This document shows, piece by piece, positions 1 to 64,000 of a stretch of DNA of 64,000 bases (positions within the stretch are counted from its first letter, which is position 1; the number at the start of each line of letters is the position of its first letter). Below the pieces are notes generated by a model. It was not told the DNA's origin, searched no databases, and saw only the letters and a list, made by a program, of their open reading frames with translations. The position numbers were made by a program, and so were the translations under genes. The stretch is from Ardenticatena maritima (lineage in GTDB: Bacteria; Chloroflexota; Anaerolineae; Ardenticatenales; Ardenticatenaceae): positions 558,001 through 622,000 of the forward strand of contig NZ_LGKN01000005.1 in the NCBI RefSeq assembly GCF_001306175.1. The letters are read 5' to 3'.

Positions 1-599
1 TCGCCCGCGGCTTGTTGGCGACGCTCTCGGCGCACGGGCTGACGCGCGTCTGGCTGGTGGGGTACTCGCTTGGGGGGCGGCTGGCGCTCTACACCGCCGC
101 CATGTGGCCTTACCATGTGCGCGGGCTGGTGCTGGAAAGCGCTTCACCGGGGCTGGAACGTCCCGACGAGCGACGGGCGCGCGCCCACCTCGACGATGAG
201 CGCGCCGCGCGTATTCGGCGCGACGGCTTGGGGGCGTTCGTGCAGGCGTGGTACACCGCGCCGCTCTTTCGCGGGCTGGCTGCAAACGCCGCCTTGCTCG
301 CTCAGGTGCAACAACGCCGCTGCGCCCAAGACCCCGACGCCATGGCGCGGGTGATTGCCGAACTTAGCCCCGGACGTATGCCGCCGCTTTGGGGGGCGTT
401 GCCCTTTTTGCGTATGCCGCTGGCGTTTGTCAGCGGGGCACTGGATGAGAAGTACACGGCGCTGGGTGGGCGGGTTTGCACGCTCGCGCCCAACGCACTG
501 CACACCATCGTTCCCCACGCCAGCCACACCGTGCATCTTGAAGCGCCGCAGGCGTTCATCGCCGCCGTGCGCACGCATCTGGCACGCTGGGGTATCTAG
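1..599 (+). CDS. menH: MenH-like alpha/beta hydrolase (5' partial)
   Basis: The C-terminal ~198 codons of an alpha/beta-hydrolase; the reading frame is open to the left edge, so the start lies outside the window. The nucleophile elbow GYSLGGRLAL followed by LVLESASPGL is characteristic of MenH (2-succinyl-6-hydroxy-2,4-cyclohexadiene-1-carboxylate synthase), which eliminates pyruvate from SEPHCHC in menaquinone biosynthesis. The other triad members are probably the Asp in SGALDEKY and the His in PHASHTVH. It converges with the M23 peptidase gene, with only 3 bp between the stops. Other men genes are not visible, so the MenH call rests on motif resemblance; a generic hydrolase of the same fold is the alternative. 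Confidence 0.75.
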   Translation, partial: ARGLLATLSAHGLTRVWLVGYSLGGRLALYTAAMWPYHVRGLVLESASPGLERPDERRARAHLDDERAARIRRDGLGAFVQAWYTAPLFRGLAANAALLAQVQQRRCAQDPDAMARVIAELSPGRMPPLWGALPFLRMPLAFVSGALDEKYTALGGRVCTLAPNALHTIVPHASHTVHLEAPQAFIAAVRTHLARWGI

Positions 600-602
600 G
601 CG

Positions 603-1919
603 CTAGGGCGCACGCCCTGCGTGGCGCACCGTTGCCCCCACAGCAACCCAGCGCCCTTCAACATGCCGCACGCCGCCCGAAGGCATCGGAGGTCCGTCGT
701 GGTCGCGGAAGAAGAGCGGCAACCCCTCAGCAAATCCCACAGGTCGCTCCCATGGGGGCTGGCGCTGGTGGTGGATGTGAATGTGCGGCTCACTGCTGTG
801 CCCGGAATTGCCGCACGCCGCGAGTGGTTCCCCTTCATGCACAGTTTCACCCACTTGTACACGCAGACTCCCCGCTTGCAGGTGCGCCAGCACCAAAAAT
901 GTGCCCGTCTCCGCCAGTTGGAGTACCACATGGTTGCCGAAGACCGTTTCATTGCGGATTTCGTCTGTGGCTGGAAATTGCCCCGCCGGGTGGTCGGGTT
1001 CGCCGTCGTGCGCCGCGACCACCACACCATCCGCCGGCGCCAACACAGGCACCCCCCAACAGCCGTATGCGTCAAGCGCGGCAACGCCCACAAAAAAGGG
1101 CGCAATGACCAGGTCATACGCCCAGCGTTGGTCAGCCGAAAAAGCGTGGTAATTGGCTTCCAGCGTATCGCCGCCCCAGACCACGGTGAGCGGTTCGTCG
1201 GCGGGTAAGCGCACCCAGGCGTGGGGGTGAAGCGCCTCGATTGCTGCGGGGTACGCCATACGACCAACGCCCATCGTCCAGGCGAACGGGGCGCTGAGCA
1301 AGAGTGGGGGAACAAGAGCGATCGCCCGAATAGCGCGCGCGGCTTTCGTGTACTGGGTTGGCGTTCGCCACGCCAGTACGCCGAACAGCACCCCTACCAT
1401 GGGAAATACCGTTGGAAGCAGATTCCAAAGCCAGATTTTGAAGTCGCCGCCGTCCAGCCCCCATACCAGCCCCCACACAGCCGCCACAACACCCGCCGAA
1501 AGCAACGCGACCCGCTCGGCGGTGAGCCGTGGGCGCAGCCAGACCGTCACGGTAGTTCCCGCCAGCAATCCCGCCAGTGCGATCAACATGCCCGGCATGC
1601 GATAGGCGACGAGGGCGGTGGCGTTTTGGGGTGGTGCAGTGGCGCGAAGCAAGAGGAACAAGGTCAGCACAGTGCCGCCGGCCGTGACGAATACCAGGCG
1701 GCGCAGACCATTTTGCAACCGTCCGATGAGCGCTCCGACCAGAAAGGCGCTTGTGGCCAGCGCACAGAGCAAACCGCGTATGCGCACCCCCGTTGGCCAA
1801 GGTTCAAGCAGTGGACGCCAGAGGCCGACCAGCACAAACATTCCCACGACCACCAGGAACCCCGCGCCAATGCCATAGCCCAACATGAAGCCCCATCGTC
1901 GCCATGCGCTTGCTTGCAT
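603..1919 (-). CDS. Membrane-anchored M23-family metallopeptidase
   Basis: 438 residues. The N-terminal half holds about seven or eight hydrophobic helices. The C-terminal third is a LytM/M23 fold with the sequence WAYDL, the hallmark PADGVVVAAHDG strand, and the zinc-binding HIHIHH near residues 379-384 after CGNSGHSSEP. M23 enzymes cut peptidoglycan cross-links or are catalytically dead regulators. Here the HxH pair is intact, and the Asp of WAYDL is the likely third ligand. The start is supported by AAAGGAGGAGG just upstream. It is divergent from the exopolysaccharide operon across a 176-bp gap. A role in cell-wall remodelling is inferred; the substrate is unknown. Confidence 0.8.
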   Translation of the reverse strand: MQASAWRRWGFMLGYGIGAGFLVVVGMFVLVGLWRPLLEPWPTGVRIRGLLCALATSAFLVGALIGRLQNGLRRLVFVTAGGTVLTLFLLLRATAPPQNATALVAYRMPGMLIALAGLLAGTTVTVWLRPRLTAERVALLSAGVVAAVWGLVWGLDGGDFKIWLWNLLPTVFPMVGVLFGVLAWRTPTQYTKAARAIRAIALVPPLLLSAPFAWTMGVGRMAYPAAIEALHPHAWVRLPADEPLTVVWGGDTLEANYHAFSADQRWAYDLVIAPFFVGVAALDAYGCWGVPVLAPADGVVVAAHDGEPDHPAGQFPATDEIRNETVFGNHVVLQLAETGTFLVLAHLQAGSLRVQVGETVHEGEPLAACGNSGHSSEPHIHIHHQRQPPWERPVGFAEGLPLFFRDHDGPPMPSGGVRHVEGRWVAVGATVRHAGRAP

Positions 1920-2095
1920 TGCCTCCTCCTTTCATGCTGCACTACCACCATGCTTAGCCTATCGCACCCGCTGGTGTTTTTCAAGATGTTTGTTTGGAAA
2001 AACTTTCATTGTTTGTGGGGGGCTTGTAATTCGGTTCGTAAGGCGCAAGACGCATGATGAAGGCAAATCGAGTGAATCCGACAATGAGGAAGCCT

Positions 2096-4030
2096 ATGCG
2101 TTGGTTCAAAATGCTCTTGCTGTTTTTCGTGGGGCTTGGTTTTGTGGGGCGCGTAGCGGCGCAAGAACCGCCGCTTGAAACCTGGCGCGTTCCCTTTCCC
2201 GACCTTGGTTTGCCGGAGACGCTCCGCCTGCAAGGGGCGGTCGCCGAACAGACGTATTTTGTTCCGCTGGCGAAGGGTATTCGGGCGACGTACCTGGAAG
2301 CCGATATGGTGGTCTCGCCCGATGTGGTGGACGGCTATGTTGAAGTACGCTCGCAAGACCGCTTGCTGGCGACAGTCCCGTTTACCAACACCGTGTGCCA
2401 TGTGCGTGTTCCGCTTGAACAGGCTCGCGTGCAAGACAACGTCATGCCGCTGACCCTGCGCGCTCGTATTCGCAGTGATGATGACGTGTGCACCACGTCG
2501 TATGTGGGGGGCTGGCTCGAATGGCAACAGCCGACGTTGACGTTTGAAGGCGTCCCCCAATCGCCGGCGCGGATTGGCGAGTTCTGGCCCCCCGTCGTGC
2601 ATGATGTGCATATCGTTGTCCCGCCCGCGCCAAGCCCGGTGGAAGCCGAAGCCGCCCTGCGTATTGCCGCGGCGGTGGCGCAGCGCTACCGCGCGGTGCG
2701 CCCCACTCTGCACATTGAAGCCCTGCGCGAAGATGGACCATTTCCCCCGCCCAGCGCCGCCAACCCCACATTGGCGCGGTTGTGGGAGCGACGCATTGTC
2801 ATTCGCGAAACGTCGGCCGTGAACCGCCTGACACTCGACACGGACGATATGCCGACGCTCCGGCTGGAAGGCTCGCCGGACGCCCTGCGCATGCAAAGCC
2901 GACTGGTTGCCAGTCGGCTCGTGTCGGCGGTTGTCGCCCGCACAGCCGACGCGATCACCTTGGCTGAAGCCGAGACCGTCGGGCGCGACCTCATCACCTT
3001 TGCCGAGTTGCAACCGCCCACGCTCAACCTCTTCGGCGTGGGGCGCATGACTATTCCCCTGGCGGTCTCACAGGCTGATTTGGGTGGACCGGTGAAAACG
3101 CTGGCGCTGCGGCTCTCCGGGACGCATACGCCGCCGCCCGAAACGGCGCACGCCACGCTGAGCGTCTATGTCAACGAAGGCTTGGTGCATGCGGTCCCGC
3201 TCAATCAAAGCGGCTTCTTTGACCTTTACATTCCCGTCGCCGGCGCCTTGCTCCAGCGTGACAACACCATCCGCATTCAGGTGGATTACACACCGCCGGG
3301 CGGCAACTGTGAAATCGGGGCGCACCCCTTTGGGCTGACGCTCTCGCCGCAATCGTATCTGGCGTTTGAGCGGGGGGGGAGCCTGCCGCCGGGGTTTGGG
3401 CGCATTCCGCAAAGCCTGCTCCCCACGTTTGACGTCGCGTTCGACCGGCTCGACCTTGCGGCGTTGCGTGCCGCCGCCCTGTTGACGGCTGAATGGCAGC
3501 GCCTCACACGCACCCCGCTTGACCCGCGCGTGCAATCGTTGGAAAGCGTCGTGGCGGCGCGCACACCGGCGCTGGTGCTGGCTCACGTGCCCGACAACGC
3601 CTCGGCTTTCAACCCGCCTCTCCAGCCGACGCCGTTCCGCGTGCTGGATGTCAACGGGCAAGAAATTTTCACGATGGGCATGGACGCCCCCTTTGGCGTG
3701 CTGGAAGCCTTCGAGCAGCGGGGGCGCATGGTGGTATTGCTGACACAGCAGGGCGATATGCCCCTGGACGCGACCGCGCAAAAAGCGCTGGCGTCCCCCA
3801 ACGGTTGGTACGACCTGCAAGGTGATGTACTCATCGTCCCGGAGCAGGGCGACCCGGTGGCGTTGAGCGTGCGCACGGGAGCGGTACGGGTTGAACCGTT
3901 GACGCCGTCGCGCACGATGTGGTGGCAACGCCTGCGCCCGCTGGTGTATGCCTTCTTGCTCTTTGGAACAACGCTGTTTTTGGCGTGGGCGTACCCGCGT
4001 GTGGTGCAAAAACAGCCCAAGGACGGATGA
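2096..4030 (+). CDS. BcsB-like exopolysaccharide synthase periplasmic subunit
   Basis: 644 residues from the chosen ATG. An upstream in-frame ATG at 2054 exists, but only 2096 has a good ribosome site (GAGGA, 5-nt gap), and it places a clean signal peptide (MRWFKMLLLFFVGLGFV, cleavage after VAAQ) at the N-terminus. The body resembles BcsB: paired jelly-roll carbohydrate-binding and ferredoxin-like modules (for example NLFGVGRMTIPLAV, NTIRIQVDYTPPGG). A single C-terminal helix (YAFLLFGTTLFLAWAY) would anchor it to the membrane. BcsB docks on the synthase BcsA and guides the nascent glucan outward. Its stop overlaps the start of the GT2 synthase gene (ATGA), as expected for a stoichiometric pair. 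The polymer made is not known. Confidence 0.8.
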   Translation: MRWFKMLLLFFVGLGFVGRVAAQEPPLETWRVPFPDLGLPETLRLQGAVAEQTYFVPLAKGIRATYLEADMVVSPDVVDGYVEVRSQDRLLATVPFTNTVCHVRVPLEQARVQDNVMPLTLRARIRSDDDVCTTSYVGGWLEWQQPTLTFEGVPQSPARIGEFWPPVVHDVHIVVPPAPSPVEAEAALRIAAAVAQRYRAVRPTLHIEALREDGPFPPPSAANPTLARLWERRIVIRETSAVNRLTLDTDDMPTLRLEGSPDALRMQSRLVASRLVSAVVARTADAITLAEAETVGRDLITFAELQPPTLNLFGVGRMTIPLAVSQADLGGPVKTLALRLSGTHTPPPETAHATLSVYVNEGLVHAVPLNQSGFFDLYIPVAGALLQRDNTIRIQVDYTPPGGNCEIGAHPFGLTLSPQSYLAFERGGSLPPGFGRIPQSLLPTFDVAFDRLDLAALRAAALLTAEWQRLTRTPLDPRVQSLESVVAARTPALVLAHVPDNASAFNPPLQPTPFRVLDVNGQEIFTMGMDAPFGVLEAFEQRGRMVVLLTQQGDMPLDATAQKALASPNGWYDLQGDVLIVPEQGDPVALSVRTGAVRVEPLTPSRTMWWQRLRPLVYAFLLFGTTLFLAWAYPRVVQKQPKDG

Positions 4031-5910
4031 GCATGGTGCAGACCTCTACGCCCGTCCAAACCAAACGGCTCGGCGAAGCCCTGGTGGAGCGGGGCTTGAT
4101 TTCGCCTGCACAACTCGCCAAAGCGCTGGACCTTCAACAGCGTACCGGCGAACGCTTGGGGCGTATCCTCATCGCGTTAGGGGCGGTCAAGCGCAAAGAC
4201 TTGTACAACGTGCTGGCGGATGTGTGGGGGGTGCCGTTTGTCGATTTGACGCAACGCCGCCCTGAGCCGCACGTTTTGCGTCTGTTCGACCCCGCCGAAC
4301 TGGTGGCGGAGCGCTTCATCCCGCTGGTGTGGCAGGGCAAGACGCTGGTTGTGGCCACCGCTGAACCGCCCAACGCCGACCTGGCGGCGCGGATTCGTGC
4401 CAAAAGCGGCGCCGCCGACGTGGCGTTTTACGCGACAACCGAATGGGATATTGACTACGCGATTCGCACCCTGTACCGCGACACCATTCTCGACCGCGCT
4501 GTATTTGGGTTGTACTACCGCACGCCCGACGAGTGCGCCTATACGGTCATGGTGCCGTGGCAATTTCTGGCGCTGGGGGCGGCGGTGGTGGCTGCGCTCA
4601 CCGCGTTGTATCTCTGGCCGCGTGCCACGCTGATTGCGCTCAATTTTCTGGTGAACATCGGCTTTTTCATCGGCATTCTCTTCAAATTTGTGGTGTCGCT
4701 GGTTGGGGCACAGTCGGAGCATGTGCAGTGGGTGACGGATGAAGAAGTGGCGGCGCTGGATGAGCGCACCTTGCCGACCTATACCATTCTTGTCCCGGTC
4801 TATCGTGAAGCCAACATCGTTTCACTTCTCATTGAAAACCTGGGGCGCATTGAGTATCCACCCGAAAAACTGGAAATCCTGTTGTTGCTGGAAGAAGACG
4901 ATGAAGAAACGATTGCCGCGGCACGCGCCGCCAATCCCCCCGAAACAGTAACGTTTGTGATGATTCCCGACGGGCAACCGAAAACGAAGCCCAAAGCCTG
5001 CAACGTCGGGCTCTTTTTTGCACGGGGTGAGTACCTGGTGATTTACGACGCCGAAGACCGCCCCGACCCCGACCAACTCAAAAAAGCGGTGGTGGCCTTT
5101 CGCAAAGGACCGCCGAATCTGGCGTGTGTGCAGGCGGCGCTCAACTACTTCAATAGCGATGAGAATTTTCTCACGCGCATGTTCACGCTCGAATACTCCT
5201 ACTGGTTCGACTACATTTTACCGGGCTTGGATCGCCTGCGCCTGCCCATTCCGCTGGGGGGCACCAGCAACCATTTCCGCACCGACGTTTTGCGCGAGTT
5301 GGGTGGGTGGGACCCCTTCAACGTCACTGAGGACGCCGATTTGGGCATTCGCGCGGCGGGGCATGGCTATGTGGTGGGCGTCATCAACTCGACAACCTAC
5401 GAAGAAGCCAACAACCACATCGGCAACTGGATTCGCCAGCGCTCACGCTGGATCAAGGGCTACATGCAAACCGTTCTGGTGCATACCCGCCGCCCGATTG
5501 CGCTGGTGCGGCGGGTTGGCTGGCGCAATGCGCTGGGGTTCGCCCTGTTGATTGGGGGCACACCGTTGACGTTCTTGTCGGCGCCGCCGCTGTGGGGCAT
5601 GTATCTGGTGTGGCTCTTGACGCGCACGCATGCGTTCGACTTTCTGTTCCCCCCCATTACGTTGTATGTAAGCCTCTTCAATTTGTTGATTGGCAACGGG
5701 TTGATGATTTACCTGAACATGCTGGCGGTCTTCAAGCGCGAATACTACCACTTGTTGCTATTTGCCTTGCTCAACCCGTTCTATTGGGTGTTGCATACCA
5801 TCGCCGCATACAAGGCGTTGTGGCAACTCTTCACACGCCCCTTCTACTGGGAGAAAACACGCCATGGCATTAGCAAATTCCTGGACACAGAGACATCCAC
5901 GCACGCATGA
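4027..5910 (+). CDS. Processive GT2 polysaccharide synthase with N-terminal MshEN domain
   Basis: 627 residues. Residues ~13-75 form a MshEN (T2SSE_N) module with two repeats beginning RLGEALVERGLI and RLGRILIALGAV; this domain binds cyclic di-GMP in MshE and NfrB. Helices at ~178-225 precede a GT2 core with VPVYREAN, DAED (341-344), TED (434-436) and QRSRW (471-475), the D,D,D,QxxRW set of processive synthases such as BcsA. C-terminal helices follow. No PilZ domain is visible, so cyclic di-GMP control, if any, would come from the MshEN end. The ATG overlaps the bcsB-like stop. It most likely polymerises and extrudes an exopolysaccharide; the sugar is undetermined. Confidence 0.85.
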   Translation: MSMVQTSTPVQTKRLGEALVERGLISPAQLAKALDLQQRTGERLGRILIALGAVKRKDLYNVLADVWGVPFVDLTQRRPEPHVLRLFDPAELVAERFIPLVWQGKTLVVATAEPPNADLAARIRAKSGAADVAFYATTEWDIDYAIRTLYRDTILDRAVFGLYYRTPDECAYTVMVPWQFLALGAAVVAALTALYLWPRATLIALNFLVNIGFFIGILFKFVVSLVGAQSEHVQWVTDEEVAALDERTLPTYTILVPVYREANIVSLLIENLGRIEYPPEKLEILLLLEEDDEETIAAARAANPPETVTFVMIPDGQPKTKPKACNVGLFFARGEYLVIYDAEDRPDPDQLKKAVVAFRKGPPNLACVQAALNYFNSDENFLTRMFTLEYSYWFDYILPGLDRLRLPIPLGGTSNHFRTDVLRELGGWDPFNVTEDADLGIRAAGHGYVVGVINSTTYEEANNHIGNWIRQRSRWIKGYMQTVLVHTRRPIALVRRVGWRNALGFALLIGGTPLTFLSAPPLWGMYLVWLLTRTHAFDFLFPPITLYVSLFNLLIGNGLMIYLNMLAVFKREYYHLLLFALLNPFYWVLHTIAAYKALWQLFTRPFYWEKTRHGISKFLDTETSTHA

Positions 5911-7357
5911 TTTGATAGAGTTGCCCTGGTACGGGCATCTCGTGGGGGCGTTCATCTTCGCCATCCCGTTTCTCTGGTTGGCGGTCTGGGTGCATTCGCT
6001 GGGCTTCATCAGCGATACGCATGCTGTCTTCACCGCCAAAGTCTTGCTGGCGCTGGACCGAGGGCGTCTGGAATTTGTAGGATTTACCTATCCACCGTTG
6101 CCCTTTCTGCTGACCATGCTTGCCCCCTCGCCGCTGACGCCGTCCATCTGGTCGGCGCTCGCTGCGGGGGCAACCGCCTGGCTGTTGTGGCAACACCTCT
6201 GGCAAACACGATTTTCAACCGGCATACTTGTGTTGCTCTTGGTTGCAATGGCTATCACATCGTCATCCGCCTACGTGGCAACCCAATCGCTGGATGAGAT
6301 GAGCACGCTGTTTTTCTTCCTGCTTGCGTGGCGCTTTTTCCTGGGCTTTACCCACCGCCGTGAAACATGGGGCGGCTTTGCCGCCGGGTTGGTGCTGGGG
6401 CTGGCGTTCTTTTTCCACGCCTACGCCGTTTTGTTTGGCGTGCTCTACGCCTTGGCGACGCCTTTCTTTCGCGTCCTTCCCCCCGACATTCCACCGCGCA
6501 AACGTTGGCAGGCGCTTTTGACTTCAAGTGTGATTGTGGCGTTCCCCTCATTGTTGGCGTTTGGAACATGGACCTACATCAACTGGCTCTTCACGGGCGA
6601 CGCTCTCCGCTTTCTGGCTGAACCGGCGTCGCCGGTCTATGCGTTTCTGCATCCGGCGGCGACCCCCGTCTATGGATTGGTAGCGGCGGTGCGTACCGTG
6701 GTGAGCGATTTGCTGCATTTGCCGCTGGTCATCGCCATCGGCGTCATTGTCGCCTACCATACCCCCGATCGCCTGTTTGCCTTCCTCATTGCACCCCTCA
6801 TCATTTTGCTGGTGCGTGCCATGGGGCTAGCGTATCCCCCAACGTTTGCCGCGGGCACGCTCTCCGTGATGGCGCTGGCGGCGTTGCCGCGTCGTGCGTC
6901 GCCGCGCTGGCGCATGTTGCTGGTTCCGGCGGCGCTGTTGCATATCGCCATCGGGCTCTTCGCGCCACCGGCGCAATCCATCACACGCGAGTGGGGGCTG
7001 TTTTTGCTCCAAGGCACGCCGCGCGAAGCCGACCTGCGCGAGCAGGCAATCGCCGAGCGCCTGCGCCTCGCGCCGCCTGGAAGCATCCTCGCCGACGATC
7101 ACACCGCCTACCGCTTGATTGCGCGGGCGGGAACAGCGCGCCCCTTCCTGCTCCCTGTTGATGGTGATTTCACCGCGGCGGTGCAAGCCCCCCGCCGATT
7201 TGTGCGCTACGTGTTGGTTGCCGAACAGCCCGTGCCCGGTGAGGCGCTTGCGCCGCGCTATGCGACACAGGCGCCGCCGGGGTTTGTGCTTGAAGCCGCC
7301 TGGCCTGGCTGGCGTTTGTACCGCCGTCTTGACACGCCGCCGCTCCTCACGGAGTGA
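5864..7357 (+). CDS. Polytopic membrane protein, GT-C/GT39-like
   Basis: 497 residues with about ten hydrophobic helices and a soluble C-terminal tail. The start at 5864 is preceded by GGGAGAAA and overlaps the GT2 gene by 47 bp, so it belongs to the same operon. An early extracytoplasmic acidic loop (FISDTHAVFTAK) and the TYPPLPF segment recall the first loop of lipid-linked-sugar (GT-C) glycosyltransferases such as GT39/ArnT, but the match is loose. The C-terminal region (after residue ~370) has a pattern seen in such enzymes (PPGSILADDHTAY). It may decorate or prime the polymer made by the neighbouring synthase. Family assignment is tentative. Confidence 0.6.
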   Translation: MALANSWTQRHPRTHDLIELPWYGHLVGAFIFAIPFLWLAVWVHSLGFISDTHAVFTAKVLLALDRGRLEFVGFTYPPLPFLLTMLAPSPLTPSIWSALAAGATAWLLWQHLWQTRFSTGILVLLLVAMAITSSSAYVATQSLDEMSTLFFFLLAWRFFLGFTHRRETWGGFAAGLVLGLAFFFHAYAVLFGVLYALATPFFRVLPPDIPPRKRWQALLTSSVIVAFPSLLAFGTWTYINWLFTGDALRFLAEPASPVYAFLHPAATPVYGLVAAVRTVVSDLLHLPLVIAIGVIVAYHTPDRLFAFLIAPLIILLVRAMGLAYPPTFAAGTLSVMALAALPRRASPRWRMLLVPAALLHIAIGLFAPPAQSITREWGLFLLQGTPREADLREQAIAERLRLAPPGSILADDHTAYRLIARAGTARPFLLPVDGDFTAAVQAPRRFVRYVLVAEQPVPGEALAPRYATQAPPGFVLEAAWPGWRLYRRLDTPPLLTE

Positions 7358-7435
7358 AAACGCAACGTCGTTTGGCGCATGGTGCAATCGCATCATCATT
7401 TCCGGCGATCATTTGAGACGAAAAGGAGAGAGTCC

Positions 7436-8701
7436 ATGCGCCGCTATATCGCTTTTATGCTCGTCTTGGTTGCCTTGAGTGGGTGTGCCTTGCAGGCGGG
7501 GCGTTTGCGCCCCACGCGCGTTGTGCAAGAAGTCGCCGCGCAAGCCGCAACAGGTGCGCCTTCGCCTACGGCGGAACCCACCGCAACGCCAGCCCCTGAA
7601 AACAGCGAGCCGCCAACCCCCACGCCTTCGCCTTTCGCAGAAACGCCACAGTCCGAACTCAGCGCGGAAACGCCCCCCGTCGAGGGAATAGCGGCGTGGA
7701 AAGCGCAAGAAGCCTGGCTGAGCGACCTCTACGACCGCGCCAGCCGAAGCGTGGTACACATCACGACCCGCACCTACACGTATGACTTTTTCTTGCGCCC
7801 CATTCCGCAAGAAGGAACGGGTTCGGGCTTCATTTGGGATACCGAGGGGCATGTGGTGACGAACTATCACGTGGTGGAAAACGCCCGCGAAATCGAAGTG
7901 GCGCTTGCCGATGGGACACGCACCACCGCTTCCATTGTCGGCGTTGACCCCCAAAACGACCTTGCCGTCATCAAACTGGATGAAGTGCCCGCTGATACGC
8001 CGCCGTTGCCGCTTGGTGATTCGCTCTCGCTGCGCGTGGGGCAGTTTGTGATTGCCATCGGTAACCCGTTCGGGTTTGACCGTACCATGACGCTGGGGAT
8101 TGTGAGCGCGCTGGGGCGTGTCATTCAAAACGAAAGCGGCACGTTCATCGGCGAAGTCATCCAGACCGACGCTGCCATCAACCCCGGCAACTCCGGCGGT
8201 CCCTTGCTGGACATCGAGGGGCGCGTGGTGGGCGTCAACTCCGCCATCATCTCGCCGAGCGGCGCCAATGCGGGCATTGGCTTCGCCATTCCGGCGCACA
8301 CGGTGCAGCGCGTGGTGCCCGAACTGATTGAGCGCGGCTACTACCGCCATCCGTGGCTTGGCATCGAAGCGTTCGACCTGACGCCGCGCCTCGCCGAAGT
8401 GCTGCGTCGGCGTGGTGTGGCGGTGCCTGATGAAGGCGTGCTCGTGGTCGCTGTGTACCGTGGTGGTCCGGCGGCGAATGCAGGCATTCGTGGCGCAACC
8501 GCGCGCGTGCAAATCGCAAACTTGCTCTTGCCCGTGGGGGGCGACGTGATTGTGGGCGTCAATGGGGAACCGGTCTCCTCACTGCGCGACCTCAATCTCT
8601 TGCTGGAAAACCGCTACCGTGTGGGCGACCGCATCACGCTCAACATCATGCGCGACGGCGAACCGCTGGACGTGGACGTGGTGCTGGCTGAGCGCCCATG
8701 A
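7436..8701 (+). CDS. HtrA/Deg-type serine protease, lipoprotein
   Basis: 421 residues. ATG 7436 follows AAAGGAGAG and begins a lipoprotein signal with lipobox LSGC (Cys17). A Pro/Thr-rich linker (residues ~30-85) leads to an S1C protease domain with His145 (TNYHVV), Asp175 (PQNDLAV) and Ser253 (NPGNSGGP), all intact. A single PDZ domain covers roughly residues 320-420 (GPAANAGIRG, VNGEPVSSLRDL). Family members degrade or refold misfolded envelope proteins. It lies 78 bp after the polysaccharide operon and may be co-transcribed with it. A bidirectional hairpin follows the stop. Confidence 0.92.
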   Translation: MRRYIAFMLVLVALSGCALQAGRLRPTRVVQEVAAQAATGAPSPTAEPTATPAPENSEPPTPTPSPFAETPQSELSAETPPVEGIAAWKAQEAWLSDLYDRASRSVVHITTRTYTYDFFLRPIPQEGTGSGFIWDTEGHVVTNYHVVENAREIEVALADGTRTTASIVGVDPQNDLAVIKLDEVPADTPPLPLGDSLSLRVGQFVIAIGNPFGFDRTMTLGIVSALGRVIQNESGTFIGEVIQTDAAINPGNSGGPLLDIEGRVVGVNSAIISPSGANAGIGFAIPAHTVQRVVPELIERGYYRHPWLGIEAFDLTPRLAEVLRRRGVAVPDEGVLVVAVYRGGPAANAGIRGATARVQIANLLLPVGGDVIVGVNGEPVSSLRDLNLLLENRYRVGDRITLNIMRDGEPLDVDVVLAERP

Positions 8702-8720
8702 CCAGGTTGCCGGCGTCGCA

Positions 8721-8748
8721 AAACGCGGGGGCAGATGCCCCCGCGTTT
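8721..8748. terminator. Bidirectional intrinsic terminator
   Basis: A near-perfect inverted repeat (AAACGCGGGGGCA / TGCCCCCGCGTTT) sits between the convergent ends of the HtrA gene and the gene at 8754-10340. A flanking T run is weak on the plus strand; A residues on the left give a U run on the minus strand. Confidence 0.8.
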
Positions 8749-8753
8749 GCCTT

Positions 8754-10340
8754 TCACGGTGCTGCGAACGTGAGCCTGGGAGGGGTCTGGATGATAAAAC
8801 CAAGCCCGTTGCCGGGGAGGCGCTCATCAAAGAAGGGTAAGAAGGGCGGCTGAACGGCTTCACGCCAGGCTGCGCCGTCCCACATCCACACGCGCCCTTT
8901 CTCCAACCGCAAATTCGATTCAGGACCGAGGAAGCGCCCCCCGAAGCGTGTGCGCACTTGTGGCGGGTTGGATTGCATGGCATCACGCGGCGCGCGCGGG
9001 CTACTGAGCAGCCAGGGAGTCCCCCCCACGCACGCCAGGCGTCCATGCGGGAAACGCGCAATCTGAACGTCGTGCCACGTCCATGCTCCGCCATCCCACT
9101 GGAAAATTCGCACGGCATCGAGAAATGCGTCTGGTTCAGGTTCCCATTCGTAAGCGGGGCTGGCAAAGAACAGGGCGTCGCCACAGAGGAGCACTTGGTC
9201 CGCGAAAATGAAATCAAAGGCGTGTGGGCTTGCCGCGTCCGGCAGAGGGGCGGCCGCGCGCCAGCCCGAGCCATCCCACACCCAAAAACGCCCTTCGTGC
9301 AGGGCAATACGGGCGCGGATACTCTTCGCAGTGGGCGCAGGCGGCGCAACGATTCGCCAGTTTGCGCCATCCCACTGGGCGGCGTAGCCGCTGCGTTCTG
9401 AAAGAACCCACACATCTTGGGGCGTGTTCATTTCCCATACGGTTGGTCCCACGCCCCGTGCAAAACGGGGGAACGGGGGAAGGGCAACATCCGTGGATTG
9501 CCACGCATGACCGTTCCAGCGGTCTGCGTGCGTGTAGGGTTGCCAGAAGAGTTCGCTCTCATCCGTTTCACGCAGGTAGAGCGTGCCCACAACAGCCTCG
9601 TCGGGCAGCGGCGTCTCCAGTACCAGACGGTAGAGCGTGCCCGTTTCAAGCAGGAAAAAGTGCGCCGTTGCGCCCTCGATGGCGGTGATGACGCCCGTTC
9701 CGTCCACTGGTGAAGATTGCTTACCTTCAACAACGTCTGCCGCGAGGACGCGCGTACGGGTTGATTGCGGGGCTTCAATTCGCCAGAGTCGCCCTTCCGC
9801 ATCAACAATGAAGCGCATCTCCTCGGAGAGTTCGTCAGGCAGGGGAATGGTGTGCCAGGGCGAAGCGCCTTTTTCCACCGCCGTCACCTGCACCGTGTCC
9901 CGCGCAACCCTGCCGTCGGCGACCACTTCCAGGGCAAGCGTGTGGTCTCCCTCGTCCAGCAGAATGGGAACGCTCAGGCGGTCGTACCAATCGGCGTTGT
10001 CCCCTTTCTGCCAGGTGAAAACTGGTGTGTCGTCCACCTTCAACACAATGCGCTCCGGCTTCGATTTTGAAGAAGACCACCCACTATCAAATTTCAGGGT
10101 TGCCCAACCGCGGCGATACGCTTGTATTTCAACGATGACTTCACCGCTGGGGACAGAGGACTGGTCTGACGGGTAGAGAATGACGCCCACTGTTGCGGGT
10201 GGCGCTGAACACCCAATCAGCATGAGCAGAAAGAGCAGCAAGACGAGGAGCAGCCCTCCGACACCGGTTGAAACCAAACCGCAAATGGGCAAGCCGATGA
10301 TGAGAATCGTGCAACCGCGTTTTGTGTCTTCTCCACGCAT
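8754..10340 (-). CDS. Secreted or anchored protein with WDG-W repeats, unknown function
   Basis: 528 residues. The start at 10340 has AGAGGAGGG upstream. An earlier in-frame start exists but lacks such a site. A long hydrophobic stretch (residues ~11-43) ends in LIGC, which looks like a lipobox, so the protein may be a lipoprotein. Residues ~50-150 look like an immunoglobulin-type fold (Bacterial Ig: GEVIVEIQAY, DEGDHTLALEVVADG). The rest contains at least five short repeats with W-D/N-G-x-x-W (WNGHAWQS, WDGANWRI, WDGSGWRA, WDGGAWTW, WDGAAWRE), consistent with a beta-propeller. No catalytic motif is visible. A surface-exposed binding role is a guess. Confidence 0.7.
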   Translation of the reverse strand: MRGEDTKRGCTILIIGLPICGLVSTGVGGLLLVLLLFLLMLIGCSAPPATVGVILYPSDQSSVPSGEVIVEIQAYRRGWATLKFDSGWSSSKSKPERIVLKVDDTPVFTWQKGDNADWYDRLSVPILLDEGDHTLALEVVADGRVARDTVQVTAVEKGASPWHTIPLPDELSEEMRFIVDAEGRLWRIEAPQSTRTRVLAADVVEGKQSSPVDGTGVITAIEGATAHFFLLETGTLYRLVLETPLPDEAVVGTLYLRETDESELFWQPYTHADRWNGHAWQSTDVALPPFPRFARGVGPTVWEMNTPQDVWVLSERSGYAAQWDGANWRIVAPPAPTAKSIRARIALHEGRFWVWDGSGWRAAAPLPDAASPHAFDFIFADQVLLCGDALFFASPAYEWEPEPDAFLDAVRIFQWDGGAWTWHDVQIARFPHGRLACVGGTPWLLSSPRAPRDAMQSNPPQVRTRFGGRFLGPESNLRLEKGRVWMWDGAAWREAVQPPFLPFFDERLPGNGLGFIIQTPPRLTFAAP

Positions 10341-10423
10341 GTGCACCCTCCTCTCTGCTTGCCTCACCCGGCGGACAACGATACGCATGTGCGCGCCATC
10401 GTGTTGCCGGCGTTCCCCTGCGC

Positions 10424-12604
10424 TTAGGGCTGATACGCTCGCTCCAAATGCTCGCGTATCTCCGCCTCATCCATCCAGACGGGCTTCATCTGACGGCGCA
10501 CAAAGAGCAACGCCTGGTCGGCATAGTGGGGCGATTCCGGGCGGGACGTTGCCGCGCCGTACTGGTGAATGCTTTGCGAATGCAACGCGCCGTCCTGCTC
10601 CCACGTGGCAATGAGAATGTACGAATCGCCTGCGCGCCCATGCAAGTGCCCGTCCTCGGCGGGCTTGCTGTACACCGCATGCAGAACATCCGGCGCGCCC
10701 CCCAACCCAATGTCCAGGTCGCCGCGCTTCAAATGGTTGACCTCTTCCCAACGTGGGTCAAGGCGGTCGTAATGCGCACGCAAAAAGCGCACCGCATCCA
10801 GCAAATGCGCGTGCAACTCCTCGTCGGGAATTTCTTCTTCAAGCAGGCGCTCGCCAAAGGGTTGGAGCCACAGCACCACCAGCGCCGCCCCGCGATTCTC
10901 AGGCGTTGCCTGCAAATCCCACGAAGCGAGCAGGTCAAGCGCTTCTTGAATTTCGGGGTCGTCGGGTGGGTTTGCCAGCACGCGCGCAATCGTGCGCGCC
11001 ACCGCCGATTGGGTGGAGTACGCCATATCGTACTTGTAGGCGTAAAACTCATCCGCGGTGATCGAAGAATCGCCGCCAAAGAGTTCCAGGGCGCGGTAGG
11101 CGCGGTTTGTCATGCGGGTTTCAATGCCCCATGTGGCGTCGTAGGCGTCGGGTGAGGGGTTGTCATCGCCCACGGTTGTGCGAAACGGCGTGGCGTTGGT
11201 GCTCTGCACAAAGCCGGAAGCGGGGTTGAGCACTTGGGGAAGCGCCTCAAAGGGCACTTCCTGCGTCCACAAGGCGGCGGACGTTGTGCCGGGCAGGTCG
11301 CCTTGCCAATCAAATTCGGGGGACCGCACAGGAACGCGGGCGTTGTACAGGTAGAAGATGTTGCCCTCTTGGTCGGCGTAGACGGTGTTGAACATCGCCA
11401 GCGCCCGGTATCGCATGGCGTCCAGCCATTCTTCAAAGGTGCGGGCTTTGTTCATGCGGTACAGTTGCTCATAGTAGCCGACTTCATCCATGCCGGCGTA
11501 GCGCACCGCGTATGTGCCGGTGGGCGTGCGCAGCGCCGGACCGTGCACCGACCAGAGCACCTCGCGCGTGAACGTCCATTCAATGCGCCCCAGCAGTTTG
11601 ACGCGCAGGCGGGCTTCGTCCACCTCAAAGTCGCGCCACTCGCCATCGAACCAGTATTGATTGGGATTGTCGGGGTTGATCTCAAGGCGGTACACGTCCA
11701 CTACATTGGGCTTGTTGACGGTGAACGCCCACCCCAAAGCGCGGTTGTGCCCATGAATGATGACGGGAACGCCCGGCCAGGTTGCGCCGACCATGTCCAA
11801 CCCTTCTTCGCTATGGACATGCGCTTCGTACCACGCCACGGGACCTTCCCACGGCTGATGGGAGTTGACCAGCAAAAATGTTTCCCCGTTGGCGCTTCGT
11901 CGCGGCGATACGGCTATCGCATTGGAGCCGGCGAGAGGTGTCCCAATGCCCAACGGGTCGAAACGATTGGCAAGGGGCGTCGGCGTGGCATCTTGTCCCC
12001 GGTTGGGGTCGAGCAGGTCGGTGAGCGTATCATCCAGACCAAAGAAGAGCGGCGCTTTGTGGAGCGAGGGCGCGAGAATATCGTTCGCCGTCAGCGGGAA
12101 AATATCGTCCAGCAACACCTCATCCGGGTGTTGGGCGGCGTAATGGGTGAGCCCGTCGGCATAGGCTTGCAGCATGGCGCGCATCGTGGGGCTGAGGCGC
12201 GTCTCGGCGTGGCGTTCCATGGTCTCGTGCAAGCGCAGCAAATGCACCAGATAATCATTGGCGGCGGCGTTGCGCCCATACACGCGCGCCAATTCGCCCC
12301 GCGCCGCGATGATGGATTGCTGAATGGTGATGAAATCGTCTTCGGCGTGCGCGTATGCCAGCCCGAATGCCACATCAACATCTGTTTGCCCAAAAATGTG
12401 GGGAACGCCCCATTCATCGCGCAGAATGCGCACCGCATAGCGTGCGCCGCCGTCGGGTAGGTCTTCCACATGTGGCGTCGTCGGCCAAAACGCATAGGTG
12501 AGCAGGGCGGCGATGAGGATGGCAGCGACCAGCACCAGGCGCACCAACGCGCGGTACAGGCGTGGCGGCATCGGGCGAAAATCGGGTTCAAGTGGTGAAG
12601 CCAT
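10424..12604 (-). CDS. Penicillin-acylase family N-terminal nucleophile hydrolase
   Basis: 726 residues. ATG 12604 has GGGAG 6 nt upstream; an alternative ATG at 12640 does not. A membrane helix (residues ~18-39) serves as signal or anchor. The alpha-chain motif RDEWGVPHIFG is followed by a spacer and the self-cleavage site G|SNAIAVSP, giving Ser227 as the expected beta-chain N-terminal nucleophile. Later QPWEGP and PGVPVIIHGHNRALGWAFT fit the family. Family members hydrolyse amides such as penicillin G, acyl-homoserine lactones or lipopeptides; the substrate here cannot be told. It is divergent from thrS, with ~500 bp of regulatory DNA between them. Confidence 0.9.
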   Translation of the reverse strand: MASPLEPDFRPMPPRLYRALVRLVLVAAILIAALLTYAFWPTTPHVEDLPDGGARYAVRILRDEWGVPHIFGQTDVDVAFGLAYAHAEDDFITIQQSIIAARGELARVYGRNAAANDYLVHLLRLHETMERHAETRLSPTMRAMLQAYADGLTHYAAQHPDEVLLDDIFPLTANDILAPSLHKAPLFFGLDDTLTDLLDPNRGQDATPTPLANRFDPLGIGTPLAGSNAIAVSPRRSANGETFLLVNSHQPWEGPVAWYEAHVHSEEGLDMVGATWPGVPVIIHGHNRALGWAFTVNKPNVVDVYRLEINPDNPNQYWFDGEWRDFEVDEARLRVKLLGRIEWTFTREVLWSVHGPALRTPTGTYAVRYAGMDEVGYYEQLYRMNKARTFEEWLDAMRYRALAMFNTVYADQEGNIFYLYNARVPVRSPEFDWQGDLPGTTSAALWTQEVPFEALPQVLNPASGFVQSTNATPFRTTVGDDNPSPDAYDATWGIETRMTNRAYRALELFGGDSSITADEFYAYKYDMAYSTQSAVARTIARVLANPPDDPEIQEALDLLASWDLQATPENRGAALVVLWLQPFGERLLEEEIPDEELHAHLLDAVRFLRAHYDRLDPRWEEVNHLKRGDLDIGLGGAPDVLHAVYSKPAEDGHLHGRAGDSYILIATWEQDGALHSQSIHQYGAATSRPESPHYADQALLFVRRQMKPVWMDEAEIREHLERAYQP

Positions 12605-12770
12605 TGGCAACTCCCATTCTGTTCGCTTGCTGTTTGACATCATGCGGGGCGGTGGTGTGGGGCGTTTTCCTGCACAGATGATACCACACACGCAAATATG
12701 TGTGGAAAAAGAAAACAGGCATTGCCGATACCAGCCCGAAACGTGGACGCGCCTCTTGCCTGGCGTAGAA

Positions 12771-12798
12771 TTGACGTTCACCGCAGGGCTTTTATAAT
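12771..12798 (+). promoter_or_regulatory. Sigma-70-type promoter of thrS leader
   Basis: TTGACG at 12771-12776 and a perfect TATAAT at 12793-12798, separated by 16 bp. The expected transcript start near 12805 opens the T-box leader. Confidence 0.85.
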
Positions 12799-12804
12799 GA
12801 AACC

Positions 12805-13067
12805 CACAATACGCATGCGAAAAGGCGTTGAAGGGACCACGTCGCAACGTGACGTGCGCCAGAGAGGCGGGGTCTGAGGCTGGAAGCCCTGCTCGCAAAC
12901 GAGCGTTGCGATACCTTCCCGGAGCCGATTGCCTGAACGGTTCGCCAAGTAGGGCAATCCGGGTGGCACCGTTATCTGCCAGCAAGCGGGTTGGCAAACG
13001 CCAGCCAAGCCGGGTGGAACCGCGGGAGCATCGCCTCTCGTCCCAGCGTGGACGGGAGGTTTTTTTG
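12805..13067 (+). promoter_or_regulatory. T-box riboswitch (tRNA-Thr sensing) controlling thrS
   Basis: Stem I: GGGA (12833) pairs with TCCC and CGCAACG (12844-12850) pairs with CGTTGCG (12904-12910). The internal loop between them contains ATACC, giving an ACC threonine specifier at 12913-12915. The distal stem I shows AGAGAGG and GGCTGGAAGCC. A probable IIA/B pseudoknot follows: GATTGCC/GGCAATC (12927-12959), with loop AACGGT pairing ACCGTT (12968-12973). Stem III is GGTTGGC/GCCAGCC (12989-13006). The T-box GGGTGGAACCGCGG starts at 13012; its UGGA bulge would pair with an uncharged tRNA ending UCCA. The CGTCCC partner lies inside the terminator. Uncharged tRNA-Thr would stabilise the antiterminator and raise thrS expression. 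Confidence 0.93.
13034..13066 (+). terminator. T-box terminator stem
   Basis: CCTCTCGTCC (13034-13043) pairs with GGACGGGAGG (13050-13059), followed by seven T. Its 5' arm contains the CGTCCC needed by the competing antiterminator. Confidence 0.92.
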
Positions 13068-13101
13068 TTGAGCCAGTTGAGCATCTGTGAGGAGGGTGCG
13101 C

Positions 13102-14970
13102 ATGAGCACAAATGTGTATGACCCAGAACGAGAAGCCGAATTGAAAGCCGAAGCCGAAAAGTACATTCCGCCGGGCTACGACCCCGACCTGTACAAAATT
13201 CGGCACTCTGCGGCGCACATCATGGCGCAAGCCGTTATGGAGCGCTTCCCCGGTGCACGCATTGCCATCGGGCCGCCCGTGAAAGATGGCTTTTACTACG
13301 ATTTTGAATTGCCGCGCTCGCCCACGGAAGAGGATTTGGCGTGGATCGAGCAGCGCATGAAGGAAATCATCAAGGGCAAACATCGCTTCCACGTGCGCGA
13401 AGTCTCTGTGGAAGAAGCCCGCGAATTGTTCAAAGACCAGCCCTACAAACTGGAACTCATCGAAGGGTTGGCGCGGGGGCAATACGACGAGTACGGCAAC
13501 AAATTGCCCGAAGACCAGCGCCCCAAGATTACCGTCTATCAGCATGATACGTTTATTGACCTCTGCCGTGGGCCGCATGTGGAGCACACGGGGCAAATCA
13601 AAGCCAACGCCGTCAAGGTCATGCGTGTTGCGGGGGCGTACTGGCGCGGCGATGAGAAGAACCCCATGCTCACGCGCATCTACGGCACGGCGTGGCGCAA
13701 TCGCGTGGAATTGGAGCAATACCTCAAGCGGCTTGAAGAAGCCAAAAAACGCGACCATCGCCGCTTGGGGAAAGACCTCGCTATTTTCGCCATCGAGCCC
13801 CAGATGGTGGGACCTGGGTTGGTGCTCTGGCAACCCAACGGCGCGGTGATTCGCGACCAGTTGGAACGCTTCTTGAAAGAAGAGCAAATCCGTCGCGGCT
13901 ACCAGCCCGTCTACACACCGCACATCGCCAAAGTGGAACTGTTCAAGACCAGCGGGCACTACCCCTACTACAAAGATTCCATGTTCCCCCCCATGGTGGT
14001 GGATGAGAACGAGGAATACTTGCTCAAACCGATGAACTGCCCGTTCCACATCATGATTTACAAGCAGCACCTGCGTTCATATCGCGACTTGCCCATCCGC
14101 TTCGCTGAATTTGGCACGGTCTATCGCTTCGAGCAGAGCGGCGAAGTCAGCGGTATGACACGCGTGCGCGGCTTCACCCAGGACGACGCGCACCTCTTCT
14201 GCCGTCCCGACCAGTTGGAAGATGAATTCAAGAGCGTGGTGGAACTCACCCTCAAGGTGTTCCGCAGCCTGGGGCTCACCGATTTCCGGGCGCGTGTTGG
14301 CGTGCGCGACCCCGAAAGCGACAAGTATGTCGGCTCGGATGAAGTGTGGGAACAAGCCACGCAGGCTATCCTGAACGCGCTGAACGACTACGATTTCGAT
14401 TACACGGTTGAAGAGGGCGAAGCGGCTTTCTATGGTCCAAAACTGGACTTCGTGGTCAACGACGTGTTGGGGCGTGAATGGCAATTGGGCACCGTGCAGG
14501 TGGACTACAACCTGCCCCAGCGCTTCGACTTGACCTACATCGGCGAAGACAACCAGCCGCACCGCCCGGTCATGATTCACCGCGCCCCCTTTGGGAGCAT
14601 GGAGCGCTTTGTGGGGATTCTCATCGAACACCTGAACGGGGCGTTCCCGCCGTGGCTCGCGCCCGTGCAAGTCGTGGTCATTCCCATCGCCGACCGTCAC
14701 ATCGAATACGCGCGTTCGGTGGCGGCGCGGCTCTTCCAGCAGGATCTCCGCGTCAAAGTGGACGATAGCGCCAACCGCATGAACGCCAAGATTCGCGCGG
14801 CGCAAATGCAAAAAATTCCCTACATGCTCATCGTTGGCGACAAAGAAGTCGAAGAAGAGACCGTCGCTGTGCGCTTGCGAAGCGGCGAAGACCTGGGCGC
14901 CATGCCGGTGGGTGAATTTGAAGCCAAAGTGCGCCAATTGGTTGCCCAACGCACGATGGACCTCTGGTAA
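13102..14970 (+). CDS. thrS: Threonyl-tRNA synthetase lacking the TGS domain
   Basis: 622 residues; ATG 13102 has GGAGGG 5 nt upstream. It charges tRNA-Thr. The editing domain begins almost at once: HSAAH at 35-39, against about residue 70 in E. coli, so the usual N-terminal TGS domain is absent. DLCRGPHV completes the editing site. Class II motif 2 (RFAEFGTVYRFEQSGEVSG) and motif 3 (HRAPFGSMERFVGILIEH) are intact, and the C-terminal anticodon-binding domain (VVVIPIADRHIEYARSVA) is present. It is controlled by the T-box leader. A stem-loop follows the stop. Confidence 0.97.
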   Translation: MSTNVYDPEREAELKAEAEKYIPPGYDPDLYKIRHSAAHIMAQAVMERFPGARIAIGPPVKDGFYYDFELPRSPTEEDLAWIEQRMKEIIKGKHRFHVREVSVEEARELFKDQPYKLELIEGLARGQYDEYGNKLPEDQRPKITVYQHDTFIDLCRGPHVEHTGQIKANAVKVMRVAGAYWRGDEKNPMLTRIYGTAWRNRVELEQYLKRLEEAKKRDHRRLGKDLAIFAIEPQMVGPGLVLWQPNGAVIRDQLERFLKEEQIRRGYQPVYTPHIAKVELFKTSGHYPYYKDSMFPPMVVDENEEYLLKPMNCPFHIMIYKQHLRSYRDLPIRFAEFGTVYRFEQSGEVSGMTRVRGFTQDDAHLFCRPDQLEDEFKSVVELTLKVFRSLGLTDFRARVGVRDPESDKYVGSDEVWEQATQAILNALNDYDFDYTVEEGEAAFYGPKLDFVVNDVLGREWQLGTVQVDYNLPQRFDLTYIGEDNQPHRPVMIHRAPFGSMERFVGILIEHLNGAFPPWLAPVQVVVIPIADRHIEYARSVAARLFQQDLRVKVDDSANRMNAKIRAAQMQKIPYMLIVGDKEVEEETVAVRLRSGEDLGAMPVGEFEAKVRQLVAQRTMDLW

Positions 14971-14977
14971 ACACAAC

Positions 14978-15003
14978 GGGGGTGGCGTGCCTTCGCCACC
15001 CCC
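14978..15003 (+). terminator. Stem-loop after thrS
   Basis: GGGGGTGGCG pairs perfectly with CGCCACCCCC across a 6-nt loop, directly after the thrS stop. The following T run is interrupted (TTGTTT), so termination may be incomplete. Confidence 0.65.
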
Positions 15004-15026
15004 GCGCGTTGTTTGCGCGCTCAGGC

Positions 15027-15055
15027 TTGACGAGATGAACAGACTCATGTATATT
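15027..15055 (+). promoter_or_regulatory. Promoter of infC-rpmI-rplT
   Basis: TTGACG (15027-15032) and TATATT (15050-15055) with a 17-bp spacer, giving a ~40-nt leader before the infC start. Confidence 0.8.
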
Positions 15056-15101
15056 TCGCGCGCCTTGTCAAACCTGCACAGACAGAAGTGAGGGTGGTCC
15101 T

Positions 15102-15632
15102 ATTAGCGAGCGACAATTTCGCGTCAACGAGCAAATCCGCGTTCCGGAAGTCCGTTTGATCGACGAGAAAGGACAAAACCGCGGTGTTGTGCCAACAAAA
15201 GAAGCGTTGGCCTACGCCGACTCGGTGGGTCTTGACCTCGTCGAGGTGGCACCCGAGGCGCGTCCGCCCGTGTGCCGCGTGATGAATTACAGCAAGTTCC
15301 TGTACGAGCAATCGAAACGCGAACGCGAGGCTCGTAAGGCGCAAAAGCAAATTGAAGTGAAGGAATTGCGCCTGCGCCCGAAAACAGACGACCATCACAT
15401 CGGTTTCAAACTGAAGCAGGCGCGCAAGTTCATCGAGAAAGGGCACAAGGTTCGTATTCGTGTGTTGTTCCGTGGGCGTGAGCGCTCGCACCCCGAGATT
15501 GGGCAAGAGTTGCTCATGAAAGTCGCCGAGGAGCTCTCGGATATCGCGGTTGTCGAGCAAAAACCTGTCTTTGAGGGGCGCGATATGTCCATGGTGCTCG
15601 CGCCGGACACGGATAAGAAGAAGAAAAAGTGA
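15102..15632 (+). CDS. infC: Translation initiation factor IF-3 with AUU start codon
   Basis: 176 residues. The frame has no ATG or GTG at a sensible place. The conserved N-terminus (ISERQFRVNEQIRVPEVRLI, matching ISKxxxVNExIRxxEVRLI of other IF3s) begins exactly at an ATT codon at 15102 with AGGGTGG upstream. The first TTG (15156) would delete conserved sequence. IF3 binds the 30S subunit, enforces start-codon choice and rejects AUU, so an AUU start makes infC self-limiting, as in E. coli. N-domain residues ~1-80, charged linker, then C-domain (KVRIRVLFRGRE). It is the first gene of the infC-rpmI-rplT operon. Confidence 0.95.
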   Translation: MSERQFRVNEQIRVPEVRLIDEKGQNRGVVPTKEALAYADSVGLDLVEVAPEARPPVCRVMNYSKFLYEQSKREREARKAQKQIEVKELRLRPKTDDHHIGFKLKQARKFIEKGHKVRIRVLFRGRERSHPEIGQELLMKVAEELSDIAVVEQKPVFEGRDMSMVLAPDTDKKKKK

Positions 15633-15644
15633 GCGGTGAAACTG

Positions 15645-15666
15645 CTCGGGCGCAAGCCCGAGTTTT
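15645..15666 (+). terminator. Intra-operon hairpin between infC and rpmI
   Basis: CTCGGGC-GCAA-GCCCGAG followed by TTTT. It is a compact terminator-like element inside the operon and would only partly reduce read-through, since the U run is short. Confidence 0.6.
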
Positions 15667-15687
15667 GGTGTAGAGGGGAGATGAACC

Positions 15688-15894
15688 ATGCCGAAGATGA
15701 AGACCCACAAAGCTACATCGAAGCGGTACAAAATCACGGGCACGGGCAAAGTGTTGCGCATGAAGGTCTCGAAAGGGCACTTGCGCTACCACAAGCCCAA
15801 GCGCGTGCGCCGTCGCTTCGATAAGTACATCAAGGTGACCCACAAGGGTACCATCCGCCGGATTCGTCGCTCGGCGCCGGCGCTCTGGAAGTAA
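15688..15894 (+). CDS. rpmI: Ribosomal protein bL35
   Basis: 68 residues, highly basic. MPKMKTHKATSKRYKITGTG is the standard bL35 N-terminus and HLRYHKPKRVRRR fits the family; length is normal. A ribosome site GAGGGGAG lies 7 nt upstream. bL35 is a component of the 50S subunit. It is the middle gene of the operon, between two RNA hairpins. Confidence 0.97.
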   Translation: MPKMKTHKATSKRYKITGTGKVLRMKVSKGHLRYHKPKRVRRRFDKYIKVTHKGTIRRIRRSAPALWK

Positions 15895-15911
15895 GGTGTT
15901 TTGCCGTGTTC

Positions 15912-15948
15912 GTCAGGCCAGATTGTGGAACGAGCCTCCACGCCTGAC
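15912..15948 (+). promoter_or_regulatory. Bulged hairpin in the rpmI-rplT spacer, possible L20 control site
   Basis: GTCAGGC (15912-15918) pairs with GCCTGAC (15942-15948). Inside it, GTGGA (15925-15929) pairs with TCCAC (15937-15941), leaving a six-base one-sided bulge. There is no U run, so it is not a terminator. In other bacteria L20 represses its own operon by binding rRNA-like structures in this mRNA; a similar role is inferred only from position. Confidence 0.5.
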
Positions 15949-15991
15949 AACCGGCTCCTGATATCACATAGACCAAGATGGAGGTGAACAT

Positions 15992-16348
15992 ATGGCTCGC
16001 GTGAAAGGCGGTTTCCGAACCCGCCGACGACACAAAAAAATCCTGAAAATGGCGCGCGGTTATCGTGGGGCAGCCCACCGCCGTTTCCGCGCCGCCAACG
16101 AAGCCGTTCTGAAAGCCCTGCGCAACCAGACGCGCGACCGCAAGCGCCGCAAGCGCGATTTTCGCCGTCTCTGGATTCAGCGCATCAACGCCGCCGCCCG
16201 CCTGCATGGCTTGAGCTACAGCCGCTTCATTTATGGGCTGAAGCAAGCCGGTGTGGAACTCGATCGCAAGGTGCTGGCTGATATGGCGGTGAATGACGCG
16301 GACGGGTTCGCCAAATTGGTGGAACTTGCCAAGCAGCACCAGAAGTAA
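15992..16348 (+). CDS. rplT: Ribosomal protein bL20
   Basis: 118 residues. [20 protein letters not shown] and the C-terminal domain ([30 protein letters not shown]) are typical bL20. It binds 23S rRNA early in 50S assembly and, in studied bacteria, represses its own mRNA. GGAGGTG lies 6 nt upstream of the ATG. It is the last gene of the operon; a strong terminator follows. Confidence 0.98.
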
Positions 16349-16369
16349 GACGTGCAGCGGCAGATGAGA

Positions 16370-16395
16370 GGCGAGGGGGAAACCTCTCGCCTTTT
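16370..16395 (+). terminator. Terminator of infC-rpmI-rplT
   Basis: GGCGAGGGG-GAAA-CCTCTCGCC with one G-U pair and a GAAA tetraloop, then TTTT and a second T run. Confidence 0.85.
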
Positions 16396-16426
16396 CGTTT
16401 TTCGGAGACCAGGGGGAAGGTTGACG

Positions 16427-17188
16427 ATGATTACCAGCCTCGCCAATCCACGTGTCAAGGCTGCCCGCGCGTTGCATCGTCGCCGTATGCGTGAGCGCGA
16501 GGGCAAAATCTTGCTGGAAGGCGCTCGCCTGGTGCATGACGCATTCCAGGCCGGCGTTGCTTTTGAAGCGCTTTTCTACACATCCGACCAGGCGGCGCAT
16601 ATTCCAGAGGCGTTGCGCTCGTGCGCCTGGCTGGTGAGTGAAGAGGTGATGCAGGCGCTCAGCGATACGGTCACGCCACAGGGCATTGTCGCTGTTGCCG
16701 AGCGCCCACAGCTGGCGTGGCCGACATCTGCTACGTTGCTCCTCATCGCCGACAATGTGCGCGATCCCGGCAATTTGGGCACGCTGTTGCGCGCCGCCGC
16801 CGGTGCAGGCGTGGAAGGGGTGTTGCTCCCCAAAGGGACGGTGGACGTGTGGAGCCCGAAAGTGCTGCGCGCCGGCATGGGGGCGCATTTTCGCCTGCCG
16901 GTGCGGGCGGGGCTGACGTGGGAAGAGATAGCGCAAGCGGTCAATGGGTTGACCGTGTACGTTGCCGACGCGCGGGGAGCGGTGCGCTATTTCGACGTGG
17001 ATTGGACGGCGCCAACGGTGCTGATTGTTGGCGGTGAAACAGAAGGCATTGGCGAGGCTGCGCGTGCTTTGGCGCACACCGCCGTCGCCATTCCATTGGC
17101 GCGCGAAGTGGAATCGCTCAATGCGGCGATGGCGGGGACGGTGATTCTCTTCGAGGCGCGACGGCAGCGGTTGATGCGTTCAACATAG
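16427..17188 (+). CDS. TrmH/SpoU-family RNA 2'-O-methyltransferase
   Basis: 253 residues; ATG 16427 follows GGGGGAAGG. An N-terminal substrate-binding domain (ITSLANPRVKAARALHRRR, LLEGARLV) precedes the SPOUT knot with motif 1 (NVRDPGNLGTLLRAAAGAG), motif 2 (LIVGGETEGIG) and motif 3 (IPLAREVESLNAAMAG). These enzymes methylate 2'-OH groups of rRNA or tRNA using SAM; 23S rRNA is the likely target given the TsnR/RlmB-like layout. In motif 3 the usual Met-x-Gly is replaced by LAREVE, a minor variation. It lies just after rplT but behind a terminator. Confidence 0.9.
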   Translation: MITSLANPRVKAARALHRRRMREREGKILLEGARLVHDAFQAGVAFEALFYTSDQAAHIPEALRSCAWLVSEEVMQALSDTVTPQGIVAVAERPQLAWPTSATLLLIADNVRDPGNLGTLLRAAAGAGVEGVLLPKGTVDVWSPKVLRAGMGAHFRLPVRAGLTWEEIAQAVNGLTVYVADARGAVRYFDVDWTAPTVLIVGGETEGIGEAARALAHTAVAIPLAREVESLNAAMAGTVILFEARRQRLMRST

Positions 17189-17218
17189 CCGCCTGCACGC
17201 GCCGTTTCGATCTGTGCA

Positions 17219-18586
17219 TCATTTGAAAATGTAATACGTGCCGCGCTTTTCCCCGACTTTGATGAGCAACCCCATTTCGACCAGTTGCGCCAAGTCGCGG
17301 CGCAGGGTTTCGGCGCTCACGTCCGGCACGAGTTGTTGGTAGTCGCGGTTGGTGATGCGCCCGTTTTCGGCGATGAACTCCAACGCGCGGATTTGGCGCT
17401 CGTTCAGTCCGAGATGCTTCCAGCGGCTTGCCGATTCGCGGTCGGTGCTCAGCATCTGTTCGCCGTGCCCAAACAGGGTGAGTTTGAAGCCGTTGGCGGT
17501 CTCTTCAAAGCGTGGGGCGGGCAGCCCTGCTTGCGCCATGACGCGCACAATGCGGTCAATACCGTACCCCAGCCGCTCGATAAAGCCCATATCGCTGAGC
17601 ACTTGCACGATGATTTCATTGCGGCTGAAGCGTTCATGCAGAAGATTTTGCAGCGTGACATGACCGGGCAAGCGCCCCGGACTGATGACTTCGATGCGGT
17701 CGGCGAACATGAAGATTTGAATTTCTGCGCCGCGAATGCTGTAATCACGGTGCGCCACAGCGTTGACGATGGCTTCGCGTACCGCCTCGATGGGGTATTC
17801 GGTTTGCTCTTCACGTACCAACCCGCGCATCACCGCGCCGCGGCGCATGTTATCCACCAAAAAGGCTTCGGCTTGCAGGATTTGTTGGGGTAGGGTGCCG
17901 TCTGCCACATGGCGCAAAAAACGGTCGCCCATTTCGCGTCCGGGGTAGCGTGCCAGCACAATTTGGGCGCTGGGCAGAAAGCGCTGCGGTGCGTAGCCAA
18001 AAAGCAATATCCCCGCGTAGGTTGGTTCGTCATTGGGGGTGACACACCCGCGGCGGCGGAGCACATCCAGCGGCGAGAGCCCGACAAAGCGCTCCACCCG
18101 GCTGGCATACGCCTGTACCGCTTGCATGTCCAGGTCGTCCAGCGTGGCGCCGCGCACCGGAAGGCTCTCAAACGTCACTTCGCCGCGCGTCAAGAGCAAC
18201 TGACGCAAGGCGTCGGCGTCGAGTGGTTCGTTTTGTGCGCCCCGTCGCCCGTAAAATCGCCCCTCAAAACGGTATGCATGCGACAAACCCGCCGGCACAT
18301 CCACGATAACAACCGTTTTGCCGTCGAGCGTTTCGGTGCGAGGGAACGGCATGGAGCGCGTAAGCGGCGGTTCAATGTGCCATGCGGCATCGAGGACGCG
18401 TTCGATGACGGCTTGCGGGTTCTCTACGCCGATGAGGCGTTGCTGGCGATTCAGACCAAGCACCAGCCGCCCGCCGCGCGTATTGGCAAACGCCGCCAGC
18501 GTTTCAGCAATCTGGCGGCGTGATGCATTGGCGGGAAGGTAGGCGTGTTGTTCGTCGGCGGGGGGCAGGTTATGGCTGGCAACCAT
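17219..18586 (-). CDS. AlbA_2/Schlafen-like ATP-binding transcriptional regulator
   Basis: 455 residues. The N-terminal AlbA_2 domain (IAETLAAFANTRGGRLVLGL) is followed by a GHKL-like ATPase module typical of the HATPase_c_4 group (EAIVNAVAHRDYSIRGAEIQ, RIEVISPGRLPG, NEIIVQVLSDMGFIERLGYG) and a C-terminal winged helix (ITNRDYQQLVPDVSAETLRRDL). Such proteins are presumed DNA-binding regulators; targets are unknown. The start overlaps the upstream lipoprotein gene by 17 bp and an in-frame stop lies just upstream, so the start is fixed and translation is probably coupled. Confidence 0.85.
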   Translation of the reverse strand: MVASHNLPPADEQHAYLPANASRRQIAETLAAFANTRGGRLVLGLNRQQRLIGVENPQAVIERVLDAAWHIEPPLTRSMPFPRTETLDGKTVVIVDVPAGLSHAYRFEGRFYGRRGAQNEPLDADALRQLLLTRGEVTFESLPVRGATLDDLDMQAVQAYASRVERFVGLSPLDVLRRRGCVTPNDEPTYAGILLFGYAPQRFLPSAQIVLARYPGREMGDRFLRHVADGTLPQQILQAEAFLVDNMRRGAVMRGLVREEQTEYPIEAVREAIVNAVAHRDYSIRGAEIQIFMFADRIEVISPGRLPGHVTLQNLLHERFSRNEIIVQVLSDMGFIERLGYGIDRIVRVMAQAGLPAPRFEETANGFKLTLFGHGEQMLSTDRESASRWKHLGLNERQIRALEFIAENGRITNRDYQQLVPDVSAETLRRDLAQLVEMGLLIKVGEKRGTYYIFK

Positions 18587-19754
18587 CGCCGCTGACGCTC
18601 ACAATCTCAGCCAGGCGCCATTCCAGGTCGTTGGGTTGGGCGGCGGTGGGCGTCGCGCCTTCAACGACCGTTTCGGGTTCATGTTGGAAGTTTTCTACAC
18701 GCCAGCGGATTGAGCAGACACCCGGACTGGCGACTTTGCCGGTTTGGGCGGGTTGCACCAGAACATCAATCGTGACTTCCCGCGGTTGGCGCAAGTTTTC
18801 GGCGTTCATGTCAACGCGATACGAGACTCGCTGAACTTGGAGGCTTGCCACATCTGCTACCGGCACCGGCATGCCATAGTGGCGGTTCTCGAAGTTTTCC
18901 TGCAAAGCGGGCATGAGGAAGTTTTTGGCGGCTGCTTTGTTGCTGTTCAAGTAGAGGTAGAAAGCCGCGACCGCTTTTTCTGGATAGGGTGAATCGCTGG
19001 GGCTGCGTGGCAGACCAAACACAAAGTCCACAGATTGCTCGACCGGTTCCACGAGTGAGCCATCATCGCGCAAGTAGGTTTCGCCACGCGCATTTTCGAT
19101 CGGTTCGTAGGTGCGGCGTACAGCCAGTTGGCTGCGTTCAAATGCGGTGCGTTCCCACACCGTGATACGCTTATTCTCTGGACTGAGCGGCGCAATGATA
19201 CTAAAATTCGATTGGAAGTAGCCCAACAATTGGAAGCCGGCGCGGGGCGTGGTTGGGGCAACGCAGGGGTTTTGCTGTTCATCACGGAAGCGGTAAATCG
19301 CCAACACCTTGCGGTACCCGCCCAGGGACGAAAAGACAATTTCCTGATTGGTTTCAAAACTATCGTTGGTTTTGAGAAAGTCCACGCGCCGCACCTGTAC
19401 CTGGCTTTCCCCCAAATAGTCGTTATCGGGGGTAGGTACATTGTAGCGCACGAATTCAGGAAACTCGCACGAGACCGCATCGTACATGAGAGCGCGACTT
19501 GGGGCGTTGGCGAAGTTGCCGCTGAGCGTGGGATCGTAGCGATAGACAACCAGCCATTCGGCTTCGCCGTCCTCGTCGAAATCGGCTTCAACCACATCGC
19601 TGACATCCACGCGGTCGGGATGGCGGTTTTCAATCAGTTGTCCCAGGTTGATCGAAGGTGACGTGCTCAATGGTGTAGCGCCACCAAGCGATTCACATTG
19701 CAGCAAACTGGCGGCTAGAATGGCTAAAATCACAACGGGTATCAAGCGTTTCAT
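18570..19754 (-). CDS. Lipoprotein of unknown function
   Basis: 394 residues. The signal peptide ends in a lipobox-like LLQC (Cys20), so it is probably anchored on the outer face of the membrane. ADFDEDGEAEWLVVYRYD resembles calcium-binding FG-GAP-like strands. The rest shows alternating beta segments without a recognised enzyme motif. The C-terminal part (VTIDVLVQPAQTGKVASPGV, SIRWRVENFQHEPETVVEG) may be another beta domain. A GAGGT lies ~10 nt upstream of the ATG. It shares an operon with the AlbA_2 regulator that overlaps its 3' end. No function is proposed. Confidence 0.7.
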   Translation of the reverse strand: MKRLIPVVILAILAASLLQCESLGGATPLSTSPSINLGQLIENRHPDRVDVSDVVEADFDEDGEAEWLVVYRYDPTLSGNFANAPSRALMYDAVSCEFPEFVRYNVPTPDNDYLGESQVQVRRVDFLKTNDSFETNQEIVFSSLGGYRKVLAIYRFRDEQQNPCVAPTTPRAGFQLLGYFQSNFSIIAPLSPENKRITVWERTAFERSQLAVRRTYEPIENARGETYLRDDGSLVEPVEQSVDFVFGLPRSPSDSPYPEKAVAAFYLYLNSNKAAAKNFLMPALQENFENRHYGMPVPVADVASLQVQRVSYRVDMNAENLRQPREVTIDVLVQPAQTGKVASPGVCSIRWRVENFQHEPETVVEGATPTAAQPNDLEWRLAEIVSVSGDGCQP

Positions 19755-19901
19755 AGGGCTACTACCTCGCCAGGCGGTCTCGTTTGCGATTGACGGTATG
19801 CGTAGTGTACCATAAGTTCAACAAACAAGACAAGTATTTTTGCGAAATTTGGAAATTTTTTATCACCAAAAATGGTATGAATCCCCCAGGAGGCTAGAAC
19901 A

Positions 19902-20243
19902 GTGACACCATCTCATAACCGTTGGCATTTGCTTTGGCAGCATGGCGTTCTGGCGTGGCGGCTTTTCCGCGATGAACATGTGAGCCCATTCTTGAAAATG
20001 ATTCCCATCGCCAGCCTCTTTTACATCGTCTCGCCCGTGGACATCTTGCCGGACGTGATGCCGATAGCGGGGCAATTAGACGATGTTGGGCTTTTCCTGC
20101 TGGCGTTGCAAACATTCATCAGTTTGGCGCCGCAGGATATCGTTGACATGTACCGCCGCCAATTGGGGCTTTCCCCCGATTTGGAAGAGGATGCCGACAT
20201 TATTGACGTTGATGCCGAATGGCTTGATTTTGATGAAGAGTGA
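19902..20243 (+). CDS. DUF1232 (YkvA-like) small membrane protein
   Basis: 113 residues from a GTG with AGGAGGC upstream. The core (FLKMIPIASLFYIVSPVDIL, PDVMPIAGQLDDVGLFLLAL) is the DUF1232 signature: a short amphipathic or membrane-inserting helix, then SPVDLxPD and DD. The C-terminus is acidic. Function of this family is unknown. It stands alone between the divergent lipoprotein gene and ilvE. Confidence 0.85.
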   Translation: MTPSHNRWHLLWQHGVLAWRLFRDEHVSPFLKMIPIASLFYIVSPVDILPDVMPIAGQLDDVGLFLLALQTFISLAPQDIVDMYRRQLGLSPDLEEDADIIDVDAEWLDFDEE

Positions 20244-20373
20244 GGCGTGTACGTTTGGACAAGCCGGCTAAATTCCGCTACCATCGGGGCGGTTGTGACC
20301 TTTGACATGGAGGCGATTGTGCGAGCACATCGGGTCAATTACACGTCAAGACATGTGTACAAGGAGGTACAAC

Positions 20374-21309
20374 ATGCAACCAACTGATTACATTTGGATG
20401 GATGGCAAACTGGTGCCTTGGGAACAAGCAACCGTCCACGTGTTGGCGCATGCCCTGCACTATGGCACAAGCGTGTTTGAGGGCATTCGGGCTTACAACA
20501 CCAAGCGCGGTCCGGCGGTGTTGGCGCTCCAAGACCATACGCGCCGCCTCTTCAACTCGGCGAAGATGATGCGCATGGAAATCCCCTACACCGAAGACGA
20601 AATCAACAACGCCATTTTGGAAACCCTGCGCGCGAACAACCTCAAATCGGCCTACATTCGCCCGCTCGTCTTCCGTGGGATGAACAAATTGGGCGTTGAT
20701 GGCCGCGGATGCCCGGTGCAAGTGGCGATTGCTACCATTGAATGGGGGCGCTACCTGGGCGAAGAAGCCATCGAGCAGGGTGTGGATGTGGGTGTGAGTT
20801 CGTGGCGGCGCATGGCGCCCGGCACGTTGATGGCGATGGGCAAGATTGGTGGGCAATACGTCAACTCGCAATTGGTGGCGATGGAAGCCCACGATCGTGG
20901 TTTCGCCGAGGGCATTGCGCTGGATATTTACGGCTACGTGAGCGAAGGCAGTGGTGAAAACCTCTTCCTGGTGTTTGATGGTGTTGTGTACACGCCGCCG
21001 ACGGGCAATTCCATCTTGATGGGGATTACGCGCAAGTTGGTGATGCAACTGCTCGCGGATTTGAATATCCCCGTGAAAGAGCAAGTCATCTCGCGCGAAA
21101 TGCTCTACATTGCCGATGAATTGTTCTTCACGGGTACAGCCGCCGAAGTGACGCCCATTCGCTCGGTGGACGGCATTCCGGTGGGGAGCGGCCGCCGTGG
21201 TCCCATCACCGAAAAGGTGCAGCGTGAATTCTTTGGCATTACAAGCGGCGAGATTGAAGACCGGCATGGCTGGCTGACCTACGTGTACGAAGAGGCGCCG
21301 GCGAGTTAG
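20374..21309 (+). CDS. ilvE: Branched-chain amino acid aminotransferase
   Basis: 311 residues, a normal length for class IV PLP aminotransferases. ATG 20374 has AAGGAGGTA upstream; a longer frame lacks support. [20 protein letters not shown] and [14 protein letters not shown] are hallmark segments. The catalytic lysine is that of [16 protein letters not shown]-terminal [10 protein letters not shown] and [14 protein letters not shown] match IlvE rather than D-amino-acid or aminodeoxychorismate enzymes. It performs the last step of Leu/Ile/Val synthesis using glutamate. ilvD follows after a terminator, giving two adjacent branched-chain genes. Confidence 0.95.
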
Positions 21310-21339
21310 ACCGTTTCACCAACAATCCAACAGGCAACG

Positions 21340-21370
21340 AAGCGCCGAACAGATACGTTCGGCGCTTTTG
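21340..21370 (+). terminator. Terminator after ilvE
   Basis: AAGCGCCGAAC pairs perfectly with GTTCGGCGCTT across a 6-nt loop, followed by a T-rich tail. Confidence 0.85.
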
Positions 21371-21440
21371 CATTTTCAAGATGCATGTTGTGCCTCTCAA
21401 TCACTATCAAACTGATTTTATGAAAGGGGAGCGGAGTGGT

Positions 21441-23150
21441 ATGAGCCGGCAAGAACAAACCCAAGAACGTTTGAATTGGCGCAGCGCGGTCATCACGGAG
21501 GGGGTGGCGCGCACGCCCAACCGCGCCATGTTGCGCGCTGTGGGCTTCGACGATGAGGACTTCACCAAGCCCATCGTCGGGTTGGCTAATGCGTACAGCA
21601 ATCTCACGCCGTGCAACCTGGGCATTTGGCGGCTGGCTGCACGCGCCGAAAAAGCGTTGCGTGAAGCGGGGGCGATGCCGCAGATGTTTGGGACGATTAC
21701 GGTCAGCGATGGGATTTCGATGGGCACCGAAGGCATGAAGTACTCGCTCGTCTCGCGCGAGGTGATTGCCGACGCCATCGAAACCGTCTGCAACGCGCAG
21801 GCAATGGATGGTTTGCTGGCCACCGGGGGGTGCGACAAGAACATGCCCGGAGCGATGATTGCCATCGCCCGGCTCAACATTCCCGCTATTTTTGTGTACG
21901 GCGGCACAATCAAGCCCGGCCACTATGATGGGCAGGATTTGACCATTGTGAGCGCGTTTGAGGCGGTGGGTGAATACAGCGCGGGACGCATTGACGAAGA
22001 GACGTTGCGCGAAATTGAACGCCATGCGTGCCCCGGAGCAGGCGCATGTGGCGGTATGTACACCGCCAATACGATGTCGTCGGTTATCGAAGCAATGGGC
22101 ATGAGCCTTCCCTACTCTTCGACCATGGCGGCGGAAGATGACGAGAAAGTGCGCAACATTGAAGAATCGGCGCGCGTGCTGATGGATGCCATCCGTGCCA
22201 ACCGCCGCCCGCGCGATATTATGACCCGCAAGGCGTTCGAGAATGCGATTGCCGTGGTTATGGCTGTGGGCGGTTCCACCAATGCTGTGTTGCACTTGCT
22301 GGCGATGGCGCACGCCGCCGATGTTCCGCTCTCGCTGGATGATTTTGAAGCCATCCGCAAACGTGTACCGGTGCTTTGCGACCTGAAACCGTCGGGACGC
22401 TATGTCACCGTTGATTTTCACCGTGCGGGCGGCGTTCCGCAGGTGATGAAGATCTTGCTCAACCATGGCGTCCTGCATGGCGACGCGCTCACGATTACCG
22501 GGCAAACCATCGCCGAAGTCCTTGCCGATGTTCCCGATGAACCCTCGCCCGACCAGGATGTGATTCGCCCGTGGGACAACCCGCTCTATGACGAAGGGCA
22601 CTTGGTGGTGTTGCGCGGCAACCTGGCACCCGAGGGGGCGATTGCGAAGGTCACCGGCGTGAAGAAGCGCCGCATTACCGGTCCGGCGCGTGTGTTTGAA
22701 TCTGAGGAAACCTGTTTGCAAGCCATTCTGGACGGCAAGATTCAGGCGGGCGATGTGGTCATCATCCGCTATGAAGGACCCAAAGGCGGCCCCGGTATGC
22801 GTGAAATGCTCGCGCCCACGTCGGCTATCATCGGCGCCGGCTTGGGCGACAGTGTCGGGCTGATTACCGATGGGCGCTTCTCCGGCGGCACGTATGGGAT
22901 GGTTGTCGGGCACGTTGCGCCCGAAGCGGCTGTGGGGGGGCCTATTGCGCTGGTGCAGGAAGGCGATATGGTGACGATTGACGCCGACCAGAACTTGTTG
23001 GAAGTTCATCTGAGCGATGAAGAACTGGCACGCCGCCGCGCCGAATGGACGCCCCCGCCGCCTCGCTACACCCGCGGTGTGCTCGCGAAATATGCGCGCC
23101 TGGTTTCCAGCAGTAGCCGGGGCGCGGTGACCGACTTGTTCGACGAATAG
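21441..23150 (+). CDS. ilvD: Dihydroxy-acid dehydratase
   Basis: 569 residues from ATG 21441, the usual family length; longer in-frame starts (21381, 21420) add non-conserved residues. The Fe-S cysteines are Cys58 (NLTPCNLG), Cys131 ([11 protein letters not shown]) and the one in [14 protein letters not shown]. It dehydrates 2,3-dihydroxy-isovalerate and 2,3-dihydroxy-3-methylvalerate in Val/Ile synthesis. C-terminal [20 protein letters not shown] holds the catalytic serine region. It sits after ilvE but with its own 130-bp spacer, and a strong terminator follows. Confidence 0.97.
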
Positions 23151-23175
23151 GCTTTCCCCCTTGATACTTTGCAGG

Positions 23176-23204
23176 AAGGCGCGGCACGTGGTGCCGTGCC
23201 TTTT
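23176..23204 (+). terminator. Terminator after ilvD
   Basis: AAGGC-G-CGGCAC pairs with GTGCCG-T-GCCTT (one G-U pair) around a short loop, ending in TTTT. Confidence 0.85.
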
Positions 23205-23260
23205 CATTTGGCAAGCCATGCCAAACACCCACAATACGGGGCGACCAAAGGAGGCGTCTT

Positions 23261-24010
23261 GTGATTCGCTATACCGCCGAAAACGATTGGTTGCTGACAA
23301 CCCAACCCCACCATGCGCTGGTCTCGGCGTTTCTGGCGGCGCATTGGCGGGGCGATGCCGACTTTCCCCGTCCCGACCCCTGGCCGCTTCTGTTGGTGGC
23401 TGTCGCCGAGCACGACCTGGGGTGGCATGCGTGGGAAGCCGCGCCGACGCTCAACCAACGTGGCGAGCCGCGCGATTTTCTGGAAATGAGCCTTGATGAC
23501 CACCTGGCGATTTGGCGGCAAGGCATTGCCTACGCCTTGCAACAAAGCCGCCTGATTGCCTTGCTTGTGAGTTGCCACTTCACCTACTTGTACGAAGGTC
23601 GCCGCAGTGAAGCCCCTGTGCTGGCGATGTTGGACGAACAGTCCGCATTGCAAGCCCGTTTGCGGGCCGAATTGGGGCTTGACGAAAACGCCACGCGCGA
23701 GGCGTATAGCCTGATTCGCCTCATGGACTGGTTCTCGCTGGCGTTGGCGCTGGGGCGTGCCGAGCATGGCAGTGTGGACCTGGGCAGTGGTCCGGGGGGT
23801 GTGCCGCTGGTGCTTGAACCGCTTGACGATGCCACCCATCTCACCGTGCGCCCGTGGCCGTTTGATACCGACAGCCTGCACGTGCGCATGGAAGCCCGCC
23901 GGGTGCCGCGCCGCACCTTTGCGGATGATGCGGATTTTCGCGAAACCCTGCGCCAAGCGCCGCTCGTGCTCCGTGAATGGCGTCTGATGCGTGTGGCGCG
24001 TCAGGTCTAG
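23261..24010 (+). CDS. DUF3891 family protein
   Basis: 249 residues from a GTG start preceded by AAAGGAGGCG. The pattern QPHHALVSAFLAAHWRG near the N-terminus, AVAEHDLGWHAWE, the HLAIWRQGIAYA helix and VSCHFTYLYEGR places it in DUF3891. The repeated His and Asp residues resemble an HD-like helical metal site, but activity is unproven. It heads a run with a Nudix hydrolase and a membrane protein, spaced by 43 and 11 bp. Confidence 0.8.
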   Translation: MIRYTAENDWLLTTQPHHALVSAFLAAHWRGDADFPRPDPWPLLLVAVAEHDLGWHAWEAAPTLNQRGEPRDFLEMSLDDHLAIWRQGIAYALQQSRLIALLVSCHFTYLYEGRRSEAPVLAMLDEQSALQARLRAELGLDENATREAYSLIRLMDWFSLALALGRAEHGSVDLGSGPGGVPLVLEPLDDATHLTVRPWPFDTDSLHVRMEARRVPRRTFADDADFRETLRQAPLVLREWRLMRVARQV

Positions 24011-24053
24011 CCTTTTTGACGTTTACAAAAGCCGAATTGCCGAGGGTGAGACC

Positions 24054-24557
24054 ATGGACCAACAGACACGCGGGCGCTATGCGCTCGTTCCACGCACTCT
24101 CATTTTCTTGCGCCGCGATGACGCCGTTTTGCTCTTGCGTGGTGCAGCCCACAAATGGTTCGCCGGACGCTACAACGGTGTTGGGGGGCATGTCGAACGC
24201 GGCGAAACCATCATCGAAGCCGCCATGCGCGAAACATACGAAGAGACGGGCGTGCAGCCCACCGATTTGGCGTTGCGCGGTGTGATTCACATTGTTGGCG
24301 ACCCCGGTGTGTTGCTCTTTGTCTTCGTGGGGCGTGCTGTGGGCGATATTCACGCGACCACAGATGAAGGCACGCTCGAATGGATACCGCTTTCGGCGCT
24401 TGCAAACATGCCCCTGGTGGCTGATTTGCGCTGGTTGTTGCCCCGTGTGCTGGACGAACAGCGCGAGATTGTGTACGCTACATTTACCTTCGCCAACAAT
24501 CACGTGGAGATTCGCACACCGGGCGGAGACATTGAGACGATTGAACTGGACACATGA
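24054..24557 (+). CDS. Nudix hydrolase
   Basis: 167 residues; ATG 24054 has GAGGGTGAG upstream. The full Nudix box GX5EX7REUXEEXGU is present at residues 45-67, from GHVERGE through RETYEETGV, with all acidic metal ligands. It is preceded by WFAGRYNGVGGH, as in MutT-type 8-oxo-dGTP diphosphatases. Family members cleave nucleoside diphosphates linked to another moiety. Substrate is uncertain. It lies between the DUF3891 gene and a small membrane protein, probably in one transcript. Confidence 0.88.
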   Translation: MDQQTRGRYALVPRTLIFLRRDDAVLLLRGAAHKWFAGRYNGVGGHVERGETIIEAAMRETYEETGVQPTDLALRGVIHIVGDPGVLLFVFVGRAVGDIHATTDEGTLEWIPLSALANMPLVADLRWLLPRVLDEQREIVYATFTFANNHVEIRTPGGDIETIELDT

Positions 24558-24568
24558 TGAGGTGAAAA

Positions 24569-25219
24569 ATGCCACCAGAACTTATTGTGCTACTCATTGG
24601 CGTGATTTTGATGGCGTTGGTGTTGGGATTGCTGATTTTCTACATTTTGCGTGCGCGTGTTGAACGGGAAGCCCAGCGCAAAGCCGCCCAAAAACGCGAT
24701 GCAATCATCATTTCGCAGAAAAACCCCGTTGCGCCGGTGCGTTTTGAAGTGGAAGGCGTGGTGTACGAATCTGTGGCCGATGTGCAAGACGAACAGCACT
24801 TGCGCATGATTTTGGGGGCGATTCGCATGGCGCAAACCCAAATTCCGCCGGAGACGTGGGAGCGCCTGACGGGGACGGCGCCCGATATCCCACGTTCGTC
24901 TGTGGCGCCAACGCCGCCGCCTGCGCCCCCCGCGACGCCGTCGCAGCGCCCTTCGCTTTCGGGCGTGGCGACGCCCATCAACACCATGCACCCCGACCCC
25001 GCACGAGGGCTTGCCGAACAGGTGGATGTGATTTTGCAGGAAATGTTGATGAAGATGGCCAACCCGCCCGATGTCTCGCTGGCAACGGCGCGCGATGGAC
25101 GTATGCGCATTTCCTATGAGGGGCGCATCTATTACGCCATCGAGCAAGTGCCCGACCCCGAAATCCAGCAGATGATTCGGCAGGCTGTGGCGCTGTGGGA
25201 ACAGCGCGGCGGGCGCTAG
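24569..25219 (+). CDS. Single-pass membrane protein with internal duplication, unknown
   Basis: 216 residues. An N-terminal helix (residues ~5-28) anchors a soluble domain. Two short units look alike: RFEVEGVVYESVADVQDEQH near residue 52 and RISYEGRIYYAIEQVPDPEI near residue 172. They are joined by a Pro-rich linker (PTPPPAPPATP). No enzyme motif is visible. It is 11 bp after the Nudix gene and converges on a small zinc-ribbon-like gene. Function unknown. Confidence 0.65.
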   Translation: MPPELIVLLIGVILMALVLGLLIFYILRARVEREAQRKAAQKRDAIIISQKNPVAPVRFEVEGVVYESVADVQDEQHLRMILGAIRMAQTQIPPETWERLTGTAPDIPRSSVAPTPPPAPPATPSQRPSLSGVATPINTMHPDPARGLAEQVDVILQEMLMKMANPPDVSLATARDGRMRISYEGRIYYAIEQVPDPEIQQMIRQAVALWEQRGGR

Positions 25220-25220
25220 G

Positions 25221-25403
25221 TTAGGGGTCGCTGCAATCGCGCATGAAGCCGCAGACCTGGCAAATGATTTTGCAGTGGCGCTTGATGACTGGACCGCCAC
25301 ACAGCCAACATTCCGTATCATCGGTGCGCAACGGCTCGCGGCGCGGCGGCTCTGGGCGCTTGGTTGCGTCGGGTTCTTGGGGTGGTCGTTCGGTTGTTGG
25401 CAT
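25221..25403 (-). CDS. Small zinc-ribbon-like protein
   Basis: 60 residues from ATG 25403, chosen because GGAG lies 6 nt upstream; an in-frame ATG at 25415 would add four residues. The N-terminal half is Pro/Arg-rich and charged, and the C-terminal half is CWLCGGPVIKRHCKIICQVC, with two CxxC knuckles and an extra His-Cys. It probably binds zinc. It is divergent from the ECF sigma gene (43 bp apart), which raises the possibility of a link to that sigma factor, though it does not resemble known anti-sigma factors. Confidence 0.6.
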   Translation of the reverse strand: MPTTERPPQEPDATKRPEPPRREPLRTDDTECWLCGGPVIKRHCKIICQVCGFMRDCSDP

Positions 25404-25445
25404 AGGCTTCTCCATCCATCACAATTTTGAAGAAGGTAGTGCGTG

Positions 25446-26027
25446 ATGTCTGCAAAAAGTGAAACCGACCTTGTTCAGGCGCTTCGTGCCGGCGACCAAT
25501 CGGCATGCGATGAATTGGTGCGCCGTTATTACGATACCGTCTATCGTGTTGCCCTTCATCTCACCGGGCAACCGGATGCCGCCGAAGATGTCCTTCAAGA
25601 GACGTTTATCAGCGCGTGCCAGGCGGCGCAATCGTTTCGGAACGACGCCCGTTTGAGTACGTGGCTCTATCGTATCGCGCGCAATCGTGGTTTGCAGTGG
25701 CAGCGCAGCCAGCGCGAAACGGTGCCGTTGGAAACCGACGAAGATGACGAGCAGGCGTTCAATAGTGTCATCGCTGATATGCGCCATATTCCCGACCAGG
25801 CTCTGCTTTCGCAAGAACTGTTTGATGTCGTGGACCGCGCGATTCTTGCTTTGCCCGAAACGCTCCGCCAAGCGTTTCTGTTGCGTGAATTTGAAGGCCT
25901 TTCAACCAAAGAAGCCGCCGAAGCGTTGGGTATTTCCCAAAGTGCGCTGAAAGTGCGGCTTCACCGTGCCCGCCAACAGATTCAAGAGACGGTGCGCCGT
26001 TATTTGGAAGAAGCCGACCCTTCTTGA
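25446..26027 (+). CDS. ECF-type RNA polymerase sigma factor
   Basis: 193 residues. Region 2 (DELVRRYYDTVYRVALHL, EDVLQETFISACQAAQSF, STWLYRIARNRGLQW) and region 4 (LPETLRQAFLLREFEGLSTK, EAAEALGISQSALKVRLHRA) are complete. No region 3, as expected for ECF sigmas. The start could be the ATG at 25446 or the adjacent GTG. No anti-sigma factor gene is adjacent. Its 3' end overlaps the convergent rsmA gene by 28 bp. Confidence 0.92.
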   Translation: MSAKSETDLVQALRAGDQSACDELVRRYYDTVYRVALHLTGQPDAAEDVLQETFISACQAAQSFRNDARLSTWLYRIARNRGLQWQRSQRETVPLETDEDDEQAFNSVIADMRHIPDQALLSQELFDVVDRAILALPETLRQAFLLREFEGLSTKEAAEALGISQSALKVRLHRARQQIQETVRRYLEEADPS

Positions 26028-26863
26028 TGGGCACGCCAGACGTCGAACAGACGTCGCCAATCGTCAATCGAAAGCGTTTCAGCGCGTTGTGAAGGTTGAA
26101 TGCCGGCCGCCTGCAAAAGGCGGTCGGTTTCTTCTTTCGGCAGGTGAAGCCCCGCCGAGAGCGTGTTGCGCAATTGTTTGCGTTTTTGGTGAAACCCAGC
26201 GCGCACCAGCCGAAAAAACTGCTCGGCTTCTTCTGGGCGCACATGCGGGCGCGCGTGGGGCACAATTTTCAGGATGGCGGATTCCACCTTGGGTGGGGGA
26301 TAGAACGCCCCCGCCGGCACACGCGCCACGAGCGAAGGTGTGCCGTACACCTGAACACTCACCGCCAGCAGGCTCATCGCCCCCGGTTGCGCGACAATGC
26401 GCTCGGCCACTTCCCGCTGGACAAGCAGGACAATCAGGTCGGGCGTGGGCTGGCTTTCCAGCAAGTGGCGAATGGCGGCGGAGGTGATGTAGTAGGGGAG
26501 ATTGGCGGTCACTTTGTAGCGGGGTTGTCCGGTCAGGTGTTGCACCAAAGCCGGGATGTTTTGCTCCAAAACGTCGCCTTCCACCAGGTGAAAGTGGGGC
26601 TGTGCGCCGAAGCGTTCACGCAGAATCGCGACCATGTTTGCGTCCAATTCAATGGCGATGACGTGTTCAGCGCGCGCCAACAGATGCTCGGTGAGCGCGC
26701 CCAGCCCCGGTCCAATTTCGACCACGGTTTCATGCGGGGCGATTTCGGCTGTTTCGGCAATGCGTTGCAGGGCGGTTTCATCCACCAGAAAATTTTGCCC
26801 CAATCCTTTGCGGGGGCGCAAGCCATGCGCGGCGAGCAGGCGGCGAACTTCCTGGCGGTTCAT
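26000..26863 (-). CDS. rsmA: 16S rRNA dimethyladenosine transferase
   Basis: 287 residues. GLGQNFLVDETALQRIAE, the SAM motif EIGPGLGALTEHL and the catalytic NLPYYITS identify KsgA/RsmA, which dimethylates A1518 and A1519 of 16S rRNA in late 30S assembly. The ATG overlaps the stop of the upstream YabE-like gene (ATGA), so the two are coupled. This same pairing (yabE-rnmV-ksgA) occurs in Bacillus. The 3' end overlaps the convergent sigma gene. Confidence 0.97.
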   Translation of the reverse strand: MNRQEVRRLLAAHGLRPRKGLGQNFLVDETALQRIAETAEIAPHETVVEIGPGLGALTEHLLARAEHVIAIELDANMVAILRERFGAQPHFHLVEGDVLEQNIPALVQHLTGQPRYKVTANLPYYITSAAIRHLLESQPTPDLIVLLVQREVAERIVAQPGAMSLLAVSVQVYGTPSLVARVPAGAFYPPPKVESAILKIVPHARPHVRPEEAEQFFRLVRAGFHQKRKQLRNTLSAGLHLPKEETDRLLQAAGIQPSQRAETLSIDDWRRLFDVWRAHQEGSASSK

Positions 26864-28347
26864 GGCACTTGGGCTGTTGGGAGAATGTATTGGATGCGGT
26901 CGGGCGGGGGCGGAGGCGCTACCCAGTACACGTCCACCCAGCGATACCAGGGCTTGTAGTTGTCCTCGTCGTATCCCAGGTCAATCCATGCGCCGATGAC
27001 GCCGCCGCCGGTATCGCAGGCGCAGGCTTGCCCATACCCTGGCACATAGACTTGTGTCCAAAGCGGGACAACGCGCGGGTCAACCGCGACAATGCCATAG
27101 CCGGCTGGCAACCCCGTGCGGGTGATGCCGTAGCGTGGGTGGTCTTTGGGCTTGCCGCTGGAAGCGGCGGTATAACTGGTGGCGAGCATACGGGTGCGCC
27201 GCCAATACTGGATGGGTCCGTTGGGGGTATCGAGCGTGCGGATGACGATGTTCGTGCCGTACGCCACCACACGGTTGACCGGTTCTTGTTCCACCCATTC
27301 ACGCTGGACGATGCGCTCTTTTTCTTCCCCGTTTTCGTACACCACCAAAATCTCGCGTGCGCGTGTGCCCGGTGCGCCTTCCTCGCGCACGGCGAACGTA
27401 TCAATTTCCAGTGTGGGGTCGGGAACGAGTACCCGCTGGAAGGGGATGGTTTCGCGCTCTACGATGATTTCGTGTTCGACGCGCGTGATGGTGATAGCGG
27501 TGTCGTCCGTCAACGCTGTTTCCAGCGGCGGCTCGACGCGATCCAGCGGTGAAAGGCTGACGCCCAACTCGGCGAGGGCGTCGCCAACGGTGGGGGCGTG
27601 CGTGCGGGCGGTGAGTGTTTGCCCATCAACCTGCACGCTAAACGGTGTTGCGCGGCGAATGCTGACGTGCATGTTGGGCGCAACGGGCGTGTTGGGGCGC
27701 GGACTGATGATGTCTTCGGGATAAAGGGTGATGCCTTCTTCGCGCAGGGCTTGCGCCAGGGTTTCGGCGCGGGTGAAGAGGCGCAAGGTGATACCGTCCA
27801 AATCAACGAGCAGCGGCGTCGCGCGCACCAGTTCCACATGCGCCCGTGGGCGTTGGAAAAAGTCGGCGGTCGGCAGCGGCGTTTCTGGCGTGATGGGCGT
27901 TCCATCGAGATACAGGCGGTCTTCCGCTCCGAGGGAAACCCCTTGTTCGTACAAAAAATCAGCCACCGTGGGCGCGTGTGAATAGACTGTTTGTTGAACG
28001 CCGTACAGGTCAAATGTGATTTCGCGCGCGAGATGGAGTTCGAGGGGGGTGCGGGCGCTCAAACGGGTTTCCGCACCGGGAATGAGCACGTCTTCGGGAC
28101 GAAGGGTCAGCCCCTGTTCGGCGAGCAGACCGCCCAGCGTTTGCTGGTGTGTGCGTATTTGAATGGGCGTGCCGTTGATGACCAGCGTAACCGTGTGCGC
28201 GCTGAGGCGGTATCCTTGTGCGAGTGCGGCAATCAGCAGCAGGAGCGCCGCCAGTGTAAACAAGCCGTGTGTGGGCCACCATGTTGAGACGGCTGGGCGA
28301 GCAACGATGACCGCACGATGCTCTGGATTGAGAGATGATTCACTCAT
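26860..28347 (-). CDS. YabE-like wall protein with DUF348, G5 and 3D domains
   Basis: 495 residues. An N-terminal helix (residues ~28-48, signal anchor) is followed by four DUF348 repeats of ~60 residues (HTVTLVINGTPIQIRTHQQT, EITFDLYGVQQTVYSHAPTV and two more). A G5 domain follows (residues ~300-375, ENGEEKERIVQREWV), then a C-terminal 3D domain with three conserved aspartates (VDPRVVPL, CDTGGGVIG, IDLGY). The 3D fold is the catalytic core of MltA/RpfB-like lytic transglycosylases. It probably remodels peptidoglycan. The order with rsmA mirrors Bacillus yabE-ksgA. Confidence 0.9.
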   Translation of the reverse strand: MSESSLNPEHRAVIVARPAVSTWWPTHGLFTLAALLLLIAALAQGYRLSAHTVTLVINGTPIQIRTHQQTLGGLLAEQGLTLRPEDVLIPGAETRLSARTPLELHLAREITFDLYGVQQTVYSHAPTVADFLYEQGVSLGAEDRLYLDGTPITPETPLPTADFFQRPRAHVELVRATPLLVDLDGITLRLFTRAETLAQALREEGITLYPEDIISPRPNTPVAPNMHVSIRRATPFSVQVDGQTLTARTHAPTVGDALAELGVSLSPLDRVEPPLETALTDDTAITITRVEHEIIVERETIPFQRVLVPDPTLEIDTFAVREEGAPGTRAREILVVYENGEEKERIVQREWVEQEPVNRVVAYGTNIVIRTLDTPNGPIQYWRRTRMLATSYTAASSGKPKDHPRYGITRTGLPAGYGIVAVDPRVVPLWTQVYVPGYGQACACDTGGGVIGAWIDLGYDEDNYKPWYRWVDVYWVAPPPPPDRIQYILPTAQVP

Positions 28348-28388
28348 CTGTTGTATTCCCGTCTCCGTCTCCCCTCACCAACGGGGCG

Positions 28389-28417
28389 GTTATACAACAA
28401 AAAAATCTCTTTTGCAA
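28389..28417 (-). promoter_or_regulatory. Candidate promoter of the YabE-like gene/rsmA
   Basis: On the minus strand TTGCAA (28417-28412) and TATAAC (28394-28389) are 17 bp apart, ~40 bp before the ATG. Only the -10 element is close to consensus. Confidence 0.5.
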
Positions 28418-28464
28418 AACATTTGCGGGAAAAAGCGCCGTCGGCAGTGCGTGCCAAAACGGTG

Positions 28465-28998
28465 CTACCAGTGGGCGGCTTGTTCAAACAAGCGGAGTTG
28501 GTGTGGCGAGTCGGGGTCGGCGATGCCGAACAACTCTTCGGTGGAGAGTTGCGAGCGAATAATCGCGTAGAGCGGGTCTTTTTCCAGGCGGTACTCGTTG
28601 AAGAGTTCTTCAAGTGATTCCGCCCGACAAAACGCCGACCAGGTGATGGTTTTGAAGAGCAAGCGCCGACCTTTTTGCCCAACCAGGGGGGGTACACGTG
28701 GTTTGAGTTCCGCGAGATGGACTTTCACGTAGAAATCGTTGGCGTGGGGATGTTGGGGCTCTTCGGGTAAAAGGTCGCGCCGGCGTACCACACTCACTTG
28801 CTCGATGCAGCTCCACCAGGCGACTTGCCAACGCGCCTCACCAAAAGCGCGCCCTTGATAAAAGGCAATGGCGCGGGCGTAGCGCAGCGCAAGCGGCGCA
28901 TGGACCAGTGGGATGCGATACCAATGTGCCTCTTGGGCGCGTTGCAGGTCGGCAGGCGTGGGAATATAGGCAATCAGCACAAAATCCGCAGGATGCAT
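28465..28998 (-). CDS. Protein of unknown function
   Basis: 177 residues. ATG 28998 has GGGAG 8 nt upstream; a GTG at 29007 is the alternative. No named family is recognised. The layout is conserved-looking: VLIAYIPTPADLQRAQEAHW then YRIPLVHAP, AIAFYQGRAFGEARWQV, RRDLLPEEPQHPHA, FYVKVHLAELKPRVPPL, ending with LFGIADPD. I recall similar stand-alone proteins in other Chloroflexota, but this is from memory of the pattern, not a search. The N-terminal motif with WYRIP could be a small base- or nucleotide-binding fold. It is transcribed apart from the YabE-like gene. Confidence 0.65.
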   Translation of the reverse strand: MHPADFVLIAYIPTPADLQRAQEAHWYRIPLVHAPLALRYARAIAFYQGRAFGEARWQVAWWSCIEQVSVVRRRDLLPEEPQHPHANDFYVKVHLAELKPRVPPLVGQKGRRLLFKTITWSAFCRAESLEELFNEYRLEKDPLYAIIRSQLSTEELFGIADPDSPHQLRLFEQAAHW

Positions 28999-29190
28999 GG
29001 TTGACACTCCCGACAGTGGTTTTGATGTTCTATAAAGATGAAGAAGACGGCAGATGATGCGTGTGCGGCATACGTATGAACGACGGAAGAGATGCGAAAC
29101 GTTTCAAAAAATATATATCAGAAATGGCGTGCTTCGGCAAAGAAGACGTGTATGTTGCATGGGGTGTTTTCCAGGCATGCGCAAAATCAC

Positions 29191-29220
29191 TTGGTCGCAA
29201 ATACGGCTTTGTGCTATACT
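29191..29220 (+). promoter_or_regulatory. Promoter of the YebC gene/ruvC
   Basis: TTGGTC (29191-29196) and TATACT (29215-29220), 18-bp spacer, 53 bp before the ATG of the YebC-family gene. Confidence 0.65.
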
Positions 29221-29273
29221 GCCTGTTGACCCGTAAAACGTCTTGTGGGATTTTGTATTGAAGAGGTGATTCC

Positions 29274-30023
29274 ATGGCTGGACACTCAAAATGGGCAAAC
29301 ATCAAACACCGCAAAGCCGCTGTTGACGCCAAGAAGGGCAAAATCTTCACCAAACTGGCGCGTGAAATTGAAACGGCGGCGCGTTTGGGCGGTGGCGACC
29401 CGAACTTCAACTTTATGCTGCGCATGGTGTTGGAAAAAGCCCGTGCCGCGAACATGCCCAAGGAAAACATTGAACGCGCTATCAAACGCGGAACGGGTGA
29501 GCTCGAAGCCGAAGCCCTGGAAGAAATTTGGTATGAGGGCTATGGTCCCGGCGGGGCGGCGTTCATGATCAAGGTGTTGACCGACAATCGCAACCGCGCT
29601 GTGGGCGAAATTCGCTCCACCTTGCGCAAGCATGGGGGCAACCTGGGCGAAAGCGGTTCAGTTGCCTGGCAGTTCGAGGAGAAGGGGGTCATCACGGTGC
29701 GCGCCGAAGGGCAGGACCCCGAAGAACTGATGCTGTTGGCGATTGACGCCGGCGCTGAAGATATTGAAGAAGCGGGTGAAATTATCCAGATTTACACGAG
29801 CCGCAACGACCTGCAAAAAGTGCGTGAGGCGCTGGACGAATACAACTTGCCCATTGAATCGGCCGAGTTGCAAATGGTGCCTACCAACATGCTTGAACTG
29901 GACCCCGAAACGCAGGTCTCGGTTGCCAAACTCATCGAAGCGCTTGAAGATCTGGACGATGTGCAGCAAGTCTTCGTCAATGTGGACTTTGACGAAGAGG
30001 TGCTGGAGCAGTTCGCAGCGTGA
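29274..30023 (+). CDS. YebC/PmpR-family protein
   Basis: 249 residues, normal length. MAGHSKWANIKHRKAAVDAK is the invariant family N-terminus, and IWYEGYGPGGAAFMIKVLTD and LRKHGGNLGESGSVAWQFEE are typical. Members have been described as DNA-binding regulators and, more recently for the YebC2 group, as factors easing ribosome stalling at proline-rich sites. It overlaps ruvC by 4 bp, the common yebC-ruvC arrangement; ruvA and ruvB are not here. Confidence 0.95.
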   Translation: MAGHSKWANIKHRKAAVDAKKGKIFTKLAREIETAARLGGGDPNFNFMLRMVLEKARAANMPKENIERAIKRGTGELEAEALEEIWYEGYGPGGAAFMIKVLTDNRNRAVGEIRSTLRKHGGNLGESGSVAWQFEEKGVITVRAEGQDPEELMLLAIDAGAEDIEEAGEIIQIYTSRNDLQKVREALDEYNLPIESAELQMVPTNMLELDPETQVSVAKLIEALEDLDDVQQVFVNVDFDEEVLEQFAA

Positions 30024-30505
30024 GCGTTTTTCTGGGCATTGACCCCGGTACGGCGTTGACCGGATGGGGGGTTGTGGAAGGTGATGGCGTCAATGTGCGC
30101 CTTGTGGCGTATGGCGTCATTCGCACACCGGCGAAACAGCCGTTGCCGGAACGCTTGCTCACCATTTACCGCGAAATGCAAGACCTGCTCGAAACCTATC
30201 GCCCCGATCGGGCGGCGGTTGAGCAGGTCTTTTTTCGCAAGAACGTCAGCACCGCCTTGTCGGTTGGGCATGCGCGTGGGGTTGTCTTGTTGACGTTGGC
30301 GCAGGCGGGTATCCCCATTGCGGAATTCAAGCCGACCGAGGTCAAGCAAGCCATTACCGGCTATGGGGGCGCCGACAAGCGCCAGATGCAGGAAATGGTG
30401 CGCCTTTTGCTCGGCATGGAGGAGATCCCGCGCCCGGACGACGCCGCCGATGCGCTTGCCATTGCCATCTGTTGCCACAACCACATTGGCGCACGGTGGG
30501 CTTGA
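30020..30505 (+). CDS. ruvC: Crossover junction endodeoxyribonuclease RuvC
   Basis: 161 residues from a GTG that overlaps the upstream stop. GIDPGTALTGWG gives the first catalytic Asp (residue 8), AAVEQVFFRKN the glutamate, and RPDDAADALAIAICC the last two aspartates of the RNase H-like site. It resolves Holliday junctions as a dimer, normally with RuvAB. Length is slightly short but complete. A promoter for the next transcript starts 17 bp after the stop. Confidence 0.96.
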   Translation: MSVFLGIDPGTALTGWGVVEGDGVNVRLVAYGVIRTPAKQPLPERLLTIYREMQDLLETYRPDRAAVEQVFFRKNVSTALSVGHARGVVLLTLAQAGIPIAEFKPTEVKQAITGYGGADKRQMQEMVRLLLGMEEIPRPDDAADALAIAICCHNHIGARWA

Positions 30506-30521
30506 ATGGTCCAAATGGGTG

Positions 30522-30550
30522 TTGACGGCCCCCACCGAACCTGTTAGACT
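30522..30550 (+). promoter_or_regulatory. Promoter of the SAM-I/thrC transcript
   Basis: TTGACG (30522-30527) and TAGACT (30545-30550), 17-bp spacer, ~30 bp before the riboswitch. Confidence 0.75.
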
Positions 30551-30586
30551 ACCGCGCGAACATTTCAAACTTGAAACGGCGCAGTA

Positions 30587-30699
30587 CCTCTTATCAAGAG
30601 GGGTGGAGGGACCGGCCCTGTGAAGCCCCGGCAACCAGCCTGCTCAGGCAGGCCAGGTGCCAATGCCGGCAGAAGCGCTTGCTTCTGGACGATGAGAGG
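30587..30699 (+). promoter_or_regulatory. SAM-I (S-box) riboswitch upstream of thrC
   Basis: P1 is CCTCTTATC (30587-30595) paired with GATGAGAGG (30691-30699). The conserved core follows in order: CTTATCAAGAGG with GGTGGAGGGACCGGCCCTG, TGAAGCCCCGGCAACC, CAGGTGCCAATGCCGGC, a variable hairpin AGAAGCGCTTGCTTCT, and GATGAGAGG. Binding of S-adenosylmethionine should stabilise P1 and favour the terminator(s) downstream, lowering thrC expression. Confidence 0.95.
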
Positions 30700-30715
30700 G
30701 GATGCTGAAACACGC

Positions 30716-30743
30716 AACCCCATCACGCCAGATGGGGTTTTTT
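30716..30743 (+). terminator. First terminator of the SAM-I switch
   Basis: AACCCCATC-acgcca-GATGGGGTT followed by TTTT, 17 nt after the aptamer. Confidence 0.9.
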
Positions 30744-30752
30744 GTTTCTCGC

Positions 30753-30777
30753 CCCTCGCATCGCGAGGGTGTTTTTT
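30753..30777 (+). terminator. Second terminator in tandem
   Basis: CCCTCGC-atc-GCGAGGG, then TG and six T. It lies 10 nt after the first terminator and before the thrC ribosome site. Confidence 0.85.
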
Positions 30778-30835
30778 ATGCCCCCGGTTCCCCACACATG
30801 CGCCTCAAACACCAACCAGACAGGGAGGATTTTCC

Positions 30836-32083
30836 ATGCCAACGTTTGCACAAGCCCTACGTTGCCGCGTATGCGGCGCCACCCGCCCACTCGAAGCGGC
30901 GTACGTCTGTGAAGAATGTTTTGGCCCGCTTGAAATTTGGTACGACTATGACGCCATCGCCGCAACCATCTCGCGTGAAACGATTGCACAAGGACCACAC
31001 ACCTTGTGGCGTTATCGCCCCTTGTTGCCGGTTTTGCACGAGGAGAGCCGCGTGGTGGATATCGGCACCGGCTGTACACCGTTGCTACATGCCGAACGAT
31101 TGGGGGAACGTCTGGGGCTTCGCCGTCTCTACATCAAGAACGACGCCGTCAACCCTTCATACTCGTTCAAAGACCGTGCCGTGAGTGTGGCCACCACCGC
31201 CGCCCGCGACCTTGGATTTGACACGCTGGCGTGCGCGAGTACCGGCAACCTTGCCAATAGCGTGGCTGCGCACGCCGCCCGCGCCGGAATGCGTGCCGTT
31301 GTCTTCATCCCCGCCGACCTTGAGCCGAACAAGATTCTGGCGTCTGCTGTGTATCGCCCCACCATTGTGGCGGTCGATGGGACATACGACGATGTCAACC
31401 GCCTGGCGGCGCTGGTCGCCGAAGCGTATGGCTGGGCGTTTGTCAACGTCAATTTGCGCCCCTTCTACGCCGAAGGCGCGAAGACGCTGGCGTTTGAAAC
31501 CGCCGAGCAACTAGGTTGGCATGCCCCCGACCATATCATCGCCCCCATGGCGAGCGGGGCGTTGCTCTGCAAACTCGCCAAAGGGTTCCGCGAATTGGCG
31601 CGTGTGGGGTTGATTGAAGAGAAGCCCGTGCGCGTTTCTGGGGCGCAGGCGCTTGGGTGTTCCCCCATTGTGGCTGCTTACGAAGCCGGCACCGACCAGG
31701 TCACGCCGCAGAAACCGAACACGATTGCCAAATCACTGGCGATTGGTGCGCCGGCTGATGGTCCTTTTGCCATTCATGAAATTCGTTCTTCCAATGGCGC
31801 GGCAGTAGCGGTCACAGACGAAGAAATCATCGAGGCTATTTTCTTGCTTGCCGAAACAGAAGGCATTTTCACCGAAACCGCAGGGGGCGTGACCGTGGCC
31901 GGCTTGAAACGCCTTGCTGAACAGGGGCGCATTGACCCTGATGAAACCGTGGTTGTGTACATTACGGGCAACGGCTTGAAAACCCCGGATGTGCTTGCCG
32001 GGCGTTTCGAGGTGGTGCAGACCGCACCAACATTGTCGGCACTGGAACAGGCGTTGGGCACAACCGCGTACGCAACCGTGTGA
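30836..32083 (+). CDS. thrC: Threonine synthase with N-terminal zinc ribbon
   Basis: 415 residues; ATG 30836 has GGGAGGA 6 nt upstream. Reading further back would enter the riboswitch. Cys10, Cys13, Cys25 and Cys28 form a zinc ribbon seen in many class I threonine synthases. The PLP lysine is Lys112 (PSYSFKDRA), with ASTGNLANSVAAHAARAG binding the phosphate. It converts O-phosphohomoserine to threonine. Control by a SAM-I riboswitch ties it to the methionine/threonine branch point. Confidence 0.94.
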   Translation: MPTFAQALRCRVCGATRPLEAAYVCEECFGPLEIWYDYDAIAATISRETIAQGPHTLWRYRPLLPVLHEESRVVDIGTGCTPLLHAERLGERLGLRRLYIKNDAVNPSYSFKDRAVSVATTAARDLGFDTLACASTGNLANSVAAHAARAGMRAVVFIPADLEPNKILASAVYRPTIVAVDGTYDDVNRLAALVAEAYGWAFVNVNLRPFYAEGAKTLAFETAEQLGWHAPDHIIAPMASGALLCKLAKGFRELARVGLIEEKPVRVSGAQALGCSPIVAAYEAGTDQVTPQKPNTIAKSLAIGAPADGPFAIHEIRSSNGAAVAVTDEEIIEAIFLLAETEGIFTETAGGVTVAGLKRLAEQGRIDPDETVVVYITGNGLKTPDVLAGRFEVVQTAPTLSALEQALGTTAYATV

Positions 32084-32110
32084 TGCGCTTGTGCGCTTCC
32101 GCAGGGATGA

Positions 32111-32137
32111 GGGGGCTTTGCCAAAAGCCCCCGATTT
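32111..32137 (+). terminator. Terminator after thrC
   Basis: GGGGGCTTT-gcca-AAAGCCCCC, then a T-rich tail. Confidence 0.85.
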
Positions 32138-32196
32138 TGTTTTCAATGGGCGTTTAGTTATGAAAGGCGGCTCCCCCGTGATTTTCAATAAAACCG

Positions 32197-32225
32197 TTGC
32201 ATTTGGCGGCTGTTTCCTGTATAGT
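32197..32225 (+). promoter_or_regulatory. Promoter of the GGDEF gene
   Basis: TTGCAT (32197-32202) and TATAGT (32220-32225), 17-bp spacer, 39 bp before the ATG. Confidence 0.75.
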
Positions 32226-32264
32226 GAAGGGGAAGACGAGCCCTTATCCCGTGGAGGATGATGT

Positions 32265-32879
32265 ATGAACGATGTGCGTGTAGACCTGTTGCGTGCGCAA
32301 ATTGAGGCGTTGCAGCAAAAACTGGAATTTTTGCAACAAGGCGTTTATCTCGATGAAGAGACGGGCGTGTACAACCGCCGTGCTCTGACCGAATTGGGCG
32401 AGCGCGAAGTGCAACGCGCCAAGCGCTACCATCGCCCCCTCACGGTTATTGCCGCCGGGCTTGACCAGTTCGAGCGTATCGAGCAGGTCTATGGCCCCAA
32501 CACCGCCAAGACGGTTGTGGCTGAAACCGCCGAGGTGCTTGATCAGGCGTTGCGTGCCACGGATATCCTTGGCTATTGGGGAGATGGCATCTTTATTTTG
32601 GTGCTTTCTGAAACCAATGCCGCCGGTGGGCAATATGTGGCTGAACGTTTGGTTGAGACGATTGCCGAAAAAATTTTTGTTGTAGGGAGCGCCCGCGTGC
32701 GTGTTACGCTGAGTACAGGGATGAGTGTCTATGCGCCTGATGAAGCCGCCGACCCGACAACGTTTGATGTGTTGCTGCGTCGTGCGTTGGTGGCGCTGGA
32801 AGAAGCCCAATCGTCGGGGAAAGGTGTGATTGTCGTGTGGGTTCCCACGTTGGGTGAAGAGCCGCTGATTGAACTCTAA
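32265..32879 (+). CDS. Degenerate GGDEF-domain protein
   Basis: 204 residues. An N-terminal coiled-coil stretch (LLRAQIEALQQKLEFLQQGV) leads into a GGDEF fold (DEETGVYNRRALTELGEREV, AAGLDQFERIEQVYGPNTAK, STGMSVYAPDEA). The active-site loop, however, reads WGDGI (residues ~105-109) in place of GGDEF, so diguanylate cyclase activity is unlikely. It may be a GTP- or partner-binding regulator. It is a single-gene unit with its own promoter and terminator. Confidence 0.88.
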   Translation: MNDVRVDLLRAQIEALQQKLEFLQQGVYLDEETGVYNRRALTELGEREVQRAKRYHRPLTVIAAGLDQFERIEQVYGPNTAKTVVAETAEVLDQALRATDILGYWGDGIFILVLSETNAAGGQYVAERLVETIAEKIFVVGSARVRVTLSTGMSVYAPDEAADPTTFDVLLRRALVALEEAQSSGKGVIVVWVPTLGEEPLIEL

Positions 32880-32898
32880 CCGACCGTTGGCACATGCA

Positions 32899-32926
32899 AG
32901 CGCCCCCGCACAGGGGGCGCTTTTTT
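32899..32926. terminator. Bidirectional terminator
   Basis: AGCGCCCCC pairs with GGGGGCGCT, followed by TTTTTT on the plus strand. It separates the GGDEF gene from the convergent MBL gene. Confidence 0.9.
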
Positions 32927-33557
32927 ATGCGTCCAGCCCCATGTCCCAGGTGGCGTCGCCGTAAAAATCACCGTATTCGCGCGCCAGGAATGCTTCAATG
33001 CGTGCGCGAATATCACCAAGCCGAAATGACGCCCCATGTCCGGGATGACAGCGTGTCTCGTCAGGCCAGGTGAGCACTACGTCGCGCAAGGTGCGGAGTG
33101 TTTGACGAAAGCCTTCCGGCGACCATGTTTTGCCCGGTCCCCCCTCGAAGAGGGTGTCGCCAACGACTGCATCCACACCGTGCGCATCCAGGAAGCAGAG
33201 CATGTCTTCTGTGTGTCCGGGGGTGTATGCCACCCGTAAACGTCCCTCGCCAACGGGCACGATGTCGCCATCTACCAGCACGCCATCTTGGTGAATATCC
33301 ACACCTTGCCAGTGGGGGCCGGCGTGCGCCAATACGGGCACGCCCAGCACGGTGCGCATCTCATCGAGGGCGCCGATATGGTCGGGGTGCGTGTGGGTGA
33401 GCAAGATGGCTTGGGGGATTGTGCCGTCGAGGAGGCGTTGCAACGTTTCGGGTTCGGCGCCGGGGTCAATCAGAACGCTGTGGCGTGTGTGGGGGCAGAC
33501 GAAGGCGTAGGCGTTCATCGGCCAGGGGCCAACGCTGGCGGAGCGCAATTCGAGCAT
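32925..33557 (-). CDS. MBL-fold metallohydrolase (glyoxalase II-like)
   Basis: 210 residues; ATG 33557 follows AAAGGAGGAACC. The motif THTHPDHIGA provides HxHxDH, later metal ligands are the His of YTPGHTEDM, the Asp of VVGDTLFEGG and the His of CHPGHG. The layout matches small hydroxyacylglutathione-hydrolase-like enzymes; the bacterium's thiol cofactor is unknown, so the natural substrate is open. It follows a gene of unknown function on the same strand after 29 bp. Confidence 0.88.
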   Translation of the reverse strand: MLELRSASVGPWPMNAYAFVCPHTRHSVLIDPGAEPETLQRLLDGTIPQAILLTHTHPDHIGALDEMRTVLGVPVLAHAGPHWQGVDIHQDGVLVDGDIVPVGEGRLRVAYTPGHTEDMLCFLDAHGVDAVVGDTLFEGGPGKTWSPEGFRQTLRTLRDVVLTWPDETRCHPGHGASFRLGDIRARIEAFLAREYGDFYGDATWDMGLDA

Positions 33558-33586
33558 CGGTTCCTCCTTTGATTGGCTTGGTTCGA

Positions 33587-34414
33587 TTAGCCCAGCCCAC
33601 TGCGGTGGAGCCAGAATTGTTTGAGCCGATGGCTCCACGAGTGGGTTGTCTTCCAGGTGTACCAGTCGCGCGCCAAACCGCTCAGGAAGGCGGTGTAGAG
33701 TGCGGGGGTGAGTGGCAGGCGTGCCGGGCGAAGCCATTCCGCCACCCAAACGCCGGTTTCATCACGTTGCAAGCGTCCACTCAGCAAGGAAGCGTGGCGT
33801 GCGTCGGCCAGCACGGCGCTGGGCGCGCCGCTGAATGTGATATCCACAAAGTAGGGCATCTGCTGTTCGATACGCTCATACCAGAGGGCGGCTTCCGTCC
33901 AACCGCCGGCGTGGCTGGGCGCCACAGGTACAACCGCGCGTGGTTTGCGCCAATCGCTCACTTGGCGCACGACAAACCAAAGCGCATCAGGGGCGGTGGG
34001 GGCGATGGGAAAGAACCCGTTGTTGTCGAAAAAGTCGCGAAACTCTGCTTCTTCGAGGGCGTGCAAGGTCTGCGGGAGCGGCAAACGGAGTTGCGATTGT
34101 TGCAGGTAGCGCATGCCGCCGGGGGGGGCGACCAGCGCCATCTGGATGTCGGCGTGTTCGGCGCGTTTGTGCAGGGTGGAGTGTTGGGTGAAGAGCGCTT
34201 GCATGCGGCGCAAAACTCTACCGAGCACGTCCGCCAAGGGCGATGTGGCGTCGGCGGTGTCGGGGGGCGCCCCTTTCAGCCAGGCGGGTGCAAGAATGAT
34301 GAGCAGTTCACGCCAGACGCCGTCCCGCGGTGCGTTGGGGATGTTGGGCGCGGGTACCTCGTGCGCTTGCAAAAAGTCGCGAATATGTGGCCAGTAGCGG
34401 CGTGAATTTCCCAC
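33587..34414 (-). CDS. Protein of unknown function
   Basis: 275 residues from a GTG with AGGGGAG/AGGGA upstream. No signal peptide or membrane helix. Segments such as EEAEFRDFFDNNGFFPIAPT, APDALWFVVRQVSDWRKPRA and WYERIEQQMPYFVDITFSGA suggest a mixed alpha/beta fold rich in Trp. No family is recognised. It lies upstream of the MBL gene (29 bp) and is probably co-transcribed with it. Confidence 0.55.
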   Translation of the reverse strand: MGNSRRYWPHIRDFLQAHEVPAPNIPNAPRDGVWRELLIILAPAWLKGAPPDTADATSPLADVLGRVLRRMQALFTQHSTLHKRAEHADIQMALVAPPGGMRYLQQSQLRLPLPQTLHALEEAEFRDFFDNNGFFPIAPTAPDALWFVVRQVSDWRKPRAVVPVAPSHAGGWTEAALWYERIEQQMPYFVDITFSGAPSAVLADARHASLLSGRLQRDETGVWVAEWLRPARLPLTPALYTAFLSGLARDWYTWKTTHSWSHRLKQFWLHRSGLG

Positions 34415-34497
34415 AGTCCCTGCTCCCCTGCTTCATCTGCTCACATTCTAACGATGCGCTGGCAATTGCCAACATGGACGGTATCGCCGGGCGCAAC

Positions 34498-34526
34498 AAA
34501 AAGACCTGCCCCGCGGGGCAGGTCTT
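34498..34526 (-). terminator. Terminator of the 34545-35906 gene
   Basis: A perfect 26-nt palindrome AAGACCTGCCCC-GC-GGGGCAGGTCTT; on the minus strand it is followed by TTTTTG. Confidence 0.9.
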
Positions 34527-34544
34527 GCGTGTGTGCAGAACAGG

Positions 34545-35906
34545 TCAGGGTGTGTCAGGTGGTTGAACTTCGTGGAAGGGGGTTGGTTGCATGGTGTTGA
34601 GCGCGTTTTTCAACGCCTCTGCTTCGGCGGCGACACGTTCTTTCTCTTCTTCGTCCTTGCTTCCCCCGGTTACGGAATCCACAACACGCATGAGCGTTTT
34701 GTACACGGCGCTTTGCCAGAGCCCAAACGCCAGCGCAATCAGGCTGAGGACGGGGCTGGTGGCGGTGATGACGCGCTGGGCGGGGTCGAGCAGTTGGGCG
34801 GTTTGGACGATTGATTCGACGACGAAGAACCCGCCGACGAAGAGGTAATAGACGATGGCGCCAAGCGCCGCGCCCATGAGTGGGTGCGCCCAGTAGTGGA
34901 TGTTGTAGAGCGGGTCGAATTCGCGGTGGGCGACGTAGTTGCGGAGGGTGTAGAGCGCCCCAATAGCGCCGCCAATGCCGCCCCACACCATCGTGTTCCA
35001 GGGCAAGAAGTACATCGCCATGGACATTGGGATGGGATTGCCTTGGGGGTCGGTGAGCGGCTGGGGATACAGCGGGTCAACCCCATGGGCGGCAAGCCAT
35101 TTGGCAATTGCGTGGTCAAAAATGGCGAGCGCGAAGAAGAAGACCAAAACGCCGATATTGAAGGCAAAGAGCGGCTTGGCGTGTTTCGCCGCGGCGCGTT
35201 CGCTTTCTTCAGCGCGCCGCAACAAAATGCGCACTTCTTTCACGCGCAATTCGGCTTCGGGATATCGTCCCGGTTCGGCGAGGACGATGGTTTGGGCTTC
35301 GTTGAGTTTTTTGAGGGCTTCGGTGGAAAGGTCGCGGTTGACGCTCAATTTTTGTTCGACTTCATCGTACAAATGTTGAATTTCTTGCAGAAGCGCCATG
35401 CGCATTTCGTTGGTGATTTGGCGGGCAATAATCGCTTCCTGGCGGCTATCCACCGGATAGGCGGGGATAGGCTTCGGTTGTATGCGCTCAGCCGGCTCAA
35501 AAGGGTTAGCGGGGGGCATCCAGCGTTCCAGCGGCGGTTGCGGCGTCGCAGTGGCGGGTATCCCTTCCGGGAACGGGTCGGATTCTGTGGGCAGCCCATC
35601 GGTGTCGGGAATGGCGTTCGTGGATGGCGTTGTCGCTTCTTCGGCTTCGACCATCTCCCAATCAACTTCAAATGGGGACGAAGCGGATTGCAGCGGAATG
35701 GCTTCCTCGGTTGTTGCCGATGGCGCGTGGGGGGCGGCGTCCATCGGCGGGGGTTGCACCTCGTCCCATGGGAACGCTTCGGCGACGGCTTCTTCGGGAG
35801 AGGGCGCTTCGCCGATGTCGCGCGAAACGCCGCTTTCATCCCACGGCTGAGGGGCTTTGATTTCGTCGGGATATTCGGGTTGTTTTGTGGAACGCTTTGC
35901 TGCCAT
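34545..35906 (-). CDS. Membrane protein with long acidic N-terminal region
   Basis: 453 residues; ATG 35906 follows GGGAGAA. Residues ~1-160 are low-complexity, acidic and Pro-rich. A helical segment (~165-240, MRMALLQEIQHLYDEVEQKL) probably forms a coiled coil. Four or so membrane helices follow (FNIGVLVFFFALAIFDHAIA, NTMVWGGIGGAIGALYTLRN, AALGAIVYYLFVGGFFVVES, SLIALAFGLWQSAVYKTLMR). The tail is charged. No family is recognised. It sits 23 bp after guaA on the same strand and ends in a strong terminator. Confidence 0.7.
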   Translation of the reverse strand: MAAKRSTKQPEYPDEIKAPQPWDESGVSRDIGEAPSPEEAVAEAFPWDEVQPPPMDAAPHAPSATTEEAIPLQSASSPFEVDWEMVEAEEATTPSTNAIPDTDGLPTESDPFPEGIPATATPQPPLERWMPPANPFEPAERIQPKPIPAYPVDSRQEAIIARQITNEMRMALLQEIQHLYDEVEQKLSVNRDLSTEALKKLNEAQTIVLAEPGRYPEAELRVKEVRILLRRAEESERAAAKHAKPLFAFNIGVLVFFFALAIFDHAIAKWLAAHGVDPLYPQPLTDPQGNPIPMSMAMYFLPWNTMVWGGIGGAIGALYTLRNYVAHREFDPLYNIHYWAHPLMGAALGAIVYYLFVGGFFVVESIVQTAQLLDPAQRVITATSPVLSLIALAFGLWQSAVYKTLMRVVDSVTGGSKDEEEKERVAAEAEALKNALNTMQPTPFHEVQPPDTP

Positions 35907-35929
35907 GGCGCTTCTCCCTTTGGTTTTGC

Positions 35930-37471
35930 TTACTCCCATTCAATTGTGCCGGGGGGTTTGCTGGTGATGTCGTACACCACGCGATTGACCCCGGGCACTT
36001 CGTTGACGATACGGGTGCTCATGCGTTCCAGCACGCCGTAGGGCAGACGCGCCCAGTCGGCCGTCATGCCGTCTTCACTGGTGACGGCGCGGATGGCGAC
36101 CACATTGCCGTAGGTGCGATAGTCGCCCTGAACGCCCACCGTTTTGAGCGGCGTGAGTACGGCAAAGTATTGCCACACGTCGCGGTTGAGCCCCGCGCTT
36201 TCCACTTCTTCGCGCACAATGGCGTCCGCCAATTGAAGCGTGTGCAGGGCTTCGGTTGTCACCGGGCCCAAAATGCGCACCGCAAGCCCCGGCCCGGGGA
36301 AGGGTTGACGATAGACGACCTCAGGCGGCAAGCCGAGCGCGATACCTACTTCGCGCACTTCGTCTTTGAAGAGCCAGCGCAACGGTTCCACCAACTCGAA
36401 TTGCATGTCTTCGGGCAAGCCCCCCACATTGTGGTGGGTTTTGATTTTGGCAGCGCTTCCGCCAACGCCCGCCGATTCGATGACGTCGGGATAGAGCGTG
36501 CCTTGTGCGAGAAACTGGAACGAACCGAGTTGGCGGGCGGTTTCTTCAAAGACGCGTACGAATTCGTGCCCGATAATGCGCCGTTTTTCTTCGGGGTCGG
36601 TGACGCCTTCCAGTGCGGCAAGGAAGCGTGTTTGTGCATCCACTTTGATGACGCGCGCCGGCAGGTGGTGGCGCAGCATCGCCATGACCTGCTCGGCTTC
36701 GTTCAGCCGCAATAGCCCGTGGTCAACGAAGACGCAGGTCAATTGTTCACCCACAGCACGCGCCACGAGCATGGCGGCAACCGTGCTATCCACGCCGCCG
36801 CTAAGCGCACAAATGACGCGCCCGTCGCCCACCTGGGCGCGAATACGCTGCACACTTTCTTCGATGAAATTGCCGGGTGTCCAGTCGCCGGTGCATCCGC
36901 AAATTTCGTAGAGAAAGTTTTCGATGATGGCGCGCCCACGCGGCGTGTGCGCCACTTCGGGGTGGAACTGCAACCCGTAGATACGGCGTTTTTCATCGCC
37001 CATGGCGGCGTAGGGCGTGTTGGGCGTGCTTGCCAGCGCTTCAAACCCGGGCGGCAGGGCGGTGATTTTATCGCCGTGGCTCATCCACACTTTCATGGGG
37101 GCGCTCAGCCCACGGAAGAGCGGGCTATCCGTGCGGATGGTTGTCAATTCGGCGGGGCCGTATTCGCGTTGCTGGGCGGCTTCGACACGCCCCCCCAGGT
37201 TGTGGGCGAGGAGTTGCATGCCGTAGCAGATGCCCAACACCGGCACGCCCCGTTCCAGCACGTGGGAGGGGAGGGTGGGGGCGTGGGCGTCGTACACGCT
37301 TGACGGACCGCCGCTGAGAATGATGCCCACGGGATTCAGACGGTCAACGGTTTCGGGGGCAACGTTCCACGGCAACAATTCGCAATAGACACGTGCTTCA
37401 CGCACGCGGCGGGCAATGAGTTGGCTGTATTGCGATCCGTAATCGAGGATGACGATTGTGTTGTGGCTCAT
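35930..37471 (-). CDS. guaA: GMP synthase (glutamine-hydrolysing)
   Basis: 513 residues. The class I amidotransferase domain has [15 protein letters not shown] (nucleophile Cys) and [10 protein letters not shown]. The ATP pyrophosphatase PP-loop is [15 protein letters not shown], and the C-terminal dimerisation domain ends [17 protein letters not shown]. It aminates XMP to GMP. ATG 37471 is the first with the conserved [18 protein letters not shown] just after it; the ribosome site is weak (GGGAAA). Confidence 0.97.
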
Positions 37472-37504
37472 GGTTTCCCGAATCTTTTGGTTGGTTGGCA
37501 AGGG

Positions 37505-38503
37505 TCAGAATGGTTTTTCCAATGGAAGCACCATTTGATCGAGCACACGGATACGTTGAAAACCGACGGCTTCCAGAGCGCGCAAGGTTGTGTGTTGTTG
37601 AGCGTCCACTTCGGTACGGACCAGGCGGGTGTGGCGCAGAAAGGCAAGCGCTTTGTGTAAAAGCGCCATTTCCACAGCGCCTGTGATGGTTTCACCGACG
37701 AACAGTTCGAGCGTGGAGGTGTGGCGGTTGCGTTCGGCAAACGCCAGCCCCACGATGACACCGTTCTGATACGCCCACCATTGCCGCCGTGCGGGCATGC
37801 CCAGCCGCTCGAACAGGCTTGTCAGCGGCGACGGCGGACTGGACGCCAGCCGCGAGGCGCGCGGCGGGCGAATCATTTTCACAAGCGGCGAGGTGGCGCG
37901 GTTCATCAGGTGGTAGGCTTGCCGCCAGTGGCGTGCATTCGGCCAGCGCACCTGGACGTCGGAAGGGGGGGCGGCGGATGGTGGGCGAGGTCTGTGCGCC
38001 GCCAAATCCACCAGACTGCCCACGGTTTCGTACCCCATGCTTTCGTAGAGGGTGTGTGCGGCGTCGTTATCTTGCCGCACCTGCAAAACAATACGCCGCC
38101 CACCATGTGTGCGAATGTGCTCGTGGGCGGCTTCCATCAGGCGGCGGGCAATGCCGCGCCGACGGTATTCAGGCAGGACGGCGACGTTGCTAATCAGCCA
38201 GGTTTGCGTGTGGGGGTCCACACGCGAGATGGTCACATTCCCGACAACGCGCCCTTGCTCAATCCAGACAAAGCCCGAAAAGAAGGCGCGCAGAGAGGGC
38301 GACACCGCTTGCAACGCCCAGAAGAGCGGGCGCAGACGGTGCATCATGCGCAAATCGCGCATGATTTGTTGCCCCCCGTAGCGCATGTCGTCGGCGAAGG
38401 CGATTTCGATGAGGTCGGCGATGCCTTCCAGGTCGCGCATCGGGTCCATGGGGCGTATGCCGCGCCCCCCGGAGGCGTTAGACTCCAGCGTTTGTGTGAC
38501 CAT
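37505..38503 (-). CDS. GNAT-family N-acetyltransferase, two-domain
   Basis: 332 residues from ATG 38503, overlapping the small membrane protein gene by 26 bp. The N-terminal GNAT domain (LEGIADLIEIAFADDMRYGG, SNVAVLPEYRRRGIARRLME, NDAAHTLYESMGYE) carries the acetyl-CoA loop R/Q-x-x-G-x-A/G. The C-terminal ~150 residues look like a second, degenerate GNAT fold (ALLHKALAFLRHTR, EAVGFQRIRVLDQMVLPL). Substrate unknown. Part of the coaE to guaA minus-strand run. Confidence 0.82.
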   Translation of the reverse strand: MVTQTLESNASGGRGIRPMDPMRDLEGIADLIEIAFADDMRYGGQQIMRDLRMMHRLRPLFWALQAVSPSLRAFFSGFVWIEQGRVVGNVTISRVDPHTQTWLISNVAVLPEYRRRGIARRLMEAAHEHIRTHGGRRIVLQVRQDNDAAHTLYESMGYETVGSLVDLAAHRPRPPSAAPPSDVQVRWPNARHWRQAYHLMNRATSPLVKMIRPPRASRLASSPPSPLTSLFERLGMPARRQWWAYQNGVIVGLAFAERNRHTSTLELFVGETITGAVEMALLHKALAFLRHTRLVRTEVDAQQHTTLRALEAVGFQRIRVLDQMVLPLEKPF

Positions 38504-38696
38504 CCTCAGACTCGTCTTCCCATGAAAGAATCCAGACCGAAAGCCCCGCAACAGCAATAGTGGCGACCACCATCCAGAATTGTTGCAGTGCGGTGGCGTC
38601 CACACCGCGCAGGGCGTAGAGCAAAATGGCAACCATGCCAATCGATAGGGCAATCCATGCTGTCAGGTAGGGGTGTTCGTTCCAAAAGCGTCGCAT
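38478..38696 (-). CDS. Small two-helix membrane protein
   Basis: 72 residues. Two hydrophobic helices (LTAWIALSIGMVAILLYAL and FWMVVATIAVAGLSVWIL) flank a short polar loop; the tail is acidic (WEDESEDGH). It overlaps the coaE 3' end by 34 bp and the following GNAT gene by 26 bp, so it is wedged between them in a tightly packed transcript. No family is recognised. The ribosome site is distant (GAGGGA, 13 nt), consistent with coupled translation. Confidence 0.65.
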   Translation of the reverse strand: MRRFWNEHPYLTAWIALSIGMVAILLYALRGVDATALQQFWMVVATIAVAGLSVWILSWEDESEDGHTNAGV

Positions 38697-39322
38697 TGTT
38701 CTGTGCTTCCCTCTTTGTTTGGTGTTTGCATCAAGTGCTGCCACGCTGTTTCAACCTGCCGGCGGAGGTCTTCCAGTGAACCGTTGTTCTCGATGATGAC
38801 GTCCGCCAGACGGCGTTTTTCTTCCAATGGTGGTTGGGCTTGCAAGCGTGCCAGCGCTTCCTCGCGTGAAAGACCGCGATCGTTCATCAGGCGCTGCAAT
38901 TGCACCTCGGGGTCGGCAACCACCAACCACAGTGAATCTGCCAGGCGGTAGCGCCCTGTTTCAACCAGTTTGACTGCTTCGATGACGAAGGCAGGCGGCG
39001 GGTTGGGGCGCCGACGGGCTTCGGCGATGGCTTCTTCGATGGCACGCCCCACCGCCGGGTGCACAATGGCTTCCAGGCGGCGCAGGGCGTCGGGGTCGGA
39101 AAAGACGCGCGCGCCCAACACCTTGCGATTGACGCTCCCGTCTGCATTCAGCACGTCTTCGCCGAAGGTGGCGGCAATCGCCTGTGTGACGGGCGTTCCC
39201 GGCGCAAACAAGGCGTGAACAACTTTGTCGGCGTCGAGCGTTTCCGCCCCACGTTCGCGCAACATGCGCAGAACGGTGCTTTTGCCGGATGCAATGTTGC
39301 CGGTCAGACCGATGATTTTCAT
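38663..39322 (-). CDS. coaE: Dephospho-CoA kinase
   Basis: 219 residues; ATG 39322 has AAGGAA upstream. The P-loop is GLTGNIASGKST (residues 5-16), followed by DADKVVHALF and the CoaE-typical LEAIVHPAV and LVVADPEVQLQRLMNDRGLS. It phosphorylates dephospho-CoA in the last step of CoA synthesis. The C-terminal tail (EQCDAFGTNTPT) is not conserved and overlaps the next gene. It is divergent from the thiolase gene. Confidence 0.95.
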   Translation of the reverse strand: MKIIGLTGNIASGKSTVLRMLRERGAETLDADKVVHALFAPGTPVTQAIAATFGEDVLNADGSVNRKVLGARVFSDPDALRRLEAIVHPAVGRAIEEAIAEARRRPNPPPAFVIEAVKLVETGRYRLADSLWLVVADPEVQLQRLMNDRGLSREEALARLQAQPPLEEKRRLADVIIENNGSLEDLRRQVETAWQHLMQTPNKEGSTEQCDAFGTNTPT

Positions 39323-39332
39323 TGGGTATTCC

Positions 39333-39361
39333 TTGAAGTTGGCGCTCAGGCGGATTATACT
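39333..39361 (+). promoter_or_regulatory. Promoter of the thiolase gene
   Basis: TTGAAG (39333-39338) and TATACT (39356-39361) with a 17-bp spacer, in the divergent coaE/thiolase gap. Confidence 0.75.
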
Positions 39362-39426
39362 GTTCGCCAAAGAGGTTTGCAAAAGCCGCTTTCCCCACTT
39401 GATGCGAGCCAATGAAAGGAGCCTGT

Positions 39427-40581
39427 ATGCGCCCCGTGAGTATTGTCGGTATCGCCATGCGCCCGGTTGAAAAAGAGACGCGCCTCTCTTTGCGGGAATT
39501 GGGGGCGTCGGTGATTCGTGACGCTCTGCGTGATGCCGGGGCGCCGCGTGCGGATGCTGTGTTTGCCGGAAACATGCTGGCGGACGAGTTGCAGGGGCAG
39601 AAACACATTGCCTCGCTGTTGGCGGATGCCGCGGGGTTGTTTGGCGTGGAAGCGTTGCATGTGCGGGCGGCGACGGCGACGGGGGCGGCGGCGTTGCGCA
39701 TGGCCTATTTCGCCGTCGCCAGTGGTGAGGCGGATATCGCCGTGGCGGTGGGGGTGGAAAAGATGAGCAGCGCGCCCCCAACACCCGCGCTTGCCAAGGC
39801 GCTGGACGCCAAGCGTGAAGTGCCCACAGGCGCAACGCTCATCAGCATGAACGCCCGCATGATGGCGGCGTACATGCAGCGCTACAACGTGCCCTACGAA
39901 GCCTTTGCCAATTTTGCCGTGAACGCGCACCGCAACGCCTTGACGAACCCCTTTGCGCTCTTCCACAAACCTGTTCAAGTGGAAGATGTGCTGGCGTCGC
40001 GCATTGTCAATCCCCCCATTCGCTTGCTGGATTGCTCGCCCATTTGCGATGGGGCGGCGGCGGTGGTGCTCGTTCCCGATGCGCATGCAGGGCGGTTTGC
40101 GCGCACCCCTGTGCGTGTTCTGGCGTCGTCGGTGGCCACCGACCGCTTTGTCGTGGAAGACCGCCCCGACCCGTTGGCGCTGGAAGCCGCCCGTCTCTCG
40201 GCGCGCAAAGCCTTTCAGCGTGCAGGTTTGACGCCCGCCGACATTGACTTTTTCGAGGTGCATGATGCGTTCAGCATTATGGCGTGCCTGCTTTTGGAAG
40301 CCAGTGGGTTTGCCGAACGGGGCACGGGATGGCAACTCGCCGTTGAAGGGCATATTTTCCGCGAAGGACGCTTGCCCATCGCGACAATGGGCGGGCTGAA
40401 AGCGCGCGGGCATCCCATTGGGGCGACGGCGCTCTACCAAACAGCCGAGATTGTGTTGCAATTGTGCGGCGAAGCGGGCGCAAACCAACTCGAACGCGCG
40501 CGGTTCGCCATGTTGCAGAGCGTGGGCGGCGCAGGCACGACCATTCTCACGCACCTCTTCGGGCGTGAACGTCCCTCTTGA
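39427..40581 (+). CDS. Archaeal/SCP2-type thiolase lacking the catalytic cysteine
   Basis: 384 residues; ATG 39427 has AAAGGAG 6 nt upstream. The fold is complete: SIVGIAMRPVEKETR, EVHDAFSIM with the conserved His, and GGLKARGHPIGATALYQ. The nucleophile position, usually Cys in a V-x-A-A-C-A-S-G motif, is VRAATATGAAAL here, so Thr83 (codon 39673-39675) replaces Cys. Normal thiolase chemistry is therefore unlikely. The usual zinc-ribbon OB-fold (DUF35) partner gene is not adjacent. It may catalyse a hydrolase-like or non-covalent acyl-CoA reaction, or serve a structural role; this is inference. Confidence 0.85.
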   Translation: MRPVSIVGIAMRPVEKETRLSLRELGASVIRDALRDAGAPRADAVFAGNMLADELQGQKHIASLLADAAGLFGVEALHVRAATATGAAALRMAYFAVASGEADIAVAVGVEKMSSAPPTPALAKALDAKREVPTGATLISMNARMMAAYMQRYNVPYEAFANFAVNAHRNALTNPFALFHKPVQVEDVLASRIVNPPIRLLDCSPICDGAAAVVLVPDAHAGRFARTPVRVLASSVATDRFVVEDRPDPLALEAARLSARKAFQRAGLTPADIDFFEVHDAFSIMACLLLEASGFAERGTGWQLAVEGHIFREGRLPIATMGGLKARGHPIGATALYQTAEIVLQLCGEAGANQLERARFAMLQSVGGAGTTILTHLFGRERPS

Positions 40582-40810
40582 TGGCGTGCTCGCCGCACAA
40601 GCCCCACGGCGCGATGGAGCACCAACGCCGGGTGCAAAATGTACCGCCTCAGCGACCGGGCTGTATGAACACCCCGGTTCCTCGCATGTGGAGATGACAT
40701 TGCCTCTCACAAGATGATGCGTTTCGTTTCCCCTTTTCTGTTTCCGCAATTCCAGACGGGGTATTTTTGAGTTTCTTCAAAATTCAGTTTTGAAAAACGA
40801 AAATTGACCC
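40582..40810. other. Non-coding stretch between the thiolase and MFS genes
   Basis: No convincing gene, terminator or RNA fold is visible in the first part. The last ~60 bp are AT-rich with several TTTTGA/TCAAAA words that could serve as UP-elements or protein sites for the promoter just downstream. Confidence 0.4.
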
Positions 40811-40839
40811 TTGACAAAATTGATTTTTCGGTGTAGAGT
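40811..40839 (+). promoter_or_regulatory. Promoter of the MFS transporter gene
   Basis: Perfect TTGACA (40811-40816) and TAGAGT (40834-40839) with a 17-bp spacer in an AT-rich setting. Confidence 0.8.
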
Positions 40840-40874
40840 GTTTGCGAAAATTGCAAGTGCCGCGGGGGTTTTCA

Positions 40875-42230
40875 ATGAGCACCACTTCTTCACAGAAGCC
40901 GGGTTTGCGAGCATTTTTCGTTGTCTGGATAGGGCAGGTGGTTTCGCTGGTGGGAACAGCCATGTCCGCGTTTGCCTTGACGATTTGGGCATGGCAGACC
41001 ACGGGCGAGGCGACGGCGTTGGCGCTGGTGGGGTTTTTCTCGTTTGCGCCACAAATTTTGTTTAGCCCCACAGCCGGGGCGCTGGTGGACCGCTGGAACC
41101 GCAAGGTGGTGATGGCGCTGAGCGATTTGGCGTCGGCGGTGGTCACGGCGGCGATTTGGTTGCTCTATGTCACGGGGCATTTGGAAATCTGGCACCTGTA
41201 CGTGGGGGGCTTTATTTCGGGGACGTTTCAGGCGTTCCAGTGGCCGGCGTATTCGGCGGCGATTACGACTATGGTCGAAAAAGAGCATTATGCGCGCGCC
41301 AGCGGGATGATGTCGCTCGCAGAAGGTGTTTCGCAGATTTTTGCGCCCCCTCTGGCGGCGGCGTTGTTGGCGTTCATCGGTATTGGCGGCGTGCTCTTCA
41401 TTGACCTGGTGACCTTTGTGATGGCGCTGGTTGCTTTGCTTTTGGTGCCTATTCCCACACCGCCACGCACCGCCGAAGGCGAAGCAAGCCGTAGTTCGCT
41501 CTGGCAGGAGTCGCTCTACGGCTTTCGCTACATTTTGGCGCGCCCCAGTTTGTTGGGGTTGCAGCTCACCTTCTTCTGGTCGAATTTTGTTACCACGTTC
41601 GGGTTTGTGCTTGCGACGCCGATGATTTTGGCGCGCACCAACAACAACGAGCTGGCGCTGGGGTCGGTGCAGTCGGCGTTTGGCGTTGGGGGTGTGCTGG
41701 GGGCGGTGCTGTTGAGTGTGTGGGGTGGACCGAAGCGACGCATTCATGGCGTGCTGATGGGGTTCATCCTGGCGAGCCTGTTGGGGGAAACGGTGATGGG
41801 ATTGGGGCGTTCGCTCCCCGTTTGGATGGCGGCGGCGTTTTGCACAGCGGTTCTGCTGCCCATCCTCAATGGTTCCAATCAAGCCATTTGGCAATCCAAG
41901 GTGGCGCCTGATGTGCAGGGGCGTGTGTTCGCCGCCCGACGCATGATTGCCCAAATCACCGCGCCGCTGGCGATGTTGTTGGCGGGTCCACTGGCGGACA
42001 ACATTTTTGAGCCGGCTTTGCGCAGTGGTGATACGTGGCTGGGGCGGCTGTTTGCCCCGATGGTAGGCACTGGTCCCGGTGCAGGCATGGCGGCAATTTT
42101 GGTTCTGAGCGGCGTGCTGGGGGCGTTGGCGGGTGTGGTGGGGTATCTCATCCCCGCCATTCGTGATGTCGAACACCTGCTCCCCGACCATGAAACCCAA
42201 ACGATACGTGCCGAAGCGGCACACATTTGA
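40875..42230 (+). CDS. MFS transporter
   Basis: 451 residues, about 12 hydrophobic helices. GFFSFAPQILFSPTAGALVDRWNRKVVMAL contains the GxLvDRxxRkxvm loop typical of the MFS-3 group (multidrug or macrolide-like exporters). The second half begins RYILARPSLLGLQLTFFW. The ligand is unknown; proton-coupled efflux is likely. ATG 40875 follows GGGGGT. It appears to lead a three-gene unit with two small regulators downstream. Confidence 0.9.
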   Translation: MSTTSSQKPGLRAFFVVWIGQVVSLVGTAMSAFALTIWAWQTTGEATALALVGFFSFAPQILFSPTAGALVDRWNRKVVMALSDLASAVVTAAIWLLYVTGHLEIWHLYVGGFISGTFQAFQWPAYSAAITTMVEKEHYARASGMMSLAEGVSQIFAPPLAAALLAFIGIGGVLFIDLVTFVMALVALLLVPIPTPPRTAEGEASRSSLWQESLYGFRYILARPSLLGLQLTFFWSNFVTTFGFVLATPMILARTNNNELALGSVQSAFGVGGVLGAVLLSVWGGPKRRIHGVLMGFILASLLGETVMGLGRSLPVWMAAAFCTAVLLPILNGSNQAIWQSKVAPDVQGRVFAARRMIAQITAPLAMLLAGPLADNIFEPALRSGDTWLGRLFAPMVGTGPGAGMAAILVLSGVLGALAGVVGYLIPAIRDVEHLLPDHETQTIRAEAAHI

Positions 42231-42246
42231 ATGAAAGGAGGCGTGT

Positions 42247-42672
42247 ATGCAATCAGTCCCTACGCGATGCCCGTTCTGCGGCACGGATTTGGTCGTCACG
42301 GAGTTGCACTGTTTCGGCTGTGAAACGTCCTTTCAGGGGCATTTCAGCCTGGAACGTCTGGCGAGTTTTGCGCCCGAGCAGCTGCCTGTTCTGCAACGGT
42401 TGGCGCGGCTTTCGCCGGAACAACTGCGCTTTGTCGAGGCGTTTTTGCGCGCCGAAGGCAAATTCCGCCGCCTGGAAGAGGAACTCAATTTGTCCTATCC
42501 CACGCTCAGGGCGCGGTTGAATGAGGTGTTGGTGGCGCTGGGGTTCGAGCCGAGCAGTGGCGCACAGCCTGAGCCGCCAACGCCCGCCGTTGATCGCGAA
42601 GCGGTGCTGGCGCAGTTAGAAGCGGGCGAGATTTCGTTTGAAGAAGCCATGCAATTGTTGAAAGGACGTTGA
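42247..42672 (+). CDS. DUF2089 zinc-ribbon/helix-turn-helix regulator
   Basis: 141 residues; ATG 42247 follows AAAGGAGG. Two cysteine pairs (CPFCG, CFGC) form a zinc ribbon; then AFLRAEGKFRRLEEELNLSY, PTLRARLNEVLVALGFEP is the helical DNA-binding-like core of DUF2089. The C-terminal EAVLAQLEAGEISFEEAMQL is a SHOCT-like helix pair. Such genes usually neighbour a SHOCT/DUF4097-type protein, as here, suggesting a regulatory pair possibly controlling the MFS exporter. Confidence 0.85.
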   Translation: MQSVPTRCPFCGTDLVVTELHCFGCETSFQGHFSLERLASFAPEQLPVLQRLARLSPEQLRFVEAFLRAEGKFRRLEEELNLSYPTLRARLNEVLVALGFEPSSGAQPEPPTPAVDREAVLAQLEAGEISFEEAMQLLKGR

Positions 42673-42741
42673 TGCGGACATTCGGCGTGTTCGGCACGCT
42701 GTTTCTCCCCCAACCAACCAAATACCAAAAAGGAGGATGCT

Positions 42742-43125
42742 ATGAGCAACGAACGCATGCGAATTTTGAAGATGGTCGCCGAAGGGAAGTTGACGCCCGA
42801 ACAGGGTGAAGAATTGCTGGCGGCGCTCGATGCGCAAACGTCGCAAACCGTCGAAGTCGAGGTGGAGGAGCCGCACAACGAGGCGATGCCTCGCTGGTTC
42901 CGTGTGCAGGTGACGGATTTGCACACCGGCAAAACGCGCGTCAATGTGCGCATTCCGCTGAAACTGGTGCGCCTGGGGTCGCGCTTGGGGGCGCGCTTTG
43001 TGCCCCAAATTGACGGTGTGCCGCTGGATGAGTTTCTGCGCGCGCTGACCGAGGAGAAGGTCGGGCGAATTGTGGAAGTTGATGACGACGAAAGCGGCGA
43101 GCGCGTGGTGGTGGAAATCGTCTAG
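42742..43125 (+). CDS. SHOCT-like domain protein
   Basis: 127 residues; AAAGGAGGATGCT lies before the ATG. RMRILKMVAEGKLTPEQGEE is the SHOCT-like helix that begins YvlB/LiaX-type proteins; the rest (WFRVQVTDLHTGKTRVNVRI, PLKLVRLGSRLGARFVP) is the short beta domain that follows. No membrane helix is visible. It is 69 bp after the DUF2089 gene and likely in the same transcript; a role in envelope-stress regulation is inferred from family context. Confidence 0.8.
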   Translation: MSNERMRILKMVAEGKLTPEQGEELLAALDAQTSQTVEVEVEEPHNEAMPRWFRVQVTDLHTGKTRVNVRIPLKLVRLGSRLGARFVPQIDGVPLDEFLRALTEEKVGRIVEVDDDESGERVVVEIV

Positions 43126-43133
43126 GGCGATGG

Positions 43134-44354
43134 CTATCGTGTAGGGAGCGCGTGATAAAAGGCTTCCAGTTGCACCGCTTGTTGCGACCAGGCGAACTGG
43201 TGGCGCAGGCGGTGCTCTGCTTTGTGGGCAATGCGGCGGGCTGTTTCGGGTGAGCGGAGGAGGTTCACCACGGCGTGGGCAAAGGCGGCGGTGTCGGCGG
43301 GTGGAACCAGGACGCCGGCGCCTTCGTCCAGGTATTCGCGCACTTGCCCCACGGTTTCCCCCACCACGGGAATCCCCAGCGCCATCAGGTCGGCGAGTTT
43401 GACTGGGCATTTGGTGCGGTTGACGAGCGTGTCATCCATTGGATAGAGCGCCACGTCTGCCGCGCGCAGGGTTGCAGCGAGGTCGTTGGGTTCCACCCAC
43501 CCCAAATGGCGCCACGTCTGCGCGACGCCCCGCGTGTGCAGGGCGTGCGCAAAGCGCTCATCTTCCCCAAACAAGCCACGTCCCACCACAAGCAGCCGTG
43601 CGGAGGGCACTTGGCGCACCACCGCTTGCCAGACGTCGGCGAGACGCTCAAGGTTGAATTCAAAAAATCGCGTGTAGAGCAGCACCAGCGGCGTCTCTGC
43701 AAAGCCGAGCGCCTGGCGCACACGGGCGGCTTGAGCGTCCAGGTCGGCGGGGATGGCGAGCGTGCTGCCGTTCGGAAGGTAGTGCACATGGTGCGGGGGA
43801 ACGCCCATTGCCCAAACCAGCGTTTCGAGGGCGCGGCTGGCAACGGTGACGCCGTGGGCGTGGGTGAGCCCGTAGCGTTCTTGCCAGGCGAAGAGCCGTT
43901 TGAGCAGGGGCGGGTAGGCGTGCAAATTGTTCCAGCCGCCGGGACCTTCCCAGTCGTCGGTGTCCATGACGAGGCGCGCACGGCGAAGCCGTCGCAAATG
44001 CCACAACACCGCCGCCACCAGCCCACTGTACGCTTTGGGCTTGAAAACATGCACCACGTGGGGGCGTCGCCGCAGGGTTTCGGCAAGCAGGCGCGCCACG
44101 AGAGAGGGGGGGGGAAGCTGCCCGGCAAGCGGCAGGTTGACGACTTCAACGCCTGTATCGTACCAGGTGCGCCCGGCGTTGTCGGGGTCGTCCCACGGGG
44201 GAATGAGCAGGCTCACCTGGTGGCCGCGTGCGGCAAGGGCGCGCGCCAGCGGCAAGGCGCGCACGCTGACGGTGCCTTTGGGGCGCAACCCGAACGGCGC
44301 GATGAAGACGATGCGTTTGGGCGATGCCGGAGAGGGCGGTTGCGTGGTTGTCAT
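43134..44354 (-). CDS. GT4-family glycosyltransferase
   Basis: 406 residues from ATG 44354, overlapping the upstream GT gene stop (ATGA). GT-B fold: N-terminal FIAPFGLRPKGTVSVRALPL, ALAARGHQVSLLIPPWD, VVHVFKPKAYSG; C-terminal LVVGRGLFGEDE, HLGWVEPNDLAATLRAADVA, with a variant KLADLMALGIPVVGE in place of E-x7-E. It transfers an activated sugar to an unknown acceptor. Paired with a second GT4 gene. Confidence 0.87.
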   Translation of the reverse strand: MTTTQPPSPASPKRIVFIAPFGLRPKGTVSVRALPLARALAARGHQVSLLIPPWDDPDNAGRTWYDTGVEVVNLPLAGQLPPPSLVARLLAETLRRRPHVVHVFKPKAYSGLVAAVLWHLRRLRRARLVMDTDDWEGPGGWNNLHAYPPLLKRLFAWQERYGLTHAHGVTVASRALETLVWAMGVPPHHVHYLPNGSTLAIPADLDAQAARVRQALGFAETPLVLLYTRFFEFNLERLADVWQAVVRQVPSARLLVVGRGLFGEDERFAHALHTRGVAQTWRHLGWVEPNDLAATLRAADVALYPMDDTLVNRTKCPVKLADLMALGIPVVGETVGQVREYLDEGAGVLVPPADTAAFAHAVVNLLRSPETARRIAHKAEHRLRHQFAWSQQAVQLEAFYHALPTR

Positions 44355-45451
44355 GGCGCAGCGAGTATCTGCTTGTAGACCTCGGCGGTGCGGCGGGCAA
44401 TTTGCGCTTGGGTGAAGTGGGCTAGCACGCGCTTGCGGGCGCGTTGGCGCAGGGCGGCGTGCAGGTCGGGCGTTGTCATCAGGCGGTGCAAGGCGTCGCG
44501 CAGGGCGGCGGCGTCGCCTTCGGGGACCACAAGCCCCGCGTCGCCGATGACGTGGGGGATTTCGCCGCTGTTGGAACCAATCGGCGGGACGCCGCACGCC
44601 ATGGCTTCGATGAGGACGCGCCCGAATTGTTCCACCCAGTTGGGGCGTGAAAGCGACGGCAACACGAGCACATCCAGGGTGCGGTAGAACGCCGACATCT
44701 GTGTTGAGGGGACGGGCGGCTCCCAGGTCACGCGCGCACTCAAGCCCAGTTCGGCGGTACGCTGGCGGAGTGTCTCCAACAGGGGGCCGCTCCCGCGCCC
44801 GATAAAGCGCCACTCGCCGTCGAGGTGGGTGAGCGCTTCAAGCAACACCAGCAAGCCTTTTTCGGGAACGAAGCGCCCCGCATAGCCGATGGTGAAGGGG
44901 CGTTCGGTTTGTTCCGGGGCGGGGCTGAAGAGGTCGGGGTCAACACCAAATTGCGGGATAACCTCGATGCGTCCCGTGAACCCTTTGCGGCGCAGCACGT
45001 GGGCGGCGTCGCGGTTGCCGGCGATGGCGGCGCTGGCGTGGCGATAGACAAAGCGCTCCATGAAGGCAAAGGGGGGCGGGTAATGGCGCAACAGGTTCTG
45101 CCAGGTGAAGAAAAGAAACGGAATGCCACGCCGAACAGCGAGCCACGCCGCGTGGGCGGTCGCCAGGTTGTAGGGTTCTTCATCAATGTGCAGAAGGTCG
45201 GGGCGCACGGCGTCGAGCAGGTCGCCCAAGCGAGGGTAGAAATGCAAGTGGTACGAGCCGTTGAAGAGCATGGGCACCTGCCAGAGCGTGTAGCCGCGCG
45301 TGTGCGCCAGTTCCAGCGGCTGGATACCGCGCTCATCACGCCATGCGGGGGGCACGGCGAGGTGGATATCCAGACCCAGGTCTGCCAGTTCTTCAATTTT
45401 GCGTTGGTACGCCCCCACAACCAGGGCTTTGGAAAGATAGAGGATGCGCAT
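44351..45451 (-). CDS. GT4-family glycosyltransferase
   Basis: 366 residues. GT-B signatures include LYLSKALVVGAYQRKIEELA, LHIDEEPYNLATAHAAWLA, GYAGRFVPEKGLLVLLEAL and EQFGRVLIEAMACGVPPIGS (the E-x7-E nucleotide-sugar motif). Donor and acceptor unknown. It is first of a coupled GT pair; both likely act on a lipid-linked or secreted glycan. Confidence 0.9.
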   Translation of the reverse strand: MRILYLSKALVVGAYQRKIEELADLGLDIHLAVPPAWRDERGIQPLELAHTRGYTLWQVPMLFNGSYHLHFYPRLGDLLDAVRPDLLHIDEEPYNLATAHAAWLAVRRGIPFLFFTWQNLLRHYPPPFAFMERFVYRHASAAIAGNRDAAHVLRRKGFTGRIEVIPQFGVDPDLFSPAPEQTERPFTIGYAGRFVPEKGLLVLLEALTHLDGEWRFIGRGSGPLLETLRQRTAELGLSARVTWEPPVPSTQMSAFYRTLDVLVLPSLSRPNWVEQFGRVLIEAMACGVPPIGSNSGEIPHVIGDAGLVVPEGDAAALRDALHRLMTTPDLHAALRQRARKRVLAHFTQAQIARRTAEVYKQILAAP

Positions 45452-45457
45452 GTTTGT

Positions 45458-45928
45458 TCACAGATGCAAGAGCGTCATGACAAGGTCTTTCATATGGTCT
45501 TCGGTGTGGCGGATGGCTGTTTCGATGATATCGCGGGTCGTGAAATCCCCCCAGTTGGAACCACCATCGCTTCCCTGGTAGGCCAACTCTTCGTCCGTCA
45601 ACTGTTTGACGGTTTCAATCATCTGCTGGCGGGCGGTGTTCCATTCGGCCAGAATCTCGTCCAGGGGTTTGTCGGCGCGTTCAGCGACACGTTGCGCGTT
45701 CAGTTCGTCGCGGTTGTAGGGGCGAAACTGATAGCCCTTCTTCGCGACCATGATTTGCACCATTTTGAGCATGCCCGCTTCTGAGGCGGCGAGATGCGCC
45801 AGCACATCACGAATGCGCCAGTTGGGGTTGTGGGGCAGAGGGCGGTTGGCGCGTTCTTCATTGATGGTTTTCAGGAAGGATGTGAAGGCGTTGCGGTTGG
45901 CTTCCAGCCGTCGGACGAGGTCGGACAT
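45458..45928 (-). CDS. DinB-family protein
   Basis: 156 residues; ATG 45928 follows AAAGGAGGAACC. The four-helix bundle pattern with His45 (RIRDVLAHLAASE) and RHTEDH near residue 141 gives the three-histidine metal site of DinB/YfiT proteins. Members often act as thiol-dependent S-transferases. It lies between the HNH gene and the GT pair. Confidence 0.83.
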   Translation of the reverse strand: MSDLVRRLEANRNAFTSFLKTINEERANRPLPHNPNWRIRDVLAHLAASEAGMLKMVQIMVAKKGYQFRPYNRDELNAQRVAERADKPLDEILAEWNTARQQMIETVKQLTDEELAYQGSDGGSNWGDFTTRDIIETAIRHTEDHMKDLVMTLLHL

Positions 45929-45942
45929 GGGTGGTTCCTCCT

Positions 45943-46662
45943 TTAGGCAAGATTGTGGCGTTGACAATGCATGGCCAGAAAACGAGGATCTGGCGCATGT
46001 TGGCGTGGGGGATGAAAGGTTGTTGTTGCGTCCAAAATCATCTGAGCAAGCGAACCTGCTTCCGGCGGGAGAGGGCGCCGTACAATGTCGAAGTTTGCAT
46101 TGAGTCCAAAATACCCATGCTCAAAGAGCGGATCATGAAAACGGCACATTGCCATGGTGTTGTGTAAGGAACCGCGCCATTGAGGTGCGTCTGCCCAGCG
46201 CACAATATGGGCGGCGACTAGCAGGGTGGTGTCGCGCACGTCGCAAAAGGCGCATTGCCATCCGTAGTTGGCAAGCGTGAGTGTACGCAAGCGGTCTTGT
46301 CCACGACGTACACGTGCGCGTTGAACGGTATCGCTGACGGTTGCTTCATTCGGGATCGTAAGGCGATCTGCTTCAATGGCGTGGTCGAGGGCTTCATCGG
46401 GCAAATCTTCATCTTGCACTGCGATCGGATCGCCGAGAAAGAGATATCGCCCCTCGCCAAGAAATTCAAGCAAACCATCGTCGCGCAATTCTTGCAGAAC
46501 ACGGCTCAACGTTTGTTCGGGGGTGCGCCCATGGCTTCCGGTTGCCGCCACAATGCGAGGCAACATCTCGGCGATGAATGCCTGGCGTGTCATCAGCACC
46601 GAGCCGTGTTGTGCGACGTAGTGTCGAAGAGCGCTCAGCACGCTTTCGCGCCACGTTGGCAT
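45943..46662 (-). CDS. HNH endonuclease with N-terminal winged-helix-like region
   Basis: 239 residues; AGAGGAAAACG precedes the ATG. Residues ~1-80 look like a winged helix (GSVLMTRQAFIAEMLPRIV, TPEQTLSRVLQELRDDGLLE). The C-terminal HNH_2 module holds CAFCDVRDTTLLVAAHIVRW, the Asn of SLHNTMAMCRFHDPLFEHGY and nearby His ligands. It resembles restriction-type HNH nucleases that recognise specific or modified DNA. No methyltransferase gene is adjacent, so it is solitary. Confidence 0.85.
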   Translation of the reverse strand: MPTWRESVLSALRHYVAQHGSVLMTRQAFIAEMLPRIVAATGSHGRTPEQTLSRVLQELRDDGLLEFLGEGRYLFLGDPIAVQDEDLPDEALDHAIEADRLTIPNEATVSDTVQRARVRRGQDRLRTLTLANYGWQCAFCDVRDTTLLVAAHIVRWADAPQWRGSLHNTMAMCRFHDPLFEHGYFGLNANFDIVRRPLPPEAGSLAQMILDATTTFHPPRQHAPDPRFLAMHCQRHNLA

Positions 46663-46671
46663 CGTTTTCCT

Positions 46672-47151
46672 CTATTTTCCCAGTTGCTTCACCAGCACCA
46701 GCGCATGCCGTTGAATACCAAACACATGCTCTTCGCGGCGCCACACCTTGAAACCGCGGCGCAAATAAAAGCGGCGCGTCGCCTCAAAATGTGGTGCGGG
46801 AACTTCGGGCGCAATCGTACGCACTTCCAGCGTTTGGTAGCCGCGGGCGTGGGCGATGCGCTCAACGGCATCAAGGAGTTGTGAGCCAATACCGTGTTGC
46901 TGATGGGATGGTGCAACACCAATCCAGGCGAGCGCCATAATGTCCGGCATGATGGGGTGATAGATCGCAAATCCCACAACGCGCTCATCTATCTCAGCCA
47001 CCAGGCCTTCATAGCGGGCTAAGTCTGCGGCAATCATGAGTTGGTCGGGGGCGGTGAACCAATTGGCCAGCGCCCGTGCGACCTCGAAGACCGCCTCGTA
47101 ATCATCGGAGTGCATGGCGCGAATGCGGACGGTGAGCGTTTGTTCGTTCAT
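46672..47151 (-). CDS. GNAT-family N-acetyltransferase
   Basis: 159 residues. RAMHSDDYEAVFEVARALAN, AWIGVAPSHQQHGIGSQLLD (acetyl-CoA loop QxxGIG) and ATRRFYLRRGFKVWRREEHV define a single GNAT domain. The ATG overlaps the upstream receiver gene stop by 4 bp. Substrate unknown. Confidence 0.88.
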   Translation of the reverse strand: MNEQTLTVRIRAMHSDDYEAVFEVARALANWFTAPDQLMIAADLARYEGLVAEIDERVVGFAIYHPIMPDIMALAWIGVAPSHQQHGIGSQLLDAVERIAHARGYQTLEVRTIAPEVPAPHFEATRRFYLRRGFKVWRREEHVFGIQRHALVLVKQLGK

Positions 47152-47558
47152 GGTGCTTCTCCTTCTGTTTCTGTGCCTGTTGGTGAGAGTGCAGGCGGCA
47201 ACAGGCGTTCCACTGCTTCCACCACTTCACCCACCGTAAACGGGCGTACCAAAAACGCCGCCACCTCGGGGCGGATCGGTTCTAGCGTGGCGCGGTCGAA
47301 CACGGTTGTCAGCAGAATGATCGGGGCGTGGGGCGCCATACGGTGGAGCGCGCGCACCGTTTCAGGCGTCACGTCGGGATCATCGCGGCTGTCCACGATG
47401 ATGAGCGGCGGTTCGACACGCCCTTGGACAAGCGCTTTGACGCCCCACGTCAGCCCCGGCAATGCCAGAACTTCGTAGCCGCGTTCCTTGAGTTCGGCTA
47501 ACACGAGCGCGCGCGTTTGCCAATCGCGCGAGAGAAGGAGCAGGCGGCGCTCAGCCAT
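47148..47558 (-). CDS. Receiver-like (REC) single-domain protein
   Basis: 136 residues from ATG 47558, 1 bp after the zinc-ribbon gene stop. The CheY-like fold shows RRLLLLSRDWQTRALVLAEL, then LIIVDSRDDPDV with a candidate phospho-Asp, APIILLTTVFDR and FLVRPFTVGEVVEAVERLLP. The acidic pair normally at the N-terminus is Ser-Arg-Asp here, and the usual lysine of the K-P dipeptide is Arg (VRPF), so phosphorylation is doubtful. Probably an atypical receiver. Confidence 0.75.
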   Translation of the reverse strand: MAERRLLLLSRDWQTRALVLAELKERGYEVLALPGLTWGVKALVQGRVEPPLIIVDSRDDPDVTPETVRALHRMAPHAPIILLTTVFDRATLEPIRPEVAAFLVRPFTVGEVVEAVERLLPPALSPTGTETEGEAP

Positions 47559-47559
47559 T

Positions 47560-48033
47560 TCAGACGCCCTTGCTGACTTTTTGCCCTTCATAGTTGGGCG
47601 GGCGTTCGGGGGTTTGCCAGCCGAATTTCAAAAAGCCCACGTGTTTGCGGCAACGAAAATCCCACACGCCGCCGGGGGCTTCCCAGCCGCCCCCCGCTCG
47701 TTTTTTCGCCATGGCGCAATCGTAGCACACGTAATCGTTGCATTTGTCGCAGACGCCACCCCAGAAAATATCCGCCTGGTCAGTGGGTTTGCCGCAAGAA
47801 GCACAAGTGCGCGGTTGGGCAATCTCTTTCTCAAAGCAAGCCGCACAGCGGTCTTCCCAGTGCGGTGGCACATGGTGCCACGACTCGCTCCACATGGCAT
47901 AGGACATGGCTCGCCGAATGGCACTGCATCGCGAGCAATATTGCTCACCGCATTCGCGGCAGGTGTGCATCATCTGCGGTGGACGTTCTTTCTGACAAAT
48001 AGGGCAAACAACGAGTTGTGCGGGTTGTGTCAT
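47560..48033 (-). CDS. Cysteine-rich zinc-ribbon protein, unknown
   Basis: 157 residues; ATG 48033 follows GGAGGGG. Seven CxxC-type pairs (CPIC, CREC, CSRC, CAAC, CASC, CDKC, CYDC) suggest three or four treble-clef or RING/FYVE-like zinc modules. No enzyme motif. It heads the tightly spaced minus-strand run of receiver, GNAT and HNH genes. Confidence 0.75.
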   Translation of the reverse strand: MTQPAQLVVCPICQKERPPQMMHTCRECGEQYCSRCSAIRRAMSYAMWSESWHHVPPHWEDRCAACFEKEIAQPRTCASCGKPTDQADIFWGGVCDKCNDYVCYDCAMAKKRAGGGWEAPGGVWDFRCRKHVGFLKFGWQTPERPPNYEGQKVSKGV

Positions 48034-48120
48034 GAATCCCCTCCATCACATGCTGAGAGACGCTGCGTTGATGCACGCAAGTATACTGTGCGTGGACGAT
48101 GTGTCCAAAGCCGCGGCATG

Positions 48121-48148
48121 TAAAAACGGGGTCCCGCAGGACCCCGTT
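48121..48148 (-). terminator. Terminator after the SWIM gene
   Basis: AACGGGGTCC pairs perfectly with GGACCCCGTT across four bases; on the minus strand TTTTTA follows. Confidence 0.85.
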
Positions 48149-48166
48149 TCTCCGCATTTTCAAGAA

Positions 48167-48418
48167 TCATGGGGTCTCTTGTTCACGCTCCGGCAGCATG
48201 ACGCCCAACACGCGTTCCATCGCCATGGTGTGGCTGCAAATACCATGCCCCTCGAAGTAGTGGCAATCGCAGTGCCATTGACCTTCATTGTAGGTTACCG
48301 TGTGGCCGTCGTGAATGCCGTCGAATTGGACAGTGAATTGTTTGAATTGAATGCGATGGGGCTCGCTAGCGTATTCTTTCGCCTTCTGGATCTTGCTGAT
48401 CATGCTTGAATCGATCAT
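48167..48418 (-). CDS. SWIM zinc-finger small protein
   Basis: 83 residues from ATG 48418, with AAGGAGAGGAGG upstream; longer reading frames cross a terminator. The SWIM motif is CxC-x8-CxH: Cys50, Cys52, Cys61, His63 (WHCDCHYFEGHGICSHTMA). SWIM domains bind zinc and DNA or protein partners. It forms its own unit, with a terminator on each side. Confidence 0.82.
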   Translation of the reverse strand: MIDSSMISKIQKAKEYASEPHRIQFKQFTVQFDGIHDGHTVTYNEGQWHCDCHYFEGHGICSHTMAMERVLGVMLPEREQETP

Positions 48419-48458
48419 GTGGAGCCTCCTCTCCTTGTTTGAACCGGTTGAACCGAAC

Positions 48459-48488
48459 AAAAAACCCAGGCGCATGCAGGCCTGGGTT
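48459..48488 (-). terminator. Terminator upstream of the SWIM gene
   Basis: On the minus strand AACCCAGGC (48488-48480) pairs with GCCTGGGTT (48471-48463), then TTTT. It lies between the SWIM gene and a 16-codon frame, so it would interrupt any transcript coming from upstream. Confidence 0.75.
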
Positions 48489-48490
48489 GG

Positions 48491-48541
48491 TTACGCATGT
48501 TTGAATTGCTTCACTGCTGCTTTTCGTGTTGGTGTTCGCAT
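48491..48541 (-). other. Possible 16-residue leader peptide
   Basis: ATG at 48541 to TAA at 48491 encodes MRTPTRKAAVKQFKHA, with AGAGGAG 11 nt upstream. It ends 3 bp before the terminator that precedes the SWIM gene, as leader peptides of attenuators do. The spacing of the ribosome site is long, and nothing else supports translation. Confidence 0.25.
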
Positions 48542-48791
48542 GATGGGCTGTTCTCCTCTTTGTCGCGCCCTGTGCGATCCTGTGCAATTGCATCTGTGAA
48601 CAACAGTATAGCCACCGCACAAGCGCCTGTCAACCGGCAAAACTACAAATCTCAGAAAAGATGAGGCTTGGCTTCGTTGATGTAATGGGAGCCCCCAAAG
48701 GAGGAGCAGCGCCTATGGGGAATGTGGAATGCGGCCAGTGGCTGTCGCTAGATTGAATTCGTGCTGAAAAGTTAGAATTCACAAAAAGCAA
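48542..48791. other. Non-coding region left of the operator
   Basis: No gene of normal size. A 13-codon plus-strand frame (48715-48756) has a good AAAGGAGG ten bases upstream, but no evidence of use. Otherwise featureless. Confidence 0.4.
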
Positions 48792-48832
48792 TGAGTACAA
48801 ATGTACTCATAAATTGAGTACGCGTGTACCTA
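48792..48832. promoter_or_regulatory. Tandem LexA-box-like palindromes
   Basis: TGAGTACAAATGTACTCA (48792-48809, perfect) and TGAGTACGCGTGTACCTA (48815-48832) are centred 23 bp apart, about two helical turns. Both fit the cyanobacterial LexA pattern RGTACNNNDGTWCB. The second overlaps the -35 of the RNA promoter, as a repressor site would. Confidence 0.65.
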
Positions 48833-48859
48833 TACAAGCGCGTTTCAAGTTGGTATACT
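48831..48859 (+). promoter_or_regulatory. Promoter of the candidate ncRNA
   Basis: TATACA (48831-48836) and TATACT (48854-48859) are 17 bp apart, in a GGTATACT context. The expected start is near 48866. Confidence 0.65.
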
Positions 48860-48865
48860 GTGCAT

Positions 48866-49033
48866 GCACACCTACCCCCACAGGGAAGAACGGGGGGCGA
48901 AAACAGGAAACACCTCCTGTAGAAACCGCCGCAAGGCAACACTCCGAAAGGAAAAGGGCTCGCAACCATCGCTACCGTTCTTCCCTCCCCCCCCCTCCAG
49001 CACCAAACGCTCCCGCTAGGGTGCGTTTTTTTT
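48866..49033 (+). ncRNA. Candidate structured non-coding RNA, no known family
   Basis: About 168 nt from a predicted start to an intrinsic terminator. An 11-bp closing stem pairs GGGAAGAACGG (48883-48893) with CCGTTCTTCCC (48975-48985). Within it GGCG/CGCC (48896-48899/48927-48930) encloses ACAGGA/TCCTGT (48903-48908/48915-48920), and TCC-GAAA-GGA (48943-48952) is a tetraloop hairpin. The loops are A-rich. No frame of useful length has a ribosome site. It does not fit 6S, SRP, RNase P, tmRNA or the riboswitch classes I can recognise by eye. Confidence 0.55.
49005..49033 (+). terminator. Terminator of the candidate ncRNA
   Basis: AACGC-T-CCC-gcta-GGG-T-GCGTT with one T-T mismatch, then a run of nine T (49025-49033). 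Confidence 0.85.
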
Positions 49034-49147
49034 TGTTACTTCATCTCAAGAGATTGGTTGAGTGGCAACTTCCTTGTTCATATTCCGTATCATAACCACG
49101 TGTTTTGTGGTGCTGAACCACACAACAAAGCCTGTTATCGGCGTTGC

Positions 49148-49175
49148 TTGAAGGCTGACCAAACAAGCCTACAAT
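49148..49175 (+). promoter_or_regulatory. Promoter of htpX
   Basis: TTGAAG (49148-49153) and TACAAT (49170-49175), 16-bp spacer, 36 bp before the ATG. Confidence 0.65.
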
Positions 49176-49211
49176 ATCGCCGTACCAAGCCTAGCGTGAG
49201 ACGAGGGAAAT

Positions 49212-50102
49212 ATGAAACAATCATGGTATAGACCGGACCCGCAATTACAGATACGAATGTTCCTCACCATGTTTTTGCTGGCGGTGGTCTATTTGCTCTT
49301 TGTTGCTGTTATGCTTATGTCGGGGGCGCGCGCCACGACGACATTCTTGTTTGCATTGGTCATGTTGGGAGTCCAGTACTTTTTCAGCGATAAACTGGTG
49401 CTGATGTCGGCTGGTGCGCGTGTCGTTGAACGCGATGAAGCCCCGGAATTGTATGAGATGGTGGCGCGCTTGGCGCAACAAGCCGACCTCCCCATGCCCA
49501 AAGTGGCGATTGTTCCCTCACGTGTACCAAACGCCTTCGCCACCGGGCGCGACCAGCGCCACGCAGTTGTTGCCGTGACGCGAGGGTTGCTCGATCTCCT
49601 CACACCGAGCGAACTGGAAGCTGTCTTAGCGCACGAATTGACGCACATTCGCAATCGTGATGTGGCCGTGATGACGATGGCGAGTTTTTTTGCCACGGTT
49701 GCGCAGCTGGTGGCGCGCTGGTTGATGTGGGCAGGATTTGGCGGTAGTCGCCGCCGTCGCAACGGGGGCAGTATCGCGTTCGTCTGGTTGGTCTCGTTGT
49801 TGGTCTGGCTTGTGAGTTTCTTCTTGTTGCGGGCCTTGTCGCGCTATCGCGAGTATGCCGCCGACCGTGGTGCGGCACTTCTCACCGGTTCGCCCAGCGC
49901 GCTGGCAAGTGCCTTGCTCAAAATCAGCGGGGCGATGAATCGCGTCCCACAACGAGATTTGCGGGAAGTTGAAGGCTTGTCGGCGTTTTTCATTGTGCCG
50001 GCTGGTGTGCAAAATTTGTTCATCGAACTTATCAGCACCCACCCACCATTGGAAAAACGCCTGGCGTACCTGGAACGCTTGCAGCAGGAAATGGCACAAT
50101 AG
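49212..50102 (+). CDS. htpX: M48 membrane metalloprotease HtpX
   Basis: 296 residues. Two N-terminal helices, then LVLMSAGARVV, the zinc motif HELTH (141-145), a further pair of helices (~150-210) and the third ligand Glu in REYAADRGAALLTGSP. HtpX degrades damaged membrane proteins. Normal length. The next gene is pspAB, 8 bp away, the arrangement seen in actinobacterial Psp-associated loci. Confidence 0.93.
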   Translation: MKQSWYRPDPQLQIRMFLTMFLLAVVYLLFVAVMLMSGARATTTFLFALVMLGVQYFFSDKLVLMSAGARVVERDEAPELYEMVARLAQQADLPMPKVAIVPSRVPNAFATGRDQRHAVVAVTRGLLDLLTPSELEAVLAHELTHIRNRDVAVMTMASFFATVAQLVARWLMWAGFGGSRRRRNGGSIAFVWLVSLLVWLVSFFLLRALSRYREYAADRGAALLTGSPSALASALLKISGAMNRVPQRDLREVEGLSAFFIVPAGVQNLFIELISTHPPLEKRLAYLERLQQEMAQ

Positions 50103-50110
50103 GGGGGCGT

Positions 50111-50743
50111 ATGGAGCGTGTGCGGGCATGGGTGAATGCCATACTGGGGCGCAACGTCGCCCCCGCGCCTAGCCAATCGGACCGCCTCTTTGCGCTGAAT
50201 ACGGCGCAAATCACAATGGAAGTCTCGTTGGGTTTGAAGCCCACAGGTGTGGCGGCGATTGTCTTCAAGGCATTGGAATCGGCGCAGTTTGCACGCTTGC
50301 AAGCGGAGATTCGCGATTTGTTGAAGATTGCGGCGCGTGAGACGCAGACCGTGAGCCATGCCATGAAGGATACGTATGGCTATTGGTGGATTGTGTTCTA
50401 CGATGACGATTTCGAGGAGTTGGTGGCGGCTATGCACCTGGTAACCAGTTCGCTGGAAGACCAGGGCTTTGGACCGTCATTGCTCGCGGCGGTCTTCGAG
50501 TATGTGGATGAAGAAGAGCACAAAGTGTACATGATTTACAATTTCAAGCGGGGGCGCTTTTATCCGTTTGTCCCCACAGGTGGCAAAACACGCGATACCG
50601 CGCGCGAGTTTCGTATCAAAGCAGTGCTGGCGAACGAATTACCCATCGAGCCAGACACCGCCCGCTGGTATCCACTGTGGGATTTACCGCTCCAACGCCC
50701 ACAGCAGGGGGGCGGCAAGTCTGCTTTTGGCAATGTGATGTGA
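50111..50743 (+). CDS. PspA-associated protein PspAB
   Basis: 210 residues. The family pattern is visible: WVNAILGRNVAPAP near the N-terminus, RLFALNTAQITMEVSLGLKP, IVFKALESAQFARLQAEIRD, KDTYGYWWIVFYDDDFEEL and YNFKRGRFYPFVPTGGKTRD. PspAB occurs with HtpX and PspA in actinobacteria and some Chloroflexota and is thought to help the membrane-stress response; its molecular role is unknown. No pspA gene is in the window. Confidence 0.82.
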   Translation: MERVRAWVNAILGRNVAPAPSQSDRLFALNTAQITMEVSLGLKPTGVAAIVFKALESAQFARLQAEIRDLLKIAARETQTVSHAMKDTYGYWWIVFYDDDFEELVAAMHLVTSSLEDQGFGPSLLAAVFEYVDEEEHKVYMIYNFKRGRFYPFVPTGGKTRDTAREFRIKAVLANELPIEPDTARWYPLWDLPLQRPQQGGGKSAFGNVM

Positions 50744-50761
50744 TGACTACTCCCTAACAAA

Positions 50762-50799
50762 CAACACCCCGAACAGACCAGCGTCCATTCGGGGTGTTG
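50762..50799. terminator. Bidirectional terminator
   Basis: CAACACCCCGAA pairs perfectly with TTCGGGGTGTTG across a 14-nt loop, between pspAB and the convergent release-factor-like gene. Confidence 0.8.
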
Positions 50800-50818
50800 C
50801 TGTGCCAGCGCATGCACC

Positions 50819-52039
50819 TTAGTAGCGCAGAATAGCGCCAATGCCGCCTGCTTCTTGAAGCATCTTCTCGCGTAATTCGCCGCGAATCACATCGATATCA
50901 TCGGCTTGCTCCACCGCCCGCTCGATAGCGAGTTCCACGACGTCATCAGTACGCAGCATCGCGCCACCGCAGAGTTCACACGTCGCCAGGTCGGCTTTGC
51001 TGGTGAGCCAACCGCACTGCGTGCATTCCGCCCCTGGCGCGATAAACCCTTCAGCGACCAGGAGCACCATCACGCGCTTCTCGTTCAGCGCATGCAGCGT
51101 CTCATCCAGCCCCATCACCCCTTTGCCGGTGTGATAGGCGTCCTGTAACTTTTGGAAGCGTTCCGCTTCGACCTGGCGCTCGATTTGCTGCTCAACTTCA
51201 AGCACGCGTTCAAGGATATCGCGCAGCCCTGCGAAGTGTTCCATTGGAATGTGCGCCGCGACCTTCTGGCGCAGGTCGTTGGGCAAGAATTCCTCAAACG
51301 CCTTCGTGTTTTCAGATTGCCCGGCGAGAATCAGGCGCGTGATGGGCGCTTGCTCGAAGAAGCGCCGCGCATCTTCCGCAACCTTTTTGAAGTGGCGTTC
51401 GATGTGGTCTTCAATGTGGCGTTGATAGCGTGCTTGCGACCAACCGCCCTGATCGTGCCAGCCGGGCACGTCGTCATCGCGTTCTTCCGCCCATTCGTCA
51501 ATATCGCCCATGAAGACGCGGAACAGACGCCCATGGCGACGGTCCACAAAGATGACACCCGTCGGCTCAAACTCTTCGGCAATGCGTACCAACGTGCGCA
51601 CTTGCGGGCGGTCGCCGACATAGACCATGTCGCGCACAGGGACGGGCAGCCGATAGATGTTCCAGATGTCCATTGCCGGTGCAGCAAACAGCACCAGCCC
51701 CTTGCCGTGATGCCCCGTCAGGTCAAATTCTTCTTCAAAGAACGTTTGAATGCGGTCAAACGTCTCTTTGGCGGCTTTCAGCGTTTCTTTGGGTGTGTCT
51801 TCGGCTTCCAATGCGTCATACGCCTCACGCAACAAGCGCTTTACCCGCACGGGCAATTGCGCTTCTTGCAGGCGTTGGGGTGTCATGTCCAGATAGAGCG
51901 AGACAAAGACGCCTTTATCGGCACGCAACTGTGCCAGCGATTCAATGGCTTCGGGCGTGAGCAAATCGTATGCCCGGAGGCTCATCTCCGCGTCCAGACG
52001 TTCCAGTGCTTCTTCTCGGATGGTGTTGCGTTCGGTCAT
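50819..52039 (-). CDS. baeRF/VLRF1-class eRF1-like protein
   Basis: 406 residues; AAAGGAGGGGG precedes the ATG. The length and layout match archaeal/eukaryal release factor 1 relatives: N-terminal helical region, a central domain with GVIFVDRRHGRLFRVFMG leading to QGGWSQARYQRHIEDHIERH (GGWSQ at 198-202, the equivalent of the GGQ loop region), an L7Ae-like domain with VMVLLVAEGFIAPGAECTQC, and a CxxC-x(n)-CxxC zinc ribbon. Related Vms1/VLRF1 proteins release peptidyl-tRNA from stalled ribosomes. It follows a sigma-like gene by 39 bp on the same strand. Confidence 0.85.
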   Translation of the reverse strand: MTERNTIREEALERLDAEMSLRAYDLLTPEAIESLAQLRADKGVFVSLYLDMTPQRLQEAQLPVRVKRLLREAYDALEAEDTPKETLKAAKETFDRIQTFFEEEFDLTGHHGKGLVLFAAPAMDIWNIYRLPVPVRDMVYVGDRPQVRTLVRIAEEFEPTGVIFVDRRHGRLFRVFMGDIDEWAEERDDDVPGWHDQGGWSQARYQRHIEDHIERHFKKVAEDARRFFEQAPITRLILAGQSENTKAFEEFLPNDLRQKVAAHIPMEHFAGLRDILERVLEVEQQIERQVEAERFQKLQDAYHTGKGVMGLDETLHALNEKRVMVLLVAEGFIAPGAECTQCGWLTSKADLATCELCGGAMLRTDDVVELAIERAVEQADDIDVIRGELREKMLQEAGGIGAILRY

Positions 52040-52078
52040 AGAGCCCCCTCCTTTACCCAGGATTATTTTGAAAATATC

Positions 52079-52720
52079 TCAACCAACTTGCTTCAATTGC
52101 TGGCGTGCTTCTTGTACGGCTTTCTGTACGGCCTGGATTGACGTGTTCAACAACCGCGCTGTTTCTTCCAATGGGAGCCCGTGTATGGCGTGCAAGATAA
52201 ACGCTTGCCGTTGCAGCGGCGGCAACTGGTTCAACAGCGCTTCGGCTTCCTCCACTTCAATCTCTTCCAGGGCTTCCTCTTCCGTCGATTCGTGTTCCTC
52301 ATCCGGAATGATGTCCTCGAACGTGGTCACGTCGTCCGGCTCCCAATACGCCCACAATTGCTGGTCGGCTTCCGGGTCAACGAGCACGTCTTCAATGGAA
52401 ATGTCGCCGCTCGTCATCTGATATTGACGTGCCAGTGTGGCTAACGCACGACGCACGGCGCTATAGAGCAAGGTTCGCCCTGAAACGGTTGCGCGCTGTT
52501 TGCCGCGCCGAGTGCGCCACATATCCCACGCAGCAATGACGGCTTCGTTGATGACCTCGGCGGGCGTCACGGCGCCTGGTGCAAGCGCGCCCAGCGCTTC
52601 CAGGTAGCGCAATTCACGCGCGGCGTATTCGTACAACTCATCGAAGTGCCGCTCAATCAGGCGGCGGAACCGTTCTTTTTCTTGCTTGGAAATGCGTGTT
52701 CGCGTCATGCGCCGTTGCAT
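52079..52720 (-). CDS. Sigma-70-like regulator
   Basis: 213 residues; ATG 52720 follows AAAGGAGGC. A divergent region 2 (FRRLIERHFDELYEYAAREL, EVINEAVIAAWDMWRTRRG) is followed by a strongly acidic linker (FEDIIPDEEHESTEEEALEE) and a clear region 4 (LPPLQRQAFILHAIHGLPLE, ETARLLNTSIQAVQKAVQEA). It is probably an ECF-like sigma factor or a sigma-related regulator. Neighbours are the eRF1-like gene downstream and dnaK upstream, across a terminator. Confidence 0.8.
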   Translation of the reverse strand: MQRRMTRTRISKQEKERFRRLIERHFDELYEYAARELRYLEALGALAPGAVTPAEVINEAVIAAWDMWRTRRGKQRATVSGRTLLYSAVRRALATLARQYQMTSGDISIEDVLVDPEADQQLWAYWEPDDVTTFEDIIPDEEHESTEEEALEEIEVEEAEALLNQLPPLQRQAFILHAIHGLPLEETARLLNTSIQAVQKAVQEARQQLKQVG

Positions 52721-52756
52721 GGTTTGCCTCCTTTTCTGCGGCGCTTTTCGACAAAA

Positions 52757-52786
52757 GGGGGCGGTTCCCATTCACGAACCGCCCCC
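52757..52786 (-). terminator. Terminator of dnaK
   Basis: GGGGGCGGTTC pairs perfectly with GAACCGCCCCC across eight bases; on the minus strand TTTTG follows. Confidence 0.88.
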
Positions 52787-52814
52787 GTCTTGTGCCTTGC
52801 GTCTCCTTTGCCGA

Positions 52815-54710
52815 TTAGGCTTCGCGGTATTCGCCTTCGACCACGTCGTCGTCAGCGCCACCCGTGGTCGAAGCACCGCTGTCGGGAGCGGCACCCGCCT
52901 GAGCCTGCTGGTACGCGGCTTGCCCCATTTGCATGGCGGCTTGTTCAAGTTCGCTCAACGCAGTGCGCAAGCGGGCTTCATCGTCGGCTTCGAGCGCGTC
53001 GCGCACGGCTTGCACCTTGTTTTCGATGTCGGCTTTCACGTCCGCCGGCAACTGTTCACCGAGTTCGCGCAACTGCTTGTCAATCTGGTATGCCAGCGCG
53101 TCCGCACGGTTGCGCAGTTCGATGTATTCCTTGCGCCGGCGGTCTTCTTCGGCGTGCAGTTCGGCTTCGCGCACCAACCGTTCGACTTCTTCCTTGCTCA
53201 GGTTGGTGCTCGCCGTGATGGTGATGCTCTGCTCTTTGCCGGTCGCTTTATCCTTCGCCGAGACGTGCAAGATACCGTTGGCGTCAATATCGAAGCAGAC
53301 TTCGATTTGCGGCACACCACGCGGTGCGGGCGGGATCCCTTCCAGGCGGAAGCGCCCAAGCGTCATGTTGTCCTTCGCCAACGGGCGCTCACCTTGCAGG
53401 ACGTGGATGTCCACCGCCGTCTGGTTATCTTCCGCCGTGCTGAAAATTTCGCACTTGCGCGTTGGGATGGTCGTGTTGCGCGGGATGAGCACCGTCATCA
53501 CGCCACCCAACGTTTCAACACCCAGCGACAGCGGCGTCACGTCCAGCAAGAGCACGTCCTTCACTTCGCCCGCCAACACACCGGCTTGGATAGCCGCACC
53601 AATCGCCACCACTTCGTCCGGGTTGACGCCCTTGTGCGGTTCCTTGCCGGTCAACTGGCGCACCAGGTTCTGCACCATCGGCATACGGGTCGAGCCACCC
53701 ACAAGCACCACTTCGTCAATGTCCTTCGCCGTCAAACCGGCGTCTTTCAACGCCTGGTTGAACGGACCTTTCAGGCGCTCGACCAGGTCTTCGGTCATCT
53801 GCTCGAACTTGGCGCGCGTCAGGCGCAGTTGCAAGTGCTTCGGACCGCTAGCGTCCGCCGTGATGAACGGCAGGTTGATTTCGGTTTCTTGCAACGTCGA
53901 GAGTTCAATCTTCGCCTTCTCGGCGGCTTCTTTCAAGCGCTGCAACGCCTGGCGGTCGTTGCGCAGGTCAATCCCTTGGTCTTTCTTGAACTCTTCAATC
54001 ATCCAGTCCACGATGCGTTGGTCCCAGTCGTCACCACCGAGGAACGTATCACCAGCGGTGGCACGCACTTCGACCACGCCATCGCCCACGTCCAGAATCG
54101 AGACGTCGAACGTCCCACCACCAAGGTCGAAGACCAGGATGGTTTCGTCCTTCTTCTTGTCCAGACCATACGCAAGCGCCGCCGCCGTCGGCTCGTTGAT
54201 GATGCGCAGCACTTCCAGCCCGGCAATCTTGCCCGCGTCCTTCGTCGCCTGGCGTTGGCTGTCGTTGAAGTACGCCGGCACCGTAATGACCGCTTGTGTG
54301 ACCGGTTCGCCCAGGTAGGCTTCGGCGTCGGCTTTCAGCTTTTGCAGAATCATCGCGCTGATTTCTTGCGGCGTGTACACCTTGCCGGTCGCCGGAATCT
54401 TCACGCGGGCGTCACCCTGCGGGCCGGGGACGATTTCATACGGCGCGTGTTCCTTGAATTTTTGCACAACGGGGTCATCATAGCGGCGGCCCATCAAGCG
54501 CTTCACCGAGAAAACGGTGTTTTGCGAGTTGACCACCGCCTGGCGTTTCGCCAATTGCCCCACCAAGCGTTGTCCGTCCTTGGTAAACGCCACCACAGAT
54601 GGCGTTGTGCGACCACCTTCGGCGTTGGGAATGACCGTCGGCTCACCGCCTTCCATCACGGCCATGACCGAGTTGGTCGTCCCAAGGTCAATGCCCAGAA
54701 TCTTGCCCAT
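52815..54710 (-). CDS. dnaK: Chaperone protein DnaK (Hsp70)
   Basis: 631 residues. [20 protein letters not shown], the ATPase motifs [18 protein letters not shown] and [19 protein letters not shown], and the beta-sandwich substrate domain ([20 protein letters not shown]) are complete, as is the helical lid. It ends with an acidic tail ([14 protein letters not shown]). ATG 54710 has AGAGGTGA 8 nt upstream; ATGs at 54716/54719 are less well placed. grpE and dnaJ are not adjacent, and I see no CIRCE element upstream. Confidence 0.98.
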
Positions 54711-54907
54711 AGTCATCACCTCTCTTTCAAAAATTTGGCTTCCGCGAGTTGTCTGCGGCTACCTTAGCCGTCAGGTGTTGGAAGCCTACTAGTGAAATCA
54801 TAGAATTGTATTAGAAAGCAAGACGAATTTTGCCCAAAATGGCGTGTCTGCACGGGATTGGCGCAAAGTCGTCTTGCCGTCAGGGCTTTCCGGCTGGCGC
54901 GCCGCTC

Positions 54908-54936
54908 TTTCGTTTTCAGTCCGCCTGCGGTATAAT
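54908..54936 (+). promoter_or_regulatory. Promoter of prfA
   Basis: A perfect TATAAT (54931-54936) with a weak TTTCGT (54908-54913) 17 bp upstream. The transcript would start near 54943. Confidence 0.6.
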
Positions 54937-54952
54937 GAAGCATCATCTCCGG

Positions 54953-54980
54953 AAAGCCCTTCTTGCGCGAGGGGCTTTTT
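54953..54980 (+). terminator. Terminator-like hairpin in the prfA leader
   Basis: AAAGCCC (54953-54959) pairs with GGGCTTT (54972-54978), followed by two more T, beginning only ~10 nt into the predicted transcript. Confidence 0.5.
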
Positions 54981-55007
54981 GTATGCCATGGTGAAAGGAT
55001 GAGGCGT

Positions 55008-56090
55008 ATGATTGAAAAAGTCGAACAGATTGTCGCCCGGTATAACGAACTGACGCACCTCATGTCGCAACCGGAAATCGCGACCGACCCCGACCGCTTG
55101 CGTGAATATGGGCAAGAAGCGGCGTCGCTGGAGCCGCTTGTCGCGTTGCATCGCGAGTACCGCGAGGTGGAGCGGGCGCTGAATGATGCGCGCGCCATGC
55201 TTGAAGAAGACCTGGACGACGAAATGGAAGCGCTGGTGCGCGAAGAGATTCGCCAGCTGGAAGAGAAGCTGGAACAGTTGACCGAGGCGATCAAGGTTGA
55301 GTTGTTGCCCAAAGACCCCAACGATGAAAAGGACGTTATCCTTGAAATTCGGGCGGGCGCGGGGGGCGACGAAGCCGCCTTGTTTGCCGCTGACCTGGCG
55401 CGCATGTACACGCGCTACGCTGAAAAGCAGGGGTGGAAGACCGAAGTCATCAGCGCCAACGAGACGGGGATTGGCGGCTACAAGGAAATCATCATGGAAA
55501 TCAAGGGGCGTGGCGCGTATTCACGCTTGAAATACGAAAGCGGCGTGCACCGCGTCCAGCGCGTCCCCGCGACGGAGTCGAGCGGGCGTATTCATACCAG
55601 CACCGCAACCGTTGCCGTGTTGCCCGAAATGGATGAGGTGGAAGTGGAAATCAACCCCGAGGATTTGCGTATTGACGTGTTCCGCTCCGGCGGGCATGGT
55701 GGGCAAAGCGTCAACACCACCGACTCGGCGGTTCGTATCACCCATATTCCCACGGGCATTGTTGTCACGTCGCAGGATGAACGCTCACAGCTGCAGAACC
55801 GCCAGCGCGCCATGAAAGTGTTGCGGGCGCGGCTCTACGAGCTGGAACAGCGCAAGCGCCAGGAAGAAATCAGTTCCGCGCGGCGCAGTCAGGTGGGCAC
55901 GGGGGAACGCAGTGAGAAAATCCGCACGTACAACTTCCCCCAAAACCGCGTGACCGACCACCGCATTGGGTTGACGCTCTACAAACTCGACCAGGTGCTG
56001 GACGGCGATCTGGACGAATTCATTGACGAATTGGCAACCACCGACCAGGCGCGCCGCTTGGCGGAACTGGAAGCCGAGGAGCACGCGTGA
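55008..56090 (+). CDS. prfA: Peptide chain release factor 1
   Basis: 360 residues from ATG 55008 (AAGGATGAGG upstream). Stop-codon motif PAT at 187-189 (VPATESSGR) and GGQ at 231-233 ([10 protein letters not shown]) identify RF1, which reads UAA and UAG. It is methylated on the GGQ glutamine by PrmC, encoded by the next gene with a 4-bp overlap. Confidence 0.98.
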
Positions 56091-56953
56091 AAACCGTCCG
56101 CGAGGCGTTGCAATGGGGAGCGGCGCGTTTGCAACACGCCAGCACCACCCCGCGCCTGGACGCCGAAGTGCTGTTGGCGGATGTGTTGGGCGTCTCCCGC
56201 GCCGGCTTGATTGCCCGCCTGCATGACACGCTCGCGCGCGATGCCTTCAAGGCGTTTCAGGGGCGCATTGCGCGGCGCGAGCGGGGTGAGCCCGTCGCGT
56301 ACATTGTCGGGCGTAAAGCATTCTACGGGCGTGATTTTCTGGTGGACGCCCGCGTGCTGATTCCTCGCCCCGAAACCGAGTTGCTGGTGGAGCGTGCGCT
56401 GGCGCGGCTCGCCGACGTGCCCGCTCCGCGCATTGCCGACATTGGCACGGGAAGCGGCTGTATCGCCGTGACGCTGGCGGCGGAGCGTCCCGATGCGCAT
56501 CTGATTGCCACCGATGTCAGCGAAGGGGCGCTGGCGGTGGCGCGCGCCAACGCCGAACGGCATGGCGTCGCCGACCGTGTGGATTTTCGGCGCGGCTCGC
56601 TGCTGGAACCGCTGGATGCGCCTGTGCATCTCATCGTCGCCAATTTGCCCTATGTGGGCACCGACGAGATGGAGATTCTCGCGCCCGATGTGGCCACCTA
56701 CGAACCGCACGTGGCGTTGTTTGCCGGTCCAGACGGCTTGGCGCTGATTCGGGACTTGCTGGCGCAGGTGTCGCCGGCGGTGTTGTTGCCCGGCGGGGCG
56801 CTCTTGCTGGAAATCGGCTATGCGCAGGGGGAAGCCGTGGCGCGCCTGGTGCGTGAACGGTGGCCGCATGCGCAGGTCGTGCTTCACCGCGACCTGGCGG
56901 GGCTTGACCGTGTGGTAGAAATCAGCGATTTGTGGTTGACGGCCGAAGCCTAG
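56087..56953 (+). CDS. prmC: Release factor glutamine methyltransferase
   Basis: 288 residues from a GTG overlapping the prfA stop. The N-terminal helical domain is followed by the Rossmann fold ([15 protein letters not shown]) and [14 protein letters not shown]. The catalytic NPPY is NLPY (186-189) here, with the Asn, Pro and Tyr kept. It methylates Gln of the GGQ motif in RF1/RF2. The order prfA-prmC-threonylcarbamoyl-AMP synthase is conserved in many bacteria. Confidence 0.95.
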
Positions 56954-56971
56954 AAAGGAGAGCATGGCAAC

Positions 56972-57613
56972 ATGGCGATGGAAACGCGCGTCTTGCCTGC
57001 TGATGACCCCCAGGCACTGGAAGAAGCCGTGCAATTGCTCCTGGCGGGGCAGGTGATTGCCCACCCAACCGATACGGTGTACGGCGTGGCGGCTGACAGC
57101 GGCAACGCCGACGCCATTCGGCGGCTCTATGAGGTCAAAGAACGCCCGCTGGACAAAGCCATTCCCGTGTTGTTGGGCGACATTGCCGATATGCTCAAAG
57201 TCGCCGACTACGTCTCACCCGCCGCCTGGAAACTCGCCGAAGCCTTTTGGCCCGGCGGTTTGACGCTGGTTGTGCCTGTGCGCCCCTGCATGCCCGCCAT
57301 TCTGACCGCCGGACAGCGCACCATTGCCGTGCGCCTACCCGACCACGAGACGCCCCGTGAACTGGCGCGCCGTCTGGGGCGACCGATTGCCGCCACCAGC
57401 GCCAACCTTTCAGGGCAACCCAGCCCCGCCACCGCCGAAGAGGTGCTGGCGCAGTTGCAGGGGCGTGTGTCGCTCGTGCTGGACGGCGGTCCGGCGCGCG
57501 AGGGGATAGCGTCCACCATTGTGGATGTGAGCACGCCCACGCCGCGCATCTTGCGCGAGGGACCGATCAGCGCGGCGGAGATTGCCGAGGTGCTGGGAAT
57601 TGAAATCGCCTGA
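56972..57613 (+). CDS. L-threonylcarbamoyladenylate synthase (YrdC/Sua5 family)
   Basis: 213 residues; AAAGGAGAG lies upstream. HPTDTVYGVAADS, YEVKERPLDKAIPVLLGD, FWPGGLTLVVP and RLGRPIAATSANLSGQPS are YrdC/TsaC signatures. The C-terminus is short, so this is the TsaC-like form without the Sua5 domain. It makes threonylcarbamoyl-AMP for the t6A37 modification of ANN-decoding tRNAs. Third gene of the prfA operon. Confidence 0.94.
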   Translation: MAMETRVLPADDPQALEEAVQLLLAGQVIAHPTDTVYGVAADSGNADAIRRLYEVKERPLDKAIPVLLGDIADMLKVADYVSPAAWKLAEAFWPGGLTLVVPVRPCMPAILTAGQRTIAVRLPDHETPRELARRLGRPIAATSANLSGQPSPATAEEVLAQLQGRVSLVLDGGPAREGIASTIVDVSTPTPRILREGPISAAEIAEVLGIEIA

Positions 57614-57635
57614 GTATCGGGGGTGTGGTATACTG

Positions 57636-58748
57636 ATGACCACCCTCGGCATTGACGCCAGCCGCGCCTTGCGCGCCCGCCGTACCGGCACCGAACGCTA
57701 CGCCTATGAACTCGTCGTGCGGTTGAGTGCGCTTGCGCACCGCGCCGGCTGGCGTGTGCGGCTCTACACCGACCAGCCCCCGCCCCCTGCATTGCGCGCC
57801 GCCGCCCCCCACGCCGAATGGGTCGTCATGCCGCGCCCGCGCCTCTGGACACATACCGCCCTCGCGCCGGAACTGCGCCGCCGCCCACCCGACCTCTTTT
57901 TCGAGCCGGCGCACGTGTTGCCGCTGTGGCATCCGCCCGCCAGCGTCGTCACTGTGCACGATGTGGGCTACGAATACTTCCCCGACGCCCACACGCGCTT
58001 TCAGCGCTTCTACCTGCGCCTGACCACCCGCTGGCATGTGCGCGCCGCCCGCCTCATCCTTGCCGACTCGCACGCCACGCGCAACGACCTTGTGCGGCTC
58101 TACGCCGCCCCCCCCGCGCGTGTGCGTGTTGTCTATCCGGGCGTGGACCTTGCGCACTTTGCCCCACGCCCCCCCGACGCCGTCGCCGCTGTACGCGCCC
58201 GCTACGGCATTCATGGGCGCTACCTGCTCTATGTGGGCACGCTGCAACCGCGCAAAAACCTGCGCCGCGTGCTGGACGCCTTTGCGCAAACAGCGCCCGC
58301 CTTCCCCGACGTGCAGTTGGTGCTGGTGGGGGCGGCCGGCTGGCGCATGGACGCTTTCGCCGACCTGCTGACCGCGTTGGGCGACCGTGTGGTGCGCACA
58401 GGGTACGTGGACGATGCGGAACTTCCCGCCCTCTACACGGGCGCGGTGGCGCTGGTCTTCCCTAGCCTGTTCGAGGGGTTTGGGTTTCCTGTGCTGGAAG
58501 CGCACGCCTGCGGCACCCCCGTGATTGCCAGCACCACCACATCGTTGCCCGAAGTGGCTGGTGATGCGGCGCTGCTCGTCAACCCGCTGGAAACCAACGC
58601 CATTGCCGACGCCATGCGCCGCCTGCTGGAAGACGACGCTTTGCGCGCCGACCTTGCCGCTCGTGGACGTGCCAACGCCGCCCGCTTCACGTGGGACGCC
58701 AGCGCCGCCCACGTGTGGGATGCGCTGATGGAGGCGTACCGTGGTTGA
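57636..58748 (+). CDS. GT4-family glycosyltransferase
   Basis: 370 residues. The N-terminus (LGIDASRALRARRTGTERYA), the linker (YVGTLQPRKNLRRVLDAF) and the C-terminal EGFGFPVLEAHACGTPVIAS E-x7-E motif define a GT-B, WbaZ/mannosyltransferase-like enzyme. Sugar and acceptor unknown. It starts 22 bp after the threonylcarbamoyl-AMP synthase gene and overlaps the next GT gene by 8 bp. No clear ribosome site precedes the ATG. Confidence 0.9.
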   Translation: MTTLGIDASRALRARRTGTERYAYELVVRLSALAHRAGWRVRLYTDQPPPPALRAAAPHAEWVVMPRPRLWTHTALAPELRRRPPDLFFEPAHVLPLWHPPASVVTVHDVGYEYFPDAHTRFQRFYLRLTTRWHVRAARLILADSHATRNDLVRLYAAPPARVRVVYPGVDLAHFAPRPPDAVAAVRARYGIHGRYLLYVGTLQPRKNLRRVLDAFAQTAPAFPDVQLVLVGAAGWRMDAFADLLTALGDRVVRTGYVDDAELPALYTGAVALVFPSLFEGFGFPVLEAHACGTPVIASTTTSLPEVAGDAALLVNPLETNAIADAMRRLLEDDALRADLAARGRANAARFTWDASAAHVWDALMEAYRG

Positions 58749-59811
58749 AATGCGCCGCCTGCTCGTGGTGAAACCCGCCGACCTGGGCGATTTGCTCTTT
58801 GTCACGCCCGCACTGCGCGCCCTGCGTGAAACGTTCCCACACGCCCGCATTGACCTGTTTGCGCCGCCGCGTTCGGCGTTTTTGCTGCGCGATTGCCCCT
58901 ACGTGGACGAAATTGTGGCGTTCGACAAATACGCCTTTGACGACCCGCGCGCCCTGTTGTCGCCGCGCGGCTGGTGGGCATTGGCGCGGCTCGCGTGGGA
59001 CCTGCGCCGCCGCCGCTACGATGCGCTGGTCATCCCGCGCCATCTGACAACGGCGTTGGGGGCGCTGAAATTTGCCGCGCTGGCGCTTGCCAGTGGTGCG
59101 CCCATTCGCGCGGGGCTGGACAACGGGCGGGGCTGGTTCCTCACCCACCGCGTCCCCGATGAGGGGTTCGGCGCACGCCACGAAGTCGAATATGACCTGG
59201 CGGTGGTGGCAACACTGGGCGCACGCACGCGCGACCACCGTTTGTGGCTTCCATGCGATGAGCGCGCCGAGGCGTGGGCGGAGGCGCTTGTTCAGCATTG
59301 GGCGCGCCCGCTGGTGGTGATGCACCCCGGCAGTGGGGCGTACAGCACGGCGCGGCGCTGGCCCGCCGAGCATTTTGCCGCGCTCGCGGATGCCTGGTAT
59401 GCGCGGCATGGCGGCACGGTTGCCTTGGTGGACGCCACAGCGGACATCACCAGCGTTGTGTGTACGCACGCCCAAGCCCCCCTGGTGGACCTGGGCGGAC
59501 GCACCACCTTGCTCCAAACCATTGCGTTGTTGCGCCGCGCCGACCTGTTTGTAGGCAACGATAGCGGTCCCCTGCACCTGGCGGCGGCGGCGGGTGTGCC
59601 CGTCGTGGGGGTGTATGGTCCTTCCAACTGGCGGGCGTGGGGACCGTGGGGCGCGCACACGGCGGTTGTACACCGTGATTTGCCGTGCCAGCCCTGCTTC
59701 TATCGGGGGCATAGTTTGGGGCTTCCCGATGGCTGCCCCGACCGCCCCTGCCTGACGGGGCTTGCCCCCGAACGAGTGTTGGCAGTGATGGAGCAGATGG
59801 CGAAGCGTTGA
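58741..59811 (+). CDS. GT9 (heptosyltransferase-like) glycosyltransferase
   Basis: 356 residues from a GTG; an ATG three codons later is possible. RLLVVKPADLGDLLFVTPAL (GDxLxxTP), VMHPGSGAYSTARRWPAEHF and FVGNDSGPLHLAAAAGVPVV (the SGxxH pocket) are GT9 marks. In Gram-negatives these add heptose to LPS core; here a similar transfer to an unknown glycan is likely. It converges with cobN, leaving 18 bp. Confidence 0.9.
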   Translation: MVEMRRLLVVKPADLGDLLFVTPALRALRETFPHARIDLFAPPRSAFLLRDCPYVDEIVAFDKYAFDDPRALLSPRGWWALARLAWDLRRRRYDALVIPRHLTTALGALKFAALALASGAPIRAGLDNGRGWFLTHRVPDEGFGARHEVEYDLAVVATLGARTRDHRLWLPCDERAEAWAEALVQHWARPLVVMHPGSGAYSTARRWPAEHFAALADAWYARHGGTVALVDATADITSVVCTHAQAPLVDLGGRTTLLQTIALLRRADLFVGNDSGPLHLAAAAGVPVVGVYGPSNWRAWGPWGAHTAVVHRDLPCQPCFYRGHSLGLPDGCPDRPCLTGLAPERVLAVMEQMAKR

Positions 59812-59829
59812 CAGCGTGCAGATCGCGCC

Positions 59830-62800
59830 TCACTCCGTTTGGTGCTCCAGCACCGTTTCGGCTTGTTCGTGCAGGGCGTGAAGCGCCGCCACCGTTTCGG
59901 GGGAAGGGTTCGCCCACAAGCCCCGCTCGACGGCTTCAAGCAGGCGTTCGCTGATGGCTTGAAGCGCCCAGGGATTGCTCTGTTGCAAAAAGCGTTGCAT
60001 TTCAGGGTCGAGCGCGTAGCGTTGCGCCACTTCCTCGTACATCCAATCATCCACCACATCGGCGGTCGCATCGTAGCCGAAGAGGTAATCCACTGTGGCG
60101 GCGACTTCCAGCCCCCCCTTGTAGCCATGCTGGCGAATGCGTTCCAGCCATTTGGGGTTCACCACGCGCGTGCGATAGACGCGCAACACTTCTTCGCGCA
60201 AGTCGCGCACTTTCACCCGTGAGGGGTCGTGTGTATCGCCGAAGTAGTGGCGCGGTTTGCGCCCCGTGAGCGCGCGGATGGTGGCAATCATGCCGCCGTG
60301 GAACTGCAAATAATCGTCGCTGTCGAAAATGTCATGTTCGCGGTTGTCCTGATTGTGGAGCGCCACTTCGACGTGGCTCAGGCGGTGGCGGAATGTGTCG
60401 CGCGCGTCCACGCCTTGCTCGTCGGCGGTGTAGGCGTAGCCCCCCCAATTGACGTAGGCTTCGGCGAAATCGTGTTCGTTTTGCCAGTTGCCTTCTTCAA
60501 TCAGCGGCAAAATGCCCGCCCCATACGTGCCCGGCTTTGAACCAAAGATGCGGTAGCGGGCGCGGCGTTCGGCTTCGTTGGCTGAAAGCCCTTGCGCCAT
60601 GAGACGCGCTAGGTCGTCCAGGTAATGCTTGCGGACAAAGTTGCGGTCAAGCGGTTCGGGGCGTTCGATGACGGCGCGCACCGCCTCATCGAGCAGTGCG
60701 ACCAGGTGCGGGAAGGCGTCGCGGAAGAAGCCGCTGATGCGCACGGTCACATCCACGCGGGGGCGTCCCAGTTCTTCCAGCGGAATGACCTCAACGCCCA
60801 CCACGCGGCGGCTGGCGCGATGCCAGACGGGGCGCACGCCCAGCAACGCCAGCGCTTGCGCCACGTCGTCGCCGTGGGTGCGCATGGCGCTGGTGCCCCA
60901 CATGCTCAACCCCACTTCTTCGGGATAGTCGCCTGTTTCGCGGCGGTAGCGTTCCAGCACTTCGCGTGCCAGGTCTTGCCCAACGTGCCAGGCGGCGGGC
61001 GAAGGCAGGGCGCGCGGGTCCACCGCGTAGAAGTTGCGCCCCGTGGGGAGCACGTGGGCGTTGCCCCGTGTGGGGGCGCCGCTGGGTCCGGCGGGGACGT
61101 AGCGCCCGTCAAGCGCGGCGAGCAGATTGGCGATTTCGTCTTCGGTTTGGCGCAGGCGCGGCACCAGGCGCGTGCAAATGAAGGCGAGCACGCAGCGCAC
61201 GTCTTCGTGCGGTGTGGGAAGCGTCTCCGCCAGCACCGCTTCGATGCGGGCGGGGTCGAAGTTGTGCAGGGCGAGCGAGGCGACCAGATGATGCGCGAGT
61301 TCGTCGAGCGCCTGCACCACGTCGCCCGCGGTAATGAGGGGGCGGTCGGCAAGGTCGGCGAGCGCCGTGGGCACGTTCTCCATGCGTCGCCCAAGGGTGT
61401 CGAGCATTTCATCAAGCGCCAGCCCGAACGTGGCGGCGAGGGCGGCGCGCAGGCTGGGCGCGTCCAGGTTGGGCAGGCGGGTGAGCGCCAGCACCAAATC
61501 CACCAGGTCGTCGCCTTCGGGGATGCGCCCCAAAATGTGCAAGCCGCCGCGAATGTGCGCCCCGGCGAGTTCGCAGAGATAGCCGTCCAGGTCTTCAATG
61601 AGGTGGGCAACGTCGCGCCCTTGCATTTCGGCGAGCGAGACGGGCGTGCCGTCCTCGGTTTCGGTGGGGTCCCACTCGTGCACGTGGTCGCCGTGGTCTT
61701 GCCGCATGATGAGCGCCAAATCCTGGTCGAGGTTGGCGCGCTTGATGAGGTCCCAAATCTGGCGCTGGATGATGGGCAATTTGGCGGGGTCGAGCATTTC
61801 GACCTGGTAGTATTCATCCACCAACTGCATGAGTTCCGCGAGTTCACCGTAGCCGTCGGCGGTGGTGATGGGCGGGGTAAGGTGGTCAATGATGACGGCG
61901 TGGGCGCGGCGTTTCGCCTGTGTGCCTTCGCCGGGGTCGTTCAAGATGAAGGGGTAGATGAGCGGCATATCTCCGAGGAACGAATCGGGGTAGCAGGCGG
62001 CGGAAAGCCCAACGCTTTTGCCGGGCAGCCATTCGAGCGTGCCATGTTTGCCCATGTGGACGATGGCGTGGGCGCGCCACTCATCGCGCAACCAGCGGTA
62101 GAGCGCGTAGTAGTAGTGGGGCGGCGGCAGGTCGGGGCGGTGGTAGATGGCGTCGGGGTCCATGCCGTAGCCGCGCGGCGGTTGCAGAACCACCAGGGCG
62201 TTGCCCAAATCGAGGGCGGGCAGGCAGATGTGCCCCTCGTGGACGTAGGCGTCGCCGGGCGGTTCGCCCCATTGGCGCACGATTTCCTCGCGCTGGGCGG
62301 CGGGCAGGTCGTCGAACCAGCGGCGGTACTGCTCAGCGGGAATGCGGATGACGGCGTGCGCGAGTTGCGTTTCGGTGAGGAAGGTCTCGTCGTATGAGCC
62401 GCGTTCCAGCAGAGTGTGGATGAGCGTATCGCCGTCGGGGGGCAGGTTGTGCAGGGTGTAGCCGGCTTCGCGCATGGCGGCGAACAGGCGCATGAGCGAG
62501 GCGGGCGAATCCAGCCCAACGGCGTTCCCCACTTTGGCGGCTTTGCCCGACGAGTTGGTCAGCACGAAGGCGATGCGCTTGTGAGCGTTCGGGGTGCGGC
62601 GCAATTCAGCCAGGCGCAGCGCCAGCCCCACCACACGCGCGATGCGGTCGGGTTCGGGGGCGTAGATGGTCACGTCGAACGTGGCGGCGTCGGCACAGCA
62701 ACCGCCGTCGCAAGCGGGGCGTTTTTCTTTGAACGAGATGGGCACGCCGATGATACGCCCGTCAAATTCGGGCAGGGCGACGTGCATGGCGGTATCGAGC

Positions 62801-64000
62801 GGGTTCAAGCCGCGCGGCGCAATTTCCCATTGCCATTTGCTCACGCCGGCGGGGATGGCTTGCACCACGGGCACGTCCAGCAGGGCAAGCGCTTCCGCCG
62901 ACCAATCGAGGTCGTCGGCGGCGGGTGTGGCGCTGCTCATGGCGAACGCCAGCGTGCTCAACAGCACGTCCACACGGGCGCGTCCCCATTCATCGCGCAG
63001 GAAGGTGAACGCGGCGGGAAAGCCCTCGTCATCTTGCTCGCGGAGCGAGGCGGTGAAGACGGGCAGGGCGTTCGCGCCGTGCGCTTCGATGGCGTGCACC
63101 AGGGCGTCCACAAAGTCGAGGTTGCCGCTGAGCCAGTGGGCGCGGTAGAAGAGCACGCCCACGGTGGGGCGGGCGGGGTCGAGCCAGGTGGGGGTGGGGG
63201 TGCTTTCGGGCGCGTGGGTGGGATGGTAGCACCCATGGGCGGGCAGGTCGCGCGGCGGTTCGTAGTCGTAGGTGGTCAGCAAAAAGTGGTCGGCGAGGAA
63301 GCGGAGCAGGTTCAGCATGTTTTGGCGTCCCCCGGCGTGGAGATAGGCGGCGGCGCTTTCCAGCAAGGCGGGGTCAACGGTTGAAAGGGCGGCGAGTTCG
63401 GGGTCGGGCGCGCCGGCGCCGCTCAGCAAGAGGAGCGCGGTGTCGTGGGCGCGGGCGTGTTCAACCAGCAGGGGCATGCCGGGCACACCGCCGAGGCGTC
63501 CGAGCAGGCGCACGATGATGACGCGCGCGCCGTGCAGGCGTTCGGCAATCAGCCGCTGCATGTGCGCTTCTTGCTTGATGCTGTTCAGGCTGACGGCGTC
63601 CACGCTGGGGAAATCGTCGGGCAGGAGCGGGCGCGCGGCGGCGAGCGTGAGCAGGTCGGTGTCGGCGTGGCTCAGCAGGACGATGTCGGCGGCGGGGTGG
63701 TGGGATGGGCGCGCCGAGGCGGCGGGTGTGGCGGCGGGGGTGGTTTCGCCCGTGAGCAAACGCCCGTCGTGCGTCCAGGTGTAGTAGTCGAAAACGAAAT
63801 CGGCGAGGTCGGGGGGCGGCGGCAGGTAGCCGTCGGCGGCGAGCATGGCTTCGATGTAATCGAAAATGGCGAGGATTTGCTCGCGGCTATTGACCGAGTG
63901 AAACCAGATGGGACGCCCGTCGAAGATGAGCAAAACCACGTTTGCCAGCGGGCAGGGTCCCAGACAACCGCCTTGGGTCAGGTGGACTTTGTTGCGCAGT
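59830..64000 (-). CDS. cobN: Cobaltochelatase subunit CobN with N-terminal [2Fe-2S] domain (5' partial)
   Basis: About 1,390 codons are visible; the frame stays open to the right edge, so the start is missing. The first visible residues read [20 protein letters not shown], the CxxxC ending of a thioredoxin-like [2Fe-2S] ferredoxin domain, joined to the CobN body. CobN marks include [80 protein letters not shown] and [20 protein letters not shown]. CobN inserts cobalt into hydrogenobyrinate diamide using ATP with CobS/CobT-type partners, which lie outside the window. Confidence 0.93.

What the first reader, a model, noticed from the sequence alone, without database searches (positions are those of the whole stretch)
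48866..49033. Free-standing structured RNA of no recognisable family
Between the SWIM gene and htpX lies a unit with its own promoter, an 11-bp perfect closing stem (48883-48893 with 48975-48985), two inner helices, a GAAA hairpin and a T9 terminator. There is no usable reading frame. The layout does not match 6S, SRP, RNase P, tmRNA or riboswitch classes known to me. The terminator ends it before the htpX promoter, so it is not the htpX leader. What is seen is pairing and signals; that it is a functional RNA is inference.
Basis: partly seen in the sequence, partly recalled or inferred. Interest (0 to 1): 0.75.

Follow-up and report, generated by a model that had tools for sequence, protein, structure and literature searches.

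The report
New multicopy small RNA in Ardenticatena
The window carries one of three copies of a previously uncatalogued structured small RNA gene, found only in one bacterial family, which shares an unusual double-box promoter with genes for small membrane and secreted proteins and so looks like the RNA arm of a small, unexplored regulon.

Summary
The RNA is real. It is one of three full copies in this Ardenticatena genome, with two more in Ardenticatena sp. S012_161 and one each in two genomes of the sister genus. No Rfam family matches, and nothing convincing appears outside the family. The outer stem is invariant in the genus. In the sister genus its sequence is largely replaced but its pairing is kept: 8 pairs changed on both sides, 98.7% of cells paired, slid controls 46-58%. 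Frames are not conserved, so it is non-coding. A convergent downstream gene at one copy, and an htpX that keeps its promoter without the RNA in the sister species, argue against a leader. The same cassette precedes five other sites here and six more in the sister species, mostly small membrane or secreted protein genes. Most likely this is a trans-acting regulatory sRNA induced by one unidentified regulator. It may pair with ribosome-binding sites through two exposed C-tracts, as Listeria LhrC and Bacillus FsrA do. The family and its shared promoter are well supported. The pairing mechanism is inference, and transcription is untested.

The parts
48770..48780 (+). conserved AGTTAGAATTC element upstream of the boxes; role unknown
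   Evidence: present at all five Ardenticatena RNA copies (last base varies in one), with changes at some other cassettes
48791..48810 (+). box 1, perfect palindrome ATGAGTAC-AAAT-GTACTCAT, centre about -65.5
   Evidence: exact match; all 20 AGTACNNNTGTAC hits in the genome lie at these cassettes, control 3 hits
48816..48829 (+). box 2, GAGTAC-GCGT-GTAC, centre about -42.5, directly against the -35
   Evidence: exact match; the box pair is found at every RNA copy including the sister genus
48831..48859 (+). core promoter TATACA-N17-TATACT with TG before the -10
   Evidence: promoter scan 9 of 12; the TATACA flank is kept in the sister genus as CTATACAA
48866..49034 (+). small RNA gene; predicted start 48866, end at the T-run
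   Evidence: fold z-scores, CM homologues, covariation
48875..48879 (+). 5' exposed C-tract (CCCCC)
   Evidence: predicted unpaired probability 0.9 or more in all seven copies
48882..48893 (+). outer stem, 5' strand (pairs with 48975-48986)
   Evidence: compensatory changes in the sister genus
48903..48920 (+). hairpin ACAGGA-AACACC-UCCUGU; contains CACCTCCT, which resembles the 16S 3' end (the latter from memory)
   Evidence: invariant in the five Ardenticatena copies; changed in the sister genus, where its alignment is uncertain
48952..48967 (+). conserved motif AAAAGGGCUCGCAACC (family: AGGGCUCGCRAYC)
   Evidence: in seven genomes of the order AGGGCTCGCRAYC occurs only at the RNA copies, on either strand
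48975..48986 (+). outer stem, 3' strand
48983..48999 (+). 3' C-tract (CCCUCCCCCCCCCUCCA); its first bases belong to the stem
   Evidence: the C-run is predicted unpaired at 0.79-1.0 in all seven copies
49006..49034 (+). intrinsic terminator with T9
   Evidence: terminator scan; three other copies have terminator hairpins of different sequence at the same place

Best explanation
This is a gene for a non-coding, trans-acting regulatory RNA of about 165-170 nt, one of three paralogues in the genome. Shown computationally: the family, its conserved pairing, its lack of a conserved reading frame, and its shared double-box promoter. Inferred: a dimeric transcription factor binds the two boxes at about -65.5 and -42.5, an activator-like position next to a poor -35, and switches on all copies together with several small membrane and secreted proteins. 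Also inferred: the long stem holds two C-rich single strands (5' CCCCC, 3' CCCCCCCCC) and the AGGGCUCGCRAYC segment. The C-tracts pair with the G-rich Shine-Dalgarno region of target mRNAs and block translation, as in Listeria LhrC and Bacillus FsrA, while the conserved motif is a second pairing site or a protein-binding site.
For: Three copies in the own genome and two in Ardenticatena sp. S012_161 (record name). Distant full-length CM hits in two sister-genus genomes (E = 6e-4 and 9e-4), both lying directly behind the same double box, which the model did not use. Eight pairs with changes on both sides, 98.7% of cells paired against 46-58% for slid structures, and 0 of 500 shuffles reaching the covariation score. 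Frames differ between copies. The same cassette precedes five other sites in the genome, mostly small membrane or secreted protein genes. Both C-tracts are predicted unpaired in all seven copies. LhrC is multicopy, envelope-stress induced, and binds targets through UCCC motifs; the same paper cites UCCC pairing for FsrA, RsaE, RNAIII and SprD (PMC4132741).
Against: No transcript data. The regulator is unidentified. The pairing test is not specific: the 3' C-tract favours start regions over gene interiors by 1.96 kcal/mol, but composition-matched shuffles average 1.50. No 13-nt complement of the conserved motif exists in seven related genomes. The anti-SD-like CACCUCCU is not kept in the sister genus. 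The sister-genus copies have no T-run terminator. The alignment used for pair counting was fitted to the structure.
Confidence: 0.5

Rival explanations
1. A regulatory RNA of the same regulon that works by binding or titrating a protein (in the manner of CsrB/RsmZ or 6S RNA) rather than by pairing with mRNAs. The conserved AGGGCUCGCRAYC segment would be the protein site.
For: The motif is the longest conserved stretch between genera while the stem sequence is largely replaced. It has no 13-nt complement elsewhere in seven related genomes. A long stem with conserved internal single strand suits a protein platform.
Against: Only one copy of the motif per RNA, unlike CsrB-type sponges. No 6S or CsrB-type family in Rfam matches. 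The C-tracts are conserved too.
Confidence: 0.28
2. A cis-acting leader or attenuator of the downstream gene (htpX here, a Wzz-like gene in the sister genus).
For: In both sister-genus genomes the RNA sits directly upstream of a Wzz-like gene (weak Pfam match) and lacks a T-run terminator.
Against: Downstream genes differ between copies. At copy 2 the next real gene is convergent. htpX in Ardenticatena sp. S012_161 keeps its promoter region without the RNA. A T9 terminator ends the window copy before the htpX promoter.
Confidence: 0.05
3. A duplicating promoter-RNA cassette with no cellular function, that is, a selfish or decaying repeat.
For: Copies in different contexts; the window and second copies are 94% identical; the RNA is absent from htpX in the sister species; the terminator of copy 2 is degenerate.
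Against: Pairing is kept across genera through compensatory changes. Two sister-genus genomes each keep a single copy with its own boxes. One copy appears to lie at the same place in both Ardenticatena species. No transposase or terminal repeats were seen in the regions read.
Confidence: 0.07
4. A small protein gene.
For: An ATG frame starting MHTYPHREER is open for 51 codons in the window copy.
Against: Copy 3 ends it after 19 codons, copy 2 shifts frame, and in the sister genus the equivalent ATG gives MHKSPGAV then stop, or is missing.
Confidence: 0.02

Closest known systems
LhrC1-5 sRNAs of Listeria monocytogenes
   Same: Multicopy sRNA; all copies controlled by one regulator (LisRK); exposed CU-rich motifs; target pairing that blocks expression of a cell-wall protein mRNA (PMC4132741).
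   Different: No sequence or structure match in Rfam scans; one long closing stem with C-tracts outside it rather than UCCC in loops; the regulator here is unknown; different phylum.
FsrA of Bacillus subtilis and other C-rich sRNAs (RsaE, SprD of Staphylococcus)
   Same: C-rich single-stranded regions that pair with Shine-Dalgarno sequences (stated in PMC4132741).
   Different: Those named are not known to me as multicopy in this way (from memory); no Rfam match to any of them; C-runs here are much longer.
Qrr sRNAs of Vibrio
   Same: Several redundant sRNA genes under one conserved upstream activator site (from memory).
   Different: Sigma-54 dependent and pair through a conserved region with Hfq (from memory); no Rfam match; promoter here is sigma-70-like.
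Cyanobacterial LexA box (AGTAC-N4-GTACT type)
   Same: The half-site GTAC and the 4-bp spacer resemble the boxes here (from memory).
   Different: The lexA gene of this genome has GAACATTTGTTC in its own promoter, and neither lexA nor recA upstream regions carry the GAGTAC boxes.

Membership tests
any Rfam 15 family | covariance-model score above the gathering threshold | tested here: not met
   for the window, 57 and 58 for the sister-genus copies: only chance hits far below threshold (NPPA-AS1_1 17.9 bits against 45; mir-3132 23 against 84).
LhrC sRNA family | sequence and structure match | tested here: not met
   No LhrC hit among all Rfam families at E up to 10.
LhrC-like working mode | multicopy gene with a common regulated promoter | tested here: met
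   Three copies share the double-box promoter. That the boxes regulate is inference.
LhrC-like working mode | exposed C-rich segments | tested here: met
   Predicted unpaired in all seven copies.
LhrC-like working mode | pairing with the Shine-Dalgarno region of a target mRNA | tested here: inconclusive
   Bias to start regions is no more than base composition gives; no whole-genome target scan was possible.
conserved structured RNA | compensatory base changes | tested here: met
   Eight pairs with changes on both sides, with the caveat that the alignment leans to the structure.
SOS (LexA) regulon | the same operator in front of lexA or recA | tested here: not met
   lexA has GAACATTTGTTC; recA has no GAGTAC box.

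The most novel reading that the evidence does not exclude
A lineage-specific sRNA family that forms the RNA arm of an undescribed surface or secretion regulon in Ardenticatena and its relatives, where one unknown regulator with a GAGTAC-N4-GTACTC double operator controls both redundant sRNAs and a fast-duplicating set of small membrane and secreted proteins.
Probability: 0.45. Interest if true: 0.65.

Novelty: new variant of a known kind. Interest (0 to 1): 0.55.

Why it matters
I found no described regulatory sRNA for this lineage in the searches made here, and the phylum (Chloroflexota) is poorly covered. Here a structured RNA, its paralogues, its relatives in a sister genus and its regulon are all visible from sequence. 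Ardenticatena maritima is in culture (PMC5808234, PMC4591325), so the RNA, the regulator and the targets can be tested directly. The shared promoter also gives a handle on the unknown secreted and membrane proteins, whose function is otherwise obscure.

Tried and rejected
SOS/LexA control was considered because the boxes resemble cyanobacterial LexA boxes; rejected for lack of boxes at lexA and recA, but no binding was tested. Viral contigs with the hairpin sequence: the four inspected lack the flanking family features. Plasmid and phage collections: no match. Stem-pattern hits in Oscillibacter, Armatimonadetes and Sphingomonas contigs: interiors unrelated. A second weak hit in G002 (L089, 23.7 bits) lacks the conserved motif and box and was dropped. 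Phylum-wide weak hits (G401, G413, G438, G642; E 0.01-0.05): of those inspected, one is a CCCTCATC simple repeat and the other lacks boxes. A box pair in G103 lies inside a dehydrogenase-like coding frame and was taken as chance. A regulator gene was looked for only by eye near the cassettes and not found. The duplex test gave no specific support.

Full report
What is there. The fold is more stable than dinucleotide shuffles (z = -3.6 for the whole, -4.5 for the core). Rfam 15 gives no match in the element; the only family match in the window is an unrelated SAM riboswitch at 30588-30698.

Copies. The element is not single. blastn of the own genome finds two further full copies: C5:293714-293946 on the minus strand (94% over the promoter and RNA) and C4:341242-341492 (86%), plus five places that match only the promoter. 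The same-genus genome holds two full copies and a partial one at a contig end. From flanking genes, the C29 and C56 contig ends look like the two halves of the locus of copy 3: the upstream neighbour matches on C56 and the downstream lipoprotein on C29. Among the other relatives searched blastn gives nothing convincing.

Distant relatives. A covariance model from the five Ardenticatena copies finds full-length matches in two genomes of the sister genus, G002 and G004 (E = 6e-4 and 9e-4). These are supported by two further features. Both lie directly behind the same double box, which is outside the model, and both carry AACAGGGCUCGCGAUC where Ardenticatena has AAAAGGGCUCGCAACC. No further genus was found in about 400 genomes sampled from the class or 400 from the phylum; the few weak phylum hits were inspected or judged chance. 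Two genomes of the family with no hit are only 83-86% complete, so absence there stays open.

Structure. There the stem is largely rewritten, for example GGGCAGUGUGAGGAA/UUCCUCACACUGCCC in G004, and still pairs. On the CM alignment 8 of 24 pairs change on both sides, 98.7% of cells pair, and slid controls reach 46-58%. The alignment was fitted to the structure, so the count leans towards it, but independent folds of the two sister-genus sequences also show the long stem. The interior is less certain. The hairpin at 48903-48920 is invariant in Ardenticatena, while in the sister genus its alignment is doubtful. The GAAA hairpin is specific to the window copy.

Not coding, not a leader. Reading frames break or change between copies. 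Downstream of copy 2 the next real gene is convergent. In Ardenticatena sp. S012_161 htpX has a similar promoter region and no RNA in front. Terminator hairpins of different sequence follow the window copy, copy 3 and both full copies of the sister species, while that of copy 2 is degenerate and the sister-genus copies have no T-run.

Promoter and regulon. Upstream lie two palindromes, 48791-48810 and 48816-48829, with centres 23 bp apart and at about -65.5 and -42.5 from the predicted start, directly before TATACA-N17-TATACT. All AGTACNNNTGTAC hits in the genome lie at such cassettes. The box pair occurs six times in the own genome by strict pattern (eight cassettes in all with degenerate ones), ten times in the sister species, and once each in G002 and G004, in both cases at the RNA. 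In Ardenticatena the other cassettes mostly precede genes for small membrane or secreted proteins: a lipoprotein, tandem short membrane proteins, a PLDc_N-domain protein (PF13396, E = 1.4e-8), a TAT-signal protein, and others without Pfam match. Box positions suggest an activator; this is inference. LexA is unlikely, since lexA carries GAACATTTGTTC and neither it nor recA carries these boxes.

Mechanism. Two C-tracts flank the stem and are predicted unpaired in all seven copies. Listeria LhrC is a multicopy, envelope-stress-induced sRNA that uses UCCC motifs, and the same motif is cited for FsrA, RsaE, RNAIII and SprD (PMC4132741). By analogy I propose pairing with Shine-Dalgarno regions. A direct test was not decisive: the 3' C-tract prefers start regions, but so do shuffles of the same composition. 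The conserved AGGGCUCGCRAYC has no 13-nt complement in seven related genomes, which leaves a protein site as the main rival.

Verdict. A real, new, lineage-restricted sRNA family and a shared promoter are well supported. Function as a trans-acting regulator is likely, the pairing mechanism is a hypothesis, and expression is unproven.

Noticed in passing
window 30588-30698 (+): SAM riboswitch, RF00162, 95.3 bits.
   Followed up: no
window 48463-48633 (-): A strong promoter-like site (TTGACA-N17-TATACT, 11 of 12) is followed, before the SWIM gene, by a terminator-like hairpin with T-run; a short frame MRTPTRKAAVKQFKHA lies between them. Possible attenuated leader of the SWIM gene.
   Followed up: no
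L061, L062, L118, L119, L120, L121 (G000 C4 415-438 kb; G001 C9, C46, C49): Clusters of paralogous small membrane and secreted protein genes, several repeated in tandem, behind the double-box cassette and scattered among amino-acid biosynthesis genes.
   Followed up: partly
L063 2831-3601 (G000 C9): The lexA gene has GAACATTTGTTC in its own promoter, a Bacillus-type SOS box.
   Followed up: partly
L122, L123 (G002 C161, G004 C335): In both sister-genus genomes the RNA sits just upstream of a Wzz-like gene; the Pfam match is weak and below cut-off.
   Followed up: partly

Follow-up and report, generated by a model that had tools for sequence, protein, structure and literature searches.

A gene for an ECF-type sigma factor and the gene that follows it in Ardenticatena maritima may together form a stress unit, in which the second gene encodes a Balon-like ribosomal A-site protein that resembles an anti-sigma factor in close relatives. 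We put the probability of this reading at roughly 0.4. The most likely arrangement would be a sigma/anti-sigma switch, or a descendant of one, with the ribosome A-site factor as its sensor. The window is the whole 64,000-nucleotide stretch of DNA that was analyzed, and it comes from a genome of 3.56 Mb. The features of the locus are collected in Table 1.

Table 1. Features at the sigma-baeRF locus, in window coordinates
Feature	Position	Strand	Basis or remark
htpX	49212-50102	+	Runs toward baeRF; family Peptidase_M48/HtpX
pspAB	50111-50743	+	Runs toward baeRF; family PspAB
baeRF family 10, three-domain aeRF1/Balon-like factor, 406 aa	50819..52039	-	PF18854, predicted model, Balon match
Zinc ribbon CxxC...CxxC in C-terminal Pelota-like domain	50969..51025	-	C339, C342, C354, C357
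Middle (RNase H-fold, release-factor) domain	51188..51607	-	PF18854, residues 145-284
GGWSQ loop, residues 198-202	51434..51448	-	W in place of the GGQ glutamine
N-terminal helix, residues 2-22	51974..52036	-	Sits where sigma-coupled relatives have anti-sigma helix 4
ECF-type sigma-70-like factor, 213 aa from likely start	52079..52720	-	TIGR02937 and Sigma70_r4_2 matches
Terminator-like hairpin and T-run between dnaK and sigma	52757..52786	-	11 pairs, 9 GC
dnaK, directly upstream	52815..54719	-	Order dnaK-sigma-baeRF also in L038, L039, L040

Family and predicted fold of the baeRF protein

The original prediction described an eRF1-like protein with a GGWSQ loop and a zinc ribbon, encoded 39 bp (52040-52078) after a sigma-like gene, and this was borne out by the coordinates and by the matches of both products (PF18854, E = 2.6e-42; sigma70-ECF, E = 1.2e-17). 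Its assignment of the protein to the VLRF1 class did not hold. In Pfam, the full baeRF family 10 domain scored 144.9 bits with a cut-off of 27.1. acVLRF1 (PF18859) scored 49.8 bits, above its own cut-off and far under PF18854, and eRF1_2 (38.3 bits) and other baeRF families ranked after these two. The NCBIfam acVLRF1 model NF041024 reached 25.3 bits against a cut-off of 125, and VLRF1 membership was rejected on domain order and scores. By its profile matches, the window protein is a member of baeRF family 10 and not a VLRF1.

The fold pointed to Balon. An AlphaFold2 model built from 53 sequences had a pLDDT of 91.2 and three domains, and a Foldseek search followed by VIA-align ranked Balon hibernation factors first. 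The top six VIA-align rows were all Balon chains (Z 23.0-33.7), led by Msmeg1130 (Z 33.7, rmsd 3.2, 371 residues), and P. urativorans Balon gave a Z of about 27. For aRF1, Z was 18.6 and rmsd 10; the alignments to aRF1 and to Balon both begin at residue 23. In the predicted model, the nearest whole-protein shape is Balon, although the lower Z of aRF1 is due in part to domain arrangement. The three NCBIfam hibernation-factor models, NF052287/8/9, scored 80.6, 93.0 and 55.7 bits against cut-offs of 330, 480 and 320, and by this measure the protein falls outside those three families. The four cysteines of the zinc ribbon were invariant in an 11-row alignment of relatives. Balon-type factors are characterized by a beta-hairpin in the C domain that contacts EF-Tu; in its C domain, the window protein has this four-Cys ribbon. 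At this C-domain site, a two-strand insert replaces the zinc ribbon in many families, according to the available part of PMC6514570.

In an ungapped alignment, GGWSQ pairs with GGQSQ of aRF1 (3agk) and GGQSA of eRF1 (8ip8), so that W falls on the catalytic Gln and the Q comes two residues later. The available text of PMC6514570 describes the later loop Gln as potentially catalytic in baeRF family 10 and VLRF1; the motif it reports for aVLRF-1/acVLRF-1 is GGxSQ. Of 41 proteins, 39 entered a tally of the loop, since L043 and L059 are truncated. QGGWSQ was present in seven of the nine sigma-paired proteins and absent from L066 and L076, which lack the loop Gln altogether. Eight of 30 unpaired baeRF10 proteins had GGWSQ or GGWAQ and 22 did not; a ninth pattern match, in L053, falls outside the loop and is not among the eight. 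That GGWSQA does not vary in alignments A4 and A5 follows from the search pattern and has no evidential value. By the tally, GGWSQ is common but not tied to sigma pairing.

These counts bear on the possibility that the protein is a peptidyl-tRNA hydrolase or ribosome-rescue factor that works through the GGWSQ glutamine, a role suggested for baeRF10 and VLRF1. This role seems improbable. PMC6514570, in the part available, considers that baeRF family 10 may be active, given its conserved Gln, and the loop is kept in most sigma-paired members; against this stand the W at the GGQ glutamine, the loss of Gln in two sigma-paired members, the 22 unpaired proteins with neither loop form and a fold closer to Balon. 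Two of the nine sigma-coupled relatives have lost the Q, and the coupling is therefore not conserved for the sake of peptide release. The genome also encodes tmRNA (183 bits), an RqcH-type NFACT protein (318 bits) and, on another contig, one HPF-type protein, so the need for an extra rescue hydrolase is not obvious. The proposal of a release-type factor with a dedicated sigma factor thus stands as far as an eRF1-class factor is sigma-linked in relatives; its release part is not supported in the form proposed, with the W and the lost Q against it.

Another explanation, that of a bacterial stop-codon release factor, is very improbable. The full aeRF1 domain order and a match of 99.3 bits to the aRF1 model TIGR03676 would fit it, but that score is far under the cut-off of 234.7, NIKS was absent from all 39 sequences tested and the loop has GGW instead of GGQ. 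This candidate was rejected.

The sigma factor, its neighbors and its pairing with baeRF genes

The sigma-like open reading frame spans 52079-52771, and the most likely true start is at 52720, an ATG behind AAAAGGAGG that was chosen for its GGAGG. A separate GGAGG serves the baeRF ATG. The sigma product matched TIGR02937 at 64.3 bits (cut-off 42.9) and Sigma70_r4_2 at 55.5 bits (E = 4.5e-15). Region 2 (PF04542) was unlisted for it at E<=1; the paired sigmas of L045 and L066 scored 21.4 and 18.5, with a cut-off of 24. In the window, the two genes are in one reading frame, and what separates them (52039-52081) is one TGA and an open linker of 13 codons. A programmed read-through from sigma into baeRF was rejected: the frame differs in L038, so the arrangement is not conserved and read-through is probably not functional. 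A second ECF-type sigma factor at 25443-26027 of the window belongs to a different clade.

The original prediction had also grouped the pair with dnaK and, on the opposite strand, htpX-pspAB as stress genes, and this grouping proved weaker than apparent. The gene dnaK does lie directly upstream, and among the 41 stretches it does so only in the four family members. However, a GC-rich hairpin with a T-run separates dnaK from sigma, with equivalents in L038, L039 and L040 and thus in all four family loci, and simple co-transcription with dnaK was rejected on this ground. No sigma-70 consensus promoter was found in 50700-52900 of the window. The genes htpX and pspAB are present on the plus strand, but of the 41 stretches searched, the window alone has them. 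Regulation through them was dismissed, as the relatives showed neither gene in the vicinity of baeRF.

PADLOC gave no match for the sigma or the baeRF gene, and a role for the two genes as a defence system was set aside on this result. Elsewhere in the window, PADLOC reported an HNH endonuclease-like protein at 45943-46662 (PDLC04132, 3.6e-16). Positions 47560-48033 encode a Cys-rich protein of 157 aa that has no confident Pfam family, and the 3' end of its gene is overlapped by a gene at 47148-47591 for a response-regulator-like protein with weak matches only.

PF18854 was found in 5/6 genomes of the Ardenticatenaceae and 88/301 Chloroflexota genomes. The 41 stretches consist of the window and 40 fetched loci, a non-random choice from the better-scoring PF18854 matches that leaves aside some 60 weaker ones. 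A sigma gene lay directly upstream on the same strand in nine of these 41 Chloroflexota loci (the window, L038, L039, L040, L045, L047, L049, L066 and L076), and the sigma and baeRF genes overlap by 4 bp in six (L039, L040, L045, L047, L049 and L066). Within the family, four of six genomes had the pair; the exceptions are G002, 83% complete and without a match, and G003, whose paired-type copy is cut by a contig end. The named scan, which could return only genes with Hx[QT]GGWSQA, found a sigma neighbor in 6/80 loci. Those six are copies of L038, L039, L040, L045, L047 and L049 and come from genomes already counted, and broad conservation of the pair was rejected. On the baeRF tree, pairing needs at least six changes, compared to a mean of 8.5 after shuffling (7 of 500 shuffles were as low). 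Pairing is clustered on the tree, but it has been repeatedly gained or lost. Conservation of the linkage across Chloroflexota, the check proposed originally, is therefore true only patchily, with four of six family genomes on one side and nine of 41 loci on the other, and the linkage is rare outside the Ardenticatenaceae.

Some unpaired baeRF10 genes sit directly behind stress genes: dnaJ-MerR (L044), grpE (L046), a DksA/TraR zinc finger (L051), Hsp20 (L053), Usp (L056) and trypsin-like/PDZ proteases (L048, L072).

In the sigma tree, the nine baeRF-paired sigmas fall into one 19-sequence clade (support 100/99). The other ten precede a nicotinate phosphoribosyltransferase (NAPRTase) gene in six cases (L164, L166, L167, L168, L169 and L170, all from one Chloroflexota family, f55), Hsp20 in one (L163), Usp in one (L173) and no recognized gene in two. 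Since the clade also pairs with these genes, it can work without baeRF. The sigmas before nicotinate phosphoribosyltransferase possibly mark an NAD-salvage stress regulon.

Anti-sigma-like domains in three sigma-paired relatives

N-terminal extensions were seen in an alignment of the sigma-paired baeRF proteins. Two of these, L079 and L080 (from loci L039 and L040 in the sister genus g3), carry a class-I anti-sigma-like domain. Both begin with Cys...Hx3Cx2C, and their GTG start, preceded by GGAGG, overlaps the sigma stop by 4 bp. Hx3Cx2C marks zinc-binding class-I anti-sigma domains, in which a three-helix bundle sits on sigma region 4 and a fourth helix on region 2, as described in the available text of PMC7406223. 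The L079 model (pLDDT 83.6; residues 73-79 under 50) has four helices at 3-12, 21-33, 35-56 and 61-78, which match this layout. For L079 and L080, the NCBIfam models gave E = 8.6e-8 and 5e-6 for the anti-sigma family NF052375 and 8.2e-5 and 1.5e-3 for RsrA, under the curated cut-offs, and zf-HC2 in Pfam gave 20.4 and 21.7 bits, just under its cut-off of 22.2. Compared to the curated cut-offs of NF052375, NF052368, TIGR03988 and zf-HC2, all scores of the two proteins were below. Between L079 and L080, the anti-sigma domain had a pN of 0.115 and a pS of 0.516, and the body 0.077 and 0.416. By these values, the N-terminal domain is evolving as protein, under purifying selection.

A third protein, L161, is the baeRF10 of L076 and comes from a different family of the phylum; its version of the domain is zinc-less (NF052375, 1.2e-4, below the cut-off). 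A profile of the domain found it in full in 3/115 baeRF10 proteins, all sigma-paired (3/9 paired, 0/106 others); these three built the profile, and the informative part is the absence in the other 112. A search of 400 Chloroflexota genomes for further fusions returned one full-length match, in G152, which is the known case of L161, and within the family only G004 and G005, both already known. A PDB search with the anti-sigma part returned only 3hug_B at E = 0.17. L066 has a different N-terminal extension, and L045, L047 and L049 have none, though they are sigma-paired. On the baeRF tree, the L076 pair stands apart from the family of the window, which leaves a single origin of the fusion unproven. 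The presence of the domain in relatives, which the original prediction had missed, suggests a regulatory link and not an expression link only.

The window protein and L038 lack the first three helices and the Hx3Cx2C motif. In the class-I anti-sigma test on the window protein, the three-helix bundle was absent and one N-terminal helix was present. No gap separates this helix (pLDDT about 67-77) from the next domain, and it lines up in register with the relatives' helix 4, with which it shares ...ERL...YDL. Over profile positions 57-129, A6 matched the window protein at 1.9e-15, but most of this match comes from the next domain. The profile match to helix 4 by itself had an i-Evalue of 0.46, which is not significant, as the helix alone is too short. 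Compared to Ardenticatena sp., the closest relative in the named scan (85% identity), the helix had a pN of 0.079 and a pS of 0.51 over 22 codons, and the body 0.092 and 0.60. The helix is, on these figures, conserved within the genus under purifying selection. L191, a baeRF10-like protein from G402, has a window-like N-terminal stub and no sigma gene within 1.5 kb upstream, which disfavors a strict rule linking stub and sigma.

Another possible explanation is a stress operon and nothing more: the sigma factor would drive a Balon-like hibernation factor and other genes without protein contact, and the anti-sigma domain of the relatives would be a lineage-specific addition. This is a serious contender and, for the window itself, nearly as likely as the switch. 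Published work places Balon genes in stress operons that also contain alternative sigma70 factors, DnaK and DnaJ (PMC10901736, in the part available). Sigmas of this clade are found before other stress or metabolic genes as well, unpaired baeRF10 genes adjoin grpE, dnaJ-MerR, Hsp20, Usp and trypsin-like/PDZ protease genes, and the window lacks the three-helix bundle. What this explanation does not account for is the confinement of anti-sigma domains to sigma-paired members and the conservation of the window helix.

A proposed ribosome-controlled switch and related systems

In the proposed switch, ribosomes would titrate an aeRF1/Balon-like anti-sigma factor. With busy ribosomes, free baeRF would hold the sigma factor. 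Under stress, with A sites empty or stalled, baeRF would move onto the ribosomes and silence or protect them, and the freed sigma factor would transcribe protective genes. The window would be a reduced version: in its genus, the three-helix part is absent and the counterpart of helix 4, which makes the region-2 contact in known pairs, is kept. The genus keeps only this counterpart, and therefore the sigma contact would be weakened, replaced or lost there. We hold this detailed version only tentatively. Ribosome binding, sigma binding and the direction of the switch are all what we infer from the fold, the fused domain and the gene order, and sigma binding and its control by ribosomes are the weakest steps.

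The known routes from ribosome state to transcription in bacteria depend mostly on small molecules such as (p)ppGpp. If the proposal is true, a protein that both occupies the A site and binds a sigma factor would connect ribosome occupancy directly to the choice of promoter, and the large, mostly uncharacterized baeRF group would gain a second role beside hibernation. The literature searched by title contained no report of an anti-sigma domain fused to an eRF1/Balon-like protein, and its fusion to a baeRF/Balon-like protein is new as far as we have seen. Already known, from the available parts of the sources, are baeRF10 as a family with a possible activity (PMC6514570) and the role of Balon homologues in hibernation, with genes that lie in stress operons beside those for sigma70 and DnaK/DnaJ (PMC10901736).

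Among known systems, Balon (Msmeg1130, Rv2629 and the P. urativorans protein) has, like the window protein, a three-domain aeRF1-like fold over its whole length and neither NIKS nor GGQ. Both have a stress neighborhood with sigma and chaperone genes, judging by the available text of PMC10901736. The window protein differs in its zinc ribbon, its GGWSQ loop and its scores under the NCBIfam cut-offs, and its relatives carry an anti-sigma domain. The conserved loop Gln described for baeRF family 10 is present in the window protein, whereas ECF sigma pairing and anti-sigma fusion are not mentioned for the family in the available part of PMC6514570. VLRF1/Vms1 proteins share the GGxSQ motif with the window protein, and PF18859 matches it above cut-off; according to the same part of PMC6514570, acVLRF-1 lacks the N-terminal stop-codon domain, whereas the window protein has three domains. 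Compared to the class-I zinc anti-sigma factors of the RsrA and ChrR type, the window protein is reduced to a counterpart of helix 4. L079 and L080 share with these factors the Cys, the Hx3Cx2C motif, the four helices and the overlap with the sigma gene, and differ from them in that the sensor part is an eRF1/Balon-like body.
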